Notes under the pieces: generated by a model | What the model saw: only the letters and a program-made list of their open reading frames with translations | The model's database searches: none | Told to the model about the DNA's origin: nothing | Shown: piece by piece, positions 1 through 64,000 of the stretch | Numbering within the stretch: the first letter of the stretch is position 1 | Layout of the letters: each line of letters starts with the position of its first letter | Assembly: GCF_003991195.1 (NCBI RefSeq) | Contig: NZ_RCWL01000001.1 | Coordinates: forward strand, 806,001-870,000 | Reading direction: 5' to 3' | Source of the DNA: Gynurincola endophyticus | GTDB taxonomy: Bacteria; Bacteroidota; Bacteroidia; Chitinophagales; Chitinophagaceae | DNA: 64,000 nt | Program-made: the position numbers and the translations under genes

Positions 1-154
1 ACCATACAGGTGCTTCTCCGAAGCCGCTTTTTTCAAAATGTTCTAAAGTAACCGTTACTGCTTCAGGAGCTTTTTCGTAAACGGCCAGTTCCTGTACCAG
101 TTCAAGAATTCTTTTACAGTCTTTTTTCTCAGCTCTTCTTATCGTAATATTCAT
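1..154 (-). CDS. GNAT-family N-acetyltransferase, N-terminal fragment
   Basis: This is the first 51 codons of a reverse-strand gene that runs off the left edge. The ATG is complementary to 152-154, one base after the TAA of the trans-sulfuration gene, so the two are probably co-transcribed. The N-terminus reads NITIRRAEKKDCKRILELV followed by QELAVYEKAPEAVT. This is the typical first strand and helix of GNAT acetyltransferases of the diamine (spermidine/spermine-type) N-acetyltransferase group, in which LAxYEkxpexv is common. The acetyl-CoA binding motif lies outside the window, so the substrate cannot be named. Confidence 0.75.
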   Translation of the reverse strand, partial: MNITIRRAEKKDCKRILELVQELAVYEKAPEAVTVTLEHFEKSGFGEAPVW

Positions 155-155
155 T

Positions 156-1367
156 TTAGTTAATTGCTTGTTCTAAATCGTTGAGGATATCATTTACGTC
201 TTCAATACCTACACTCATTCTGATTAAACCGTCGGTAATACCGTATGCTTCTTTTTTCTCTTTAGGTACACTAAAATGTGTCATAGAGGCCGGGTGACAT
301 AACAGCGTATCGCAGGTGCCCAGAGAAACGGCACGGGTACACATTTTCAGCTGATCCATCATTTTTTTTCCACCTTCAAAGCCAGCTTTTAGTTCAAAGC
401 TGAGTACGGCACCGGCGTGTTTCATTTGCTTTTGGGCAAGAGAAAAGTCAGGATGGCCGGGTAATCCGCAATAATTTACTTTTCCGATTTTCGGATGTTT
501 ATTCAGGTATTCAGCAATGGTAGCGGCATTGGAGCAGTGTTTATCCATTCTCAGCGGTAAGGTTTTCATACCGTTATTGAGTAAGAATGCGTCAAACGGG
601 TTACCATTTGCGCCAAGGTTTTTATAGATGCGATAAGCTTTGCTTTGCATAAATTCTGTATCCCGCCCTAAAAAAGCACCACCGATAGCGGTACCGTGTC
701 CGTTTAAAAACTTTGTTGTGGAGTGAACGATAAAATCTACCCCAAAACTAAACGGCTGTTGTAAGTAAGGAGTGGCAAAAGTATTATCACAGGCTACTCT
801 AACGCCATATTGATGTGCGAGTGCTGTGAGTGCGGCAAGATCCACACATTGAAGGGTAGGGTTAGCCGGTGTTTCCAGATATAGTAAAGCGATATCTTTA
901 TTATTTTTGAAAGCGTCTTCTGCTTTCTGAAGATCTTTTAAGTCAACGATAATAGCTTCAATGCCGAGATCGGGTAAAACAGATTCGATCATGTCTTGTG
1001 TGCCTCCATATAATGAGTAGTGCGTAAGTACTTTATCACCTTTTTTTAGTGTACTCAACAATAAAGCACTGATGGCTCCCATACCTGAAGCACAAAGAAA
1101 AGCTTTGGCTGTGAGGCCGGCATGTCCCCATGTTTCCAGAGCTGCAATTTTTTGTTCTACTTCTGCGAAAGTCGGGTTTCCCCAGCGTGAGTAGATAAAA
1201 CCTTCTTCTTGCCCGCTAAACCTTTTCATTCCCTGTTCGGCTGTATCAAATACAAATGTAGAGGCAGCATAAACGGGGGTTAAATGGCTGTATTTTGGAT
1301 CTTTTTCATGACCGGCGTGGATGGCCGCTGAATTAAAGCCGGCGTAGGGAAACTTCTTATGATTCAT
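156..1367 (-). CDS. Trans-sulfuration PLP enzyme (cystathionine gamma-synthase/lyase or methionine gamma-lyase family)
   Basis: A 403-residue cytosolic PLP enzyme of the Cys/Met metabolism family, full length. Visible landmarks are the substrate/PLP loop YSRWGNPT (59-66), the cofactor-ring residues in SLYGGT (118-123), the pyridine-nitrogen aspartate in DNTFATP (194-200) and the Schiff-base lysine in HSTTKFLNGHGT (K219). Family members catalyse gamma- or beta-elimination or replacement on homoserine esters, cystathionine or methionine. The position where classical methionine gamma-lyases carry a cysteine (YGCT) is glycine here, which slightly favours a cystathionine-type activity, but this is inference. 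It lies upstream of a GNAT gene and is separated from fabH by a hairpin terminator. Confidence 0.9.
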   Translation of the reverse strand: MNHKKFPYAGFNSAAIHAGHEKDPKYSHLTPVYAASTFVFDTAEQGMKRFSGQEEGFIYSRWGNPTFAEVEQKIAALETWGHAGLTAKAFLCASGMGAISALLLSTLKKGDKVLTHYSLYGGTQDMIESVLPDLGIEAIIVDLKDLQKAEDAFKNNKDIALLYLETPANPTLQCVDLAALTALAHQYGVRVACDNTFATPYLQQPFSFGVDFIVHSTTKFLNGHGTAIGGAFLGRDTEFMQSKAYRIYKNLGANGNPFDAFLLNNGMKTLPLRMDKHCSNAATIAEYLNKHPKIGKVNYCGLPGHPDFSLAQKQMKHAGAVLSFELKAGFEGGKKMMDQLKMCTRAVSLGTCDTLLCHPASMTHFSVPKEKKEAYGITDGLIRMSVGIEDVNDILNDLEQAIN

Positions 1368-1425
1368 AAAATGAAAGAGAAAAGTGTATAAAAAAGTAGT
1401 GGTTGAACTACTTATTAAATATACA

Positions 1426-1454
1426 AAAAATGTCTGCTATAAGCAGACATTTTT
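1426..1454. terminator. Bidirectional hairpin terminator between fabH and the PLP enzyme
   Basis: Perfect 13-bp stem AAAAATGTCTGCT / AGCAGACATTTTT with a 3-nt loop. It has A/T tracts on both sides, so it can act on either strand. It ends the fabH transcript on the reverse strand. Confidence 0.85.
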
Positions 1455-1493
1455 CGTTAGTATAACGTAAAATAATTTTAATATTTAACCAGT

Positions 1494-2486
1494 TTAGTAA
1501 GCCCAATTGATAAGGGTAGCGCCCCAGGTAAAACCACCTCCGAAAGCGGCTAAAACAATTTTGTCGCCTTTTTGCATTTGTTTTTCCCATTCCCATAAGC
1601 ATAAAGGAATGGTAGCGGCGGTAGTATTCCCGTAACGTTCAATGTTTACCATTACTTTAGAGGCATCTAAACCGATTCTGTCGGCAGTTGCATCAATAAT
1701 ACGTTTGTTGGCCTGGTGCGGAACTAACCAGGCAATATCGTTACCGGTTAACTGATTTCTTTCTAATAGTTCGGCACTTACATCAGCCATACCTTTTACG
1801 GCGTGTTTGAAAACGGCCTGACCTTCCTGGAAAGCGTAGTGTTCTTTATTGGTAACGGTTTCAATGCTTGCAGGGCGAAAAGATCCGCCGGCACGCATAT
1901 TCAGGTAATTTCCTCCTGAACCGTCAGATTTTAAGATAGAATCCTGCACCCCGAATCCTTCGTAGTTTGGCTCTAACAACACGGCTCCGGCACCATCTCC
2001 AAAGATTATACAGGTAGCCCTGTCTTCGTAGTTGATAATAGAGCTCATTTTATCGGCTCCTACCACCACTACTTTTTTATATCTGCCACTTTCAATCAAT
2101 GACGCGCCGGTAGTGAGTGAATATAAAAAACCTGAGCAGGCTGCCAGCAGGTCAAACCCCCAGGCATTTACAGCGCCCAGTTTATGACAGGCCAGGTTGG
2201 CTGTTGAAGGGAACATCATATCAGGAGTAACAGTTCCTACAATTAATGCGTCGATTTCGCTCGGGTCAATGCCTCTTTTTTTACACAATTCCTGAACCGC
2301 GGGTACTACCATGTCTGAAGTTGCCAGGCCTTCTCCCTTTAGAATTCTTCTTTCCGTGATACCGGTTCTGGTTCTAATCCATTCATCGTTGGTATCAACC
2401 ATCTTTTCTAAATCAAAGTTCGTCAGCTTATCTTCTGGAACAAAACCACCAACAGCAGTGATGGCAGCGGATATTTTCTGGGTCAT
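1494..2486 (-). CDS. fabH: 3-oxoacyl-ACP synthase III (KAS III)
   Basis: 330 residues, the usual FabH length. It starts fatty-acid synthesis by condensing acetyl-CoA (or a branched acyl-CoA) with malonyl-ACP. The catalytic triad is visible: Cys117 in LAACSGFLY, His257 in VPHQANKRII and Asn287 in RYGNTTAATIP. The glycine-rich C-terminal GGGFTWG motif is also present. A TACTTTTG -7 element lies 48 bp upstream on the same strand. The gene is monocistronic, bounded by the hairpin at 1426-1454. The Bacteroidota enzyme often primes iso-branched fatty acids; two branched-chain-type E1 enzymes are also encoded in this window, which fits but does not prove that role. Confidence 0.95.
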   Translation of the reverse strand: MTQKISAAITAVGGFVPEDKLTNFDLEKMVDTNDEWIRTRTGITERRILKGEGLATSDMVVPAVQELCKKRGIDPSEIDALIVGTVTPDMMFPSTANLACHKLGAVNAWGFDLLAACSGFLYSLTTGASLIESGRYKKVVVVGADKMSSIINYEDRATCIIFGDGAGAVLLEPNYEGFGVQDSILKSDGSGGNYLNMRAGGSFRPASIETVTNKEHYAFQEGQAVFKHAVKGMADVSAELLERNQLTGNDIAWLVPHQANKRIIDATADRIGLDASKVMVNIERYGNTTAATIPLCLWEWEKQMQKGDKIVLAAFGGGFTWGATLINWAY

Positions 2487-2533
2487 GCTTTAAGCTTAAA
2501 TAAATAAATTGCAGTGTATTAATGTTCTACATG

Positions 2534-2541
2534 CAAAAGTA
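2534..2541 (-). promoter_or_regulatory. Bacteroidota -7 element upstream of fabH
   Basis: The reverse strand reads TACTTTTG, a match to TAnnTTTG, about 48 bp before the fabH start. No convincing -33 TTTG at 19-21 bp is visible. Confidence 0.45.
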
Positions 2542-2705
2542 GGCGTCAAATTTAGTGAATTATTGTATTTTAAAGATAAAGCAACTATAATATTTGAAAT
2601 TATTTTAAAAAACAACCTCCCCTCCGCAGGCAGAACAACAAGTCTAACGATTTTTACGTTTAAATAGATGGATGTAATCAGAAACTATTTACTAAATTCG
2701 CAGCC

Positions 2706-3290
2706 ATGATTGCATTTATACGAGGTAATTTTGTGTATAAGTCACCCGCAGTGGTGCATGTAGAAGCTAATGGCGTTGGGTATGAGTTGCAAATAAGTTT
2801 AAATACTTATACTAATATCCAGACAATGAACCAGGGGCTTCTGTATACATGGTTACATATCCGTGAAGATGCACATGTTTTATATGGTTTTTTCGATTTA
2901 GTAGAAAAAGAACTTTTTTTACAGCTGATCAGCGTTTCGGGAATTGGTGCCTCAACCGCAAGGATGATGATGAGTTCGCTGAAACCGGAGGAAATCGCAC
3001 AGGCGATTGCTCAAAGTAACACGAAAGTGTTAGAAGGTATCAAGGGGATTGGTAAAAAGTCGGCTGAAAGGGTGGTGTTAGAGTTGAAAGACAAGATGCA
3101 GAAGTATCAATGGGATACCCAACACAGTGTGGTAAAGGCTGATCCGCTTGAAATGGATGCGCTGAATGCATTGGTAGCGCTGGGCATTCCAAAAACAAAT
3201 GCAGAAAATGCCGTTAAAAAAGTGATGAAAACCCAACCAAACCTTAATATTGTAGAAGAAATTATTAAACTAGCACTAAAATCTCTGTAA
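2706..3290 (+). CDS. ruvA: Holliday junction branch migration protein RuvA
   Basis: 194 residues, full length. RuvA tetramers bind four-way junctions and load the RuvB motor in recombinational repair. Domain I (OB fold) spans about 1-65. Two helix-hairpin-helix motifs follow: ISVSGIGASTARMMMSS (about 76-92) and LEGIKGIGKKSAERVVLELKD (about 107-127). The flexible linker and small C-terminal RuvB-binding domain are at about 145-194. sprA follows 43 bp downstream on the same strand, an arrangement seen in many Bacteroidota and consistent with co-transcription. TAAATTCG, six bases before the ATG, is a weak -7 candidate. Confidence 0.96.
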   Translation: MIAFIRGNFVYKSPAVVHVEANGVGYELQISLNTYTNIQTMNQGLLYTWLHIREDAHVLYGFFDLVEKELFLQLISVSGIGASTARMMMSSLKPEEIAQAIAQSNTKVLEGIKGIGKKSAERVVLELKDKMQKYQWDTQHSVVKADPLEMDALNALVALGIPKTNAENAVKKVMKTQPNLNIVEEIIKLALKSL

Positions 3291-3333
3291 GCCTATCCAC
3301 AAAATTCTACTTAACCAATTCTAGAGAAAAAGC

Positions 3334-6300
3334 TTGGCTCGACTACAACACCAACAATTTTGGTATGTAACCATCCTATGTGTGGTTTTCACTTTTTTAT
3401 TGCCTGTATCGGATATTTACGCTCAAAATGATACAGCGCAAGTGAAGGGTGTTGACACGCTCAGGTTTCCTATTCGCGATAGGATCGGAGATCGCTTTAA
3501 CTATCCTATCAATAATCCTTACAGTTTACCTAACCCCATTAATATTACCGACTCTATTGCTTACGATCCGGAAACCAAATTATACCACGTTTATGAAAAA
3601 ATAGGCAATAAGTATTATCGTACACCGACCTACTTTACATTCGATGAATTTCTAAGACTTTACGGAGCTCAGGCAGATAAAAATTATTTTCAGAAAAGAA
3701 GCAATGCATTGAGTGAACTCAACAGAAAACTGTTGAAACCTGAAATGAAGGTGACGGATAATCTGTTTAACCGGATTTTCGGTAATGGAAAAGTAGACCT
3801 GAAACCACAGGGCGACATTAACCTGATTGCGGGTTATCAGGGCCAGAAAGTAAATAACCCTGCTTTACCTGAACGGGCAAGGAGAAACGGAGGCTTTGAT
3901 TTTGATATGAATGCTGCCATCAGTGTAGTAGGAAGTGTGGGAGATAAGCTGAAACTACCCATCAGCTATAACACACAATCGAATTTTGATTTTGAAAACC
4001 AGCTTCGGCTGGAATATACCGGTGATGATGATCAGATTATCAAAAAAATTGAAGCCGGTAACGTTTCGTTTTCTTCGAAAGGATCTCTCATTCCCGGTGC
4101 GCAGCAACTATTCGGTATTAAAACACAGCTTCAGTTTGGTAAACTTTGGGTAACCGGCGTATTGGCTAACCAACGCTCACAGCGCCAGTCGCTCAACTTA
4201 CAAGGTGGCTCAGCCAGTATGTATTTTGACTTCAAAGCACACGATTACGAAGAAAACAGACACTTCCTTTTATCACAATATTTTAAGAATAACTTTAACC
4301 ATGCCATGTCAAACCTGCCGGTAGTAAACTCGCAGGTGCAGATATTACGTCTTGAAGTTTGGGTAACCAACCGCAATAATGCCACTACGGAAACCAGGGA
4401 TGTGGTAGCGTTGATGGATTTAGGAGAACAAAATCCTTACCTCAGTTCAAACCCTAATCTTGCTCCCGGTACCCCGTTAGCGAACGGGTTACCTGATAAT
4501 AATGTCAACCAGCTTTACCGCAATCTGGTAAACGATCCTTCGATGAGAAACAGCTCGATGGTGACCAGCAGGTTGGGAAGTTTAGGTCTGACTCCTATTC
4601 AGGATTTTGAAAAAACCTTTGCCAGAAAGTTAAATACGAACGAATATTATTATAACCCTCAGGTAGGGTTTTTGTCGTTGATGCAGGCGCTGCAGCCGGA
4701 TGAAGTACTGGGTGTGGCATTTCAGTATAGCTACAATGGCCGTGTTTATCAGGTAGGTGAGTTTTCGCAGGATGTAACACCCGATACCACTGCTTCAACT
4801 GCAGGTACTCAAAAGATGCTGTTCTTAAAACTATTAAAAGCAACTTCTCAGCGAACTCAGTTGCCCATCTGGAAACTGATGATGAAAAACGTTTATTCAT
4901 TGAAGTCTAAAGATGGTAGCTATTTGTCAAACATGCAACCGAACGACTTTAAGTTGAACGTATTGTATGAAGAACCCAGTCAGGGACAGAAAAGATTTTT
5001 ACCGGAAGGTGATAAAGTCGGACAGCCTATTATCAGCATCTTAAATTTAGATCGTTTAAATGCCCGTAACGACCCCTCACCCGATGGGGTATTCGATTAT
5101 ATAGAAGGATTTACAGTGATCTCGAATCAGGGAAGAGTGATCTTCCCGTTATTGGAACCTTTTGGCCGAGACCTTGATTCGCTTGCATTTGCCAATAGTG
5201 ACCAGGCTACCAAAAATAAATACATTTATTATCCGCTTTACGATACGATTAAAGAAATTGCAAAAACTTACGCTAATCTTGACCGCTATATTATCAGTGG
5301 TTATGGAAAGGGAAATTCAAATTCTGATATTTATCTCGGAGCATTCAATATACCTCAGGGGTCGGTAAGTGTTACTGCCGGAGGACAGACGCTGATTGAG
5401 AATGTAGACTATACAATTGATTACAGTTTGGGTTCTGTTAAAATATTGAACCAGGCTATTCTGAATAGTGGTGTTCCGGTAAGTGTTCAGTTTGAGAATA
5501 ATGCGGGCTTCGGTATACAGCAGCGCAGCTTTATGGGATTACGTCTCGATTATATGGCTATACAGTCGGCGCGTGAAAACTTTTCGATCGGAGCTTCAAT
5601 GGTAAAGCTGAGAGAACGCCCGTATTTTACAAAGATGCTATATGATAACGATCCGATTAATAATACCATGTATGGATTGGATTTCAGTTATCAGTCTGAA
5701 GTGCCGAGATTAACCCGTTGGTTAAATAAACTGCCTTTTTATTCAACGGAAGAGATGAGTACGATTCAGGCTTATGGTGAGGCTGCTTATTTACAACCCG
5801 GCCACCCGAAACAAATCGGTGAAGGAAGTCAGGGGATGATTTTTATCGATGATTTTGAAGGATCCAGAAATACGATTGACCTTCGTTTTCCTTTAGTAAG
5901 CTGGGGTTTATCTTCTACGCCTGCGAACAACGGATTATTTCCTGAAGCAAATCTCATGAACGATCTGAACTATGGTAAGAATCGTGCAAAAATTGCCTGG
6001 TATAATATCGAACCGATTTTACAAGACAGAAGAAGCACTAATAATCCATTACGCGACAATCCGCCAACGATCGGTTTAGAACAGGAGTTAAACGACCCGA
6101 GAACAAGATCTATTTCCGTAACGCAGTTATATCCAAACAGAACACCTGATTTCGGACAGGCACAGCTAGTTACTTTTGATATTGCTTATTATCCGCAGGA
6201 TAGAGGTCCTTATAACTTTGATACAGACAATATAGATGCGAACGGAAAATTATTAAATCCTAAAGATCGGTGGGGTGGTATTATGCGTGGGCTTGATCAG

Positions 6301-9300
6301 GTGGATTTTGAAACCGGAAACGTGGAATTTATTGAGTTCTGGATGCAGGATCCATATATCATGAATCCGGGCAGTACCGGTGGTGATCTTTACTTCAACT
6401 TAGGAAACGTATCGGAAGATGTTTTAAAAGATGGTAAACGTTTCTTTGAAAACGGTATCAGCGGTGCTACCACAAAAGCATTGGAAGATTCAGCTACAGT
6501 ATGGGGTAAAGTTCCCGGAAACCCGATACAGGTAACAAAAGCCTTTAGTAATGACCCGGCTGACAGACCGTTGCAGGATGCCGGTCTGGATGGATTGGAT
6601 GATGATGCCGAAAGAAGACGTTTTCAGTCTTACCTGGCTTCATTAGCAGCTAAGTTCGGTGTTAACTCGCCGGTATATCAGGCCGCACTGAATGACCCGG
6701 CCAGTGATAACTTTAAAAACTACAGAGACCAGGATTATAATAATAACAAAGCAGGTATTCTTGAACGCTATAAAAGTATCAACTCTCCTCAGGGTAACTC
6801 TCCGGTTTCAACAAATGAAAACTATGTGAGTGCCTTTACCATGTATCCTGATCAGGAAGAGTTCAATAACGACAATACATTAAATGAGCTGGAAGAATAT
6901 TTCCAATACCGTGTTCGATTAAACAGAAGTCAGTTTCAGGTGGGAAATAATTTCATCACGGATAGTGTGAATATTACTCCTAACTCAGGTATTGCAGAAA
7001 CCTGGTATTTATTCAGAATTCCAATTGCTGAATATGAAGCCAAAATCGGAAATATTCCAGATTTTAAATCGATCCGTTTCATCAGAATGTATTTAACCGG
7101 GTTTGAAGATTCTGTGGTATTACGTTTTGCAAAATTAGAATTGGTAAGAAGCCAGTGGAGAAAATTTAATTATGAATTAGATACAACGGGTCAGTACTTA
7201 CCATTACCGGCAAACAGTACGGTAACTTTTAATCAGCTGGCTGTAAATATTGAAGAAAATAGTGCCCGTTCACCAATTCCTTATAAAACGCCTCCGGGTG
7301 TAATCCGTCAGCAACAGTTGAGTAATAACAACGTAAACATGTTGTTGAATGAACAGTCATTGAGTATGCAGATTTGTGATTTACCCCAAAATCAATCGCG
7401 TGGCGTATTCAAGAATATGAATCTGGATTTGCGGATGTACGGGAAGTTACAGATGTATATACACGCAGAAAGTACCAGGTTCAGCGGTGATGTGAAAAAT
7501 GATGAACTATACGCAGTCATACGATTGGGAAATGATCTGATCAATAACTTTTATGAAATAAAAATTCCGCTCAAAGTAACTTCATGGGGAAGCCTGGATG
7601 CGGCTCTTATATGGCCCGCAGCGAATGAACTTGATTTAAATTTGTCATTACTGACCGATTTAAAAATGGAGCGGAATAATCTTGGGAACGTAAATGCTTA
7701 TTATAAAAGAGTTACCGACGATGGTAAAGAGTATGCTATCATCGGTAATCCGAATCTGGGTGAAGTACGTTCATTCTTTATAGGGGTTGAGAACAAAAGA
7801 AATGCTCCGGCTTGTGCGGAAATCTGGTTCAACGAATTACGATTGAGTGAACTGAATGAAAAAGGTGGATGGGCTGCTTTAGCCAGGGTAGACTTTAAAC
7901 TTGCAGACCTTGGTACATTGTATATTGCAGGTAGTGCACGCTCCAGCGGATTTGGTACTTTAGAACAGCGGGTGAATGAACGTTCACGTGAAAATATGCG
8001 TCAGTTTGATGCAGCCGCTAACCTGGAGCTGGGTAAGCTGTTACCAGCCAATGCAAGCATGTCTATTCCTGTATATGCCAGTGTTTCTCAACAGGTGATT
8101 ACTCCCGAATATGACCCATATGACCTTGATATTAAATATAAAGACAAGCTGAATGCTTCAAACCCTGCTTTCAGAGATTCAATCAAACGTGATGCTATTG
8201 AGATAAAAACAATTCAAACCGTCAACTTTACCAACGTCAAAAAAGTAAATACTACCGGTAAAAAAATACAATTGTGGAGTATTGAAAATATTGATGTCAG
8301 TTATTCTTATTATCGCGAACAGCATACCAGTCCTTTAATTGAAAGCAATAACATGGTGCGGCACCGGGCAGGACTAGGATACAACTATACTTCCACCCCC
8401 AGATATTGGGAGCCGGTAAAAGGAGTTGTACGAAGTAATAATCCATGGTTGGCTTTCTTCCGGGAATTTAACATAAATCCCAAACCGGCGCTGATAGGTT
8501 TCAGAGCGGATGTGAATCGTCAGTTCGGAGCGTTCAGGCCAAGAAGTGTTGGTACGCCGAAAGGAATGATTCCCGAAACCTATGACAAGTTCTTTACCTT
8601 CGACCGTTATTATAATTTAAGATGGGATTTAACCCGTTCTTTGAATATTGACTTTAAAGCCATTAATAAAGCCTGGATAGATGAAGATACCGGAAGGCTC
8701 GATCATATAGAACGTAAAAGAATGTGGGATAAGTTTTGGGACGGAGGCAGAACCATTGCATACGACCATGACTTTAACATCACTTATGTAGTGCCGATCA
8801 ATAAAATTCCGGCCTTTGACTGGATGACAGTACGCGCCAGTTATACGGCCAGCTTCAGCTGGTTAGGAGCGTCATTAATTGCGAGAAATCTGGGAAATAC
8901 TTTATCGAACGGCCAACAGAAAAACCTGAATGCCGAATTAGATTTTACCAAACTTTATGCGAAATCGAAATGGTTGGGTAATCTGGATAAAGCAGATGCG
9001 CCGGCTATTCAGCCACCATCTGGTTTAATTTCAAGACCAAACGCCGAACCTGAACCTGAAAAGACTGTGCCGGATATGACTGCCGGAAAACGGTTTTTAG
9101 GAAGAGTCATTACTTCATTAAAACGAACAACGATTCAGTATTCAGAAAGTGCTTCTGCTACTATTTATGGCTATACGGATAGTACAAAGATATTAGGTAT
9201 GAACTTCAGATCGATGGGGCCAGGATTAGGATTCATATTTGGAAAACAACCGGATACTTCTTTTGTAACTACCATGGCGAATAAGGGATGGTTGTCGAGT

Positions 9301-10512
9301 GATCCTGACTTTAACTATCAGAACCGGCAGGATTATTCTCAGCGTCTGAATGTAACGGCGCAATTATCTCCGTTCAGAGATCTGATCATTGATCTGAATC
9401 TTGACAAAGCTTTCGGTAAAAATTATACGGAACTCTATAAAGATACTACCGGTACCGGATTGCATTTTGCGAAATTAAGTCCGTACAGTGCAGGTAGTTT
9501 CAGCATCAGCTATATTTCTTATCAGACTTTATTTGAGAAAGTAAATCCGAATGAAGTTTCTAATGCATTCAGACGTTTTCAGGAAAACAGAATTTTATTA
9601 TCAAGAAGACTGGCAGAACAGAATCCTTACTGGCAGGCATTACCTGATAATGAAAAATTTCTGAGTGACGGTTTTTACAATGGTTATTCACGCTATGCAC
9701 AGGACGTATTGATTCCTGCTTTTCTGGCTGCGTATACCAACAAAGATCCGAATAGTATAGAGTTGATCGAGCAACGAAATCCGAATATCCGTTCCAATCC
9801 GTTTAAAGGATTGTTACCTAAACCTAACTGGAATATTACTTATACAGGATTAACGACTATTCCTGCAATTGCTAAAGTGTTTACCAACTTTACTATTTCG
9901 CATGGTTACAGAAGCACTTTAAGCATGAATAGTTTTAATTCGAATTTATTGTTTGATGATCCGTTCAGATTTAACTATCCTGGATTTATTGATACCTTAA
10001 CCGGAAACTTTATGCCATATTTTCTGGTGCCGAATATTTCGATCAGTGAAGCATTTGAACCATTGATCAACATCGATGTACAGTTTACCAACCAGTTACA
10101 AAGCCGCTTTGAATATAGAAAATCAAGGCAATTGAGCTTAAGCCTGATCGATTATCAGTTGAGCGAAGCTTATTCGCAGGAGTTTACCATTGGTGCGGGA
10201 TTCAGGAAGAAAGGTGCACTTTCCTTCTTAAAATGGAAGGGAAAAAGCCTTGAGAATGATGGAAACTTCCGTTTGGATCTAAGTTTCAGAGATGATGTTA
10301 CCACCAATAGCCGCTTAGATCAGGAACAGGTGCTGCCCACCAACGGACAGAAAGTAATTTTCATTAATCCAAGTATTGATTATGTGGTTAGTAAGAGAGT
10401 AAACCTGAAGTTATACTTTGAGCAAAGAAGAACAATTCCAAAAATATCAACAAGTCCCCCAATGACTACTACCAGAGGTGGGGTACAGATTAGGGTTTCT
10501 TTAGCACAATAG
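3334..10512 (+). CDS. sprA: SprA/SOV, giant outer-membrane type IX secretion translocon protein
   Basis: 2392 residues. SprA forms the very large 36-strand barrel that is the pore of the type IX secretion system and is needed for gliding in Flavobacterium; here it would export proteins such as the subtilase at 36507-39995. The N-terminus has a hydrophobic signal (WYVTILCVVFTFLLPVSD, then AQ). The body shows repeated amphipathic strands, the domain recognisable by GMIFIDDFEGSRNTIDLR (about 828-845) and a barrel-type C-terminus. A stop (TAG at 3322) lies just upstream in frame and no ATG lies between, so translation must begin at the TTG at 3334 or further inside, after the signal sequence. The frame is intact throughout and every Trp is TGG, which matters for comparison with the UGA-containing genes. 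Confidence 0.95.
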   Translation: MARLQHQQFWYVTILCVVFTFLLPVSDIYAQNDTAQVKGVDTLRFPIRDRIGDRFNYPINNPYSLPNPINITDSIAYDPETKLYHVYEKIGNKYYRTPTYFTFDEFLRLYGAQADKNYFQKRSNALSELNRKLLKPEMKVTDNLFNRIFGNGKVDLKPQGDINLIAGYQGQKVNNPALPERARRNGGFDFDMNAAISVVGSVGDKLKLPISYNTQSNFDFENQLRLEYTGDDDQIIKKIEAGNVSFSSKGSLIPGAQQLFGIKTQLQFGKLWVTGVLANQRSQRQSLNLQGGSASMYFDFKAHDYEENRHFLLSQYFKNNFNHAMSNLPVVNSQVQILRLEVWVTNRNNATTETRDVVALMDLGEQNPYLSSNPNLAPGTPLANGLPDNNVNQLYRNLVNDPSMRNSSMVTSRLGSLGLTPIQDFEKTFARKLNTNEYYYNPQVGFLSLMQALQPDEVLGVAFQYSYNGRVYQVGEFSQDVTPDTTASTAGTQKMLFLKLLKATSQRTQLPIWKLMMKNVYSLKSKDGSYLSNMQPNDFKLNVLYEEPSQGQKRFLPEGDKVGQPIISILNLDRLNARNDPSPDGVFDYIEGFTVISNQGRVIFPLLEPFGRDLDSLAFANSDQATKNKYIYYPLYDTIKEIAKTYANLDRYIISGYGKGNSNSDIYLGAFNIPQGSVSVTAGGQTLIENVDYTIDYSLGSVKILNQAILNSGVPVSVQFENNAGFGIQQRSFMGLRLDYMAIQSARENFSIGASMVKLRERPYFTKMLYDNDPINNTMYGLDFSYQSEVPRLTRWLNKLPFYSTEEMSTIQAYGEAAYLQPGHPKQIGEGSQGMIFIDDFEGSRNTIDLRFPLVSWGLSSTPANNGLFPEANLMNDLNYGKNRAKIAWYNIEPILQDRRSTNNPLRDNPPTIGLEQELNDPRTRSISVTQLYPNRTPDFGQAQLVTFDIAYYPQDRGPYNFDTDNIDANGKLLNPKDRWGGIMRGLDQVDFETGNVEFIEFWMQDPYIMNPGSTGGDLYFNLGNVSEDVLKDGKRFFENGISGATTKALEDSATVWGKVPGNPIQVTKAFSNDPADRPLQDAGLDGLDDDAERRRFQSYLASLAAKFGVNSPVYQAALNDPASDNFKNYRDQDYNNNKAGILERYKSINSPQGNSPVSTNENYVSAFTMYPDQEEFNNDNTLNELEEYFQYRVRLNRSQFQVGNNFITDSVNITPNSGIAETWYLFRIPIAEYEAKIGNIPDFKSIRFIRMYLTGFEDSVVLRFAKLELVRSQWRKFNYELDTTGQYLPLPANSTVTFNQLAVNIEENSARSPIPYKTPPGVIRQQQLSNNNVNMLLNEQSLSMQICDLPQNQSRGVFKNMNLDLRMYGKLQMYIHAESTRFSGDVKNDELYAVIRLGNDLINNFYEIKIPLKVTSWGSLDAALIWPAANELDLNLSLLTDLKMERNNLGNVNAYYKRVTDDGKEYAIIGNPNLGEVRSFFIGVENKRNAPACAEIWFNELRLSELNEKGGWAALARVDFKLADLGTLYIAGSARSSGFGTLEQRVNERSRENMRQFDAAANLELGKLLPANASMSIPVYASVSQQVITPEYDPYDLDIKYKDKLNASNPAFRDSIKRDAIEIKTIQTVNFTNVKKVNTTGKKIQLWSIENIDVSYSYYREQHTSPLIESNNMVRHRAGLGYNYTSTPRYWEPVKGVVRSNNPWLAFFREFNINPKPALIGFRADVNRQFGAFRPRSVGTPKGMIPETYDKFFTFDRYYNLRWDLTRSLNIDFKAINKAWIDEDTGRLDHIERKRMWDKFWDGGRTIAYDHDFNITYVVPINKIPAFDWMTVRASYTASFSWLGASLIARNLGNTLSNGQQKNLNAELDFTKLYAKSKWLGNLDKADAPAIQPPSGLISRPNAEPEPEKTVPDMTAGKRFLGRVITSLKRTTIQYSESASATIYGYTDSTKILGMNFRSMGPGLGFIFGKQPDTSFVTTMANKGWLSSDPDFNYQNRQDYSQRLNVTAQLSPFRDLIIDLNLDKAFGKNYTELYKDTTGTGLHFAKLSPYSAGSFSISYISYQTLFEKVNPNEVSNAFRRFQENRILLSRRLAEQNPYWQALPDNEKFLSDGFYNGYSRYAQDVLIPAFLAAYTNKDPNSIELIEQRNPNIRSNPFKGLLPKPNWNITYTGLTTIPAIAKVFTNFTISHGYRSTLSMNSFNSNLLFDDPFRFNYPGFIDTLTGNFMPYFLVPNISISEAFEPLINIDVQFTNQLQSRFEYRKSRQLSLSLIDYQLSEAYSQEFTIGAGFRKKGALSFLKWKGKSLENDGNFRLDLSFRDDVTTNSRLDQEQVLPTNGQKVIFINPSIDYVVSKRVNLKLYFEQRRTIPKISTSPPMTTTRGGVQIRVSLAQ

Positions 10513-10527
10513 AGTTCATTATGTTAA

Positions 10528-10546
10528 AAAAACTGTAACAGTTTTT
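10528..10546 (+). terminator. Weak hairpin after sprA
   Basis: A short AAAACTG / CAGTTTT stem with a 3-nt loop and flanking A/T runs lies 20 bp after the sprA TAG. It is a plausible but weak terminator. Confidence 0.35.
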
Positions 10547-10612
10547 AAAAATAGCTGTATCGGATAAGCCTAGTATGCGATTTGTATAGATAGTTATATA
10601 AAACTATTCAAT

Positions 10613-11188
10613 ATGAAGAAATTATTGTTCGCGATCGCACTACTTATCAGCACCTCAACCTTTGCCCAACTTCAAATCGGTATTAAAGGCGGTGTAAACG
10701 CCAGTAACTTTTCAGGGAAAAACCTTGAAGGATATAAAAAAGAAGGTCTTGTAGGGTTCCACGTTGGTGGATATTTAGATATACCTGTAGCGGGAATATT
10801 TTCTGTGAAACCAGAGGTTTTATGGTCAACGCAAGGTGCAAAATTAGAAGATGCTACAGGCGGTAAAACAGATTATAAATTGAACTACGTAAACGTTCCT
10901 GTGTTAGCTAAATTTGACTTAGGAGGTGCTTATGTTGAATTTGGTCCTCAATTTGGATTTAAAGCCAGCGAAAATATCGGAAATTCTACTATTAATGATT
11001 TTGCAAAAGGACTCGATTTATCCGGAGCAGTTGGTCTTGGATTTAATTCAGGAAGAGGGTTTGGTATTGCGGCCAGATATTTTGCAGGATTATCTAAAGT
11101 AAGTGATTATGAATTTGGTAATACAAAACCTGATTACAAAAACAGTGTTTTTCAGCTGAGTTTAACGTATAATTTCTTGAACAACTAG
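10613..11188 (+). CDS. Small outer-membrane beta-barrel protein (porin family, OMP_b-brl_2 type)
   Basis: 191 residues with a clear signal peptide (MKKLLFAIALLISTSTFAQ). The mature protein begins QLQIGIKGGVNASNF, the hallmark opening of Bacteroidota eight-stranded barrel proteins annotated as porin family or PorT-like. Alternating hydrophobic strands follow (FHVGGYLDIP, FSVKPEVLWS, YVNVPVLAKFDL), and the last strand ends in LSLTYNFLNN. It is probably an outer-membrane structural protein; no substrate can be inferred. It is transcribed alone after sprA and ends at a perfect terminator. Confidence 0.85.
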   Translation: MKKLLFAIALLISTSTFAQLQIGIKGGVNASNFSGKNLEGYKKEGLVGFHVGGYLDIPVAGIFSVKPEVLWSTQGAKLEDATGGKTDYKLNYVNVPVLAKFDLGGAYVEFGPQFGFKASENIGNSTINDFAKGLDLSGAVGLGFNSGRGFGIAARYFAGLSKVSDYEFGNTKPDYKNSVFQLSLTYNFLNN

Positions 11189-11234
11189 TGCATAACAACT
11201 GAAATTGTTTTCAACTTATATTGTAAACAGTTTT

Positions 11235-11277
11235 AAACGAAGAGGCGATTTACTGAATGTAAATCGCCTCTTCGTTT
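11235..11277. terminator. Perfect bidirectional terminator between convergent genes
   Basis: 18-bp perfect stem (AAACGAAGAGGCGATTTA and its complement) with a 7-nt loop, between the convergent genes ending at 11188 and 11318. Flanking A/T runs allow use in both directions. Confidence 0.9.
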
Positions 11278-11317
11278 TGTAAGTATTATCCGGTACAATG
11301 TTTTTAATAAAATTCTA

Positions 11318-11776
11318 TTATAATTCTTTATTAGCTATTTCAAAGAGTACAATGTAACCGCAGAGCTGTTTCTTTTTCTTATGTACCTGTACTGCTCTAA
11401 GCATGTGTTTTTCTGTGAATTTAGGAATAAACTCTATTTCAATAATATTCGGATCAGATAGCAAAGGTTGCTTTTTGGTATAGGCGACTTGCTTTTCATC
11501 AAAATCGAAAATTCTTGTTTCTAATAATCTGCTATCAGGTTGTGCGATGAAGATGTATTTATAAATTTTCTGGTTACTTAACTCTGCAATAACCGGTATT
11601 TCATATTCACTTTCCATCGGAACCAATGCTTCTCTGTAAATGGTATAACCTTGTTCTTTTGCATTGTCTTTTACACTATCAATTTGATGTTGAATAAGAC
11701 GGGAATCACAAGGTATTTGTTGTGCGGATGCATCCAGCAGGGTAAAGAGCGTTATAAAACAGAAAATATATTTCAT
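11318..11776 (-). CDS. Small secreted protein of unknown function
   Basis: 152 residues with a signal peptide (MKYIFCFITLFTLLDASAQ). The mature part contains QIDSVKDNAKEQGYTIYREA and a mixed alpha/beta pattern. I recognise no family. It begins 5 bp after the SDR gene stop and is the last gene of a reverse-strand run (DUF4105, hydrolase, SDR, this gene), so co-transcription is likely. It is probably periplasmic or envelope-associated. Confidence 0.7.
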   Translation of the reverse strand: MKYIFCFITLFTLLDASAQQIPCDSRLIQHQIDSVKDNAKEQGYTIYREALVPMESEYEIPVIAELSNQKIYKYIFIAQPDSRLLETRIFDFDEKQVAYTKKQPLLSDPNIIEIEFIPKFTEKHMLRAVQVHKKKKQLCGYIVLFEIANKEL

Positions 11777-11781
11777 AGGGA

Positions 11782-12543
11782 TTAGCTTTTTATAAAAGAA
11801 ACGGCAGTTGCCTGAGCTGTTGGCATAATTACCAGATCATTAATACATACATGTAACGGCTGGCTGGCTACAAACAAAACAGTATTGGCAATGTCATCAG
11901 CAATCAGCGGTTCAAAACCTTTGTATACTGCTTCTGCTTTTTGCTGGTCGCCCTTAAATCTTACGGTAGAAAACTCTGTGTTGGCTGCACCTGGGTGTAT
12001 AGCTGTTACTTTTATCCGGTGTGGTAAAAGGTCAATCCGCATTGCTTTAGAGATGGCATCTACCGCGAATTTAGTGGCATTATATACGTTACCGTTTTCA
12101 TACACTTCTTTTGCTGCGATGGAGCCCAGATTGAATATATGCGGGGCCGTACTTTCTTTTAAAAGGGGTAAGCAGGCTCTGGTCATGTATAACAAACCTT
12201 TCAGGTTCGTATCAATCATGGTGTCCCAGTCATCCATGTCGGCAGTATCAAAAGGGTCTCTGCCCAGAGCGAGTCCGGCATTGTTAACTAAAATATCTAT
12301 GTGTTTGAATGTATCCGGCAAACCGGCTATAGCATTAAAACAGGCGTCTTTATTTCTAACATCAAACGTTAAAGTGTGTACTTCAACATTGAACTCTCCG
12401 GTAATTTGTTCACTGATTTCTTTTAACCTGTCGGCTCTTCTTCCGGTAAGAATTAACTTATACTTTTCCTTCGCAAAAAGAAGTGAGATTGCTTTGCCAA
12501 ATCCGGCAGTAGCACCGGTGATCAATATGGTTTTAGAGGTCAT
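11782..12543 (-). CDS. Short-chain dehydrogenase/reductase (YdfG/SDR family)
   Basis: 253 residues, typical of classical SDRs. The Rossmann nucleotide motif TGATAGFGKAIS (about 9-20) is of the NADP-preferring type, with the following GRRADRL supplying a basic residue for the phosphate. NNAG is present at about 89-92, the catalytic serine lies in LGSIAAKE and the catalytic YNATK is at about 155-159. The protein resembles NADP-dependent 3-hydroxy acid dehydrogenases such as YdfG, but the substrate is inference. It sits in a tight run with a hydrolase 3 bp upstream. Confidence 0.9.
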   Translation of the reverse strand: MTSKTILITGATAGFGKAISLLFAKEKYKLILTGRRADRLKEISEQITGEFNVEVHTLTFDVRNKDACFNAIAGLPDTFKHIDILVNNAGLALGRDPFDTADMDDWDTMIDTNLKGLLYMTRACLPLLKESTAPHIFNLGSIAAKEVYENGNVYNATKFAVDAISKAMRIDLLPHRIKVTAIHPGAANTEFSTVRFKGDQQKAEAVYKGFEPLIADDIANTVLFVASQPLHVCINDLVIMPTAQATAVSFIKS

Positions 12544-12546
12544 TTT

Positions 12547-13347
12547 CTATCTATATATGTAAAATAAAAATTCTTTTACGGCATTCAATACTCTTTCCGG
12601 TTCTTCAATCATGCCCATATGGCCTGAATTGTTGAGTATATTTACAAAGCTGATATTAGGTAAATATACCTGTTGAAGAGTGTCGTCGTATTTTACAGCC
12701 TGGTCGTGTTTGCCAATAATCCAAAGAACAGGGAGAGCGGTTGATTTAAGTAAAGCCGTATGGTCTTCGCGCCGAATCATAGCTCTGGTATAAGCTATTA
12801 ATACTTCTGGTGCGGTATACTGATTTGCTTCTATATGCTCCTGAATAGCCGTTGATAAATTTTCCTGAGACTGAGTAGAAAACAAATTTGGAGTCGTTGT
12901 TTTGATGAACAGTTCGTTTCCATATTTCTCTATAAACTCAATATTTTTTTCGCGTGCTTCGATTTTTTCTTCACTATCAGCAAATGCTGTTGAGTGTATC
13001 AATCCGAATGCTAAAATATTATCAGGATGTTGTGCTACCAATGAGAGGGTAATGTATCCGCCCATGCTATGACCTAAAACAGTAACCGGTTGCTGAATAA
13101 TTTCTTCAATAAAATCATTGATGAGGCTGGCATAATCGGTTAAGTTCCAGAGGGCTGTTTTTTCATTAAAACCAGAACCATTAATACCGGGTAGCTGAAT
13201 GATATAAACTTTATAATGACTTTTCAGTAAATGTTGTAAATCATTAAAAACATTACCATTTTCTCCGAACCCATGTATAAAGAGTACGGGATGTCCTTTA
13301 CCTTCTACGGTGTATTGCAAGTTTACTTGTGGGTGTATATATTCCAT
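12547..13347 (-). CDS. Alpha/beta hydrolase
   Basis: 266 residues, single-domain alpha/beta hydrolase. The oxyanion HGFGENG is near residues 25-31. The nucleophile elbow GHSMGG (Ser at about 96), the acid in GKHDQAV (about 213-219) and the histidine in NSGHMGMIEEPE complete the triad. It is cytosolic (no signal peptide). Such enzymes cleave esters, lactones or C-C bonds; nothing here fixes the substrate. It ends in TAG and lies 3 bp before the SDR gene and 6 bp after the DUF4105 gene, so the three are probably one operon. Confidence 0.9.
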   Translation of the reverse strand: MEYIHPQVNLQYTVEGKGHPVLFIHGFGENGNVFNDLQHLLKSHYKVYIIQLPGINGSGFNEKTALWNLTDYASLINDFIEEIIQQPVTVLGHSMGGYITLSLVAQHPDNILAFGLIHSTAFADSEEKIEAREKNIEFIEKYGNELFIKTTTPNLFSTQSQENLSTAIQEHIEANQYTAPEVLIAYTRAMIRREDHTALLKSTALPVLWIIGKHDQAVKYDDTLQQVYLPNISFVNILNNSGHMGMIEEPERVLNAVKEFLFYIYR

Positions 13348-13353
13348 AACAAT

Positions 13354-14529
13354 TTATTTCAGTTGTCGATGATGAATAGTGCGGCTGATATAGTAACTAC
13401 TTGCAACAATGAGACCTAAAATAGGAATAACTGCGGTATTAAAGTTTTGTGGAATAAACCACCAAAAAATGCCGGTGAAGATGGCAATAATCATCGTAAT
13501 TCGGAAATAAGTTGCTACCCATTTCTTTGAGCTGAATATGAAGAAGCTGATAATGAGGTGAGTAGGTATAGCCCACAGTAAATTATAATTATTCTCACAA
13601 ACTTCATCTACACGGATAATCCACAAAATGCTGAGAACAACGCCCAAAGCACCTAACACAAAGTACAATACAAAATTGATCAGTTTGAGTAATAAGGAAA
13701 CCCATCTCAGTTGTACGAAACTCAGGCATACATACAACATCAGTAAAACACTGAAAACAATAGAAGGAGTCAGTGAGGTTTCTTCAAAAAGAGTAGTATC
13801 TGCGGGCAGTAACTGATTGGTTTCTTTTACCAGCGGCTGATTACCGATTTTGGCTTTTGCAAAACTGTTCATCAGATTTTTAGGTAAAAAGCGAAAGCCA
13901 ATACTATCTACTTTCGTATCAATTTTACTGGAAAGAATCAGGTCTATTCCAAACTTCATCCAATCCTGGTAGCCTTCATCGAGATATTCATGCAGTAATT
14001 GTCTGTAGGTAGGTATTTTTTCCGGTAATGCGTTGGAAATAGATACATTCTTACCGATGATGTTGAAAATAGCATCATCAGATTTGGTAGTACAGTTGTT
14101 CTTTGTAAAATGATATTGGTAAACGCGGTTTTCGGGAAGGTCATTTCGCGTTAATGCATCTAAAATAGTGTGTGATTGTTCACAACTCAGATTGAGCACC
14201 TGTTCGGTTACTCCTCTGCTAAAATATTGGTATTCTCTTAGAAAGTATACCATGTCGTAAGAACTAAGCTCATAGTTCATGATTCCCTGAACAAACTTCC
14301 AGTAGAATAAAGGGTCAGAGTCATCGAATGTACCGTAATTGAAAACTCTGTCTAAGTTGATAGCAGGGTCTTTTACACGGATAGCAGTATGCCCGAATGC
14401 CGAATAAGCATCAGTACCTTGTGTGCAGGTCAATAAGCTAATCTGTAAACGGCAAGAGTCGATCTGTGCGCTTACAGGAAAAAAGAAAAAACAAGTGAAT
14501 AAAGATATGAGTAAAGTTAATTTTTTCAT
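13354..14529 (-). CDS. DUF4105 membrane protein
   Basis: 391 residues. After a signal peptide (LLISLFTCFFFFPVSAQ), the DUF4105 domain begins SCRLQISLLTCTQGTDAYSAFGHTAIRVKDP, with the conserved GH motif, an NYGTFD segment, and a later YHFTKNNCTTK with conserved His/Asn/Cys. This arrangement is reminiscent of NlpC/P60-like cysteine hydrolases. The C-terminal third contains about five hydrophobic segments (for example FSVLLMLYVCLSFV and NFVLYFVLGALGVVLSIL). It is anchored in the inner membrane with the domain outside. The enzymatic activity is unknown. Confidence 0.85.
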   Translation of the reverse strand: MKKLTLLISLFTCFFFFPVSAQIDSCRLQISLLTCTQGTDAYSAFGHTAIRVKDPAINLDRVFNYGTFDDSDPLFYWKFVQGIMNYELSSYDMVYFLREYQYFSRGVTEQVLNLSCEQSHTILDALTRNDLPENRVYQYHFTKNNCTTKSDDAIFNIIGKNVSISNALPEKIPTYRQLLHEYLDEGYQDWMKFGIDLILSSKIDTKVDSIGFRFLPKNLMNSFAKAKIGNQPLVKETNQLLPADTTLFEETSLTPSIVFSVLLMLYVCLSFVQLRWVSLLLKLINFVLYFVLGALGVVLSILWIIRVDEVCENNYNLLWAIPTHLIISFFIFSSKKWVATYFRITMIIAIFTGIFWWFIPQNFNTAVIPILGLIVASSYYISRTIHHRQLK

Positions 14530-14563
14530 TCTTTGAGTACTGGTAAAAGCTAAACTACAAAAA

Positions 14564-14593
14564 AAAGCGTATCTATCAGAGAAGATACGCTTT
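14564..14593 (-). terminator. Terminator downstream of guaB
   Basis: 11-bp stem AAAGCGTATCT / AGATACGCTTT with an 8-nt loop and A/T runs on both sides, 21 bp past the guaB stop. Confidence 0.8.
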
Positions 14594-14613
14594 ATAATTA
14601 TCTGAATTGTTTG

Positions 14614-16110
14614 TTATCTCGAATAGTTAGGAGCTTCTTTGGTAATCTCAACATCGTGTGCATGAGACTCTTTCATTCCAGCGTTGGTAATTTTAACAAA
14701 TTGAGCATTTTGCAGTGCTTTAATATCTTTAGCACCTACATAACCCATACCTGCCCTTAGTCCGCCAACATACTGATAAATTACTTCACTCACGCTTCCT
14801 TTGTAAGCGATTCTACCTTCGATTCCTTCCGGTACGAATTTCTTCACATCATCTTCTACATCCTGGAAATATCTATCGCCACTACCTTTACTCATTGCGC
14901 CGATAGAACCCATTCCCCGGTATTGTTTGAATTTTCTGCCTTCGTAAATAATGGTTTCGCCGGGAGATTCTTCTGTTCCTGCGAAAACACTACCCATCAT
15001 AACAACATTGGCACCGGCTGCTAATGCTTTTACCATATCGCCTGTATAACGGATACCTCCATCTGCGATAACAGGAATCCCTTTTTTAGACAATACTCCG
15101 GAAGCCTCCATGATTGCTGTTATTTGCGGCATACCAGCTCCGGCAACAATACGTGTAGTACAGATAGAACCGGGTCCGATTCCTACTTTCACTGCATCTG
15201 CCCCGGCTTCTGCTAAGGCTAAGGCACCTGCGGCAGTACCTACATTACCAGCTATTACTTGTAATTTTTTGAAATTTTTCTTCACGCTCTTCAGTGCATC
15301 GAGTACACCCTTGCTATGTCCGTGTGCGGAATCCAGACAAACAACGTCTACACCAAATTCCTGTAATGCAGCAGCACGATCCATTAAGTCAGAAGTGATG
15401 CCTAAAGCTGCACCTACCAATAAACGGCCATAATTATCTTTTACAGCATTCGGGAAACTTTCCAGTTGAAGAATATCTCTATAGGTAATTAATCCTTTTA
15501 AGATACCATCTTTTGAAACAACGGGCAGTTTCTCGATTTTGTGTTTTTGTAGAATTTTTTCAGCCTTTTTTAAGTCAGTGCCTTCTGCTGCTACAATCAG
15601 GTTGTGCGACATAATTTCACTTACTTTTCTTTTAGGACTGTTTTCAAACCTTAAATCTCTGTTTGTAAGAATTCCTACTAATTTATTATTAGTATCTACG
15701 ATTGGAATACCGCCGATTCTATTGGTTTTCATTACTGCCAGCGCATCACCAATGGTAGCGTCTTGTGTAAGAGTGATGGGATCTATAATCAAACCCGCCT
15801 CGCTTCTTTTTACCTTTCTTACCTGGTTTGCTTGCTGTTCAATACTCATGTTTTTATGAAGTATACCTATACCGCCCTGGCGTGCCAATGCGATAGCAAG
15901 GTTTGCTTCAGTAACAGTATCCATTGCCGAAGATAACAATGGAGTATTCAATGTAATACTCTTGGTTAATTTACTGCGAATGTCAGTATCACGGGGTAAA
16001 ACTTGAGAGTAGGCAGGAACTAACAATACATCATCGAATGTTAAGCCTTCTCCAAAAAACTTGTCTTTACCGGGAAGAGTAGATTGCGAAGTTTTAATTC
16101 TAGTTGCCAT
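14614..16110 (-). CDS. guaB: IMP dehydrogenase
   Basis: 498 residues from the ATG at 16110. A longer frame starting at 16182 exists but would add 24 unrelated residues. The chosen start lies four bases after a TATCTTTG -7 box, so the mRNA is nearly leaderless. The enzyme converts IMP to XMP, committing it to GMP synthesis. Features: TIM barrel with the catalytic loop GPGSICTTR (Cys about 310), the phosphate-binding DGGIRYTGD, the flap segment [17 protein letters not shown], and an inserted pair of CBS domains (about 95-205) including [12 protein letters not shown]. All catalytic elements are present. Confidence 0.97.
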
Positions 16111-16113
16111 GTG

Positions 16114-16147
16114 CAAAGATAGGCATGCAATTAAATACCTTCCAAAA
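16114..16147 (-). promoter_or_regulatory. Strong Bacteroidota-type promoter of guaB
   Basis: On the reverse strand, TTTTG (16147-16143) and TATCTTTG (16121-16114) are separated by 21 bp, matching the TTTG-N19-21-TAnnTTTG sigma-A consensus. The guaB ATG follows after 3 bp, implying a leaderless or nearly leaderless transcript. Confidence 0.75.
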
Positions 16148-16171
16148 TTAATTTTCAAATTTCTTATTTTC

Positions 16172-17299
16172 TTAACGTTCACTGCTGATATCGCTTACCA
16201 AACTCTTGTTCAGGCAATAATATCTGCCTGGTAAACACTGGATATAGTTGTTCATCTCGAGTAATAACAGCCTATGCGTTAAATCAGCCATTGAAACCGG
16301 TACTCTCTGTAGCAGGTCATCGAAATGTAAAAAACGTTGAACAGTCAAAAAATGTACAATTTCCTGTTCTTCTTTTGACAAGTGTGATAGTGAAATAAGA
16401 GGAATAACAGGAATACTTCCTGCAGCGGGCAGATAATGCTGAATTTGTTTCGGATGAGAAAGTATATCTGCCTGATGATTGACTATCAGTTGATTGGAGC
16501 CACTACTTTTGACATCAATTCATCTACCCGGCACGGCCAGTACATCTCTGTTATATTGTGCTGCAAAAGCGGCGGTACGGAGGCTACCTCCTTTTTCTCC
16601 ACTTTCAATAACAACCAATAACTTGCACCAGCCGGCAATAATGCGATTGCGCGCTGAAAAATGATGCTTTTCAATTTTTACAGAGGGGGTATATTCTGAA
16701 ACAATAGCACCACCTTCTGCTATAATCTTGTCGGCTAATCCACGATGAACGGCAGGGTACATGTATTTGAAACCGTGCGCCAGGATCGCAATAGTCGGTA
16801 TTTTCAGGTTTATTGCATGCTGATGGGCTGTGGCATCGATACCGATCGCTAATCCTGAAATGATATATATCGGGTAACCTTTCGAATAATTCAGTAATTG
16901 TTGAGTTGAAATAGTACCATAATCGCTGGGAGTGCGTGTACCGACAATACCGATTCCCATCGATTCAGAAGCCGGTAAACAACCTCTTACAAATAATACA
17001 ATTGGAGCATCAGGACATTCTTTTAGCAAAACCGGATATGCGGTTGAATGAAAAGACAATATTTCTGCGTGCAGGCTTTCTAATGTTTTTAATTCATCGT
17101 CAATTTCTTTTCAATTGTTGAAATTGATCAGATCAACGAGTAACCGTCTTTTAGCAAAAGGAGATTGTTTTAATGATTTGATCTCCTCAAAGACCGCTTG
17201 TGCGGATCCATACTCTTCCAGCAATATTCTTTTAGTAATATTGCCGATCCCTTTTACACGTTGTAATGCCAGTAAATGTTTTAACTCGTTCTGCATCAT
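16172..17299 (-). CDS. dprA: DNA processing protein DprA with two in-frame UGA codons
   Basis: One continuous 376-codon frame with TGA at codon 63 (17113-17111) and codon 260 (16522-16520), and TAA only at the end. Length and domain order match intact DprA: N-terminal helix-hairpin-helix ([19 protein letters not shown]), Rossmann-like domain with [37 protein letters not shown] and ESGEKGGSL, then the DprA winged helix ([20 protein letters not shown]). DprA binds incoming single-stranded DNA and loads RecA during natural transformation. The first TGA lies in N-[UGA]-KEIDDEL, before the Rossmann domain; the second follows AVPGR. Both flanks stay in frame with conserved motifs, so read-through or recoding is more likely than decay. 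It sits 32 bp after the OmpA-family gene. Confidence 0.85.
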
Positions 17300-17331
17300 A
17301 TCTAATTATACGTATGCAGTACGTGTTCGGA

Positions 17332-19233
17332 TTAAAGCTGAATAATTTTTACACTGGTTCTGCGGTTGAGCGCTCTGTTTTCCTCCGTATCATTTGGTGC
17401 AATCGGAGCAGATTCTCCATAACCTTTATAAATAAGCCTGTCTTTGGAGATACCTTTTGACAGTAAGAAATTGACTACCGAAGCTGCTCTTTTTTCAGAT
17501 AAAATCTTGTTGGCATTTTCGCTACCAACGTTATCTGTATGACCACTGATTTCCACTCTGAGTGTATTGTTGTCTTTAAGTAGTGCATACAATGTTTCAA
17601 GTTCAACAGTTGACGCCGGTAATAATTCATACTCATTAGAAGCGAAGAAGATATTCTTTAAATGGATAGTCGCATTTACCCGTAAAGGTTGTAATGGAAT
17701 ATTTTTAATATGCTCAACCGAAGAAATTTCTTCTTTTAAACTGTAGTTATCTGAATAGAACAAATATCCTTTTTGTTGTACGGAAAAAGCATATTCGCGC
17801 CCTTTAGGAATGGTCATCAGGTATAAACCGCTGGCATCTGTCTGATATTCATTCAAAAGTTGATTGGTACTTAAATCATATAGCTGAACATTAGCAGCTA
17901 TTCCTTTTTTGGTAAGTGAATCATATACTTTCCCTTTTACCCAATCAGTGGTAATAGGTTGTGCGTAAGATGGAAGTTGTAAGGTATAAATGTCAAGCGA
18001 ACCTTGCCCTTCCGCACGGCTACTGGCATAATAGGCTGTTTTTCCATCGGCCTCAATAAAGAGACTACCTTCATTTTCGATAGTATTGATCGGGTAGCCC
18101 AGGTTTTTAGGAGTACTCCATTTGTTAACTTCTTTCCTTGTATAGAATATATCATCTCCTCCATATCCGGCATGTCCATTAGAGGTGAAGTACAATGTCA
18201 TGTTATCTGCGTGAATGAAAGGACAGCTTTCATCACCGGCTGTGTTTACGATTGGTCCGAGGTTCTGTGGTTTACCGAATTTTTTCCCGTCAAACACAGA
18301 CACATATATATCCGAACCGCCGAATCCTCCGGGTCGGTTACTGGAAAAGTAAAGGTGTTTTTTATCGGGCGAGAGGGATGGGGCAGATTCCCAATGCTCG
18401 GTATTGATCTCGGGGCCGAGGTTATAGGGAATGGTCCATTCATCGTTTTCTCTGAAAGAAATATACAGATCACAGGAACCATATCCGTTTCTGAAATTAC
18501 AACCTGTAAATATCAGCCATTCTCCGTCTTGCGAGATATTTGATGCCCCCTCATTATTGCCTGAGTTAATTTTACCGGGTAAAGGTTCGGCTTTCGTCCA
18601 TTCATTTCCTTCTAATTTCGATACAAAAAAATCTTCCTGGTAATGATTTACGAGTCTGGTAAATACCAACTCTTTTCTATCGATGGTGAGTGAGGGAAAG
18701 TATTCGGGATAAGGTGAATTGATAGCAGTACTCATCGGAGAGAGTTGAAAAGCTGAATGAGGTGGATTTTGTTCTTCAAACTCAACTGCAAATGCATAAT
18801 TTTTTTTTCGTTGCTGAGCCTGTTTTTGCAGTTGTGCATTTTTAGGCCCGAACTGTTGAATTGTATCGATACAGCTCAGCGCTTCCTTAAAACGTCCTAA
18901 ACCGGCCAGTGCAATAGAGTAGGGTACACGATATTCATGAAAGTAGTTAGCGTCGATCGGACGGGCGATTTCATAAAACCTGATTGCCTCTGTGTAGTTT
19001 TTTAGCTCAAGGTGAAGTCCGCCTAACGAAAGATAAGCATCCATAAAACCCGGATCGGTTTTAAGTGCCTGCATCAGCAGATTTATAGCTTCTTTGAAGT
19101 TTTCGCTTTGCGCTTTCGTCATCGCCTGTTCATAGAAGTTAGCCCCCTTTTTACTGATTTTTGAAGGATCGTATTGGGAGAAAACGGCTGTACACGTTAA
19201 CAACAAACTAAGAAAAAGGCTGAAAAATCGCAT
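17332..19233 (-). CDS. OmpA-family protein with TPR and PD40 repeats
   Basis: 633 residues with a signal peptide (MRFFSLFLSLLLTCTAVFS). Order of domains: TPR repeats (about 30-150, for example AINLLMQALKTDPGFMDAYL and EAIRFYEIARPIDANY), WD40-like PD40 beta-propeller repeats (SLSPDKKHLYFSSNRPGG, then further FTSNGHAGYGG-type blades), a carboxypeptidase-regulatory or CNA-like domain (VKGKVYDSLTKKGIAANVQL), and a C-terminal OmpA domain with the peptidoglycan-binding signature SGHTDNVGSENANKILSEKR. This architecture matches PorE-like proteins tied to the type IX secretion system, but the same layout occurs in many paralogues. It is probably outer-membrane or periplasmic and bound to peptidoglycan. 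Confidence 0.9.
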   Translation of the reverse strand: MRFFSLFLSLLLTCTAVFSQYDPSKISKKGANFYEQAMTKAQSENFKEAINLLMQALKTDPGFMDAYLSLGGLHLELKNYTEAIRFYEIARPIDANYFHEYRVPYSIALAGLGRFKEALSCIDTIQQFGPKNAQLQKQAQQRKKNYAFAVEFEEQNPPHSAFQLSPMSTAINSPYPEYFPSLTIDRKELVFTRLVNHYQEDFFVSKLEGNEWTKAEPLPGKINSGNNEGASNISQDGEWLIFTGCNFRNGYGSCDLYISFRENDEWTIPYNLGPEINTEHWESAPSLSPDKKHLYFSSNRPGGFGGSDIYVSVFDGKKFGKPQNLGPIVNTAGDESCPFIHADNMTLYFTSNGHAGYGGDDIFYTRKEVNKWSTPKNLGYPINTIENEGSLFIEADGKTAYYASSRAEGQGSLDIYTLQLPSYAQPITTDWVKGKVYDSLTKKGIAANVQLYDLSTNQLLNEYQTDASGLYLMTIPKGREYAFSVQQKGYLFYSDNYSLKEEISSVEHIKNIPLQPLRVNATIHLKNIFFASNEYELLPASTVELETLYALLKDNNTLRVEISGHTDNVGSENANKILSEKRAASVVNFLLSKGISKDRLIYKGYGESAPIAPNDTEENRALNRRTSVKIIQL

Positions 19234-19308
19234 AATATCTATGTTATTTCTATATACTAAAATAACGTAAATACCTGGCGAAAAGGTATTTGTAAGTGTA
19301 AAAAAACT

Positions 19309-19932
19309 TTAAGGAACGTTAATATATTTATGTGTCTGAACTGATAGCGTCCACTTAGGGTTTTCTTTTATGTAATCAATAATCAGCGGAAGAACAGTAG
19401 TTCTTTTATCCCATTCCGGTTGAAGGTATAATTTGCAGTGACTGCCCACCTTTTCAGCGTGTTGTTCAGCCCAGGCAAAATCTGATTTATTGAAAATAAC
19501 CACTTTGAGTTCATTGGCGAGCGGGAGGTTTTCCTCCAATGGGAACTTGAATTTTTTGGGCGAAAGGCAGATCCAGTCAAGATGTCCGGAAACAGGGTGT
19601 GCGCCGGACGTTTCAATATTGATATTAAATCCTGCAGCTTTAAGTGCGTAGGTAAGGGCCTGAAGATTGTGCATACAGGGTTCGCCCCCGGTGATTACTG
19701 CTAGTCTGCCGGGAAAACTACTGGCTGTTTCAACGATTTGTTCTACAGTATACTGTGGGTGTTTAGAGGCATCCCATGAGTCTTTAACATCGCACCATAC
19801 ACAACCCACGTCACAGCCCCCCAGTCTGATAAAATAGGCAGCCTGCCCTTCATAATAGCCTTCGCCCTGGATCGTATAAAAAGCTTCCATAACGGGATAG
19901 GTAAGTGCTGTAAGTGTATTGCTTTGACTCAT
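19309..19932 (-). CDS. queE: 7-carboxy-7-deazaguanine synthase (radical SAM)
   Basis: 207 residues. QueE converts 6-carboxytetrahydropterin to 7-carboxy-7-deazaguanine in queuosine/preQ0 synthesis. The radical-SAM cluster motif is CDVGCVWC (CxxxCxxC, about residues 34-41). The substrate loop FYTIQGEGYYEGQAAYFIRL precedes it and the SAM-binding TGGEP follows at about 80-84. Length and motif order fit the compact QueE class. A hairpin separates it from folD upstream; no queC or queD is adjacent. Confidence 0.93.
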   Translation of the reverse strand: MSQSNTLTALTYPVMEAFYTIQGEGYYEGQAAYFIRLGGCDVGCVWCDVKDSWDASKHPQYTVEQIVETASSFPGRLAVITGGEPCMHNLQALTYALKAAGFNINIETSGAHPVSGHLDWICLSPKKFKFPLEENLPLANELKVVIFNKSDFAWAEQHAEKVGSHCKLYLQPEWDKRTTVLPLIIDYIKENPKWTLSVQTHKYINVP

Positions 19933-19965
19933 GATGCAAAGGTCGTAAATCGGGATGAAAAAATG

Positions 19966-19996
19966 AAAAGACCCCCACTGTGTGAAGAGGTCTTTT
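19966..19996 (-). terminator. Hairpin between folD and queE
   Basis: AAAAGACC / GGTCTTTT stem with a 15-nt loop, 24 bp beyond the folD stop; the reverse strand has a T-rich 3' side. Moderate strength. Confidence 0.55.
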
Positions 19997-20019
19997 GCAA
20001 TCTGTTGGATATAATCGAA

Positions 20020-20898
20020 TTAATCGTGTTTTAAAGTGCAGGCGTTGTAAGTATTCTTCATCAATGCGGCAATGGTCATAGGGCCAACACCTCCGGGTAC
20101 CGGTGTGATAAAAGAACACTTGGGCGCTACCTGTTCAAAGTCGACGTCTCCTTTAATGGAATAACCCCTTGTTTTCGTTGTATCTTCAACTCTGGTAATA
20201 CCAACGTCAATAACAACAGCACCATCTTTTACCATATCTGCGGTGATGAAGTTGGGTTTACCGATAGCAGCAACGATAATATCAGCAGATAAGCAGATTT
20301 CTTTCAGGTTATGCGTATGCGAGTGAGTGAGTGTGACGGTACAATTACCGGGATTTGTATTCGCGCTTAAAAGAATACTCATCGGGCGACCCACAATATT
20401 GCTTCTTCCCACTACTACTGCATGTTTTCCTTTGGTATCAATCTTATAATGTTCTAACATCAGCATGATGCCATAGGGTGTAGCCGGAATAAAAGAAGGA
20501 ATTCCTTGTACCAGTTTCCCGATGGAAATAGGGTGGAAGCCGTCTACATCTTTTGATGCATCAATGGCTTCAATTACTTTTTCATCAGAAATATGTTTCG
20601 GTAAAGGTAATTGTACTAAAATACCGTCTACGTCCTGATCAAGATTCAGCTCTTCAATTACCTGAAGCAGTTTATTTTCAGAAATATCTTCCGGTAAGCG
20701 AATAAGGGTAGATTTAAATCCGATTTCTTCACAGGTTTTTACCTTAGATCCTACATAAGTTTCTGAGGCTCCGTTATTTCCTACGAGAACAGCTGCCAGG
20801 TGGGGAATCTTTTTTCCGGCAGATCTTAATTGGCTTACGTTTAATCGTAATTCGTCTTTAGTAGCTTGAGATACTACCTTTCCGTCAAGTAATTGCAT
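20020..20898 (-). CDS. folD: Bifunctional methylenetetrahydrofolate dehydrogenase/cyclohydrolase
   Basis: 292 residues from the ATG at 20898; a start at 20925 would add nine residues (MKEVLYFCA) lying upstream of the -7 box. FolD interconverts 5,10-methylene-THF and 10-formyl-THF using NADP. Signatures: the catalytic lysine segment [15 protein letters not shown] (about 44-58), [11 protein letters not shown] (about 91-101) and the Rossmann motif [13 protein letters not shown], followed by PGGVGPMT near the C-terminus. All are intact. Confidence 0.96.
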
Positions 20899-20902
20899 GG
20901 CG

Positions 20903-20910
20903 CAAAAATA
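20903..20910 (-). promoter_or_regulatory. -7 element directly before folD
   Basis: The reverse strand reads TATTTTTG, four bases before the folD ATG, matching TAnnTTTG and implying a leaderless mRNA. No clear -33 element is seen. Confidence 0.5.
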
Positions 20911-21322
20911 CAAGACTTCCTTCAAGTTATGTTTGAGTGGCGCAAAAATCTTCAGCTTTTAAGTGCTAAAACCTTTCTTTTTAACAAAATGACATTAATC
21001 AATTGGTTGAAAATGCTGTAACCCGCGCTGGTTCTATGATTGGAGTCAATTTGTTTAATAAAAACAGCCATAAATAACACAAAAATAACCTGATTAGCGG
21101 ATATGGTATTGAATTTCAGACATATATGGCGAATTTATATTTATCATGATAACTTATTGAATTTCAATTTAAAACATATTAATATTAACAAAATTTTAAA
21201 AAATGTTTATCAAAATGTTAAATGAATTTAACTGTTTTTTAACTTGCTGGAAATATACTGGGTCGATTAGCAGCTTCATGTTAATGAATTTGTTAGGTAC
21301 TCGTAAACCAAAACTACTGATA
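20911..21322. other. AT-rich intergenic region before the SusC/SusD operon
   Basis: About 410 bp between the divergent folD and susC-like genes. Apart from the folD -7 element at its edge I see no gene, RNA or strong inverted repeat. An open frame extends upstream from the susC start to 21203, but it lacks a signal peptide and looks untranslated. The promoter of the SusC/D operon must lie here, but I could not pick it with confidence. Confidence 0.5.
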
Positions 21323-24300
21323 ATGAAAAAGATTTTAGTTTGTTTAATCCTTTTCAGCGGACTCATGGGCGGTGCATTTGCTCAAACCACTTCTACCTAT
21401 TCTGGTAGAGTGACCGATGAAACAGGACAAGGTGTTCCTTTTGCGACAATTACGATCAAGGGAACTTCAAAAGCAACCTCTACTAACCAGGAGGGGAATT
21501 TTAGTTTTACAGCAGCCGAAAGACAAGTAGTTGAGATTACTGCTTTAGGTTATGCATCTACTCAGGTAACGTTAGGGCAGGTGAAAGTGTTAAACGTTGT
21601 TTTAGCGCTTCAAACTAAAGAAATGCAGGAAGTAATTGTTTCTGCAGGTTACGGTATTCGTCAAACTCAACGTTCTACTACTTCAAATGCACAGGTAGTA
21701 ACTTCTGACAAACTGAATATTGTTAGACAACCAAGTTTAAACTCTGCAATTGCCGGTAAAGTAGCTGGTATTCAGCTGAGGGAGCAATCAGGAGCTAAAT
21801 TAGGTTCTGATAACGCTGTTCGTTTAAGAGGTGATGGTAGTTTAAGTGGTAGCTCTCCGGTTTATATCGTTGAAGGTACAATTGTAGGACAAGGTGACAT
21901 CAACATTGATGATGTTGAAGACGTTACAGTATTAAACGGTCCTACAGGTGCTGCTATTTACGGTCCTCAGGCTGCAAGTGGTGCCATCATTGTAACTTTG
22001 AAAAAAGGTAAAAAATCAAGAGGAATTGGTTTAGATGGTAATATCGGTACTCAATGGAGTAAAGTATATGTATTACCTGCTTATCAGAATGATTATGCAG
22101 GTGGTGCTAACCCTAACCTGATTCAATTTAATTGGCAAACAGGTATGCCTTCTGAGTGGCAGGCATTAGATGGTAAATATTACCACGACTATACCGATGA
22201 TGGTAGCTGGGGTCCTAAAATTCAAGGTCAGGAATATATTCCCTGGTATGCATGGTATCCTGGAACTGAAGATTCTTACAAAACAACTTCTTTAACAGCT
22301 CAGCCAAATAATATTAAAGACTTCTTTAATGTAGGTAAATTAACTACAGCTAACCTTGCGTTTGGTAACTCAAATGAAAAAGGCAACTATAGAATGTCTT
22401 ATACTAATCAGTATCAGGAAGGTATCATCCCTACCTCATATCTGAAAAAACATACCTTAAACGTTACTGGTAATCTGAATTTAGCAAAATGGATTTCTGC
22501 AGGTGCTAACATTACTTATGTATTACAAGACCTGAGGAACAACCCAAGTGATGCTTATTCTAACGAAACAACAGGTATGTTCAACCAATGGTTCCATAGA
22601 GATATCAATATGGACAAAATGAGACAGCACAAAGATTTATATTCTCCTGCTGAAGGTGGTGCTCAACCGGTACTTGGTTCTTGGAATAAACATAACCCGA
22701 CTTCTTATTTGTCTGGTAATTTAGCTACAAGATACGGAGCTAACTACTTCATGAATCCTTATTCATTCCTTGAGAATGACATTAACGATGCAAGAAGAGA
22801 CCGTTTATTCGGGGATATGAACCTTACTTTAAGACCAATTAAGGATTTATCTATCAGACTAGCAATTCGTAAGAACCTGATCAATAATAATAATGAGAGC
22901 AAAACTAATGATATCTTACAACGTTCAGGTACTCAGACCGGATACTTCAACAGATATGCTGCTAGCAGCTCTTGGAGCTTAGATGATCGTTATGAATTAG
23001 TTGCTAACTATGCTAAGAAAATCTCTGATTTCTCTATCAATGCTACTGCAGGTGCTGAAATCAGAAAGAATGCGCAAAGAAGCTGGAGCGGTAATAGCGT
23101 AAACGGATTATTAATTCCTGATTTCTTCGCTATTTCTAACTCTAATGCACTTCCTACATATAGTAACAGCAGAACCTTTTATTCTACCAGAGGTGCTTTT
23201 GCAAGAGGTAGCTTTGGATATAAAGACTACTTATATGTAGATGCGACTATCAGAAACGACTGGTTCTCTTCATTGAACCCGGCTGATAATAACATCTTTA
23301 CTACTTCATTTGGTGCAACATTTATCTTCAGTGAATTCCTGAAAGATCAAATGCCTTGGTTATCATTAGGTAAATTAAGAGCTTCTTGGGGTGAAACTCC
23401 TGAGGCATTGGGAGCATATTCATTATTCCCAACCTATTCTATCGGAACTACCCGTTATTTAGGAAAGATCTTAATGACTGAGCCTAACTCATTGATCGAT
23501 CCAAATCTTCTTGGTGCTAAAAATATCCAAAAAGAAATCGGTATCGACTTGAAATTCCTGAAAAACAGATTTGGTATCAGTGCTACCTATTATGAAGCAG
23601 TTACTTTAAATTCTCCGGTAAGCATTTCAGTTTCTGGTGCTACAGGTTATTCTTCAGTTAGAACAAACGCTGGTAAAATCGAAAGAAAAGGTTTAGAACT
23701 TAATTTATTCTTAAACCCGATCTCTACTAAAGACTTCACTTGGGAAATTAATGTAAACGTTTCTAGAAACTTACGTAACCGAGTGGTTGAATTAGCTCCG
23801 GGCTTAACAAGATTAAGTTATTCTTCTGGTTCTCGTTGGACTGCTCAGACTCCATTGGTTGTACACTTTGAAGGTGAAGAGTGGGGTATGTTAGTAGGTG
23901 GTACTAAGAAAATCGATGCAGCTACCGGTTTACCTGTTGTTACTTCTGCAGGTTGGTATGTATCTGAGTCTGATCACCGTTTCGGTTCTATTTTACCTGA
24001 TTATACAGGTGGTATCCAAAACATGCTTGCTTACAAAAACTTCGTAGCAAACATTTCTATGGACTTCCAGAAAGGTGGTAAATATTTCTCTTTAACTCAA
24101 CAATGGATGTCTTTCTCTGGTTTAGCGGCTCGTACTGCCGGTCAAAATGACAAAGGCGTAGATATCCGCGAAAGCGTTGCCAATGGTGGTGGTATACACG
24201 TAGTAGGTGTTACTGAAACTGGCGACAGAGTAGATACTTATGTTGATGCGAAAACTTATTTCCAAACTTTGTATTCTAGAAATATTTTTGATGACATGGT

Positions 24301-24541
24301 GGGCGATTTGAGCTATTTCAAAATTCGCGAATTAAGCATCGGTTATAGAATTCCTTTAAACAAGTTTACTTGGGGAAAACATTTCTCTAACTTAACAGTT
24401 TCTGCTGTAGCTATCAATCCATGGTTGATCAATGCAAATAAAAAAGATTTCGATCCATCTGAAATTTCAGGACAGTATGGTGAGAATGGACAGATGCCAT
24501 CTGTAAGATCATTTGGTGTTAACTTGAAGTTTGGATTATAA
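21323..24541 (+). CDS. SusC-family TonB-dependent outer-membrane receptor
   Basis: 1072 residues from the ATG at 21323, chosen because it opens a perfect signal peptide (MKKILVCLILFSGLMGGAFAQ). The carboxypeptidase-regulatory (CarboxypepD_reg-like) domain starts at YSGRVTDETGQGVPFATI. The plug domain includes VRLRGDGSLSGSSPVYIVEG and ends GAAIYGPQAASGAIIVTLKKG, the SusC signature. A 22-strand-type barrel follows and ends in SFGVNLKFGL. It partners the SusD-like lipoprotein 25 bp downstream to import a polymer fragment; no glycoside hydrolase is adjacent, so the ligand is unknown. Codon use is strongly skewed to AT-rich preferred codons, suggesting high expression. All Trp codons are TGG. Confidence 0.95.
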   Translation: MKKILVCLILFSGLMGGAFAQTTSTYSGRVTDETGQGVPFATITIKGTSKATSTNQEGNFSFTAAERQVVEITALGYASTQVTLGQVKVLNVVLALQTKEMQEVIVSAGYGIRQTQRSTTSNAQVVTSDKLNIVRQPSLNSAIAGKVAGIQLREQSGAKLGSDNAVRLRGDGSLSGSSPVYIVEGTIVGQGDINIDDVEDVTVLNGPTGAAIYGPQAASGAIIVTLKKGKKSRGIGLDGNIGTQWSKVYVLPAYQNDYAGGANPNLIQFNWQTGMPSEWQALDGKYYHDYTDDGSWGPKIQGQEYIPWYAWYPGTEDSYKTTSLTAQPNNIKDFFNVGKLTTANLAFGNSNEKGNYRMSYTNQYQEGIIPTSYLKKHTLNVTGNLNLAKWISAGANITYVLQDLRNNPSDAYSNETTGMFNQWFHRDINMDKMRQHKDLYSPAEGGAQPVLGSWNKHNPTSYLSGNLATRYGANYFMNPYSFLENDINDARRDRLFGDMNLTLRPIKDLSIRLAIRKNLINNNNESKTNDILQRSGTQTGYFNRYAASSSWSLDDRYELVANYAKKISDFSINATAGAEIRKNAQRSWSGNSVNGLLIPDFFAISNSNALPTYSNSRTFYSTRGAFARGSFGYKDYLYVDATIRNDWFSSLNPADNNIFTTSFGATFIFSEFLKDQMPWLSLGKLRASWGETPEALGAYSLFPTYSIGTTRYLGKILMTEPNSLIDPNLLGAKNIQKEIGIDLKFLKNRFGISATYYEAVTLNSPVSISVSGATGYSSVRTNAGKIERKGLELNLFLNPISTKDFTWEINVNVSRNLRNRVVELAPGLTRLSYSSGSRWTAQTPLVVHFEGEEWGMLVGGTKKIDAATGLPVVTSAGWYVSESDHRFGSILPDYTGGIQNMLAYKNFVANISMDFQKGGKYFSLTQQWMSFSGLAARTAGQNDKGVDIRESVANGGGIHVVGVTETGDRVDTYVDAKTYFQTLYSRNIFDDMVGDLSYFKIRELSIGYRIPLNKFTWGKHFSNLTVSAVAINPWLINANKKDFDPSEISGQYGENGQMPSVRSFGVNLKFGL

Positions 24542-24566
24542 TTTTTTGAATCTTAATAAAAAAGAT

Positions 24567-26024
24567 ATGAAGTCATTAACTAAATATATTGTTATACCCT
24601 GCGCATTAGCTCTATCAGTTGTAGGCTGTGCTAAATTTGAAGACTTTGGGGATACGAATATAAGTCCGAATGCTACTGAATTAGCTTCAACTCAGGCATT
24701 ATTAACCAATGCTTTGTTGAGCGTGGGCTCGTATTCTTCAGAAACAAGAGGTGGATTGTATGCTCAGCATTTTTCTGAAACTCAGTATACTGAAACCTCT
24801 CTTTATCAGGCTCCGGTATTAGACTTTACAGCATTGTACTACGGACCAATTGCTGATTTGGAAAAAATCATTGCTTTCTGTAGCGATCCGGTAACAGCTC
24901 CAAGAACAGCTGCATACGGATTACCTCAGAATCAAATTGCAATTTCTCGTATCGTAAAGGCCTTTTATTACTGGGCTGCAACTGACAAATGGGGTGATTT
25001 ACCTTACACTGAGGCTTTGAAAGCTCCTTCTATTATGTACCCTAAATATGATACTCCTGAAGCAATTTATAAAGGGGTAATGCAGGAATTAACAGAAGCT
25101 GTAGATCAATTAGATTTATCTGCAAACAATGTAACCGGTGATGTTATTGCTGAAGGTTCTTCTCAGGCTGCGTCTTGGGCAAGATTCGCAAACTCACTGC
25201 GTATGGTGATTGCATTAAGAACTTCTAATGTTTATCCTGGTGCTTCTGAATGGGGGGCTGTAGAATTCAAAAAAGCATTCGAACATTCAAGAGGTTATAT
25301 CGCTACAAACGCTCAGAACTTTAACCAAAAGTATGACGGTGATGTAGTTGCTTATGGTAATCCTTGGTGGAGCTTATTCAGAACTCGTTCTGACTATGCT
25401 GTTTCAGATGTTTTTGGTGAAGCTTTAGTTGATGTTGGCGATCCACGCGTAAGCGTTGTGGGTAGTAATACAACTTTCTTCCCTTATGGTTTAACCAGAA
25501 ATGATGCAGTTACCTTTACCAGCACTGTTGGTGGTGTGTACTCTGTAATTTGGGCACCTGCTTACAGACAACAATCTTCTACTGTTCCTATTTTAACCGC
25601 TTCTCAGGTTGCTTTAACTATTGCTGAAGCGGCCAGCTTAGGATGGGTTTCTGCTGATGCTACTACCTGGTTGAAAAATGGTGTTACTTTAGGCTGGTCA
25701 CAATATAGTGTTGGTGGAAGCTTAGATGTTGATGATTATCTGGCTGATGTTACTGCAGAAACTGGTTATACCGGTGCTGCTTTAATTCAATACCAACAAT
25801 GGTTCTCCTGGTATGGTAACGGATTACAAGCATGGAGCAACTGGAGAAGAACTAGAGTTCCAAACTTAATTCCTTCGCCAAACGCATTAAGCGCTAGCGG
25901 TCAAATTCCAGAAAGATATCAATATCCTACTACGGAGTTGAACTTCAACGAAGAAAACGCCAGACTTGCTTTTGCAAAATATAACGACAATAGCCCTGAT
26001 GTTAAATTATGGTGGGCTAAATAA
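24567..26024 (+). CDS. SusD/RagB-family-like outer-membrane lipoprotein
   Basis: 485 residues from the ATG at 24567, chosen because it gives a lipoprotein signal (YIVIPCALALSVVGC, lipidated Cys about residue 20). The protein has the SusD/RagB-like or SusD_2 fold signature: NATELASTQALLTNALLSVG near the N-terminus, then Tyr/Trp-rich helices (AFYYWAATDKWGDLPYTEAL) and a C-terminal YPTTELNFNEENARLAF. It covers the SusC channel and binds ligand at the cell surface. The operon ends at the hairpin at 26051-26078. Confidence 0.92.
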   Translation: MKSLTKYIVIPCALALSVVGCAKFEDFGDTNISPNATELASTQALLTNALLSVGSYSSETRGGLYAQHFSETQYTETSLYQAPVLDFTALYYGPIADLEKIIAFCSDPVTAPRTAAYGLPQNQIAISRIVKAFYYWAATDKWGDLPYTEALKAPSIMYPKYDTPEAIYKGVMQELTEAVDQLDLSANNVTGDVIAEGSSQAASWARFANSLRMVIALRTSNVYPGASEWGAVEFKKAFEHSRGYIATNAQNFNQKYDGDVVAYGNPWWSLFRTRSDYAVSDVFGEALVDVGDPRVSVVGSNTTFFPYGLTRNDAVTFTSTVGGVYSVIWAPAYRQQSSTVPILTASQVALTIAEAASLGWVSADATTWLKNGVTLGWSQYSVGGSLDVDDYLADVTAETGYTGAALIQYQQWFSWYGNGLQAWSNWRRTRVPNLIPSPNALSASGQIPERYQYPTTELNFNEENARLAFAKYNDNSPDVKLWWAK

Positions 26025-26050
26025 GACTAATTATAGACTTATTTATATAT

Positions 26051-26078
26051 AAAAGGAAGCTCTTTTGAGCTTCCTTTT
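26051..26078 (+). terminator. Terminator of the SusC/SusD operon
   Basis: 12-bp perfect stem AAAAGGAAGCTC / GAGCTTCCTTTT with a 4-nt loop, continued by a T run. It isolates the SusC/D operon from the UGA-containing operon downstream. Confidence 0.9.
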
Positions 26079-26162
26079 TTTATTCGTTTTTTGTGAGAAA
26101 TCACCTTTCTCTTGATCCCCCTGATAAAATCTGTCAAATCATCTGACAGGCCTCCTTTTACG

Positions 26163-26184
26163 TAAGTATTATAAAACCTACTTA
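26163..26184. promoter_or_regulatory. Inverted repeat abutting the start codon of the UGA operon
   Basis: TAAGTA (26163-26168) and TACTTA (26179-26184) flank a 10-nt spacer. The right arm overlaps the first base of the ATG. A second dyad, CTGTCA ... TGACAG, lies about 40 bp upstream. These could be an operator or a translation-controlling hairpin; no function is shown. Confidence 0.35.
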
Positions 26185-26966
26185 TGATTATTCTTCTTTT
26201 GTTTTGACTGCTAGTAAGCCTGAATGTGTTTTCTCAGCCATATTTTTATGCCGGTGAAAGAGCTGCTTTACTGAGTGCACCCTTTGCATTGTATACATCA
26301 CGTTATCATGCTACACTTTATCCCATAAATGAAAAAATAAAAACTGTTTTATGAATGAATAGTCGTTTTGGAATAAAAGAACTGAATACTGTATGTGCGG
26401 TTATACAACTACAGCAGCAAAGCTATAATATGACGTTCATGGCCGAATGACCCCTAACCCAGAACCTGCTCTCTCAAAAATATTATTGGTTGACCGGGCG
26501 AAATTTTAACCGGTTTCATTTGAAAACTTATGCTTCCCTGCAACAAAACTGAATGGAAAATAATGTTTCTAAATACAAAATCAATACTGGTATAATGACA
26601 GCTTTTAAAATAAATGAAAACAGCGAAATGGGAATTCATTGAATGAATATCGAAAACCTGTTTCAACAGCAACTGTCCGGAAAAGGATATGGTATAATGG
26701 CTTATCAGACAATGCAACTGGATTCAATTTGAAAGTTAGGTGTACAACTCAACTGGTTCAGTAACGAGCGAATACTGGTTCATTTACTGACTGGTTGGCA
26801 ACTGAATGATCATCTTCAATGAATTATTGAAGTACCGTTGTTTAATTTCCAAATATCAAATTCATTTATGATTGAAATCAATCGTGCTAAAACACTGGTT
26901 AATATTGTATGACATCCGTCTTTAGGTTGGAGTTTATCTGCAGGCTTAACTTTAAAAAAAATGTAA
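26184..26966 (+). CDS. Secreted protein of unknown function with eight in-frame UGA codons (first gene of the UGA operon)
   Basis: A 261-codon frame from ATG 26184 to TAA 26964-26966. TGA occurs at codons 8, 57, 89, 123, 153, 183, 213 and 243, and no TAA or TAG occurs before the end. Codons 1-18 read MIILLLF-[UGA]-LLVSLNVFSQ, a good signal peptide if UGA is a hydrophobic residue. The remainder has alternating strands (RFGIKELNTVCAVIQLQQ, EMGIH, HPSLGWSLSAGLTL) and looks like an outer-membrane or periplasmic beta protein. I recognise no named family with confidence. Four Trp codons are TGG. The stop overlaps the next start (TAATG), indicating translational coupling. UGA as Trp is inferred from the aromatic/hydrophobic contexts, not proven. 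Confidence 0.8.
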
Positions 26967-28906
26967 TGAAGAGAATTGTATTGCTTTTGATGATTATTAT
27001 CAGTAAACTTTCTTATGCACAGGAACAGAATTCTTCGAATGATATCGTATATGAAGAGTTATTGTATGATCTGGAATTAGATGAGGAGGAATGAAGAAAA
27101 CTATCTTTCCGAAAATCAATTAACCGGATAACGGAAAATGAGCTGAAGCAGTTTAAATTATTTACTACCGAACAAATAACGGAATTAATAAATTTAAGAA
27201 AACAGTTGAGAAAAATTTCTGACTGACAGCAACTGGTTCATTTAGAAAAATGAACTATTCGGCAAATACAATACCTGAAGCTTGTTTGTAAAATAGAAGA
27301 AGATGTAAATGAGTTTAAACAGGAAAGTAAAGGGTACTGAATGTGAGTAAATGTTGTACAGCGTAATTATAATAATCAGGGAAGAATGCTTAATAATAAT
27401 TGGGTAGGAGATGATATCAGATCTTATATGAAGGTGAAAACACCATTGTATAAGAATATTAATATGGGCATTGCAATTGAAAAAGACAGGGGTGAAAAAT
27501 GATGCGATCAGTCGCTGCCGTTAAAATTTGATCATGTTGCCGGCTTTTTACACTATTACAATCCCAATAATAATGCTAATATATTTGTTGGTAATTATCA
27601 GGTAAGAATGGCGCAGGGGCTTATTTTATGGCAAGGATACGGCGTGTATGGTGATTTGGCTTTAAGCTTAGAAAAACAATCCTCTCCAATAACTGCTTAT
27701 GCATCAAGTAGTGAAACTAATTTTATGAAAGGCATTGCTATTAATAAGGCAATGGGTAACATAGAATTAACTGCTTTCTATAATCGTCAGAAATTGGATG
27801 CTAATCTGGATGAATTTGAGGAACAGGTATTTGTTCGGTCGATGCGTATTTCAGGACTGCATCAAACGACCAATGATTTGCAGAACAGGCAAAATATTAC
27901 TTATCAATCAAATGGAGTGAGTCTGAAGTACACAAAACAGCATTGAACTTTACAACTTAATCAGGTGAACCATAGTTTTTCCAAACCGTTCAGAAATGAT
28001 AGCCGTATCGATGTACTACCTCAAAATCAGATTACTTCAAACTTTTTTAATGGAAGTATCTTTACGTCTTTATCTATTAAAAATCATCATTTATATACTG
28101 AGGTAGCAGTAGCCGGAAATAAGAGTGTTGCTTATCTGGCAGGTTGAACCAGTGCAATAGGTTTAAACTTGTCTGTACAAAATTTATACTTTCATTTACC
28201 TATAGATTTTAAGAGTTTTAATGCTAATATGATTTATGCTGGTAGTGAGGTTTATAATAAAACCGGATGAATGATCAATATTCACTGAAAAAACAAATAC
28301 AGTAGTTTTTTTTATCAATCTTCTGTAATGTTTCAGCCCTGGTGAAAATATCAGATAAGCAGTAGTTCGGTGGTATGAAAACAGCAGACGAATGTTGAAC
28401 GTCAAATAAATAAAAAATTTTTAGCAGCATTCAGGTTACAGGTCAATGAAAAAAATGATCACTTGTTTGATACTGCCGGCAAACATCAAAGAGAGGTAAT
28501 GTTTAAATACAGACTGCATCTGAAATATGATTTTTGGGAGAATTGACAAGCTCAGTTCCGTAGCGAGTGGGTAACGACAACCGGATTGACAGAAGGTGGA
28601 GTGCTCCAGTTTGCGCAACTGAAAACAAAATTGAAACGTTCGTGGATGTTAGAAGTCAGGGTTACCTATTTTGACGTTCCTGCTTATCATGACCGCATAT
28701 ATGCGCTGGAACGTGAAGGTTTATGGTTAAACAGGTTTTATTTTTATTATGGCAGAGGATATGCAGCCTCTTTATTAATAAATAAAAAGTGAAAGGTGGG
28801 GCAGAATCGGTCATTGCAAATGTATTGTCGTGCTAAATTAGAAAGACAAACGAATGATAATAAAACAAGTGAGCGTTTATTAACAGTGCAATGGGTTTTA
28901 GAATAG
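26966..28906 (+). CDS. Large secreted protein with probable ComEA-like N-terminus and fourteen in-frame UGA codons (second gene of the UGA operon)
   Basis: A 647-codon frame, ATG 26966 to TAG 28904-28906. TGA occurs at codons 43, 87, 96, 125, 127, 179, 327, 394, 435, 441, 460, 471, 527 and 609; no other stop and no frameshift. Eight Trp are TGG. A signal peptide (MKRIVLLLMIIISKLSYAQ) is followed by an acidic stretch and a degenerate helix-hairpin-helix-like region (RKSINRITENELKQFKLF, about 44-110). This resembles the N-terminus of Bacteroidota helix-hairpin-helix/ComEA-type proteins. The rest is rich in beta strands (NYQVRMAQGLILWQGYGVYG, LNRFYFYYGRGYAASLLINK) as in an outer-membrane barrel. 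DNA binding or uptake is a guess from the N-terminus only. The unbroken frame over 1.9 kb argues for protein-level selection. Confidence 0.8.
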
Positions 28907-28956
28907 GCAAAAGTTAAATTAAACAGTTATCTTGCAGATGTGTAAAACAAATAGTT

Positions 28957-29262
28957 ATGAGTGAACAGCAACCACAATTAAATATCGAGATATCAGAAGA
29001 AGTAGCCGAAGGTGTATATTCTAATTTAGCCATTATTACACACTCAAATGCTGAGTTTGTAGTTGATTTTATCAATATTATGCCCGGTACTCCTAAAAGT
29101 AAAGTGAAGGCAAGAGTGATCTTAACGCCGATAAATGCAAAGAAAATGATGCGTGCACTGGCGGAAAACTTAGCAAGATTTGAAGCAGCAAACGGCAAAA
29201 TAAGTGAACAGGATGAGAATCATCTTCCCTTTAATTTAGGGCTTCCAACTGCCGAAGCTTAA
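28957..29262 (+). CDS. DUF3467 protein
   Basis: 101 residues, a small cytosolic protein of the DUF3467 family, common in Bacteroidota and some other phyla. The family pattern is clear: IEISEEVAEGVYSNLAIITH, then SNAEFVVDFINIMPG and AKVILTP-type RVILTPINAKKMMRALAEN. The function is unknown; the structure is thought to resemble an alpha/beta sheet. It begins 50 bp after the UGA operon and may have its own promoter. The frame ends in TAA. Confidence 0.9.
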   Translation: MSEQQPQLNIEISEEVAEGVYSNLAIITHSNAEFVVDFINIMPGTPKSKVKARVILTPINAKKMMRALAENLARFEAANGKISEQDENHLPFNLGLPTAEA

Positions 29263-29271
29263 AAATAAATG

Positions 29272-29306
29272 AACGGATATGTTTGACCTGGTTAAACATA
29301 TCCGTT
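29272..29306. terminator. Convergent terminator whose right arm encodes the radC C-terminus
   Basis: 13-bp perfect stem AACGGATATGTTT / AAACATATCCGTT with a 9-nt loop. The right arm overlaps the radC stop and encodes its last residues (ENGYV). It serves the DUF3467 gene on + and probably radC on -. Confidence 0.85.
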
Positions 29307-29975
29307 TTCTGCAAAAGAATAATATTGTTCGGTAGTAATAATCAGATGATCAATTACTGATAAATCGAGTAGTTGAGCTGCCTGAGAAAGTTTTCGGGTT
29401 AATCGTATATCTGCATCACTCGGTGCTGCATTTCCCGAAGGATGATTGTGACATAATATTAATTTAATAGCTCCCAGCTCTAATGCCCTTTTAAAAATAA
29501 TTCTGGGATCGGCAATAGTAGCAGTAATACTCCCTTCTGATAAATTCTCAAAGCTAATCACCTTGTTAGCATTGTTAAGAAAAATAACATGAAATACCTC
29601 ATAAGGAAAAAACTGAATACTCGCTTTTGCAAATTCAATAGCAGACTTTGGATCTGAAATTTTTGAGGAAGGAATTTTCTCTGTGATCATAAAACGTTTC
29701 GCCAGCTCAATGCAGGCAATGATTTTTGCAGCTTTGGTAACCCCGATTCCATTCAGCTGCATTAACTCCTGAATGGTTAGTTGTGATAACCTGATCAGAT
29801 TGTTTTGCGATTTACCCAGCAGATCATAAGCTAACCCCAGTGCACTTTTTTGTTTAGAACCCTGATTAATAATAACTGCCAATAACTCCGCGTTACTGAT
29901 AAGGTGAGGACGGGTGGATAAGAGTTTTTCTCGAGGTTGATCAAACTTACTCCAGTTCTTTATAGATGTTTTCAT
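29292..29975 (-). CDS. radC: RadC-family JAB/MPN protein
   Basis: 227 residues, the usual RadC (DUF2466) length. An N-terminal UPF0758 helix-hairpin-helix (TIQELMQLNGIGVTKAAKII, about 63-82) precedes the JAMM metalloprotease-like domain. The zinc motif HNHPSGNAAPSDAD is intact at about 174-187 with an upstream conserved glutamate. The biological role remains unsettled; the original link to DNA repair in E. coli was withdrawn. It is divergent from a tiny membrane protein, with a dyad between them, and its tail forms part of a shared terminator. Confidence 0.95.
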   Translation of the reverse strand: MKTSIKNWSKFDQPREKLLSTRPHLISNAELLAVIINQGSKQKSALGLAYDLLGKSQNNLIRLSQLTIQELMQLNGIGVTKAAKIIACIELAKRFMITEKIPSSKISDPKSAIEFAKASIQFFPYEVFHVIFLNNANKVISFENLSEGSITATIADPRIIFKRALELGAIKLILCHNHPSGNAAPSDADIRLTRKLSQAAQLLDLSVIDHLIITTEQYYSFAENGYV

Positions 29976-29991
29976 TTATGGCTGTAAAAAA

Positions 29992-30026
29992 GTGGATAAT
30001 ATATATATACGTAGTATACTATCCAC
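29992..30026. promoter_or_regulatory. Dyad between radC and the divergent small membrane gene
   Basis: GTGGATA (29992-29998) and TATCCAC (30020-30026) enclose an inner TATAC-GTA-GTATA dyad. The element lies 17 bp upstream of the radC start and 53 bp upstream of the divergent gene, a suitable place for a shared operator. Confidence 0.5.
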
Positions 30027-30079
30027 AGGATCATCCGCGTTACAATCATATCCTATTTTATCATCCAAATCAATATCCC

Positions 30080-30283
30080 ATGAAACAAAAATTTACCCTA
30101 TCAGCAATTGGCGGTTTACAACCATTGTTTTTCTTTGTTGGAATCTATTTAATTGCATTAATTTTTGCGGTATTTATTTGTTCAGCCCTATTCAATGCAT
30201 TCACAGCTCCTTCAGTAGCAACCAGTGTAATTGAAAATTCTTCAAACATTGCTTCAAATGTAGTTGTAACAGCAGCTAAGTAG
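30080..30283 (+). CDS. 67-residue single- or double-span membrane protein
   Basis: The start was chosen at ATG 30080 (MKQKFTLSAIGGLQPLFFF), because the longer frame upstream would translate the dyad and an implausible sequence. A long hydrophobic block (LFFFVGIYLIALIFAVFICSALF, about 15-37) forms one long membrane span, and the polar tail ends IASNVVVTAAK. I recognise no family. It is followed by a strong terminator, so it is a separate transcription unit before prs. Small size lowers certainty, but the ATG, hydrophobic span and terminator support a real gene. Confidence 0.55.
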   Translation: MKQKFTLSAIGGLQPLFFFVGIYLIALIFAVFICSALFNAFTAPSVATSVIENSSNIASNVVVTAAK

Positions 30284-30312
30284 CAGGAAAGTTTGAAAAA
30301 ATACTAAAAGCC

Positions 30313-30353
30313 AAGCCTTTACTTATATTTTTCTAAGGTATAAGTAAAGGCTT
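30313..30353 (+). terminator. Terminator of the 67-residue gene
   Basis: 15-bp perfect stem AAGCCTTTACTTATA / TATAAGTAAAGGCTT with an 11-nt loop and a following T run. Confidence 0.9.
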
Positions 30354-30390
30354 TTTTCAAAAAAATACTTTTCATTCAGTCGAATCGTTA

Positions 30391-30398
30391 TATCTTCG
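30391..30398 (+). promoter_or_regulatory. Probable -7 element of prs
   Basis: TATCTTCG, one mismatch to TAnnTTTG, 19 bp before the prs ATG and directly after the preceding terminator. Confidence 0.4.
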
Positions 30399-30417
30399 CC
30401 ACACATTTCAAAGGTGT

Positions 30418-31368
30418 ATGCAAACTTCTGTTAAGATATTTTCAGGTACCGGGTCACAATACCTGGCCGAGAAGATTGCCCAAAAATATGGGGCAACATT
30501 AGGAAAAGTTACGATTTCAAGGTTCAGTGATGGCGAAATACAGCCTGTGTTTCAAGAGAGTATAAGAGGGGATATGGTTTTTTTAGTGCAAGGAACATTT
30601 GCGCCTGCTGAAAATATTCTGGAATTACTTTTAATGATTGACGCAGCTAAAAGAGCTTCTGCCTATAAAGTAGTTGCCGTTGTACCGTATTACGGTTATG
30701 CGCGTCAGGATAGAAAGGATAAACCACGTGTAGCAATCGGCTCTAAACTGATTGCCAATATGTTAGTAGCAGCAGGAGCAGATCGTGTAATTACTATGGA
30801 CCTGCATGCTCCGCAAATTCAAGGGTATTTTGACATTCCTGTTGACCATTTGGACAGCTCTGCAATTTTTATCCCTTATATTGAACAACTTCAGCTGGAA
30901 AATCTTACCTTTGCGGCCCCTGACGTTGGTTCTGCTAACAGAATCAGGGAAATCGCTACCTATTTCAATGCCGAAATGGTGATTTGTGATAAACATCGTA
31001 AACGTGCAAATGAGATCGCCAGCATGGTGGTAATCGGTGATGTACAAGATAGAGATGTAGTGTTGATTGACGATATTTGCGATACAGCAGGAACCCTGAC
31101 CAAGTCAGCCGGCTTGTTGAAAGAAAAAGGAGCGAGAAGTGTAAGAGCATTGTGTACGCATCCTGTTTTAAGCGGAAATGCCTATGCAAATATTGAAAAC
31201 AGTGTTTTAGAAGAATTGGTTGTTTGTGATACCATTCCTCTAAAACAAAAGATTTCAAAAATTAAAGTGTTAAGTGTAGCTGAACTATTTGCAGTAGCGA
31301 TTCGTAATGCTTATGAAAACAGAAGTATCACCGGGCTGTTCATTCACAGCCAGTTGAGAAACAAATAA
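30418..31368 (+). CDS. prs: Ribose-phosphate pyrophosphokinase
   Basis: 316 residues, class I PRPP synthetase. It makes PRPP from ribose-5-phosphate and ATP for purine, pyrimidine, His, Trp and NAD synthesis. Markers: RFSDGEI (about 35-41), the ATP-binding YYGYARQDRKDKPR (about 97-110), MDLHAPQIQGYFDIPVDHL (about 128-146), the DVGSANR segment and the PRPP loop VLIDDICDTAGTL (about 218-230). rplY follows 24 bp downstream and shares the terminator at 31990-32017, a pairing common in bacteria. Confidence 0.97.
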   Translation: MQTSVKIFSGTGSQYLAEKIAQKYGATLGKVTISRFSDGEIQPVFQESIRGDMVFLVQGTFAPAENILELLLMIDAAKRASAYKVVAVVPYYGYARQDRKDKPRVAIGSKLIANMLVAAGADRVITMDLHAPQIQGYFDIPVDHLDSSAIFIPYIEQLQLENLTFAAPDVGSANRIREIATYFNAEMVICDKHRKRANEIASMVVIGDVQDRDVVLIDDICDTAGTLTKSAGLLKEKGARSVRALCTHPVLSGNAYANIENSVLEELVVCDTIPLKQKISKIKVLSVAELFAVAIRNAYENRSITGLFIHSQLRNK

Positions 31369-31392
31369 GTTTAATTTTAAATTTCACATACA

Positions 31393-31983
31393 ATGAGAAC
31401 AATTACAATCGAAGGTCAGCTGAGGACCGAAACCGGGAAAAAAGCCGCCCGCCAACTTCGCTCTCAGGATCTTGTGCCTGGTGTAATTTATGGCGGCCAA
31501 GGAGAAATTAACTTTGTGGCTCCGGCATCAGCTTTCAAACCCTTAGTTTACACTCCTGATTTCCAAGTTGCAGAAATTACTGTAGATGGAAAAACTTACA
31601 AAGCAATCTTAAAAGACCTTCAGTTCGATAAAGTAACTGATAGTTTAATTCACCTTGATTTCTTAGAATTGGTTGCTGGAAAACCGGTAATCGCTACTAT
31701 TCCGTTGAGATATACTGGAAATTCAGCTGGTGTTAAAGCAGGTGGTCGTTTAGTGATTAAGATCAAGTCTTTGAAAATCAAAACTTTACCTGAATTCTTA
31801 CAGGAAAGTATTGAGGTTGATCTGACCGACTTACAACTAAACGAAAACATTCGCGTAGAAGACGTTAAAGCAGAAAACTACGAGATCTTAAACTCTCCAC
31901 GTATTCCTATCGCTTCTATCGTAATGACTCGTCAATTAAGACAAGAAGAAGCCGCAGCAACTCCTGCTAAAGGCAAAAAATAA
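31393..31983 (+). CDS. rplY: 50S ribosomal protein bL25 (CTC form)
   Basis: 196 residues: the N-terminal 5S-rRNA-binding domain (IEGQLRTETGKKAARQLRSQ, then VPGVIYGG) plus the C-terminal TL5/CTC domain, as in Bacteroidota and Thermus. HLDFLELVAGKPVIATIPL is the typical junction. The C-terminal tail is alanine- and lysine-rich (EEAAATPAKGKK). Downstream of prs, same operon. Confidence 0.96.
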   Translation: MRTITIEGQLRTETGKKAARQLRSQDLVPGVIYGGQGEINFVAPASAFKPLVYTPDFQVAEITVDGKTYKAILKDLQFDKVTDSLIHLDFLELVAGKPVIATIPLRYTGNSAGVKAGGRLVIKIKSLKIKTLPEFLQESIEVDLTDLQLNENIRVEDVKAENYEILNSPRIPIASIVMTRQLRQEEAAATPAKGKK

Positions 31984-31989
31984 GCTTTT

Positions 31990-32017
31990 GAGTATCCCTG
32001 ATTTATCAGGGATACTC
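31990..32017 (+). terminator. Terminator of the prs-rplY operon
   Basis: 12-bp perfect stem GAGTATCCCTGA / TCAGGGATACTC, 4-nt loop, T-rich tail. Confidence 0.9.
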
Positions 32018-32114
32018 TTTTTCTCTTTATTTCTCCCCTTTTTAATCGTATTCCTTTATTTTCCCTTTTGAATCAGATAAATTTGCATTTTATCGATTTA
32101 AATAAAATTACCAC

Positions 32115-32690
32115 ATGTCGAAATACCTTATTGTTGGTTTAGGAAATATAGGTTTTGAATACGATGGTACCCGACACAATATTGGCTTTGATGTAGTAGA
32201 CGCCCTCGCAAAACATTGGAATCAAAGTTTTGAAGTAGAGCGTTTAGCAGCAGTAGCTTTCCATAAATTCCGAGGAAAACAAGTTATACTCATAAAACCA
32301 ACCACTTATATGAATTTAAGTGGGCGAGCTGTGAAGTACTGGATGGATAAAGAAAAAGTGGCTATTGAGAATATATTGGTAATACTAGACGATCTGGCTC
32401 TTCCTCTAAGTAAAGTAAGATTAAGAGCTTCCGGAAGCGATGCCGGCCATAATGGGTTAAAAAGTATTCAGGAATCTTTGTCCACCCAACAATACCCTAA
32501 ACTCAGGTTTGGGATTGGAAACAATTATCCGAAAGGACATCAGGTGGACTTCGTTTTAGGTAAGTGGAATATGCAGGAAAAACCAATAGTTGATCAAAAG
32601 ATCAATAAATGTGTTGAAGTGATAGAAAGTTTTATTACCCAGGGAATTGAAAGAACGATGAATGACGTAAATAAATTAGAGTTCAATTGA
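32115..32690 (+). CDS. pth: Peptidyl-tRNA hydrolase
   Basis: 191 residues. Pth releases peptides from peptidyl-tRNA dropped from ribosomes. Signatures: VGLGNIGFEYDGTRHNIGFDVVD (catalytic His in RHNIG, about residue 22), KPTTYMNLSGRAV (about 60-72) and LPLSKVRLRASGSDAGHNGLKSI. The frame ends in TGA, one of only three such ends in the window. If UGA were sense here, the protein would gain just four residues before TAA. TAAATTTG at 32078-32085 is a candidate -7 element. Confidence 0.95.
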   Translation: MSKYLIVGLGNIGFEYDGTRHNIGFDVVDALAKHWNQSFEVERLAAVAFHKFRGKQVILIKPTTYMNLSGRAVKYWMDKEKVAIENILVILDDLALPLSKVRLRASGSDAGHNGLKSIQESLSTQQYPKLRFGIGNNYPKGHQVDFVLGKWNMQEKPIVDQKINKCVEVIESFITQGIERTMNDVNKLEFN

Positions 32691-32818
32691 TCGTTTTTTT
32701 AAAATTCTATACTTATATTCGCTCTCGTTTTCGGTTCAATAGTCCTATGTATAACTACTCACGCCTTATCTGGCTTTAAAATGAAAATAATTTATTTCAG
32801 TTAAACCCTTAGTTGAGT

Positions 32819-33430
32819 ATGAAAATTTTCTGTGTTGGCCGAAACTACGTGGCACACGCAAAAGAGTTAGGTAATGAAGTACCGACTGAACCTGTCATCT
32901 TCATGAAACCTAAAAGTGCACTTCTCCAAGCTCACACGCCATTCTATTACCCGGAGTTTACGAATGAACTTCATTATGAATGCGAATTAGTGTTGAGAAT
33001 ATCAAAAAATGGAAAATATATCCAGGAAAAAACGGCCAGCCGTTATTACGATGCAGTAACTGTAGGGATAGATTTTACGGCACGCGATGTGCAGGATGAA
33101 TTAAAACAAAAAGGCTTGCCTTGGGAAAAAGCAAAGGCATGGGATAACTCAGCGGCAATCGGTAAGTGGATCCCATTCGCTGAAATCAAAGACAAAAAGA
33201 ATATCAATTTTTCACTCAATAAAAACGAAGAAACCGTTCAAACAGGTAACTCATCACAAATGGTACATCAGTTTGATCAAATCGTTTCTTATATCTCAAA
33301 CTATTTCTCCGTAAATATCGGTGACCTGATTTATACAGGTACTCCGGCTGGTGTTGGTGAGTGTGTAGTAGGAGATGTTTTAGATGGGTTTTTAGAAAAG
33401 GAAAAATTATTCTCAATAGAGATCAAATAA
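32819..33430 (+). CDS. Fumarylacetoacetate hydrolase family protein
   Basis: 203 residues from ATG 32819 (MKIFCVGRNYVAHAKELG); an alternative TTG two codons upstream is unlikely. The FAH fold is recognisable from FMKPKSALL, the metal-binding ELHYECELVLRI (E-x-E type ligands), TVGIDFTARDVQDELKQKGL with PWEKAKAWDNSAAIG, and the C-terminal IGDLIYTGTPAGVGECVVGD. Related short proteins act as acylpyruvase or oxaloacetate decarboxylase/tautomerase; the exact substrate is unknown. Ends at a strong terminator. Confidence 0.92.
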   Translation: MKIFCVGRNYVAHAKELGNEVPTEPVIFMKPKSALLQAHTPFYYPEFTNELHYECELVLRISKNGKYIQEKTASRYYDAVTVGIDFTARDVQDELKQKGLPWEKAKAWDNSAAIGKWIPFAEIKDKKNINFSLNKNEETVQTGNSSQMVHQFDQIVSYISNYFSVNIGDLIYTGTPAGVGECVVGDVLDGFLEKEKLFSIEIK

Positions 33431-33464
33431 CAGATATAGATCACTACAAGGAAAATCAGAAAGT

Positions 33465-33485
33465 CCCCTCAACACCGTTGAGGGG
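33465..33485 (+). terminator. Terminator after the FAH gene
   Basis: 9-bp stem CCCCTCAAC / GTTGAGGGG, 3-nt loop, followed by a CTTTTTG tail. Confidence 0.85.
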
Positions 33486-33570
33486 CTTTTTGATTCAATA
33501 CCCAGCCTGCTCCTCCTCCTTCTTGTTTCAGAACAATTCTTTTAGATTAATATTCATTACTTTCTTGAAA

Positions 33571-33595
33571 CTAACGTACGTTAGCCTTATATTTG
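33571..33595 (+). promoter_or_regulatory. Palindromic operator plus -7 element of the fused E1 gene
   Basis: A perfect 14-bp palindrome CTAACGTACGTTAG (33571-33584) lies directly upstream of TATATTTG (33588-33595), a TAnnTTTG -7 match. The ATG is at 33612. Binding at the palindrome would block the promoter, as TetR-type repressors do; the regulator is not in the window as far as I can tell. Confidence 0.6.
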
Positions 33596-33611
33596 TTACA
33601 ATTCGCTTGTT

Positions 33612-35669
33612 ATGTTAATTTCGACAGATATTTTGCTGAGAGCTTATCAGCTCATGTGTACTACCAAAGAAATGGCATTGCTTTATGATGAAAACAGAAA
33701 TATTTGCCATTACGTACATTCGACCTCCAGAGGACATGAGGCTATACAACTCGCTACCGCCTTTCAATTATTGCCTTGTGATTTTGTAAGTCCATATTAC
33801 CGCGACGAAAGTATGCTCATCGGTTTAGGATTTTCGCCGTATGAACTCATGCTGCAACTGCTGGCCAAATATGATGATCCGTTTTCTGCCGGGCGAACTT
33901 ATTATTCGCACCCAAGCTCTAATGCAAGCGATAAACCGGTAATTATACATCAATCCAGCGCTACCGGTATGCAGGCAATTCCTACTACAGGTATTGCTCA
34001 GGGATTACAATATCTTCAGAATATCGAATCTGATCTCTACAAAAAAGGACCCAATGGAGAAAACCCTGTAGTGGTGTGTTCGCTGGGTGATGCCAGCGTA
34101 ACGGAAGGAGAAATCAGTGAAGCTTTTCAGGTGGCTACACTTAAACAATTACCTATTATTTTTCTCGTACAAGATAACCAGTGGGGCATTAGTGTAACCG
34201 CTAAAGAGGCCAGGGCAATGGATGTGTACGAATACGCTGCAGGTTTTCCGGGTATCAGCCGGATTAAGTTCGATGGGGCGGATTTTTCAACAGCTTATCA
34301 GCAAATGCATGATGTTATCAGCTTTGTACGAAAGCATCAAACGCCCTATATAGTACAGGCAAACGTACCGTTACTCGGACACCATACTTCCGGTGTGAGA
34401 AAGGAATTTTACAGAGATGCCGAAGATTGGCTGCTACATTCAAAAAAAGACCCGATTCTTCTATTGAGAGCAGAATTGGTAGAGAAAGGTATTTTGGAAG
34501 ATCAGCTTGTTTCGATTGAGTCAGATGCTAAACAAAAAGCTTATGATGACTTCGAAAGAGCCAAACAAGCTGCAGAGCCACCGCTGGAATCGCTATACGA
34601 CAATATATTTGCACCAACTGAAATAACTGAAGAGCAGGGAAATCGTTCGGGATACAGACCCGAAAAAATACCGATGGTAGATGCTGCTCTTTTTGCTATT
34701 CAGGAAATTCTCACAGATCATCCAACGGCAATTTTGTACGGACAAGACGTAGGTCGTCGGATGGGAGGTGTATTTCGTGAAGCGGCTACCCTCGCTGAGA
34801 AATTCGGCGATCACCGGGTTTTTAACACGGCTATTCAGGAAGCATATATCATCGGCTCAACCGTTGGCTTATCTGCTGTAGGAGTAAAACCAATCGTGGA
34901 AGTACAGTTCGGTGATTACATCTATCCGGGATTTAATCAACTCGTCACTGAAGTGGCAAAATCTAACTACCTCACGAACGGAAAGTTCCCCATACAGGCA
35001 GTATACCGCATTCCTGTAGGTGCTTACGGCGGCGGCGGACCTTACCATAGTAGCAGTATTGAGTCTATTCTGATGGGAGTAAAAGGAATCAAAGTAGTTT
35101 ATCCTTCTAATGCGGCAGATATGAAAGGCTTAATGAAAGCTGCCTTTTATGACCCGAATCCTGTAGTGGTACTGGAGCATAAAGGCTTGTATTGGAGTAA
35201 AGTACCCGGTACCGAAAACGCTAAAAGAAGAGAACCTGCAAAAGATTATGTAGTTCCTATCGGAAAAGCTGACACTGTATTGGCTGCTACTGATAAATAT
35301 AATTCAGTAGTAATCGTTACTTACGGAATGGGTGTTTACTGGGCTCAGGATGCTGCAAAATCTTTCCCCGGACAAGTTGAAATAATCGACCTCAGAAGTT
35401 TGTATCCGCTGGATGAAGCGTGTATAGAAGCTGCTATAGAAAAACATGGAAAGGTAATTTTCCTTACAGAAGAACAACTACATCATTCCTACATGGAAAC
35501 CCTTGCGGGTAAGGTCGCTACGAAATGCTTTACCAGTTTTGATGCTCCCGTTCAGATTATCGGGGCTAAAAATATACCTGCTGTTCCCTTGAATCAGCAC
35601 CTGGAGCGCTTTATGTTGCCTTCAATAATGGAAATTCAGAATAAAATAGCCTTTTTGCTAAATTACTAA
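33612..35669 (+). CDS. Fused alpha/beta E1 component of a 2-oxoacid (branched-chain type) dehydrogenase
   Basis: 685 residues. The N-terminal half is the E1-alpha domain: TSRGHEAIQLATAFQL, YYRDESMLIGLG, and the thiamine-diphosphate motif GDASVTEGEISEAFQ. The C-terminal half from about 340 is E1-beta: LYGQDVGRRMGGVFREAA, FNTAIQEAYIIGSTVGLSAVG, PIVEVQFGDYIYPGFNQL and the transketolase C-terminal domain. The two subunits are separate in most bacteria; fusion is common in Bacteroidota. It would decarboxylate a branched-chain 2-oxoacid or pyruvate-like substrate for an E2 encoded elsewhere. A second, longer fused E1 lies at 60921-63314. Confidence 0.9.
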   Translation: MLISTDILLRAYQLMCTTKEMALLYDENRNICHYVHSTSRGHEAIQLATAFQLLPCDFVSPYYRDESMLIGLGFSPYELMLQLLAKYDDPFSAGRTYYSHPSSNASDKPVIIHQSSATGMQAIPTTGIAQGLQYLQNIESDLYKKGPNGENPVVVCSLGDASVTEGEISEAFQVATLKQLPIIFLVQDNQWGISVTAKEARAMDVYEYAAGFPGISRIKFDGADFSTAYQQMHDVISFVRKHQTPYIVQANVPLLGHHTSGVRKEFYRDAEDWLLHSKKDPILLLRAELVEKGILEDQLVSIESDAKQKAYDDFERAKQAAEPPLESLYDNIFAPTEITEEQGNRSGYRPEKIPMVDAALFAIQEILTDHPTAILYGQDVGRRMGGVFREAATLAEKFGDHRVFNTAIQEAYIIGSTVGLSAVGVKPIVEVQFGDYIYPGFNQLVTEVAKSNYLTNGKFPIQAVYRIPVGAYGGGGPYHSSSIESILMGVKGIKVVYPSNAADMKGLMKAAFYDPNPVVVLEHKGLYWSKVPGTENAKRREPAKDYVVPIGKADTVLAATDKYNSVVIVTYGMGVYWAQDAAKSFPGQVEIIDLRSLYPLDEACIEAAIEKHGKVIFLTEEQLHHSYMETLAGKVATKCFTSFDAPVQIIGAKNIPAVPLNQHLERFMLPSIMEIQNKIAFLLNY

Positions 35670-35754
35670 AGTGTTAACAGCTTTAAGAATTGCTGCTATT
35701 TATCCTAAACATTGACCGTTGATAATATTTTAACTGTTTTGTTTTAAAATATTT

Positions 35755-35792
35755 CTAGACTTTACGATAACATTTTTATTGTAAAAGCCTAG
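35755..35792. promoter_or_regulatory. Imperfect dyad just before the IS1595-like gene
   Basis: CTAGACTTTAC (35755-35765) and GTAAAAGCCTAG (35781-35792) form an imperfect inverted repeat ending 2 bp before the ATG. It could be an operator or a relic of a transposon end; no matching repeat is seen after the gene. Confidence 0.4.
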
Positions 35793-35794
35793 TC

Positions 35795-36451
35795 ATGAAA
35801 AATAAATTTTTAAAAGGAGCACACCTCTCCGAAAAAGAAGTGCGTGATCTGATACGCTATTTCTGTGAAGATGTTTCAGCAAGTGAAATTGCTACTATCA
35901 CGAAAGTTAGCCGAATTACAGTAAACGCCTATTTTAAACTCATTCGTAACCGAATCTTAACTCATCTGCTCGATGAATGTCAACAAAGTGATACTTATTA
36001 CGATGAACAAGTGGTAGTTACGAACACTTACGGAATTGTTATTAAAGACAATACGCTGATAGCCGAACCGATTTTACTTTCTGAAGATCTGGTAAGTGCT
36101 ATGAAAAAACTGCGTAAAATTGATGTTTATAACTTTCTGAGAGATCAGGATCTTTCGCATTACAACGCCATTGTTGATTTCAAAAGTGTTAGAATGTTTA
36201 AAGTTCAAAATAACATTCACGACATGGAAGTTCTGGAAAGTTTCTGGAATCTGATGAAAGAACGATTGGTTAAATCGAGAGGCATTAACCGAAAAACATT
36301 ACTGCTGCATGTTAAAGAAATTGAATTCAGAGAACGCTATAAAAATAAAGATATCTATTGGTTGCTGAATCAGTTGTTATTACAGGCACCTTTAGGTACA
36401 AATGTTAAAACAGCTTACGCTGTTCCGGCATTACAGGAACTTGCGATTTAG
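35795..36451 (+). CDS. Domesticated IS1595-family transposase-like protein
   Basis: 218 residues. The N-terminal helix-turn-helix (about 12-50: LSEKEVRDLIRYFCEDVSAS, then EIATITKVSRITVNAYFKLI) matches the DNA-binding end of ISXO2/IS1595 transposases. The C-terminal part (LESFWNLMKERLVKSRGINR, then TLLLHVKEIEFRERYKN) matches their last region. The middle, where these enzymes keep their catalytic acidic residues and glycine-rich DESYFGG-type motif, is short and lacks that motif. No terminal repeats, target duplication or passenger gene is visible. It therefore looks like a retained, inactive transposase, perhaps used as a DNA-binding protein. The frame is intact and ends in TAG. Confidence 0.8.
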   Translation: MKNKFLKGAHLSEKEVRDLIRYFCEDVSASEIATITKVSRITVNAYFKLIRNRILTHLLDECQQSDTYYDEQVVVTNTYGIVIKDNTLIAEPILLSEDLVSAMKKLRKIDVYNFLRDQDLSHYNAIVDFKSVRMFKVQNNIHDMEVLESFWNLMKERLVKSRGINRKTLLLHVKEIEFRERYKNKDIYWLLNQLLLQAPLGTNVKTAYAVPALQELAI

Positions 36452-36481
36452 TTTAATTGGATTTTTAAATGATAAAATAAA

Positions 36482-36507
36482 AAGGAGCGTTTTCACGCCC
36501 CTTTTTT
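36482..36507. terminator. Bidirectional terminator between convergent genes
   Basis: AAAAGGAGCG / CGCCCCTTTT hairpin (one A-C mismatch, 6-nt loop) with flanking A and T runs, between the IS1595-like gene and the subtilase. Confidence 0.75.
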
Positions 36508-39500
36508 TATTGTACGATTACCTTCTCCAGTTTTATTATTTTATTGAATTCATTTCTTATTCTGATATAATACATTCCTTTTGAAGGGGTATTTAACGTT
36601 ATTGCCCGGCTTCCATTGATTAAATGAACATTTACAATTTGCCCTGAGCTGTTTAATACCTCTACTGTATAATTATGACTACTTTTATCGGTCATTGAAA
36701 TATTGACCGGTTGGTTTCCCTGAATAATACTCGGATAAACTTTAACCTGTTGGCTGATTTCACGTTGTATTTTTAAGACATTTGAATATTCCGTTTCGCC
36801 ATTTATATTTAATAGTTTGATGCGGTAAAACTGTAAGGTTGCCAGGTCGGCATCTTTTACCAACATTGGTGCATTCGCAACAAAATCAAATTCTGCAATT
36901 GCCTGGAAGTTTATACCATCTGTACTTTTCTCCAGCGTTACTTTTTTACCTGTCTGTATATTCGATAATTTCCATTTTATTTCGTTGTAACCGGTATTTG
37001 CCTTTGCATCAAAATAATCAAAATGAATAGGGAGTGTTACCAACGATAATATAATTGCATTAGAAGCAGGTTGAGTGTTTAAAGTACATCCGGATATATT
37101 CGTTACGACTACATTTATACGGTCACCTAATTGAGGATTCGAATGATCGTATGTATTCGCAGCGCCAGATTGACGAACGATATTGTTTACATAAAAATGA
37201 TAAACCGGATTATTTCCCAGATTAGTACCACTGGCAGTAAATGTGATGGTTATATCCGGCTCGGTCAACGTATTGTTGGATGTAAGAGATACTGTTGATG
37301 GTTGCGCTTCTTCTACCGGTAAGAAAAAGTCGTAATATGAACTACATCCTTCTGTTGTACCGATTAAAGAAATATTGGTGCTTTCATTCAGTACCACCGA
37401 TATAGTGTCTTTATCATAACCATTTATAAAACCAGGATTTACCCAGTAATAATTTTCAGCACCGGTAACATTAATTTCAGCTACACTGCCTGAACAAACC
37501 TGGCTTGAAAGGATGTTGTGCTGAATGGTCGGTGTATCTTTTACAATAAAAGTCTGAGTGTTAACACGGTGGTCTAAACAAGCGCCTCCCGTTGCATTAA
37601 TCGAAATACTATGTATACCAGGAGTCGAAAACGCCTGACTTAAATTGAGTGTATTAAAAACTCTTGCTGATGAATCACCATCGTACCATACCGACCAGTT
37701 TCCGTTGGTAGTAATCTCACTGCCGTCAAAATCTGCAGGTTGATTTAAGCAGATAGCCGGAGGCAGTTTAAAGTTGAACTGAAAAGGTATGCCGGTGATA
37801 TAAGGATAAATAGAAAAATTACCTGCATACGAAAAGCTGCCGGCAAAACCGTATTGTACCCAGCTGTTATTGAGTTTTTCCCAAACACTGTTTGGTACGG
37901 CTCCGTTGGTAGTAGTGATTAATGTAAGGTCATCATTACAATTTCCGGTGCTGCAGAGACTGGTAAAGTCAACTGCGATAAATATTTTTTTAGAAGCAGG
38001 TAACTCTACTGCTTTCTCATGGTAATAATAAGTTCCTCTGCCGAATATAATATCATTCACTATCTGAGCATAAGTAATGGAAGAGTCAATATAGAGCAAT
38101 GCACCGGGAGTACCGTTCGTACCGTCATAAATTTTTAACGGAACCACCTGGTGATTGTTTAAATTACGTGTATTAGAGAAAAATTCAAGATACGTACGGG
38201 TCACATGCGTGGCTGTTGAATATGTAAAATCGAAGAACATCGCTTTTTCTTCAATCATCCGCGTAGTGTTGGTTCCGGCTAACCATGAATTAGGGTTATT
38301 GGAAGTTACGTACAATCCCCATGTCCAGTTATTATCTCTGTTTTTTGCTTCACAGGGAATACCTTCTGTTGCTATAATATAGTTAGGTTTGGTAACAGTG
38401 TCTGAACCATAAGCATTCGATACGATGAGTGTTACATCGAAGCTGCCTTCGTTTTCATATACGATAGGAGGTGGCGTTTCTCCTACATAAGTGGCAGGTG
38501 TGCCGCCTTCAAAAAACCATTGAAAAGTAGTAGGCGAATAACTCGACTGGTTAATAAAGTTAATACTGGCTCCAGCTGAAATTTGTTGAATATTTGATCT
38601 GAAATCGGCTCCTGGTGGCGATTCTGTTAACGCAAGAACACATTTTATCGCTTCTTCGGCATTTATTCTGCCCGCCCCAAGCTGGCCGGCGTAGGCAGGA
38701 TTCAGGTCATCAATATTCACAGCGGTTGATAATAAACAACCTTTGATGTCAACATTAGGAATAGTTGGGTCGATAGATTTCATGAGTCCTAATAAACTAG
38801 ACACCATAGGTGCAGCCATAGAGGTGCCCGTTTTATATTCGTATCCTGTGGCTGAAGATGCCCGGGTACTATATATGTTGAATCCGGGTGCGCTGATGTC
38901 GATCCGGGGTCCATAATTGGAGGTGGTATGTCTGATATCAGACTGGTTGGTATTGGCAACAGAAATGACTCCATTATAAGAGGCCGGGTAAACCAGGTTG
39001 TCGTTACCAAAGTTACCGGCTGCGCCCACTACCATAATATTATTTTGAGTGGCCATATCAATAATATCCTGCAATACCTGTGACGAAGGATAACCTCCCC
39101 ACGAACAGTTAATAATATGTGCGCCGTTTTCGATGGCATAAATGATACCGCTATAGCCGGCATTTACATATCCCGCCTGAGTGGTGGCTTTGATGGCCAT
39201 TAATTTAAGATTGTATCCCAACGAAGAAACGCCTTTCCCATTGTTTGTTTTTGCAGCAGCAATACCGGCCACATGTGTACCGTGATTAAAAGTGTTTGCC
39301 GGAGGCATCGGAGAAAAAGTAGAGTCGGTTACATCCACTCCATAGTAATCATCGATATATCCATTATTGTCGTCATCAATTCCATTACCCGGAATTTCAC
39401 CGGTATTTATCCAGAGAACATCTACCAGGTCTTCGTGTTCTATGTTGATAGCATCATCTACTACCGCAATGATAATGGGGCTGCCATTGGTCATAAACGG

Positions 39501-39995
39501 TTTATCCAGTAATAACTCCCAGGCTTCAAATGCTTTTACTTTCTCCAGTGACCATTGATTTGTTTTGAGCGGGTCATTGGGGTCATGAAATGTTTCAAAT
39601 CTTGGTTCGCGTTCAGCATATTCTACCAAACCCGATTTAACCAGACTGTTAATGATGGTTTGCGGATCTTCTACCGACAATTGTTTGTATTCAACGTAAA
39701 AAAGATCGGGAAACAATTCGGGCTTTGTTTTCACCGGACTGTAAAATTTGAATTGTTGTTGGGTGGAGCGGCTGCCCGAGAAAACAGGAAGTTGTCTTAT
39801 TTCTAACGGAACAGCGCCCACTTCACGCGTAGTAATGATGGCTTTTGGGTCGTTCCCCTTTTTTTGGTTCGAAGTGGTGGTAGTCGTTTTTACTTTGAAC
39901 CAAATACGTCCGTCAGTATATTTCGGGTCGAATTGCTGAGCGTGAAGAATACCGGATATTATGATAAGTATTGCAAGTAGAAATGATGTTTTCAT
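36507..39995 (-). CDS. Subtilisin-like (S8) serine protease with PKD domain and type IX sorting domain
   Basis: 1162 residues. Signal peptide MKTSFLLAILIIISGILHAQ, pro-region to about 125, then the S8 domain with Asp in IIAVVDDAINIEHED, His in FNHGTHVAGIAA and Ser in GTSMAAPMVS. A PKD-like domain follows (INFINQSSYSPTTFQWFFEG), then repeats of immunoglobulin-like modules. The C-terminus (KVYPSIIQGNQPVNIS to KGMYYIRIRNEFNKIIKLEK) is a type A type IX secretion sorting domain, so the enzyme is exported by the SprA-dependent system and left on the surface or released. It stands alone, convergent with the gene at 35795-36451. Confidence 0.93.
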   Translation of the reverse strand: MKTSFLLAILIIISGILHAQQFDPKYTDGRIWFKVKTTTTTSNQKKGNDPKAIITTREVGAVPLEIRQLPVFSGSRSTQQQFKFYSPVKTKPELFPDLFYVEYKQLSVEDPQTIINSLVKSGLVEYAEREPRFETFHDPNDPLKTNQWSLEKVKAFEAWELLLDKPFMTNGSPIIIAVVDDAINIEHEDLVDVLWINTGEIPGNGIDDDNNGYIDDYYGVDVTDSTFSPMPPANTFNHGTHVAGIAAAKTNNGKGVSSLGYNLKLMAIKATTQAGYVNAGYSGIIYAIENGAHIINCSWGGYPSSQVLQDIIDMATQNNIMVVGAAGNFGNDNLVYPASYNGVISVANTNQSDIRHTTSNYGPRIDISAPGFNIYSTRASSATGYEYKTGTSMAAPMVSSLLGLMKSIDPTIPNVDIKGCLLSTAVNIDDLNPAYAGQLGAGRINAEEAIKCVLALTESPPGADFRSNIQQISAGASINFINQSSYSPTTFQWFFEGGTPATYVGETPPPIVYENEGSFDVTLIVSNAYGSDTVTKPNYIIATEGIPCEAKNRDNNWTWGLYVTSNNPNSWLAGTNTTRMIEEKAMFFDFTYSTATHVTRTYLEFFSNTRNLNNHQVVPLKIYDGTNGTPGALLYIDSSITYAQIVNDIIFGRGTYYYHEKAVELPASKKIFIAVDFTSLCSTGNCNDDLTLITTTNGAVPNSVWEKLNNSWVQYGFAGSFSYAGNFSIYPYITGIPFQFNFKLPPAICLNQPADFDGSEITTNGNWSVWYDGDSSARVFNTLNLSQAFSTPGIHSISINATGGACLDHRVNTQTFIVKDTPTIQHNILSSQVCSGSVAEINVTGAENYYWVNPGFINGYDKDTISVVLNESTNISLIGTTEGCSSYYDFFLPVEEAQPSTVSLTSNNTLTEPDITITFTASGTNLGNNPVYHFYVNNIVRQSGAANTYDHSNPQLGDRINVVVTNISGCTLNTQPASNAIILSLVTLPIHFDYFDAKANTGYNEIKWKLSNIQTGKKVTLEKSTDGINFQAIAEFDFVANAPMLVKDADLATLQFYRIKLLNINGETEYSNVLKIQREISQQVKVYPSIIQGNQPVNISMTDKSSHNYTVEVLNSSGQIVNVHLINGSRAITLNTPSKGMYYIRIRNEFNKIIKLEKVIVQ

Positions 39996-40121
39996 AATTT
40001 AGGTTAGTTATTGGACTTTAAAAGTGGTCGCTCGGTTGTATCATAGTTCCTCTCTCTTATAACGCACCGTGAGGGAATTTATGTTCTCCTTTCAATATAA
40101 AATTATTGCTATCAGAAATTA

Positions 40122-41252
40122 TTATAAATTTTGTTCCTGCCCGGGCTCTTGTATTTCCGGTTCCGGCAAGATACGGGTGGTTTTAATTGGTTGTTTTGAC
40201 TACACTCGCATGCTCTTCAGCTGCTGTAACTGATTGAAATGTTTGTCTTTATCTCTTAATAATATTTTCTGAGCAGTCAGGGTATCAGATTTGGCCTTTC
40301 TGAATCCGGGCGCCGGTTTCATCGAAGTGTTTGATAAAACTGGTGATTTTTTGATGCATTTTTTCGGTCAAATCAGCAATTTTTCCAGTGAACCGGCAAT
40401 CTGATTGTATTCTTTTGGGGAAAGCAGGTGAACAGGAGTTTTGATAAACTTCGGGTGATCATCTGAAAATTGCGCTTTCTGTTGGGTATTTCAGAGGAAC
40501 TGAATTTTTCATAAGCGGTTAAAGAAACCATTGAACAGATCATCATTTTTCTGTTGCGGAGATGTTCAACGATAATATCAGGAGGGTAGTTTTTCATTCA
40601 AAAAGTAAATCTGTTGTCTTAACGGAAAAAGAACTTTTTCTAAAGCTTGCTGATGATGAAGTGAAAATTTTCGTGTGTTTTCACAGAGAATTTGTTGCGA
40701 CAATTATTTGATTTCATTCTGCACTTTTGAGTAGACTGCTTCGAATCGTTCTTTTTGAGATTGTAAGTTGCTGCTAACTGTAAATGCCGATATTCTAAAA
40801 TTCTATTTTCTGTATTAAATTTAGTATTTTCATAACGTAATTGTTCAATTTCTACCATCACTTCAGTTAATTCCTGATTAATGGTTTCTGATTGATTATT
40901 AAGGTTTTATGTTTGAAATTGAAACTGGTTAGGGTGCTGTATCTCTGCTTTTTGACGTTGATTCTTCAAACTGATTTCATCAAGCCGATGCATTACTTTT
41001 TCGTACGAACCTTTTAGGTATTGTAACTCTGATGACAATGTCATCAGTGAACTATTCATGATGCTGTTTTTTCGATTAATTGATTCCTTTCGTCGATTAG
41101 TTGTGCATTTTGAATAGTATAATTTTAAATTCGAATTCAGATTCTTTCGCCGAAATTAACCTATTTTGCAAAGTATATTTCAGCTTTAGAACCCATCCGA
41201 TTAAAACCAAAATCAATAGCACACAGCCAATAATCACTATTGAATAGTTTAT
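40122..41252 (-). pseudogene. rmuC: Degenerate rmuC (DNA recombination protein) remnant
   Basis: The reverse strand preserves pieces of RmuC in several frames: an N-terminal membrane span (IVIIGCVLLILVLIGWVLKL), a long coiled coil (LMTLSSELQYLKGSYEKVM, EVMVEIEQLRYENTKFN), QQILCENTRKFSLHHQQALE, the domain core PPDIIVEHLRNRKMMICSMV with VSLTAYEKF, and the tail KHFNQLQQLKS with a TAG. There are several frameshifts, TAA and TAG stops in the coiled coil and tail, and a central piece of the catalytic domain is missing. RmuC is a predicted nuclease limiting sequence inversions. Unlike the UGA genes it has decayed in every way expected of a true pseudogene. Confidence 0.8.
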
Positions 41253-41288
41253 ATTTTTTCTTATTTTTTATAAAGTAGATATTCAAGT

Positions 41289-42011
41289 ATGCGTATCACC
41301 CCGTTTCTGTTAACAACACTTGTATGCTTATGTGTAATGAATGTCAAATCATTTGCACAAGCCGTTTCACCAACTGCTTCCATTTTAGATTCAGCCAGCT
41401 ATCATGCCAGAGTTTTGCATCAGGAGAAAGAGTATCAGCAATTAGAACTCTTCACCGGAGCAGTGTATGATGGATACTTACGTTCCATCAAGGGAAGTCC
41501 TTATTTTTTTAGTGGCGATTTTGCTCCTATCAATTTAAAATTCAGAGGCGTTCCTTACTTTGATATTCCTGCTTTGTATGATAAGTATATTAAAACACTT
41601 ATCATTAAGCATTACAATGGTTTTACCTCTTTACAACTCGAAAATGAAGGCATCGAAAGTTTTGAGATAAACGGTCATGAGTTTCGCCATTTCCGTAGCG
41701 GTGAAATAGAAAACCTGGATCAGGGAATTTACAGATATCTTGCAAAAGGACAGTTTACTGCTTTGACATTAGATGCGGTGGAATTAAATGAAAAAGTTGC
41801 AATGACTGTAGAAAAAGAATTCCTCCCTAAAAATGAATACTACATTATAGAGGGTGGAAAAGCTTATATGATAGAAAGAAAAAAAGATTTGTTAAGAACT
41901 TTGAATATAAATTCTAAAGAGCTAAGACAAATCGGAAAAGAGAATGATTATAAATGGAAACGAAATAAGGAAAAACTGATACAGATAACCACAGAAATAA
42001 AAAATAAATAA
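41289..42011 (+). CDS. Secreted protein of unknown function upstream of a TonB receptor
   Basis: 240 residues with a signal peptide (MRITPFLLTTLVCLCVMNVKSFAQ). The mature protein contains SARVLHQEKEYQQLELF-like strands and a KGSPYFFSGDFAPINLKFRG segment, with lysine-rich C-terminal helices. I recognise no named family. It starts the operon with the TonB receptor (10 bp downstream), DUF4249 protein and large secreted protein, so it probably acts in the envelope with them. The upstream region is the decayed rmuC. Confidence 0.75.
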   Translation: MRITPFLLTTLVCLCVMNVKSFAQAVSPTASILDSASYHARVLHQEKEYQQLELFTGAVYDGYLRSIKGSPYFFSGDFAPINLKFRGVPYFDIPALYDKYIKTLIIKHYNGFTSLQLENEGIESFEINGHEFRHFRSGEIENLDQGIYRYLAKGQFTALTLDAVELNEKVAMTVEKEFLPKNEYYIIEGGKAYMIERKKDLLRTLNINSKELRQIGKENDYKWKRNKEKLIQITTEIKNK

Positions 42012-42021
42012 TTAGCCAAAC

Positions 42022-44778
42022 TTGTTTATGAGATACTTTGCATTTTTAATTTTATTCTTATGCTCTGTTGAGTTTATTTATGCTCAGCAAAGCAATGATC
42101 CTCCGATTACCGGATCTTTTAAGAATATTACGTTCAAAGCGTTTATTGCTGAAGTAGAAAAATCAACTAACCTCTTTTTCTACTATGATTCTAAAACGAT
42201 CGATACCATTGGTGTAAATCTGGAATTGAACAAAACTCCCCTGAGTTTGGTACTTACCAAATTATTTGAAGGTTCTCCCATTAAATTCGCTATTACAAAA
42301 GATAATAAGGTATTCATCACCACCGATTATACGATCAGACCTGAATTATCTTCATTATATACCGGAAAGGAAAATAATTATGAAGATAATAAAGGGTTGT
42401 TCAGTACCCAGACTTTATTAGATGTGAAAGTGGCTTCTAATAGTAAAGTACATGAGTTTGGTTCGAGAAGTACTTTAACACCGAACAGTACTTTTATTTT
42501 GACGGGTTTTGTTCGTAATAGTAAAACCGGTGAACCGGTTATTAATGCTACGATCTATAGTTCTAAAGACTCTTCTATCACTGCTACCACCGATGTATAT
42601 GGATATTATACACTCAATCTTAAAGGTGGTGCACACTCATTAGAAGTGCAGGGAGCCGGTATCAGAGATGCTCACTACAATGTGGGAATGTACGATAACG
42701 GAAGGTTAGATATCATTGTAGCCGAAAGAGTAGAAACTTTAAAAGCAGTAACCGTATCTGCTAAAAAATCTGCTAACATTAACCGCGTGCAAATGGGCGT
42801 AGAAAGACTGACGATTGCAGAGATTAAACAGATGCCGGCAGTATTTGGTGAAGCGGATGTAATTCGGGTATTAACCACCTTACCGGGTGTTAAAACCGTA
42901 GGGGAGGCCAGTACTGGTTTTAACGTAAGAGGAGGAGCTGCAGATCAGAACCTTATTTTGTATAACGATGCTACTATCTATAATCCATCTCACTTCTTTG
43001 GCATGTTCTCTTCTTTTAACCCGGATGTGATTAAAGATATTCAACTGTATAAATCAAGTGTTGATGCTAAATACGGCGGAAGATTATCTTCTGTATTAGA
43101 TATTTCGAGCCGGGAAGGAAATAAAAAAGAACTGACCGGTTCTGCAGGTATCGGTTTGATTACTTCGCGCCTGCATTTAGAAGGCCCGATAGGCGAATCA
43201 GAAAAAACTTCCTTTACGCTCGGTGCAAGAACTACTTATGCTAAATGGCTGGTAAGTTTATTGCCGAAAGAATATGAAGACGGCGACGCAGGATTCACTG
43301 ATTTCAACATAAACATACACCATGAGTTTAATGAAAACAGCTCGCTGTACTTTACCGGTTATTATTCTAAAGATAATTTCAGATTAAGAAGCGATTCTAC
43401 TTATCATTATACTAACAGAAACGCCAATCTGAAATGGAAAAAGCTGATTAATAAAAACCTTACCGGTGTTTTCACTGCAGGTGTTGATAATTATGTATTT
43501 GGTTTGTATACCGATTATGGAGCACTTAATAACTTCGATTATAATTATCAGATTTTACAAAAATATGCAAAAGCTGACTTTACTTACTACAGAAACAGTA
43601 AGCATACTTTTGAATTCGGATTAAATGCTATTCATTACAATCTGGATCCTGGTAATTTTAAAGCAAGATCTGCTGAAAGTTCATTAATGCCAATCAATCT
43701 GCAAACTGAAAAAGCGCTTGAAAGTGCTATCTACGTTTCTGATAAAATTACATTTTCACCACAGTTCTCTGTAACAGCCGGTGTACGGTTGTCTATGTTT
43801 AATGTATTAGGACCCAGAAAATGGAACGAATATTTAGACGGAATTCCTAAATCGGAAACAACAATTACAGATAGTTACGATAAGTCAGGTATTCTGAAAA
43901 CTTATGGCGGACCAGAATTCAGAGTTTCCGGACGTTATGCTTTCACAAACTCATTCTCTGTAAAAGCAGGACTGAATACCAGCAGACAATATATTCATAT
44001 GTTGTCAAATACTACTACTATTGCTCCAACCGATGTATGGAAGTTGAGTGATATGAATATTGCTCCTCAAAGAGGCGGACAGGCAAGTTTAGGTTTCTTT
44101 AAGAATCTGAGAAATAATACCATCGAAACATCAGTTGAATTTTATTATAAAAAGATGTACGATTATCTCGATTATAAACCAGGTGCTAAGCTGATTCTGA
44201 ACGAAGTAATTGAACAGGATGTAATGCCTACCGAAGGTAAAGCTTATGGTGTTGAACTTTTAGTGAAAAAACCGGTAGGTAAACTGAATGGTTGGATCGG
44301 ATATACTTACTCAAGAACTTTGTTGAAAATGGATGATCCTACAAAAGGAACATTGATTAATAACGGTAGTTACTATCCGGCAAACTTTGACAAACCGCAT
44401 GACTTTATTTTCGTAGGTAACTATAAAGTTTCACACAGGTTCAGTATTTCTGCGAATGTGAACTACTCAACAGGGCGACCCATTACTTTACCTGTAGGTA
44501 AATATTATTATAATGGTGCTTATAGAGTAATGTACTCTGATCGTAACGCTCACAGAATTCCTGATTATTTCAGAGCCGATTTATCATTGAATATATATGG
44601 TAACCATAAGATATACCAAAGAACCCATAACTCATGGTCGATTGGTGTATACAACTTAACAGGCAGAAGAAATGCTTACTCTGTATTCTTTGTTACTGAA
44701 AATGGCTCTATTAACGGTTACAGAATGTCCATCTTTGGATCTATGATACCATTTGTGAACTATAATATTAAATTCTAG
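42022..44778 (+). CDS. TonB-dependent receptor with STN and carboxypeptidase-regulatory domains
   Basis: 918 residues. After the signal peptide (FLILFLCSVEFIYAQ) comes a secretin/TonB short N-terminal (STN) domain (TGSFKNITFKAFIAEVEKST to about 105). A CarboxypepD_reg domain follows (FVRNSKTGEPVINATIYSSK), then the plug (MPAVFGEADVIRVLTTLPGV, FNVRGGAADQNLILY) and barrel. STN domains usually pair with an anti-sigma/ECF pair; none is adjacent. It is followed after 2 bp by the DUF4249 lipoprotein, a well-known pairing in Bacteroidota. Ligand unknown. Confidence 0.92.
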   Translation: MFMRYFAFLILFLCSVEFIYAQQSNDPPITGSFKNITFKAFIAEVEKSTNLFFYYDSKTIDTIGVNLELNKTPLSLVLTKLFEGSPIKFAITKDNKVFITTDYTIRPELSSLYTGKENNYEDNKGLFSTQTLLDVKVASNSKVHEFGSRSTLTPNSTFILTGFVRNSKTGEPVINATIYSSKDSSITATTDVYGYYTLNLKGGAHSLEVQGAGIRDAHYNVGMYDNGRLDIIVAERVETLKAVTVSAKKSANINRVQMGVERLTIAEIKQMPAVFGEADVIRVLTTLPGVKTVGEASTGFNVRGGAADQNLILYNDATIYNPSHFFGMFSSFNPDVIKDIQLYKSSVDAKYGGRLSSVLDISSREGNKKELTGSAGIGLITSRLHLEGPIGESEKTSFTLGARTTYAKWLVSLLPKEYEDGDAGFTDFNINIHHEFNENSSLYFTGYYSKDNFRLRSDSTYHYTNRNANLKWKKLINKNLTGVFTAGVDNYVFGLYTDYGALNNFDYNYQILQKYAKADFTYYRNSKHTFEFGLNAIHYNLDPGNFKARSAESSLMPINLQTEKALESAIYVSDKITFSPQFSVTAGVRLSMFNVLGPRKWNEYLDGIPKSETTITDSYDKSGILKTYGGPEFRVSGRYAFTNSFSVKAGLNTSRQYIHMLSNTTTIAPTDVWKLSDMNIAPQRGGQASLGFFKNLRNNTIETSVEFYYKKMYDYLDYKPGAKLILNEVIEQDVMPTEGKAYGVELLVKKPVGKLNGWIGYTYSRTLLKMDDPTKGTLINNGSYYPANFDKPHDFIFVGNYKVSHRFSISANVNYSTGRPITLPVGKYYYNGAYRVMYSDRNAHRIPDYFRADLSLNIYGNHKIYQRTHNSWSIGVYNLTGRRNAYSVFFVTENGSINGYRMSIFGSMIPFVNYNIKF

Positions 44779-44780
44779 TC

Positions 44781-45893
44781 ATGAAATTTATAAAATATAT
44801 ATTGGCTCTATATATCGTATTGGTCAATGTTGGTTGTAAAGACCCTTACTATATTAATGTGGACGCGAATGATTTAAATGTACTGGTGGTAGAAGGCCAG
44901 ATCACCGGTAGCAATACGATCAGTTATGCTTACCTGACCAGATCGGTGAACGTAAACGACCGCTCTGAACTGGTGATTGAATTTGGTGCCAGCGTTTATG
45001 TACAGGATGAAAACGGTTTGACTTTTGAGTTGGTATATTCCAACGAGAATAAAAGATATGAAGGTTTTGCAAATACCGAAATCGGTAAAAATTACAGAAT
45101 ATTCATACGCACCGGTGATGGTAAAGAATATGCTTCTGCGTATACTGAATTGTTAAATACACCGGATATCGGAGATATTAATTTTGAAAGAATTTATGAC
45201 GGGCTCGCTTTGAAGTTAAATACTGAAGATCCGTCCAACAAAGCAAAATATTTTCACTGGACGTTTGAGGAAGACTGGGAGATCAGATCTGCATATTACA
45301 GTACAGTTTGGTATGACCAGGCAAATGATATGTTAGTAGACTCTTCTATGAGTACACAGTTTTTTTGTTATAAAAACAGTCGTTCTACCAGTATCATTTT
45401 AGGTACCACAGATAATCTAAATTCTTCTAAGCTGGTAGATCATAGATTTCACCTGATAGCCAATGCAGATGATAGATTGTCTGTAAGGTATTCAATTTTA
45501 GTACGGCAATATGCTTCTTCTCTCGAAGGATACAAATTTTTAGATCTGATGCGGAAAAATACAGAATCCATCGGTTCTATCTTTGATCCTCAACCTTCAG
45601 AACTGGTTGGAAATATTGTTTGTCTGAATGATCCTGATGAAAGAGTATTAGGATTTGTTGACGCTTCTATCGAAAAGAATAAAAGAATTTTTATTGATAA
45701 TGCTCAGGTTGAAAACTGGAATTTCAGATTAAGTTGTGTTCCTTATGATGTAACGGTAGATTCTACAGAATTTTATTTCCCTGCCATTTATCTGCCTTAT
45801 GACAGAGGAGGCCGTACCATTCCTTCGGCGTCTAACTTTTGTGTAGACTGTAGACTAAGAGGTGGTAATAACAATAAACCTGCATTCTGGTAA
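44781..45893 (+). CDS. DUF4249 lipoprotein
   Basis: 370 residues. The signal KYILALYIVLVNVGC ends in a lipobox cysteine at about residue 19. The DUF4249 fold begins DLNVLVVEGQITGSNTISYA and includes repeated beta strands (LVIEFGASVYVQDENGLTFE, YRIFIRTGDGKEYASAY) and the C-terminal FCVDCRLRGG motif typical of the family. It partners the TonB receptor 2 bp upstream, likely as a surface or periplasmic accessory. Function is unknown. Confidence 0.9.
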   Translation: MKFIKYILALYIVLVNVGCKDPYYINVDANDLNVLVVEGQITGSNTISYAYLTRSVNVNDRSELVIEFGASVYVQDENGLTFELVYSNENKRYEGFANTEIGKNYRIFIRTGDGKEYASAYTELLNTPDIGDINFERIYDGLALKLNTEDPSNKAKYFHWTFEEDWEIRSAYYSTVWYDQANDMLVDSSMSTQFFCYKNSRSTSIILGTTDNLNSSKLVDHRFHLIANADDRLSVRYSILVRQYASSLEGYKFLDLMRKNTESIGSIFDPQPSELVGNIVCLNDPDERVLGFVDASIEKNKRIFIDNAQVENWNFRLSCVPYDVTVDSTEFYFPAIYLPYDRGGRTIPSASNFCVDCRLRGGNNNKPAFW

Positions 45894-45911
45894 ACGAATA
45901 TCAAATCAACA

Positions 45912-48281
45912 ATGAAAAATATTTTTTTATATATCGTTCTCTTTTTTAGTGTTACTTCACTGTCGGCTCAGGTAAATAATTACGAGCAGTTGAAGTTGTC
46001 ACTGGAAAAATTTAATAATAAAAGCCTCAATGAGAAAATCTTTGTTCATACAGACAAAGATGCTTATCTCGCAGGTGAAATTATGTGGTATAAATTGTAC
46101 TACATAGATGGTTACTTTAACAAGCCGCTGAATGTTAGTAATGTAGCTTATGTAGAATTATTGGATCAGGCGCTTGAGCCGGTATTCCGCGCTAAGGTTT
46201 CACTTGATCCTAAAGAATCAAATGGTAGCATTCACCTTCCTTTACATCTTGGATCCGGCATCTACCAATTGAAAGTGTACACGAACTACATGAAGAACTT
46301 TGGTGAAGACCTGTTCTTTGAAAAACAAATTGCTATTTACAATACTTTCTCCAGTGATACTGCTGTTGTGGCAGATATTCAGGCCGGTTACGCTGTAAAT
46401 CTGTATCCGGAAGGTGGCGTATTATTGGCAGGTATTGAAAATAATCTGGCCTATCAGGTTGTTAATGAAATAGGTAAAGGTGTTGCTAATGAAGTGTGGT
46501 TAACCAGGAATGCAAAAGATACGATCGCACATGTAAAAAGTAATGCACTTGGGATGCAAAAACTGGTTTTTACTCCTGAAAAAGATCAGCAATATCACCT
46601 TATCGTGAAATTGGAAAGTGGAGAACAGATTTTACAAGCAGTAAGAGGTATAGAAGCTACCGGATCAAATCTGCGTCTGACTGATAAAGGAAATGACCTT
46701 GAAATAAAAGTTCAGAATATCGGAGCTGCTAATAATTTCAGAGCCAGATTGGTGAATCTTTTAATTACGTCAAACAGGCTTCCTGTGAAAGAACTGAAAG
46801 GTAACTTCCAGAATGGCGAAGCCGTATTTGTTGTTAGTAAAAATGATCTGAAAGATGGTATTAATGTTATTAGTGCAATCAATGATTTCGGACAACCTTT
46901 GAGCGAACGTTTGTTCTTTAAAGTGCCTGCTTCTAAACTTGAATTGGAAGTGACTACTAATCAGACTGTTTTAGATACAAGAAGTTTATTGAAATTAGAT
47001 ATCAATACTGCAAACGGAAAAGATGTCAATAGTTCATTGTCAATCTATCGTATCGACTCGCTGTTTCAGGTGGATGAGTCGGATATTTTTCAGTATTTAT
47101 GGTTGAGTGGAGAATTGAAGGGAGTAGTGGAAAATCCTGGTCATTACTTTAATACTTCGTCAAAAGATATCCATCAGCAAATAGACCTATTGATGCTGGT
47201 AAATGGCTGGAGACGTTTTAACTGGAGTGATCTGGCGATCAGCGATTTTAAATATGTACCGGAAGTAGTAGGGCAGATCGTTTATGGGAAATTGATCAAT
47301 AGTGTTTCAAAACAACCGATTGCCAATAAAACCATTTCTTATTCATTACCGGGTAAATATTATAAAATTGGTACTGCCATGACCGATAGCCTTGGCGATT
47401 TCAGTTTTATTCTGAAGGATGTATATGGCGTCAATGATATCTACTTACAGGTGCTGGATATGACAGATAAAAATTATGAGTTTATTGTTTCGGAGAATTT
47501 TATTAATGAACACGAATCACCATTCTCCCGTAAGTTTTCTTACAGTACTGCCGGCAATTTAGATATGTTGGAAGAATACCATGTTGGTAACCAGACCTAC
47601 AATATCTATTATGCTGATAAAATCAGAGAATATAATGTGGTAAAAGCATTAGATACCATTCCTTTCTTCCAGAAACCGATGTATTCTTATATATTGGATA
47701 ACTACACCAGGTTTAATACAATGGAAGAGGTTTTACGCGAATTTGTACTGCCGGTAAATGTATATACCAAGAACAAAGAATTGCGTATCGGTATTATTAA
47801 TACGATTTATAAAGAACCTCACAGAGAAAATGTATTGACAATGATTGATGGTTTAGTCATTCAGAACGATACCGAAGTTTTTGCTTTAGATCCGCTGTTG
47901 TTTGAAAAAGTTGAAGTGCTCTCACGTGCTTATGTTCACGGTATGGGATACTACAATGGAATTGTGAATTTCAAATCTTATAATGGTGACCTGGGTGGAT
48001 ATGTTTTACCAGAAATCGTTAAAGTAGTAAACTATGAAGGATTACAGAAATATCGCACCTTTTATCATCCTGTTTATCAGAGCAAAGAAGCGAAAGAATC
48101 GAGATTACCGGATTACAGACATACAATGTACTGGAATCCAAGTGTAGAAATCAACGCAGGTACTTCCAAAAGCATAGACATTTACACGTCGGATTTAAAA
48201 GGTAAATATGTAGGTATTATTCAGGGTTTGGATAAAGAAGGAAAAGCCGGTTCATACAAATTCTATTTTGAAGTAAAATAA
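45912..48281 (+). CDS. Large secreted protein with MG2-like and plug-like regions
   Basis: 789 residues with signal peptide IFLYIVLFFSVTSLSAQ. The N-terminal part (EKIFVHTDKDAYLAGEIMWY, then LHLGSGIYQLKVYTNYMKN) is the MG2-like domain seen in Bacteroidota proteins next to DUF4249 genes. The middle has a carboxypeptidase-regulatory-like segment (GKLINSVSKQPIANKTISY), and a later stretch (TMIDGLVIQNDTEVFALDPL) resembles a TonB plug. No barrel is predicted. It is the last gene of the operon, ending at the strong terminator 48294-48334. It is probably a periplasmic partner of the receptor. Confidence 0.85.
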   Translation: MKNIFLYIVLFFSVTSLSAQVNNYEQLKLSLEKFNNKSLNEKIFVHTDKDAYLAGEIMWYKLYYIDGYFNKPLNVSNVAYVELLDQALEPVFRAKVSLDPKESNGSIHLPLHLGSGIYQLKVYTNYMKNFGEDLFFEKQIAIYNTFSSDTAVVADIQAGYAVNLYPEGGVLLAGIENNLAYQVVNEIGKGVANEVWLTRNAKDTIAHVKSNALGMQKLVFTPEKDQQYHLIVKLESGEQILQAVRGIEATGSNLRLTDKGNDLEIKVQNIGAANNFRARLVNLLITSNRLPVKELKGNFQNGEAVFVVSKNDLKDGINVISAINDFGQPLSERLFFKVPASKLELEVTTNQTVLDTRSLLKLDINTANGKDVNSSLSIYRIDSLFQVDESDIFQYLWLSGELKGVVENPGHYFNTSSKDIHQQIDLLMLVNGWRRFNWSDLAISDFKYVPEVVGQIVYGKLINSVSKQPIANKTISYSLPGKYYKIGTAMTDSLGDFSFILKDVYGVNDIYLQVLDMTDKNYEFIVSENFINEHESPFSRKFSYSTAGNLDMLEEYHVGNQTYNIYYADKIREYNVVKALDTIPFFQKPMYSYILDNYTRFNTMEEVLREFVLPVNVYTKNKELRIGIINTIYKEPHRENVLTMIDGLVIQNDTEVFALDPLLFEKVEVLSRAYVHGMGYYNGIVNFKSYNGDLGGYVLPEIVKVVNYEGLQKYRTFYHPVYQSKEAKESRLPDYRHTMYWNPSVEINAGTSKSIDIYTSDLKGKYVGIIQGLDKEGKAGSYKFYFEVK

Positions 48282-48293
48282 TAAGAAATCAAT

Positions 48294-48334
48294 AAAAGCC
48301 CCCGTATCAACACAATGTTGATACGGGGGCTTTT
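48294..48334 (+). terminator. Terminator of the TonB/DUF4249 operon
   Basis: 18-bp perfect stem AAAAGCCCCCGTATCAAC and complement, 5-nt loop, then a T run. The strongest terminator in the window. Confidence 0.93.
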
Positions 48335-48414
48335 TTATTTATAAATTGCAAACGTTTGCATATTTTTCATATCGGGAAAAGTACTTATTTTCATTCTTCA
48401 ACTAACTTGCACTT

Positions 48415-49839
48415 ATGAGCTCAAGAAGAAGCTTTTTAAAGAACGTTTCATTTTCAACGGGTGCCTTAGCCGGATTACCGGCATTTATGAGTGAAGAGAC
48501 CCCGCATCCGTTAGCCGGTAAGAAACCTAAATTCAATATGTGTGGTTATCAGGCTCCTAAACTGGAAACGGTTAGAGTTGGTATTATAGGTTTAGGAATG
48601 AGAGGTCCCGGAGCCGTTGAGCGAATTTCATTTATTGAAGGCGCGAGTATTGTTGCGCTTTGTGATAAGCTGCCTGAAAGAGCTGCCGCCGCACAAAAGT
48701 ATTTAACCGATAAAGGATTATCCAAAGCAGTAGAATATAGCGGTGAAGACGGATGGAAAGCATTGTGTGAACGAAATGATATCGATCTGGTATATATCTG
48801 CACACCATGGCACTTGCATACACCAATGGCTGTTTATGCAATGAAGAACGGAAAACATGCTGCGGTAGAAGTGCCTGCAGCTTTAACGCTTGATGAGTGT
48901 TGGGAGCTGGTAGAAACTTCAGAGAAAACAAAAAAGCATTGTATGATGCTTGAAAACTGTTGCTACGATTTCTTTGAAGCACTCACTTTTGCAATGGCTC
49001 AGAAAGGATTATTCGGTGAGTTGATTCATGCGGAAGGTGCATACATACATGATCTCGTTTCTTTGAATTTTAGTAAAAACGGATACGAAAATATGTGGCG
49101 TTTAAGAGAAAATGCCAAACGCAATGGTAACCCTTATCCTACTCATGGTCTGGGGCCTATAGCGCAATGTTTGAATATTAACCGTGGTGATAATTTCGAT
49201 TACATGGTTTCCATGTCAACGAACGATTTTATGATGCAGGCAAAAGCAAAAGAACTGGCTGCCCAGGATGAGTTTTTTAAAGAATTTGAAAACCATACTT
49301 ATCGGGGTAATATGAATACCACTCTGTTAAGAACGCATTTCGGTAAAACGTTGATGGTACAGCATGATGTTACTTCTCCCCGGCCTTATTCAAGAATACA
49401 TCTGTTGTCAGGCACAAAAGGCGTTGCCAGTAAATGGCCGTCACCTGAACGAATTGCTTTCGGACACTCGTGGTTAAAGAGCGAACAATTACAGGATTTA
49501 TATAAAGAACATACGCCTGAACTGATTAAACACGTAGGTGATATTGCTAAACAAATCGGTGGTCATGGTGGTATGGACTTTATTATGGATTGGCGTTTAA
49601 TTGACTGTTTAAGAAACGGATTGGCTTTAGATCAGGATGTATATGATGCCGCCAGCTGGAGTGCTGTTGTACATTTATCAAATCAGTCGGTAAGTAAACG
49701 TTCAAGACCGGTAGATGTTCCTGATTTTACCAGAGGTAACTGGAAGATCAATAAACCGGTAGATCTTGGATTAAGAGGAGGAGGCAATACCTCTGTGCGT
49801 TCAAAAGCTCCGAAGCCCGAAGGCCAGATCAGTTTGTAA
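48415..49839 (+). CDS. Gfo/Idh/MocA-family oxidoreductase, glycoside hydrolase family 109-like, Tat-exported
   Basis: 474 residues. The N-terminus SSRRSFLKNVSFSTGALAG is a twin-arginine signal. The NAD-binding Rossmann fold follows (VRVGIIGLGMRGPGAVERI, ALCDKLPERAAAA), then YICTPWHLHTPMAVYAMKNG and EVPAALTLDECW as in GH109 alpha-N-acetylgalactosaminidases, which cleave by an NAD-dependent redox mechanism. The motif ENCCYDFFEALTFAMAQKG further supports the subfamily. It faces a NahK-like kinase gene (convergent); together they suggest use of N-acetylhexosamine residues from glycoproteins. Substrate is inferred from the family only. Confidence 0.88.
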   Translation: MSSRRSFLKNVSFSTGALAGLPAFMSEETPHPLAGKKPKFNMCGYQAPKLETVRVGIIGLGMRGPGAVERISFIEGASIVALCDKLPERAAAAQKYLTDKGLSKAVEYSGEDGWKALCERNDIDLVYICTPWHLHTPMAVYAMKNGKHAAVEVPAALTLDECWELVETSEKTKKHCMMLENCCYDFFEALTFAMAQKGLFGELIHAEGAYIHDLVSLNFSKNGYENMWRLRENAKRNGNPYPTHGLGPIAQCLNINRGDNFDYMVSMSTNDFMMQAKAKELAAQDEFFKEFENHTYRGNMNTTLLRTHFGKTLMVQHDVTSPRPYSRIHLLSGTKGVASKWPSPERIAFGHSWLKSEQLQDLYKEHTPELIKHVGDIAKQIGGHGGMDFIMDWRLIDCLRNGLALDQDVYDAASWSAVVHLSNQSVSKRSRPVDVPDFTRGNWKINKPVDLGLRGGGNTSVRSKAPKPEGQISL

Positions 49840-49966
49840 AACTAATTACCTTTGAGAAGAATTGAGAATTAAGAGTTAAGAATTAAGAGCTGTTTTTGAA
49901 CTGACTATAATTTGCTGTGTTCATTATAAATAGCTTTTTACACTTTCAATTTTTAATTCTCCATTT

Positions 49967-51031
49967 TCAATTCTTTTCTTGTAAAGCTTTCAGTAACGTT
50001 ATCTGATTAATTGCCCGGTGCAGATTTTGTTCGGCATATTCAGTCGGATAATATTGATCATTGTTGAGATAGTCTGTCATGAATCGGATAGACTGCATTA
50101 AAATCATGATTTCACCGAAAGTGATAAAATGTTCTTTTTCTAATGCGGTTACAGAAGGCATTCCTTGTATGTAACCTTCGAAAATTGCTTCCAGAAAATC
50201 TTTTCTAACGTGTATGGCATCAAACTCCTGCGATGACTCATGTACAGGACAAACATAAGTACGAATCATATCCCCCCAGTCACTGAATAAATAGCCTGGC
50301 ATTACCGTATCAAGGTCAATTACACAAACACTTTTATCTTCTCTGTCGAATAATACATTACTGATCTTTGTATCGTGGTGCATTACCCGTCTGATAAAAC
50401 CTTCTTCAAATGGAATATTGATTGAAAACTCAATTACACGTTTTTGTTGTGCTATTTTCTGTAAAGTGGAGTGTGCCGCTTTTTTTCTTTCTTCATTCGC
50501 TTCTCCATAGGCTTTCTCCAGTTGTTGTGAGCGGTAGTGCAACGAATGAAAGTCAGGAATGGTAATTCGTAAAGCATTTACATCGAAGTCTTTTAAGTGA
50601 TGTGAAAATCTGGCAAAGGCTCCGGCCGCTTCGAACGCCAGTGAGGCGCTTGCTACCGTATTATGCGTAACAGTATTACTGATATAATCAAAAACACGGA
50701 TAAAGCGATCGTTTATCTGTAACAGCGTACTTTTTTCAATCGTAAACTTCAGTAACAGATTTTTGTCTTGAGGGTAGTGCTGTTGCAAATATTCAGAAAT
50801 CAACCGGATATTATGATCAATGTCTTCAGGATGCTCAAATACATTGGCATTAATATTCTGCAGAATATAATGTTGTTCCTTGCCGGATTGATCCTGCAAT
50901 AAATAGGTTTGATTGATTAAACCTACATCGATGGAATGGAGTTTATACTGGTCTGCGGGTATGTCATAAGCTCGCAGTACGGCGATAATCAGTTGGTCTG
51001 TCGAGCTGATGTTGGGATCACTAATTTTCAT
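49967..51031 (-). CDS. Aminoglycoside-phosphotransferase-fold kinase, N-acetylhexosamine 1-kinase (NahK)-like
   Basis: 354 residues. Kinase-like fold with the catalytic loop HHDTKISNVLFD (Asp about 217) and the metal-binding VIDLDTVMPGYLFSDWGDMI (DxD segment). The N-terminus contains DVGLINQTYLLQDQSGKEQH, typical of NahK-like proteins that phosphorylate GlcNAc or GalNAc at C1. It stops in TGA (49969-49967), one of three TGA ends. Read-through would add 27 codons of low-complexity intergenic text (containing another TGA) before TAA, so this TGA most likely is a real stop. It is convergent with the GH109-like gene. Confidence 0.85.
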   Translation of the reverse strand: MKISDPNISSTDQLIIAVLRAYDIPADQYKLHSIDVGLINQTYLLQDQSGKEQHYILQNINANVFEHPEDIDHNIRLISEYLQQHYPQDKNLLLKFTIEKSTLLQINDRFIRVFDYISNTVTHNTVASASLAFEAAGAFARFSHHLKDFDVNALRITIPDFHSLHYRSQQLEKAYGEANEERKKAAHSTLQKIAQQKRVIEFSINIPFEEGFIRRVMHHDTKISNVLFDREDKSVCVIDLDTVMPGYLFSDWGDMIRTYVCPVHESSQEFDAIHVRKDFLEAIFEGYIQGMPSVTALEKEHFITFGEIMILMQSIRFMTDYLNNDQYYPTEYAEQNLHRAINQITLLKALQEKN

Positions 51032-51060
51032 TTCAGAAACATTCAGTAATGAAAATAAAA

Positions 51061-51085
51061 AAAAGCTTCCATATAGGAAGCTTTT
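51061..51085 (-). terminator. Terminator after the M28 peptidase
   Basis: 10-bp perfect stem AAAAGCTTCC / GGAAGCTTTT with a 5-nt loop and extra A/T runs, between the peptidase stop and the kinase start. Confidence 0.85.
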
Positions 51086-51110
51086 TTATGATATTAACTT
51101 TCTCTTTTTA

Positions 51111-52709
51111 TTATTGATTCGGAGAACGTTTAGGCGATGCCTGTGCAGGCCATTGACCAGGTTGACCGGTTCTTGGATTGCTTGGTAAAATCGCTTTTTC
51201 ATTAGATGTTTTTTCAGGATCTTCACTAGCCAGATAAGCTAAAGCGGCAGTTAAGATTACGTTATTGGTAACATCATCCCAAACGATTTTATCATAAGTA
51301 TCCAGGTTAGTATGCCATGTAATCGTACCATATCCCCAGCTTAAAGAGCTTAATGAGAATGCCGGAGCACCAGCTGCGATGAATGAGCTGTGGTCAGAAC
51401 CACCGCCTGCAGGAGAACCCGGGAAGGTAGATTTAATATGTTGACGTACTTCGTTAGGAACCTGATTTAACCATCTGGTGATATAGCTGTAAGAATGTAA
51501 GAAACCTGAACCGCTTACATCTACAACGCGACCGGTTCCGTTATCCTGATTGAATACAGCCTGTACGTTCTTAACGATTTGAGGATGATCTTCAACGAAT
51601 GCTCTTGAACCGTTTAATCCACCTTCTTCAAAAGCCCAGTGACCAATGATGATGGTTCTTTTTGGATTAGGGTAGTATTTTTTCAAAATACGGGCAGCTT
51701 CCATCATAGTGATAGTGCCTGTACCGTTGTCAGTAGCACCGGTAGCACCATCCCATGAATCTAAGTGTGCAGATAAGATTACATACTCATTAGGTTTTTC
51801 AGTACCAGGAATCGTTGCGATGGTATTGAACATCGGCACGTTGGCAGTATGCTTAGATTCAGCACGAACAGCGATTGTTGGTTTAGAACCACTTTCAGCT
51901 AAACGGAATAACATACCATAATCTTCTACTGATAAATCTAAATGAGGAACTTTTTTAGTAGTAGCAGAAAATACTTTGTTTGCACCGAATTCTCTAGACC
52001 AGTTACAAATGATTACACCGGCAGCACCTGCATTTTCCAATGCACCTACTAATGTAGCGTTTGTATAACCTGAGTTAGTGATTCTTTTCATCCATGCCTG
52101 AGTGCTTTCCAGTTGTTCTTTTCTGTTGTTGTCGATAGACTCCTGTGTACCGAATTCTTTCCAGTTAACATCAGATCTGCCTGATACAGGAACCTGTGAA
52201 ATTAAAACGAATTTTCCTTTTACAGTTCCTAACCATTTGTCGAATGCAGCTTTATCTGCTACTTCAGGAATTACTACTACTTCACCATTAACGGTTTTAC
52301 CGTTGGTTGTTGGAGAGTAAGCCAATTGACGGCCATGTAATGAATTACTTCTTGGAGTGATCAGGTCAATGTGAGTAATACCTCTTTCCCAACCGGTCCA
52401 CTCACCGGTTTTTTGTAACTCAGCTTTGATTCCCCACTCTTTATATTTTTCAGCTACCCAGTCGTTAGCCATTTTCATTTGTGGAGTACCTGTTAAACGA
52501 GGTCCGATTTTGTCTAACAAGTGATGTGCTAAAGATTTTAATTGAGAACTTTCTTTAGCTTCTTTAGTCATTTTCTCAATGATCGGGTCAAGTTGTTGTT
52601 GTTGACCTCTACCCATCATGGTAGGTTGTGCAATAGCGGCTGCACCGGTGAATAATAACGGGAGAACAATCGATTTTCTCACGGCATTCAGTAAAGCAGG
52701 TTGTTTCAT
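51111..52709 (-). CDS. M28-family metallopeptidase with PA domain
   Basis: 532 residues with signal peptide SIVLPLLFTGAAAIAQ. A protease-associated (PA) domain lies at about 130-260 (GAAGVIICNWSREFGANKV). The peptidase domain contains the zinc ligands in ILSAHLDSWDGATGATDNGT (His, Asp), HWAFEEGGLNGSRAF (Glu-Glu, general base and ligand), FNQDNGTGRV (Asp) and GGGSDHSSF (His). It is a probable periplasmic or surface aminopeptidase of the PSMA-like/Xaa-type group. All ligands are present. It is monocistronic. Confidence 0.93.
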   Translation of the reverse strand: MKQPALLNAVRKSIVLPLLFTGAAAIAQPTMMGRGQQQQLDPIIEKMTKEAKESSQLKSLAHHLLDKIGPRLTGTPQMKMANDWVAEKYKEWGIKAELQKTGEWTGWERGITHIDLITPRSNSLHGRQLAYSPTTNGKTVNGEVVVIPEVADKAAFDKWLGTVKGKFVLISQVPVSGRSDVNWKEFGTQESIDNNRKEQLESTQAWMKRITNSGYTNATLVGALENAGAAGVIICNWSREFGANKVFSATTKKVPHLDLSVEDYGMLFRLAESGSKPTIAVRAESKHTANVPMFNTIATIPGTEKPNEYVILSAHLDSWDGATGATDNGTGTITMMEAARILKKYYPNPKRTIIIGHWAFEEGGLNGSRAFVEDHPQIVKNVQAVFNQDNGTGRVVDVSGSGFLHSYSYITRWLNQVPNEVRQHIKSTFPGSPAGGGSDHSSFIAAGAPAFSLSSLSWGYGTITWHTNLDTYDKIVWDDVTNNVILTAALAYLASEDPEKTSNEKAILPSNPRTGQPGQWPAQASPKRSPNQ

Positions 52710-52815
52710 TATAACTGATTTTGTGTTAAACTAAGGACGCAATAAATTGATATTTAGTTGCATATCATAAACCAGCTCTGAAATTATTAAAAAAAATTGT
52801 ACCTGCAAATACAAA

Positions 52816-53031
52816 TTATATAAGTGGTAATAAATCTTCCTGGGTTAAACTGAACAGATCTTCCACATTGCATTTCAGAAATAAAGCCAGTTTGAGGGCC
52901 AGAATTGTAGAAGGTACATATTTACCCGATTCGATGGCGTGAATGGTTTGGCGGCTTACACCGATTTTCTGCGCCATTTCTTCTTGTGTAAATGCGGCAG
53001 CCGTTCGTTTTTCTTTTACTTTATTCAACAT
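52816..53031 (-). CDS. XRE-family transcriptional regulator (YozG-like)
   Basis: 71 residues, a stand-alone helix-turn-helix (about 10-60: TQEEMAQKIGVSRQTIHAIE, then SGKYVPSTILALKLALFL) followed by CNVEDLFSL, the usual ending of this short family. The ATG overlaps the end of the upstream membrane-protein gene by 11 bp, so the two are translationally coupled. It is the likely regulator of the operon through the palindromes at 53496-53546. Confidence 0.93.
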   Translation of the reverse strand: MLNKVKEKRTAAAFTQEEMAQKIGVSRQTIHAIESGKYVPSTILALKLALFLKCNVEDLFSLTQEDLLPLI

Positions 53032-53494
53032 GCCCCATCGATTTTTGAATTCTGTATAGTAAAACCTGCGTAATGATTACAAACAGAATGACCATTACAA
53101 AAATGTTCAGCATCAGCACCATTAATAAAGCCATTTCACGTACGAACAGCAGAGAGAAAATGAGCAGGATGCAATGAGTGAGAAAAGCATACTGAAGTCC
53201 TTTTAACCGAATCTGATTCAGGTATTCATCGTCTACTTTTTCCTGCGAAAAGCCTACCATAATACCACCGATGATGATGCCGATGGCGGTAAGTAATGTG
53301 GTCAGGTCTGTTACTGCAAGTGTAAAAAAGGTGGTTTCTCCGAAAAGCTCATTGGACAGTACTGCCGGAAAGTTCACTTCCCAACGGGGTAACAGGTCTG
53401 TGTTAATCAGATAAAGGATGCCCAGAACAGTTGACACTCCAAAAATAAACCAGCCTAAAGGTTTGTAGCGGTGTGGGATGTTGAATTGTTTCAT
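53021..53494 (-). CDS. Four-span membrane protein co-transcribed with an XRE regulator
   Basis: 157 residues with hydrophobic spans at about 12-30 (LGWFIFGVSTVLGILYLI), 57-80 (FFTLAVTDLTTLLTAIGIII), 100-117 (AFLTHCILLIFSLLFV) and 120-145 (LMVLMLNIFVMVILFVIITQ). I recognise no named family. Short XRE regulators of this class are commonly paired with small membrane proteins such as DUF2975. The start lies at the edge of an operator palindrome, so autoregulation is likely. Confidence 0.82.
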   Translation of the reverse strand: MKQFNIPHRYKPLGWFIFGVSTVLGILYLINTDLLPRWEVNFPAVLSNELFGETTFFTLAVTDLTTLLTAIGIIIGGIMVGFSQEKVDDEYLNQIRLKGLQYAFLTHCILLIFSLLFVREMALLMVLMLNIFVMVILFVIITQVLLYRIQKSMGHVE

Positions 53495-53495
53495 T

Positions 53496-53546
53496 GTAAA
53501 GTATTCTTTACATCTAAGGTATGGGTTAATGTAAAGTTAGCTTTAC
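53496..53546. promoter_or_regulatory. Two identical palindromic operators upstream of the XRE operon
   Basis: GTAAAGtattCTTTAC (53496-53511) and GTAAAGttagCTTTAC (53531-53546) share the same arms with different 4-bp centres, spaced 35 bp apart. The first touches the start codon of the membrane-protein gene. This is the layout of an autorepressed XRE operon. Confidence 0.8.
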
Positions 53547-53824
53547 TTTTTGATGTTAAAAATATGTTAATTGGAGCTGTCGTATTTTTTTCGTATATTA
53601 TTAGAAGGAGCTGTTGTGTATTGAAAGCTGAAATTGCAAACGGGCTATGCTGTTTTTACTTTTACCATTAAGAAATTAAAGGAATTAAGAATTTAGAATG
53701 TAGCATTATGAACGCAGAGAGGATTATGAGTTTAAGCTGTTAATAGTCTCCCTCTGAATTCTGAACTATAATTCTTAATTTCATTTTCCTCTCCCCCTTC
53801 TCCTCTCTCAATTATTTTATGCAG
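53547..53824. other. AT-rich intergenic region without a recognisable gene
   Basis: Between the XRE operators and the direct repeats. It contains low-complexity AATTAAGAATTTAGAA-like text, similar to that at 49857-49890. No gene, RNA or strong dyad is seen. Confidence 0.5.
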
Positions 53825-53906
53825 ATTGAAAGTTTAGCTTGCAAATTGCATAAAAAATGGCTTAAATTTGTGTAAATTGAAAGTTTAACTTGCAAATTAC
53901 ATAAAA
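53825..53906. repeat. Two imperfect direct repeats before the DUF4143 ATPase gene
   Basis: 31-bp copies (53825-53855 and 53876-53906) of ATTGAAAGTTTARCTTGCAA followed by ATTRCATAAAA differ at two bases, with a period of 51 bp. The second ends at the ATG. They may be an operator array or, since they lie at the gene edge, a recombination relic. Confidence 0.6.
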
Positions 53907-55096
53907 TGATTACTCGGGAGCTGGAAGCCAACTTATTGAATGCATTAGAGAATATGCCTGTAGTGGCATTGCTTGGTCCCCGGCAGGTAGGAAAAACAAC
54001 GCTGGCCTTGCAAATGACACAACAACATATAGAAAAGGAAGTCATTTATCTCGACCTGGAACTGGATACGGATCTGAATAAATTAAGTGATGCTGAGTCT
54101 TATTTACGCAGGTTTGAGAATAAATTATTGATTATTGATGAAGTGCAGCGTAAACCTGATTTGTTTCGTATTCTGAGAGGATTAGTTGATATCAGAAAAC
54201 GGGCGGGGGAGAAATCTGCTCAGTTTTTGTTACTGGGATCTGCTTCGCGTGATTTATTGCAGCAGTCCTCTGAAACGCTGGCGGGTAGAATCCGGTATCT
54301 GGAGTTAAGCCCGTTCTCTGCATTAGAAATACATGATATGAATCCTTTAAACTTTTCCGCTGAAAAGCTTTGGTTCAGAGGAGGTTTTCCCGATAGTTTT
54401 CTGGCTGTAAACGAAAACGAAAGTTGGGAATGGAGAAACGATTTTATTTCCACCTATGTAGAAAGGGATATTCCTTTGATGGGGCCGCAGATACCAGCCA
54501 CAAGAATGAAGCGTTTCTGGACGATGCTGGCACATTATCATGGACAGCAAGTAAACTTATCTGAAATAGGAAAGGGGCTTGATATAAGTCATACTACAGT
54601 GAAATCTTACCTCGATACCCTGACTGATTTTTACATGGTCAGACAAATTCAACCCTGGGCAGGAAACACCAAAAAGCGATTGGTAAAGTCCCCAAAAATA
54701 TACATTCGTGATACCGGATTATTACACAAACTACTGAATATTTCAGACTATGATAGCCTGCTAGGTAATCCGATAGTAGGCGCCAGCTGGGAAGGATTTG
54801 TAGTGGAAAATATTATTCGTCATCTGTCTAATAAATGGCAGTATAGTTATTATCGAAATTCATCTCAGGCAGAAATAGATCTGGTATTGGAAGGTCCTGA
54901 CAAACAGATCTGGGCAATAGAAGTAAAACGTTCTTCTGCTCCAACACTCACCAAAGGTTTTTTCTCCGCCTGCGAAGATATTAAAGCCACGCATAAGTTT
55001 GTTGTTTATGCCGGTTCTGAACAATTTCCAATGTCTGATGGGGTGGAAGCAATTGGGGTGGTGGGGATGATTAACTATATCAAATCTTTCAATTAG
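53906..55096 (+). CDS. AAA ATPase with DUF4143 C-terminal domain
   Basis: 396 residues. The Walker A GPRQVGKTT (about 24-32), Walker B LLIIDEVQRKPDLFR (about 73-87) and arginine-rich sensor LLGSASRDLL (about 107-116) identify an AAA_14-type ATPase. A DUF4143 domain (from about 200) with ISHTTVKSYLDTLTDFYMVR and a C-terminal AIEVKRSSAPTLTKGF follows, the latter resembling a nuclease-like fold (E-x-K). Family members are often encoded on mobile or defence loci; no function is proven. It is preceded by direct repeats. Confidence 0.9.
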   Translation: MITRELEANLLNALENMPVVALLGPRQVGKTTLALQMTQQHIEKEVIYLDLELDTDLNKLSDAESYLRRFENKLLIIDEVQRKPDLFRILRGLVDIRKRAGEKSAQFLLLGSASRDLLQQSSETLAGRIRYLELSPFSALEIHDMNPLNFSAEKLWFRGGFPDSFLAVNENESWEWRNDFISTYVERDIPLMGPQIPATRMKRFWTMLAHYHGQQVNLSEIGKGLDISHTTVKSYLDTLTDFYMVRQIQPWAGNTKKRLVKSPKIYIRDTGLLHKLLNISDYDSLLGNPIVGASWEGFVVENIIRHLSNKWQYSYYRNSSQAEIDLVLEGPDKQIWAIEVKRSSAPTLTKGFFSACEDIKATHKFVVYAGSEQFPMSDGVEAIGVVGMINYIKSFN

Positions 55097-55292
55097 TATG
55101 ATAAAGGGAACGTTGTGGGGGAAAAATAGATTATATATTAAGAGATAATACAGCTTGCATCACCTGATTGATTAACTTGAAGTAAAATGTTAGCCTCTGA
55201 AATTTTTTTAGAATTGATAGGACTATTTATGTATTCGAGTGTTTAAGTATTATATCTTAATTACAAGAAGTGATATTGAAAAATATATGTAT

Positions 55293-55907
55293 ATGATTAG
55301 TAATATAACAGGTCTGCATTTTCAACCTTATGTGGGTAAGGAATATGAAATATCAGGTAAAATTTTGTTAATAGGAGAATCACATTATCTTGATGAAGAC
55401 CTAGATGATAATGATGATTGCAGTTCTGGATATGATAATTTTACCCGAACGACTATTGGTGATTTCATGGAAGGCACTTTACCTCAAAAAATAAAATTCT
55501 TTAGAAACATTGGTTTGCTATTTGGCGAAAATGAGAAAGATATATGGCCAAAGATTGCTTTTGCAAATGCAATGCAAATTGGTCTTTCTAAAGCGAAAAG
55601 TCAACCGCAAAGGAGACATATAGAAAGTATACCATCAGCTTATCAATTGCTCCTGAACAACCTTAAACCTAACAAAGTAATTGTGTTATCTAAGAGAATG
55701 TGGAATAACTGGATTCCTGAAGAAAACGGATATTATCTATCAAATAATAAAGTAGAGGGAAAAGTAAGTACTACTTGGAAATATAAGTATGAAGGTGGAG
55801 AATGTATTGCTACAGGTATTGCGCATCCTTCTTGGATGTTTGGAGATACTTATCGGAACTGGCGGCCTTTTGTTAAATCTTTTTTGGAAATGGATGATAA
55901 TAAATGA
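55293..55907 (+). CDS. Uracil-DNA-glycosylase-like protein
   Basis: 204 residues from the ATG at 55293 (MISNITGLHFQPYVGKEYEI); longer starts at 55239 (GTG) and 55287 are possible. The strand-loop GKILLIGESHYLDEDLDDND (about 23-42) is in the place of the UDG motif GxxPG, and the C-terminal IATGIAHPSWMFG resembles the HPS motif. It is probably a UDG superfamily member, but lacks the classical active-site Asp/Asn pattern, so it may bind rather than excise. It ends in TGA; read-through would add only 13 sense codons before TAG. Confidence 0.65.
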   Translation: MISNITGLHFQPYVGKEYEISGKILLIGESHYLDEDLDDNDDCSSGYDNFTRTTIGDFMEGTLPQKIKFFRNIGLLFGENEKDIWPKIAFANAMQIGLSKAKSQPQRRHIESIPSAYQLLLNNLKPNKVIVLSKRMWNNWIPEENGYYLSNNKVEGKVSTTWKYKYEGGECIATGIAHPSWMFGDTYRNWRPFVKSFLEMDDNK

Positions 55908-56117
55908 GTCATAAAATCTATTGTCTCTACCTATTTTCATTTTTATTAGATAATAGATAGCCATGGAATTCTTATTTCTGAAATATGAGGTGCTGAAGTT
56001 TTAATATCTTAATGAATAGTTGACTTATCAAAATTTCTGGTTATAATATAAACTTTCTGTCCACCCACTTCGTATAAATAGTATAACAGGGTAATATTTC
56101 TGCAACCTCATAAAAGA

Positions 56118-56534
56118 ATGATAATGATTTTAATAAACTCGTCTTCTTTAAAAGAAATTGAACAGGCTTACGAAAAAGCTGAAAATCTGCTGCATGAAAA
56201 AGAATATAGTCGCTCGGTCGTTACCAAAGATATTAAGGAACTGGTAAAACAAATTATTGATACTAAATGGGTGTTGATAGAAGAAATAGAGAAGGACTTC
56301 AGTTTGTTTGATATCCAGTCGGCAAAAGATACCATTGTTGGTTTATTTCCGCTGGTTATCAGTTATGAACATCTAAGAGATAGATTGAAGGTTCATCCAG
56401 TTATAAAAATCAAAATTCGGTTTTTATTAAATGAACTGCAACTGGTTACCGGAGAATTAAAAGCTCTGATGAGCGATTTGGAACGATACAAAGTGAGTGA
56501 TTGTTCAGACCTCATCAATCAACTTTATGAGTAA
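56118..56534 (+). CDS. 138-residue protein of unknown function, candidate antitoxin
   Basis: Helical, charged protein (KEIEQAYEKAENLLHEKEYS) without a signal peptide. I recognise no family. Its stop overlaps the start of the toxin-like frame at 56527 by eight bases, the organisation of a toxin-antitoxin pair in which the first gene is the antitoxin. Its other half is broken. No DNA-binding motif is obvious. The ATG at 56118 and another at 56124 are both possible starts. Confidence 0.6.
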   Translation: MIMILINSSSLKEIEQAYEKAENLLHEKEYSRSVVTKDIKELVKQIIDTKWVLIEEIEKDFSLFDIQSAKDTIVGLFPLVISYEHLRDRLKVHPVIKIKIRFLLNELQLVTGELKALMSDLERYKVSDCSDLINQLYE

Positions 56535-56953
56535 AGTAACCGTAAAAATATTCACTACCGATTTATTCAGGAAAAGTATACGTAAGTGTGAAAAGCAAGA
56601 TGCCTACTCTAACAGTTATAATTGATGTCTGAAACCTCTTTTTGGATAAAACAATTGAAGAAATCATCAGCTGACCTGTATTGCTTTCCATCAAAGGGCA
56701 GTTCTTCTTTATTAAATCAAGAATTGTAAATTCAAAATCTGGTAAAGGAAAAAGTGCTGGTTATAGAATATATTTTTTCGTTAATAAAAATAATTCATGT
56801 ATTTATTTACTGGATTTTTATCCTAAAACAGGAAAATATGGGAAACCTGATCTTACGAAAATGCAGGAAAAGTTAATTGTAAAATCTTTTCGTGAAGAGT
56901 TTGCTTCAGGTACTTTAGAGCTATTCTTAAAAAAACGGGAAATAGGAAAATAA
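56527..56953 (+). pseudogene. Broken RelE/HigB-like toxin gene
   Basis: The first 25 codons (MSKVTVKIFTTDLFRKSIRK) continue into another frame after an indel near 56600, where DKTIEEIIS and then KSRIVNSKSGKGKSAGYRIY, FFVNKNNSCIYLLDFYPKTG and KPDLTKMQEKLI appear. The second part is the RelE-like core, with its basic GKGKSAGYR motif. The second frame also contains two TGA codons (around 56633 and 56672). A further frame (ADLYCFPSKGSSS) suggests another indel. Because frameshifts are present it is scored as a pseudogene, and the TGAs are not counted as recoding evidence. Confidence 0.7.
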
Positions 56954-56982
56954 AAATCCCTCAACACTGTTGAGGGATTTTT
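56952..56982. terminator. Terminator between the toxin remnant and tRNA-Met
   Basis: 14-bp perfect stem AAAAATCCCTCAAC / GTTGAGGGATTTTT with a 3-nt loop; placed directly after the toxin stop and just before the tRNA 3' end. It serves both strands. Confidence 0.88.
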
Positions 56983-56983
56983 G

Positions 56984-57057
56984 TAGCGAGGAGCAGACTT
57001 GAACTGCCGACCTTCGGGTTATGAATCCGATGCTCTAACCAGCTGAGCTACCTCGCC
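56984..57057 (-). tRNA. tRNA-Met (CAT)
   Basis: Reverse strand, 74 nt without an encoded CCA tail (next bases CAA). The acceptor stem GGCGAGG pairs with CCTCGCT (one G-U), the D-arm is AGCTCAGCTGGTTAGAGC, the anticodon loop TTCATAA gives CAT, and the T-arm contains GTTCAAG. It resembles elongator Met; an Ile2 tRNA (modified CAU) cannot be excluded from sequence alone. Confidence 0.93.
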
Positions 57058-57164
57058 AAATGATTGGGGTTGCAAAAATAGAAAAAAAAAAGACCCCACA
57101 AAACTTTTTTTGCTTTTTTATAAAAAATTGGTTGTCACCGAATAAGATAAATATGTTGAAACCT

Positions 57165-57926
57165 TTATCTGGACAGTATTTGAAGTAAATCACGGATCAT
57201 TTTTACCTGTTCGTTCAGATGACCGTGTTCAGCTTCTACATTCACATAAGCAATTCCTTTTTTACCGTAATACACACTCATTGATCCGTCATTCTTCACT
57301 TTTTTATTATCCTGCAGTGTCACATTATGTTCTAAAGCCTTGAGCTGGTCGAAAATAGCCTTGCTGGTGGTTACAAAAAAGTCGTCGGGGTCATTTGTTC
57401 CCTGATAGTTTTCGGCAGCATCTCTGGCATAGGTACCACCTTCCATATAACTCAGAATGGAGAGGTTACCGTCCGTATTATTGTGTAAGGCAATTACAGC
57501 GGCTCCGGTAACAGGAATTTTAGAAATGATGTATTTGCCCAGATCCTTTACTTCTCTGACTGTACCGGCCTTAAACTTTGTATTCAGGCTCTGTAGCGTT
57601 GCACGTATTCCTTTTCTGGTATAAATGCGGTTGGGATCTACAAAAATGCTGTCGCCTTTGAATAAGAAACCAAGATTTCTTTTTTCGGGATTTACAATTT
57701 TAATAATAGTACCTCCTGTTTCTGCAAATACTTTTTCAGCCGCTTCTACGCTGGTGCTTTCGTTTCCGTGTAAATTCACTGCATACACCGGATTATTGCC
57801 GAATTTTTTGGTTTCGATCCGTACCAGTGTTTTGCCCACCAGCACTTCCTCTGTGCGCGACGTTTGAGCGGTGACCGGTAATGATAAACAGCCGGCCAAT
57901 ACGAATAACGAAAGATACTTTATCAT
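57165..57926 (-). CDS. Secreted protein with an HGNE-type metal-binding motif
   Basis: 253 residues from the ATG at 57926, chosen because it opens a signal peptide (MIKYLSLFVLAGCLSLPVTA). The mature protein contains YAVNLHGNESTSVEAAEKVF (HxxE), AVIALHNNTDGNLSI and YVNVEAEHGHLNEQV. HGNE-x-S/T is typical of the M14/succinylglutamate desuccinylase superfamily (zinc His-x-x-Glu, a later His, and a catalytic Glu). The order His-Glu, then His, then Glu fits, but the overall match is weak, so enzyme activity is inference. A possible periplasmic peptidase or amidase. Confidence 0.6.
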   Translation of the reverse strand: MIKYLSLFVLAGCLSLPVTAQTSRTEEVLVGKTLVRIETKKFGNNPVYAVNLHGNESTSVEAAEKVFAETGGTIIKIVNPEKRNLGFLFKGDSIFVDPNRIYTRKGIRATLQSLNTKFKAGTVREVKDLGKYIISKIPVTGAAVIALHNNTDGNLSILSYMEGGTYARDAAENYQGTNDPDDFFVTTSKAIFDQLKALEHNVTLQDNKKVKNDGSMSVYYGKKGIAYVNVEAEHGHLNEQVKMIRDLLQILSR

Positions 57927-58092
57927 AAAACAGGGTTGTTGGTATAGCTTAAAATTACAAAAACGGCAGGAGCCTGAAAAGTAAAAAGTCATTAGAATAC
58001 GATATTTCCGGGAGAATACGGGTGTTTATATCAATAGCTAATTTTCAATGAGTTAGATTTTAAAGCAGTTTAGAGGGAAAAAGGCAAAAAAA

Positions 58093-58113
58093 ATCCCCAA
58101 CAACGTTGGGGAT
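58093..58113 (-). terminator. Terminator of the aminotransferase gene
   Basis: 9-bp stem ATCCCCAAC / GTTGGGGAT with a 3-nt loop; on the reverse strand it is followed by a run of eight T. Confidence 0.88.
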
Positions 58114-58133
58114 TAAATATGTATTATCGTTGT

Positions 58134-59330
58134 TTAGTTTGTTTTTCCGGGATAAACCTTTAAAGCTGCTTCTAAACAATCCATTGCACTTTCCAGTGCT
58201 TCTACTGCCAGCACATAAGCCAAACGTACTTCGTTTTTGCCTAATCCCTGAGTTCCGTAAAATCCGGTGGCGGGAGCCAGCATTACTGTTTGTTGATTAT
58301 GTTCGAACGATTCCAGCAACCATTGACAGAATTTATCTGCATCGTCAATCGGTAATTTTGCAATTGCATAAAAAGCACCGCCGGGGTTAGGGCAATAAAC
58401 ACCCTCCATGGCATTCAGTCTCTTTACCAATACGTCTCTTCTTTTCTGGTATTCTGCTTTTGTGGCGTCGAAATAATTATCCGGTAAATCGATGGCTGCT
58501 TCACCCAGAATCTGCGCAAAAGACGGGGGAGATAAACGTGCTTGTGCAAACTTCATCACTGCATTATAAACCTCTTTATTTTTGGTTACTAATGCACCGA
58601 TTCTACCACCACAGGCACTGTATCTTTTAGAAATCGTATCCATCATCAGAATATGATCGTCTACACCTTCCAGCGTTAAAGCACTTTTTGCTTGTCCGTC
58701 GTAACAAAACTCTCTGTAAGCTTCATCAGAAAACAAATAGAGGTTATGTTTTTTGATGATATCTCTCAATGTGTTCATTTCATCCTGACTATATAAATAA
58801 CCGGTCGGGTTGTTTGGATTACATATAACAATCGCTTTGGTTTTTTCAGTAATTTTTTTCTCAAATTCACTGATCGGAGGTAGTGCGAAACCTGTTTCGA
58901 TGCTCGAAGTAATCGGTACTACTTTAACACCTGCTGCTACTGCAAACCCGTTATAGTTAGCGTAAAACGGTTCAGGAATAATTACTTCGTCGCCAGGGTT
59001 AAGGCAGGCCATAAAGCCGAATAAAATAGCTTCAGAACCACCGGTGGTAATGATGATCTGATCGGCAGTAACGTTCACGTCGTTTTTAGCGTAATAGCCA
59101 ACTAATTTTTTGCGGTAGCTTTCGTTACCGGCACTATGGCTATATTCTAAAACTTTAAAATCGGCTGTACGAACAGCATTTAATATCGACTCAGGTGTTT
59201 CAATATCCGGTTGACCGATATTAAGATGATAAACTTTTGTTCCTTTTTTCTTTGCAGCTTCTGCATATGGAACAAGCTTACGAATAGGTGAGGGTGGCAT
59301 CTCCTGCCCGCGCGAACTGATCGTTAACAT
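58134..59330 (-). CDS. Class I/II aminotransferase (aspartate aminotransferase-like)
   Basis: 398 residues. Fold type I PLP enzyme: LNIGQPDIETP (about 37-47), ITTGGSEAILFG (about 94-105), CNPNNPTGYLYS (about 171-182), FSDEAYREF (PLP Asp and Tyr), the Schiff-base lysine in DTISKRYSACGGRIG (about K237) and LRLAYVL-type NEVRLAYVLA near the end. Probably transaminates an aspartate- or aromatic-type substrate; the exact substrate is unclear. It is followed upstream by a SET-domain gene 19 bp away in the same direction, possibly an operon. Confidence 0.92.
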   Translation of the reverse strand: MLTISSRGQEMPPSPIRKLVPYAEAAKKKGTKVYHLNIGQPDIETPESILNAVRTADFKVLEYSHSAGNESYRKKLVGYYAKNDVNVTADQIIITTGGSEAILFGFMACLNPGDEVIIPEPFYANYNGFAVAAGVKVVPITSSIETGFALPPISEFEKKITEKTKAIVICNPNNPTGYLYSQDEMNTLRDIIKKHNLYLFSDEAYREFCYDGQAKSALTLEGVDDHILMMDTISKRYSACGGRIGALVTKNKEVYNAVMKFAQARLSPPSFAQILGEAAIDLPDNYFDATKAEYQKRRDVLVKRLNAMEGVYCPNPGGAFYAIAKLPIDDADKFCQWLLESFEHNQQTVMLAPATGFYGTQGLGKNEVRLAYVLAVEALESAMDCLEAALKVYPGKTN

Positions 59331-59349
59331 ATTTTAGTATTAAATGCTT

Positions 59350-59769
59350 TTATAAATAACCTTTGCATTGCGAAGCGCCACAGTTACATTTCAGTTTTCC
59401 TTCATGATGTGTTTCTCCGTAATTACAAGTAAGTTCTTCTCCTTTTTTAATAGCCCGCAGCGTGTAAAATTCTACACGATGACGAAACAGCCGCATATAA
59501 GTATTCGGAGCACATGAATGATTGATAAATCTTAAATCATTGCCGGGTATATCGGCTAACAGGGCTTTATCATCTTCAAACTCAACAATCGAAATACTTT
59601 TTTGCTGCTTGGCTATTTTTCTGGCGGTTCTGATAGAAACGATTTTTCCACCCATATCCCCCAGTTTTCTTTTAGCGGGAATAGGCACTGCGGCATACAG
59701 CCCGTCGCCGGCAATTTTACTCCTGGCGATCTCTACCTTGTAAACCAGTTTTGGAACGATCATTTCCAT
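59350..59769 (-). CDS. SET-domain protein with post-SET cysteine cluster
   Basis: 139 residues. The SET fold is clear: AGDGLYAAVPIPAKRKLGDM, DLRFINHSCAPNTYMRLF (the knot motif NHSCxPN), RAIKKGEELTCNYGE, and the post-SET zinc signature CNCGASQCKGYL. The conserved tyrosine of GEELTCNYGE, which shapes the active site in lysine methyltransferases, is present. Bacterial SET proteins methylate lysines in host or self proteins in some species; the target here is unknown. It is translated on the reverse strand with a TACATTTG -7 element upstream at 59793-59800. Confidence 0.9.
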   Translation of the reverse strand: MEMIVPKLVYKVEIARSKIAGDGLYAAVPIPAKRKLGDMGGKIVSIRTARKIAKQQKSISIVEFEDDKALLADIPGNDLRFINHSCAPNTYMRLFRHRVEFYTLRAIKKGEELTCNYGETHHEGKLKCNCGASQCKGYL

Positions 59770-59803
59770 GCAATACCTGTTCTTTGTGGATGCAAATGTA
59801 CAT

Positions 59804-59838
59804 CTTTATATGGTCGGTGTCGCACCGATCATATAAAG
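59804..59838. promoter_or_regulatory. 16-bp hairpin upstream of the SET gene
   Basis: CTTTATATGGTCGGTG and its complement (one G-U pair) with a TCG loop. It lies just upstream of the SET-gene -7 element, without a T tract, so a dyad operator is more likely than a terminator. Confidence 0.5.
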
Positions 59839-59898
59839 TCATACCGGCGATATATAAAGACGGCTGAAAGTTAAAACAGGGGTATCTATAAAAAGACA

Positions 59899-59919
59899 GC
59901 CCCCAACAAAGTTGGGGGC
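59899..59919 (-). terminator. Terminator of the DUF1573 pair
   Basis: GCCCCCAAC / GTTGGGGGC stem with a 3-nt loop, 28 bp past the DUF1573 stop; the reverse strand continues with a T-rich tail. Confidence 0.85.
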
Positions 59920-59947
59920 GCATCTTTTTCCTTGTGTGATATATTAC

Positions 59948-60328
59948 TTATTTCTGTTTCGCGTCCGGAGGGAGAACTTCTCCTTTAATTTTCAACTCAA
60001 TAGGTTGATTGATACCTGCAACTTTCACTAAGATGCTTTTGTCGAACGTACCCACTGTCATTGCATTAAAACCTGTTTTGATCACATTGCTTTTACCCGC
60101 AGCGGTAGGGGCCTGTGGCTTTACCGGAGTGGTACATCCGCAAGCTGCAGAGGCCGATTCAATAACAATCGGTTTTGAACCTACGTTTTTAAATGAAAAA
60201 TCATAGGTTACCGGTACACCATACTTGATTTTACCGAAATCGTACTCTAAGGTTTCAAACTTGATATCCTGTGCCATTGCAATAGTAGAAAAAGCTACAG
60301 CGAATACCAACATTAACATCTTCTTCAT
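59948..60328 (-). CDS. DUF1573 protein, copy 2
   Basis: 126 residues with signal peptide MKKMLMLVFAVAFSTIAMAQ. The immunoglobulin-like DUF1573 fold includes YDFGKIKYGVPVTYDFSFKN and the conserved SAACGCTTPVKPQAP with its C-G-C pair. Such proteins are abundant in Bacteroidota periplasm or surface; function unknown. It follows the paralogue at 60335-60778 by 6 bp. Confidence 0.92.
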   Translation of the reverse strand: MKKMLMLVFAVAFSTIAMAQDIKFETLEYDFGKIKYGVPVTYDFSFKNVGSKPIVIESASAACGCTTPVKPQAPTAAGKSNVIKTGFNAMTVGTFDKSILVKVAGINQPIELKIKGEVLPPDAKQK

Positions 60329-60334
60329 GACAAA

Positions 60335-60778
60335 TTAATTTTGTGATTTTATCTGATCGATTATTTTGTTTTTGGGTGCAGGAGTCGAAGGTAACCCATA
60401 TACTACACCTGAAACAGTAATTTGTTCAACCTGACTGTTATTTAATTGTATATTAATACCTCTGTTGAACTCTCCGGCCGCCGCTGCATTAAACCCTACC
60501 CGAACTAAAGTTGAATCACCGGCCTGCACCGGCGCTTTACTGTATTCCGGAGTGGTGCAGCCGCAACTGGCCATGACATTCTCTATTAAGATAGGTTGTT
60601 TTGAATGATTTACCAACCAGAAGTCATGAGTAACCGGCTTATGTTGAGGGATTTTGCCAAAATCCACTTCCGAATTACGGAAAAAAACAAGGGCTTTTGA
60701 TGACTTTTTGTCGCTTAACTGAGCCCAGGCAGCCTGGCAAAAAAAACATGTTAAAAAAATGAAAACTATACTACGCAT
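60335..60778 (-). CDS. DUF1573 protein, copy 1
   Basis: 147 residues with signal peptide MRSIVFIFLTCFFCQAAWAQ. It contains SEVDFGKIPQHKPVTHDFWL and VMASCGCTTPEYSKAPVQAG, matching its neighbour's motifs, so the pair is a tandem duplication that has diverged. The first gene of the two-gene operon; function unknown. Confidence 0.92.
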   Translation of the reverse strand: MRSIVFIFLTCFFCQAAWAQLSDKKSSKALVFFRNSEVDFGKIPQHKPVTHDFWLVNHSKQPILIENVMASCGCTTPEYSKAPVQAGDSTLVRVGFNAAAAGEFNRGINIQLNNSQVEQITVSGVVYGLPSTPAPKNKIIDQIKSQN

Positions 60779-60908
60779 AAGTATGCTTTATTCGGTAAAT
60801 AAAATTAAGCATTTTTTTACTAACGTTGAATTACTTTCAAAATTATTGCCAATTCGACACATTTTTTTCACATCCTGAAAAAATGATCATTTTTGGGTAG
60901 ATTATTGA

Positions 60909-60916
60909 TATTTTTG
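60909..60916 (+). promoter_or_regulatory. -7 element of the second fused E1 gene
   Basis: TATTTTTG, an exact TAnnTTTG match, four bases before the ATG at 60921, implying a leaderless mRNA. TTTTG at 60891-60895 is too close to be a standard -33. Confidence 0.5.
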
Positions 60917-60920
60917 GGCC

Positions 60921-63314
60921 ATGGAAAGTACTATTCAACAACCAGCACAGGCCGAAGAAAAGTTATCTTTCGATCACTTCCGCCAGGAAGTACTAAGAGA
61001 TTTTCAGGTTGCCTGTGAAAGTCGGGAAGCAAGTTTATTAGGAAGAAAAGAGGTTTTAACAGGGAAAGCTAAATTTGGCATCTTCGGCGATGGAAAAGAA
61101 TTAGCACAGATTGCTGCGTCAAAGTTTTTTGCTCCGGGAGATTTTCTTTCGGGCTATTACAGAGATCAAACTTTTGCTTTTGCCACCGGGCAGGCATCAT
61201 TGGTAGAATTTTTCTCCCAGTTATATGCCGATGCTAACCCGGCGAATGACCCCCATAGCGGTGGTCGTCAGATGAATTCTCACTTTGCCACTCCTATCAG
61301 AGATGCTGAAGGTAATTGGTTAGATATTGCTAACCGTAAAAATATTGCCGCCGGCCTGGCTCCAACTGCCGGTCAGATGCCCCGTGCTTTAGGAATGGCA
61401 CTAGCGTCAAAGCTATTCAGAAACTCACCGGTTTTACAAGATTTTGAAGAGTTAAGCCACAACGGTAATGAAGTTTGCTTCTGTACCATCGGCGATGCTT
61501 CTACTTCTGAAGGACATTTCTGGGAAACAGTAAATGCCGCCGGCGTATTACAAATTCCTTTAGCTGTTTTTGTTTGGGATGACGGATATGGAATCTCCGT
61601 ACCTAAACAATATCAAACTACTAAAGGATCTATTTCTGAAGCTTTGATGGGAATGCAAAAAGAAGACGGTACCAACGGTATCGAAATCTATAAGGTAAAA
61701 GCCTGGGACTATGCAGGTATGTGTGAAGTCTTCGAAGCGGGTATTAAGAAAATGCGTAAAGATCATGTACCTGCTTTATTCCACGTAGAAGAAGTAACTC
61801 AGCCTCAAGGACACTCCACGTCGGGTAGTCATGAACGTTATAAGTCGTCAGATCGTTTGGAATGGGAGCGTGAATGGGATTGTATCCGTAAAATGAAAGA
61901 ATGGATTATTGAAAATCTACTCGCGAGTGAAGATGAACTCAATCACATTGAAGCCGAGGCAAAAAAAGCTGTAAAAGAAGCTAAACAAAAAGCCTGGGAT
62001 CTTTATATTCAACCTCTGAAACAAGTAGTTACTGAAGTGGTAGCGGATTTTGATGCGCTCGTTCAGCAAGGACTTGACAACGGAGGTAAGCTAACGGCCA
62101 TCCGTAACGAATTAGCTTCGAATCGTGAACCCCATTACAAAGAAATTATTCAATCTTTACACAAGGTAATTACCTTGCTTAAAAACTCTCCTCAGGTAGC
62201 AACCCTGAAAGAACGTTACCGCCAGTTTGTACAGGAAGGAGAAAATACTTACGGAAGATTCCTGTATGATGAATCGCCGAAAGCAATTGAATATATAGAC
62301 GGTAATGAACTTCAGTTTGATGCTGATGCACCGGTTATTAATGGTTACGAAGTTTTAAATAAGTATTTCGATCAGCTTTTTGCTGATAATCCTAAAGTGG
62401 TGGCATTCGGTGAAGATGTTGGCCATATCGGCGACGTGAATCAGGGCTTCTCCGGATTACAGGCAAAACATGGTGACTGGAGAATTTTTGATACTGCCAT
62501 CAGAGAAGTGACTATTATGGGGCAGGGTATCGGATTGGCAATGCGTGGGTTACGCCCGATTGCAGAAATCCAATACCTCGATTATATGTTATACGGTTTG
62601 CAGCCTTTAAGCGACGATGCCGCAACGCTTCATTGGAGAACACACGGCCGGCAGAGTGCTCCGATCATTGTTCGCACCCGCGGGCACCGTTTAGAAGGTA
62701 TCTGGCACAGTGGTTCACCAATGGCAATGATGTTGAATGCTTTGAGAGGAATGCATTTATGTGTTCCGCGCAACATGGTGCAGGCAGCCGGTATGTACAA
62801 TACTTTATTGCAGGGGAATGATCCGGCAATTGTAGTAGAGTGCCTGAACGGCTATCGCCTTAAAGAAAAAATGCCCAATAACCTGAACGATTATCAGGTG
62901 GCTTTAGGTGTTCCGGAAGTGGTTCGCGAAGGAGAAGATATTACAATTGTGTCATACGGTTCTGTTTTAAGAATCATAGCAGAAGCTGCCGACCTCCTTG
63001 CGCAGGAAGGTGTGAGTTGTGAAATTGTAGACGTACAAACCTTACTGCCGTTTGACCGGTTCCATCTGATCAGAAAGTCACTTGAAAAAACGAATAAAAT
63101 TTTGTTTGTAGATGAAGATGTACCGGGTGGCGCTGCCGCTTACATGTACAATCATGTTATCGAAAAACAAAAAGGATATGAATTACTGGATGTAGCACCA
63201 CGAACAATTACCGGTAAGGCACACAGGCCTTCTTACGGTAGTGATGGTGATTACTTTAGTAAGCCCAATCGGGAAGATATTATCAACGTTGTAAGAGAAA
63301 TGATGGCTGAATAA
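60921..63314 (+). CDS. Fused alpha/beta E1 of a 2-oxoacid dehydrogenase, second copy
   Basis: 797 residues. The E1-alpha half has SGGRQMNSHFATPIRDAEG and the thiamine motif GDASTSEGHFWETVNAAG (about 193-210), then DDGYGISVPKQYQTTKGSI. The E1-beta half from about 470 has FGEDVGHIGDVNQGFSGL, FDTAIREVTIMGQGIGLAMR and PIAEIQYLDYMLYGLQPLSD, then a transketolase C-terminal domain ending YFSKPNREDIINVV. The alpha part is longer than in the 33612 copy because of a helical linker at about 310-400. Separate paralogues suggest two substrates, perhaps pyruvate and branched-chain oxoacids. No E2 gene is adjacent. Confidence 0.9.
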   Translation: MESTIQQPAQAEEKLSFDHFRQEVLRDFQVACESREASLLGRKEVLTGKAKFGIFGDGKELAQIAASKFFAPGDFLSGYYRDQTFAFATGQASLVEFFSQLYADANPANDPHSGGRQMNSHFATPIRDAEGNWLDIANRKNIAAGLAPTAGQMPRALGMALASKLFRNSPVLQDFEELSHNGNEVCFCTIGDASTSEGHFWETVNAAGVLQIPLAVFVWDDGYGISVPKQYQTTKGSISEALMGMQKEDGTNGIEIYKVKAWDYAGMCEVFEAGIKKMRKDHVPALFHVEEVTQPQGHSTSGSHERYKSSDRLEWEREWDCIRKMKEWIIENLLASEDELNHIEAEAKKAVKEAKQKAWDLYIQPLKQVVTEVVADFDALVQQGLDNGGKLTAIRNELASNREPHYKEIIQSLHKVITLLKNSPQVATLKERYRQFVQEGENTYGRFLYDESPKAIEYIDGNELQFDADAPVINGYEVLNKYFDQLFADNPKVVAFGEDVGHIGDVNQGFSGLQAKHGDWRIFDTAIREVTIMGQGIGLAMRGLRPIAEIQYLDYMLYGLQPLSDDAATLHWRTHGRQSAPIIVRTRGHRLEGIWHSGSPMAMMLNALRGMHLCVPRNMVQAAGMYNTLLQGNDPAIVVECLNGYRLKEKMPNNLNDYQVALGVPEVVREGEDITIVSYGSVLRIIAEAADLLAQEGVSCEIVDVQTLLPFDRFHLIRKSLEKTNKILFVDEDVPGGAAAYMYNHVIEKQKGYELLDVAPRTITGKAHRPSYGSDGDYFSKPNREDIINVVREMMAE

Positions 63315-63325
63315 GCCATCATTTT
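63299..63325 (+). terminator. Terminator overlapping the end of the E1 gene
   Basis: 11-bp stem AAATGATGGCT / AGCCATCATTT with the stop codon in the loop, followed by a T run. The left arm encodes the last residues. Confidence 0.85.
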
Positions 63326-63398
63326 TTTTGAGTACACTATTAGTTAACTTCACATGACTAGCTTTAATCTAAAAAATTACTAGAAATATTTATAGTAA

Positions 63399-64000
63399 AT
63401 GCCAGAACAACAAAACATAGAGTACAAAAGTGCTTGGCACGATGATTATCTTAAATGGGTATGTGGTTTTGCAAATGCTCAGGGAGGCATAATCTTTATA
63501 GGTAAAGATGATAATGGAAGAAGTTTAGGTATCCTCGAATTTAAACGATTGATGGATGATATTCCTAACAAGATCCGAAACTCAATGGGCATTACTGTCG
63601 AAGTTAATTTACATGAAGAAAATGGGAAGTTTTTCATAGAAATAATTATATATCCTTACTCTGTTCCCATATCACTAAGAGGTAGATATTATTACCGAAG
63701 TGGAAGTACAAAACAGGAATTAACTGGAGCTGCTCTTAACGAATTCTTATTGAAGAAATCGGGTAAAACCTGGGATGATGTTATAGAGTCACGTGCAGAT
63801 TTTACAGATATTGATGAGAACGTATTTAATTCTTTCATTGCTATATCCAGAGAGTATGGTCGACTACCGGAAACAGTTGGATTAACCATACCTGAAATTA
63901 TGGAAAAACTACGTCTTGTAGAGAATGGGCAACCTAAACGGGCTGCCATAGTACTTTTTGGTAAAGACCCGGGAAAGTTTTACCCTAATATGTTTGTCAA
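63399..64000 (+). CDS. AlbA_2-domain (Schlafen-like AAA_4) DNA-binding protein, N-terminal fragment
   Basis: The first 200 codons of a gene cut by the right edge. The N-terminus IEYKSAWHDDYLKWVCGFAN, AQGGIIFIGKDDNGRSLG and YPYSVPISLRGRYYYRSGST are the AlbA_2 (formerly AAA_4) pattern, found in predicted helicase-like transcriptional regulators. The later part (FIAISREYGRLPETVGLTIP) fits the downstream RecG-like C-terminal extension of this family. All codons are standard. The C-terminus is unknown. Confidence 0.85.
   Translation, partial: MPEQQNIEYKSAWHDDYLKWVCGFANAQGGIIFIGKDDNGRSLGILEFKRLMDDIPNKIRNSMGITVEVNLHEENGKFFIEIIIYPYSVPISLRGRYYYRSGSTKQELTGAALNEFLLKKSGKTWDDVIESRADFTDIDENVFNSFIAISREYGRLPETVGLTIPEIMEKLRLVENGQPKRAAIVLFGKDPGKFYPNMFV

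Follow-up and report, generated by a model that had tools for sequence, protein, structure and literature searches.

A set of mainly natural-transformation genes in Gynurincola endophyticus, probably written with UGA as a tryptophan codon

In the 2.06 Mb sampled from the 4.53 Mb draft genome of Gynurincola endophyticus (32 contigs), 11 uptake or uptake-associated genes carry 52 TGA and 39 TGG codons in 3,886 codons of intact reading frame, while the genome otherwise keeps the standard code, with an intact prfB and TGA in use as a stop. The explanation that we consider rather probable, as far as these sequences allow, is that UGA would be translated as Trp in this set, most of which belongs to natural transformation, by tRNA-Trp(CCA) and under a lock that depends on RF2, with the standard code operating elsewhere.

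The window, a stretch of 64,000 nucleotides, contains a two-gene operon (Table 1) with 22 in-frame TGA codons and no internal TAA, TAG or frameshift, as described in an earlier, sequence-only reading; the TAATG overlap of the two genes is indeed intact, the TGA at codon 8 of gene 1 does lie within an apparent signal peptide, and TGG is used beside TGA in both frames. The same reading had put the chance of so uniform a pattern at (1/3)^22. That an all-TGA pattern is very unlikely by chance holds, but the figure itself, which assumes equal stop weights, does not. Given the codon composition of genes 1 and 2, TGA accounts for about 20–21% of the single-step changes that create a stop, and the recomputed chance of 22 TGA out of 22 is about 2e-16 to 2e-15, a probability that is after the fact because the frames were chosen for being TGA-only.

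Table 1. Features of the window discussed in the text, with positions counted from its first letter.
Feature	Positions	Strand	Remarks
dprA	16172..17299	-	375 aa; 2 TGA (codons 63, 260), 1 TGG; TIGR00732 above cut-off
Motif CGTATAATT	17304..17312	-	Upstream of dprA
Motif CGTAAGTATTATAA	26161..26174	+	23 bases upstream of gene 1 ATG; variant of the shared CGTATA
Gene 1	26184..26966	+	260 aa with UGA as Trp; ATG start, TAA stop; 8 TGA, 4 TGG
Gene 2	26966..28906	+	646 aa with UGA as Trp; ATG start, TAG stop; 14 TGA, 8 TGG

The product of gene 1 is probably a small exported protein; it has no Pfam family, and the surroundings (about 1.5 kb) of 29 gene 2 homologues in relatives yielded no homologue of it. 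Gene 2 would encode a helix-hairpin-helix (HHH) protein with a probable outer-membrane barrel, the barrel being read from the sequence. The gene 2 product itself has no Pfam match, and PF12836 (HHH_3) is present in one homologue (L055). Gene 2 has homologues in 33 of 58 relatives, all lacking TGA, and it differs more from them (median identity 0.21) than they do from one another (0.27–0.39), which could be a sign of relaxed selection. A related-locus search with gene 2 returned no relative, and one with comM returned five loci (best 62%), Parafilimonas among them. A structure of the gene 2 product predicted without an alignment (pLDDT 31) was discarded.

Besides the HHH operon with its 22, TGA codons are found in comEC (5), a comEA-like gene (3), dprA (2), comF (2) and comM (1) and, 17 together, in four associated genes; genes for YraN and a DUF2851 protein are also among the TGA-carrying set. 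One secreted protein we take, from its motifs, to be S1/P1-like; it has no match in Pfam, NCBIfam or PDB. Matches to the NCBIfam ComF and ComEA models fall under the curated cut-offs, YraN and ComF have no PDB match, and for six of the 11 genes we infer the uptake role. Both comEC and dprA were found in a single copy in the genome. The TGA codons of dprA, which lies in the same window as the operon, had been missed in the first reading of the sequence. ComEC, DprA, ComF, the HHH protein and ComM, the Bacteroidota natural transformation set, are all present. This machinery is like that of Riemerella, for which ComEC, DprA, ComF, an HHH protein and NamZ/DUF1343 are described as essential and transformation as reduced in YifB/ComM mutants; unlike here, the available part of that account makes no mention of in-frame stops (PMC8459023). 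Neither NamZ/DUF1343 nor radC has TGA in G. endophyticus. Homologues without TGA were found for three genes in 33, 50 and 40 of 58 related cellular genomes, and comEC occurs in 276 of 293 (own genome excluded in each case); where compared, the TGA genes are of homologue-like length.

Across the 2.06 Mb the recoded stop is restricted to a functional class, the 11 genes above, plus YhcG (3 TGA), AbiEii (1) and perhaps a RelE-like ORF. We know of no uptake set that includes YhcG or AbiEii. The genes of the set sit on contigs C1 and C12 and YhcG on C29; visual inspection led us to exclude further TGA frames that look antisense or joined, for example those at C12 448839 and C28 123563. Random decay would give 52 TGA out of 52 with a probability of about 1e-32 or less, a count that is biased because the search behind most of the 11 looked for frames free of TAA and TAG and would miss genes with mixed stops. 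Family searches without any stop condition also recovered comEC and dprA, with TGA only.

UGA is very probably translated, most likely as Trp, as the sequence-only reading had proposed. In background-corrected homologue profiles of 33 TGA columns, W is ahead of the next residue by 46 nats (56 of 61 sense codons were recovered by the same inference), and where W makes up 80% or more of the homologue residues, the column holds TGA at six positions and TGG at nine. An intact YhcG paralogue in the same genome has W at two of the three TGA sites. The suggestion that UGA stands in for other hydrophobic residues at some sites was likewise borne out, as W is absent from all homologues at eight of the 33 columns, which, taken alone, favour Leu; at 12 of the 14 TGA sites of gene 2 another residue is commoner than W, and dprA codon 260 aligns with an Ile of 3uqz. 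UGA as Leu was rejected as the general assignment, being best only without background correction, which also calls TGG Leu.

The context of these codons was analysed in 13 TGA genes (the 11, YhcG and AbiEii). The next base is A at 38 of 56 TGA vs. 7 of 44 TGG codons, a preference that persists without the operon of the window (p 2e-5). Before A, TGA makes up 38 of 45 Trp codons, close to the share of A-ending forms among other codons (304 of 386); before the other bases it makes up 18 of 55 vs. 519 of 773 (p 6e-7). The use of UGA is unrestricted before A, and its frequency before other bases is half of that. We soften the UGA-A preference because other codons show a next-A effect: genome-wide, R-ending codons prefer A before A, more weakly (odds ratio 3.0 for AGR vs. 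11.2, z 2.6), and within the TGA genes the AGR effect is about as strong (32/34 vs. 34/55).

Outside these genes UGA behaves as a stop. Under table 11 the majority of the window's long genes remain open. TGA terminates 67 of 863 long ORFs here vs. 29 of 152 at loci of similar GC in relatives. The base following real TGA stops is T in 56 of 90 cases vs. 459 of 1092. TGA stops have a second stop within five codons in 17 of 45 vs. 233 of 973 cases without an overlapping start (p 0.049); where a start overlaps, the counts are 19 of 45 vs. 22 of 119 (p 0.0025). The integrity of prfB, a point raised in the sequence-only reading, was confirmed: the gene is above cut-off, with SPF and GGQ and the CTT TGA C frameshift site present. 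An altered RF2 was not seen, and the factor looks normal.

The UCA-anticodon tRNA-Trp or other UGA suppressor that the earlier reading had envisaged was not found in Rfam, ARAGORN, BLAST or pattern searches. The Rfam tRNA search with ARAGORN gave 47 tRNAs, none of them UCA (150 of 315 first-look candidates scored); ARAGORN on the 2.06 Mb gave no UCA tRNA, tRNA-Trp BLAST no UCA candidate, and a pattern of UCA anticodon plus T-arm no candidate among 30 of 52 matches scanned, while 959 calls from relaxed ARAGORN were only noise. Selenocysteine was rejected, there being no tRNA-Sec at ARAGORN default thresholds among the 47 tRNAs or in the 2.06 Mb and the UGA columns fitting Trp, and so was a second tRNA-Cys (L048), with anticodon GCA, as decoder. 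One tRNA-Trp was found, with a CCA anticodon, A24 and a G27-U43 pair. A24 also occurs in relatives that showed no TGA gene, and the tRNA as a whole is near-identical to theirs and therefore fails to explain the restriction to this lineage; we accordingly rejected the idea that an altered tRNA-Trp sets this lineage apart.

In the mechanism that we propose, the decoder would be this ordinary tRNA-Trp(CCA), in which A24 and the weakly paired G27-U43 would favour the reading of UGA, best before A, and reading would be efficient only once the genes are switched on and RF2 is outcompeted, for example in RF2 shortage. Multiple UGA codons would probably form a steep translational lock: the yield would be about r^n, where r is the per-codon efficiency and n the UGA count, and therefore 14 UGA codons would give product only at r near 1. 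The idea that a set of genes can be read only while UGA is decoded agrees with these findings, and most members of the set appear to be natural-transformation genes. More tentatively, with somewhat less than even confidence, the transformation regulon could be regarded as written in a second code, with competence set by a reversible RF2/tRNA-Trp switch whose steepness would follow from the UGA codons per gene. CGTATA stands upstream of 6 of 11 TGA-gene starts vs. 29 of 981 controls (5 of 9 starts with YhcG and AbiEii left out); before the homologues in relatives it is not clearly conserved, and scans with the motif for additional members of the regulon produced a mixed list, with no clear decoder among the matches listed.

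A constitutively ambiguous code, in which UGA-A is always read as Trp, TGA has been purged from well-expressed genes and is kept in the uptake genes owing to low expression, would need no lock. UGAA behaving as a free synonym and UGAU as a preferred stop, the more frequent backing of TGA stops by a second stop, and the TGA codons of YhcG and AbiEii all speak for it; yet many of the about 1,618 predicted table-11 genes in the sample are presumably weakly expressed as well, and beyond the uptake genes only YhcG, AbiEii and perhaps the RelE-like ORF stood out with TGA, in searches of which one listed 60 of 178 candidates. As 14 UGA codons in one gene also require near-complete reading, we regard this reading as unlikely. 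We think it slightly less likely still that another decoder is at work, be it an undetected suppressor tRNA, a tRNA-Trp edited from C34 to U, or A-to-I editing of the mRNA (UGA to UGI), for which the absence of a lineage-specific cause in tRNA-Trp or RF2 would argue, and for whose logic a fungal sexual-reproduction gene, with A-to-I editing of its UAG, offers a precedent (PMC4817773). Against it stand the 47 tRNAs without a UCA anticodon and the BLAST and pattern searches without a candidate (among the matches fetched), and A-to-I editing would rescue TAG too, whereas the frames, partly selected for this, have no internal TAG.

That competence is being lost, with only TGA nonsense persisting since leaky UGA reading keeps some function, would agree with the unusual divergence of gene 2 and with TGG to TGA being a common transition. 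Such decay is hard to reconcile with 52 TGA in 11 intact frames of homologue-like length where compared, with a TGA share before A that matches that of other A-ending codons, and with the split of strongly conserved W columns between TGA and TGG; a leak to the 14th power would leave nothing functional to select, and the hallmarks of pseudogenes (mixed stops, frameshifts, lost constraint) were not seen, in a search that partly selected frames free of TAA and TAG. We hold decay to be very improbable. A sequencing or assembly artefact comes to mind with a draft of a single isolate in 32 contigs, but errors are unlikely to cluster in one functional class, frame and codon on two contigs, and its probability is close to negligible.

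A tRNA-Trp with a UCA anticodon is usual in table 4 codes. The Mycoplasma and Zinderia codes also have UGA as Trp, and Zinderia is described, as we find here, with only tRNA-Trp CCA and no UCA tRNA, while the present tRNA-Trp has a G27-U43 pair in place of an unpaired top (PMC13092985). Unlike in such codes, prfB is kept and the recoding would be limited to a few genes of a 4.5 Mb genome; NCBI table 4 does not apply, as UGA is still a stop, RF2 looks unaltered and no UCA tRNA-Trp was found. Misreading of UGA by tRNA-Trp is, to our knowledge, known as leakiness or readthrough and not for 1–14 sense codons per gene. The E. coli tRNA-Trp misreads UGA before A (Engelberg-Kulka, 1981, as cited in PMC5289835), with the same decoder as proposed here and the same +4A context. 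Stop-codon recoding occurs in phage late or lytic genes, whose expression a code switch is believed to time; there, as here, one gene class has in-frame recoded stops amid standard-code translation, and phage replicons are reported to carry their own suppressor tRNAs, of which none was found here (PMC10879173). Unlike in phages, the present genes are chromosomal, have homologues in many relatives, would use UGA for Trp and show a strong +4A context. The fungal system edits UAG in the mRNA, reportedly restoring a Trp codon, whereas here the codon is UGA and no editing is known. What the two would share is a gene for genetic exchange that is unreadable until a stage-specific change (PMC4817773).

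Among the literature matches listed, in the portions available, no cellular regulon is described in which a stop serves as a regular sense codon and elsewhere as a stop. If the genes are translated, table 11 annotation can mistake working comEC, dprA, comF and others for pseudogenes and make the strain look non-competent. The outer-membrane route of DNA is called speculative for Riemerella (PMC8459023), and the HHH outer-membrane protein, DUF2851, YraN and the secreted S1/P1-like protein are candidates for unknown uptake proteins of Bacteroidota. Translation would further mean a new kind of expression control and a code change caught within one gene set, a possible starting route of codon reassignment, and in this organism a change in the reading of the code may act as the lock on genetic exchange.

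The two overlapping frames that the sequence-only reading had claimed for the window operon were confirmed at 260 and 646 aa with their 8 and 14 TGA codons, and besides TGA no break was seen in either. Homologues of gene 2 were matched in 33 of 58 related genomes (identity 22–28%), with no stops reported inside these matches. Since one homologue carries the PF12836 HHH_3 domain, we regard gene 2 as encoding a helix-hairpin-helix (HHH) protein, which, judging from its sequence, probably also contains an outer-membrane barrel. The adjoining radC gene has CGTATATATA upstream and lacks TGA.

A hunt for frames interrupted by TGA only, as the earlier reading had proposed, covered 2.064 Mb of the genome (4,525,614 bases in total, 99.9% complete) and yielded further such genes (Table). 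The best 60 of 178 candidates in one scan and the top of each list in another were inspected, and those resembling antisense or joined frames were set aside by eye, so that TGA genes with low scores could have escaped. The second TGA gene of the window is dprA, which scores above the cut-off of TIGR00732 and is the sole PF02481 match in the whole genome; likewise, a whole-genome search gave a single ComEC match, a gene of 638 codons broken by TGA only. The 11 uptake or uptake-associated genes comprise 3,886 codons with 52 TGA and 39 TGG and end in six TAA and five TAG, although the small protein's lone TGA may be where it truly ends, which would leave 51 TGA in 10 genes. In the same 2.064 Mb, gene prediction under table 11 gives 1,618 genes with 80 codons or more, which together contain 7,683 TGG. 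The absence of TAA and TAG is partly built in because the search demanded frames without them, and the TAA and TAG read-through lists, mostly neighbouring genes sharing a frame, gave no clean control. Frame lengths agree with homologues for the DUF2851 protein (431 aa vs. open frames of 419–477 in full-length homologue rows) and the S1/P1-like protein (298 aa vs. 289–438, fragments excluded). A RelE-like ORF, matching PF06296 only at E 0.08, has a partner ORF upstream; it might also be read through UGA, or its start might simply lie further downstream. One window region without a clear table-11 gene shows open pieces in differing minus frames and may be a degraded gene, contrasting with the clean TGA genes.

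Features of the G. endophyticus genome (G000; C, contigs; L, fetched loci; the window is C1:806001-870000)
Feature	Location	Strand	In-frame TGA	CGTATA in 100 bases upstream
gene 1	window 26184-26966	+	8	variant CGTAAG
gene 2	window 26966-28906	+	14	
dprA	window 16172-17299	-	2	yes
comEC			5	yes
comM			1	yes
comF			2	no match or variant
comEA-like			3	yes
DUF2851 gene			8	
small protein, upstream of DUF2851 gene			1	no match or variant
yraN			2	variant CGTATG
S1/P1-like secreted protein			6	yes
YhcG/DUF1016 nuclease (outside known uptake set)	L226:3805-4797 (G000:C29:63805-64797)		3	yes
AbiEii gene (outside known uptake set)	L098:1227-2213		1	no match or variant
radC	window 29292-29975	-	0	
RelE-like ORF	window 56588-56953	+	2, close to start	
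partner of RelE-like ORF	window 56118-56534			yes, at ~56071
region without clear gene	window 40000-41289	-		
second tRNA-Cys (GCA)	L048 (G000:C12:297785-297855)			
release-factor-like and RtcB-like genes	L033 (G000:C1:761707-765291)			

The proposal that UGA stands for Trp was borne out by alignment to homologues, W being the best residue overall after background correction. Residues were scored at 33 of the 52 TGA sites, in the four genes for which homologues had been fetched (gene 2, comEC, the DUF2851 gene and the S1/P1-like gene; 29 homologues each). In the corrected profiles W led F by 46 nats at TGA columns and also came first for TGG, and the method recovered 56 of 61 sense codons. Leu was first only without background correction, when TGG also comes out as Leu. 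Columns with at least 80% W in homologues are occupied by TGA (6), TGG (9) or other codons (5); the two such columns at which gene 2 retains Trp both use TGG. Eight of the 33 TGA columns contain no W and alone favour Leu. In one DprA of solved structure, Ile stands opposite codon 260 of dprA (TGA), and an intact paralogue of YhcG in the same genome has W at two of its three TGA sites. We judge it very probable that UGA in these genes is translated.

Among relatives, no TGA was found within homologue matches of gene 2 (33 other genomes), the DUF2851 gene (50, eight rows flagging one TAA) or the S1/P1-like gene (40). A comEC match was obtained in 276 of the 293 other genomes of the family and, among the matches listed, TGA occurs in this genome only and TAG in one other. 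For comM, five loci were found in named records (best identity 62%), Parafilimonas (Chitinophagaceae) among them. These sets contain no further species of the same genus.

Elsewhere the code is standard. prfB, whose integrity the sequence-only reading had singled out for checking, is intact and retains SPF and GGQ as well as its frameshift site (CTT TGA C). TGA ends 67 of 863 long ORFs here vs. 29 of 152 in 61 relatives' loci (34–42% GC; p 6e-5), which surround searched genes and for which the minimum ORF length was set lower. TGA stops (90 of 1,182) are more often followed by T (56/90 vs. 459/1092 for others, p 2e-4) and by a nearby second stop, and more rarely by A (15/90 vs. 371/1092). A release-factor-like gene, presumably of the PrfH type, lies beside an RtcB-like gene, both named from their sequence.

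As for the decoder, the suggested suppressor tRNA with a UCA anticodon gave no candidate among 47 tRNA matches, a tRNA-Trp BLAST, 30 of 52 pattern matches and 150 of 315 first-look candidates. tRNA-Trp and RF2 both look ordinary. The tRNA-Trp(CCA) has A24 and G27-U43; A24 occurs in every one of the 21 same-family genomes with a tRNA-Trp sequence read, this genome among them, and in a single genome of another family. In the excerpts consulted, A24 (G24A in E. coli) is listed among changes favouring UGA reading, and a tRNA-Trp with a 4-bp stem reads UGA in E. coli (PMC13092985). In four relatives (L139, L143, L144 and L146 of G010, G018, G009 and G001) tRNA-Trp(CCA) combines A24 with a C27-U43 mismatch, i.e., a 4-bp anticodon stem. 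The genome also encodes a second, divergent tRNA-Cys with C instead of U at position 33, read from sequence.

Across 13 genes, YhcG and AbiEii included, A follows 38 of 56 TGA vs. 7 of 44 TGG. Genome-wide, other R-ending codons also prefer their A-ending form before A, more weakly (AGR odds ratio 3.0 vs. 11.2, z 2.6); inside the TGA genes the AGR preference (32/34 before A vs. 34/55 before other bases) is about as strong as that of TGA. Before A, UGA makes up 38 of 45 W codons, much like other A-ending codons (304/386, p 0.44); before other bases it is short (18/55 vs. 519/773, p 6e-7). tRNA-Trp is described as misreading UGA with +4A, and UGA with +4U as a tight context, in the consulted part of PMC5289835. 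Because this codon choice, free before A and short elsewhere, points to near-cognate reading, tRNA-Trp(CCA) seems the likelier decoder.

CGTATA, spotted by eye before the enrichment test, is the most enriched 6-mer upstream of the 11 start sites compared, those of TGA genes (counting YhcG and AbiEii) or of the operons holding them (6/11 vs. 29/981; binomial 3e-7, ~1e-3 after 4,096 words). It is not clearly conserved before relatives' homologues, where 0, 2, 3 and 5 of 29 have it in the four groups of genes compared.

A transposon screen in Riemerella, as far as consulted, found ComEC, DprA, ComF, RecA, an HHH protein, a DUF1343 protein and two more essential for transformation, which was reduced in YifB/ComM mutants (PMC8459023). 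From this set, ComEC, DprA, ComF, an HHH protein and ComM have TGA here; DUF1343/NamZ does not. Because the coding is shared and the upstream motif partly so, we infer that the DUF2851, small, YraN and S1/P1-like proteins and both window-operon genes may also act in uptake.

Each known kind of recoding tested lacks at least one defining feature here. Phage late-gene recoding offers the nearest known logic (PMC10879173) and the Zinderia CCA tRNA the nearest known decoder (PMC13092985), both as judged from partial texts; among titles and abstract openings of the top open-access matches, we found no UGA in competence genes and no recoded cellular regulon. Sequence comparison establishes the gene set within the 2.064 Mb covered, Trp at the scored sites, a standard code elsewhere and the codon context; the standing of this case as a new kind of recoding hinges on proof of translation. 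It is an even bet that efficient UGA reading would be restricted to the competent state and so act as a lock on the uptake genes, with RF2 shortage as a guessed trigger. The HHH and probable-barrel protein (homologues L051-L079, in 33 of 58 relatives) is a candidate route for DNA across the Bacteroidota outer membrane.
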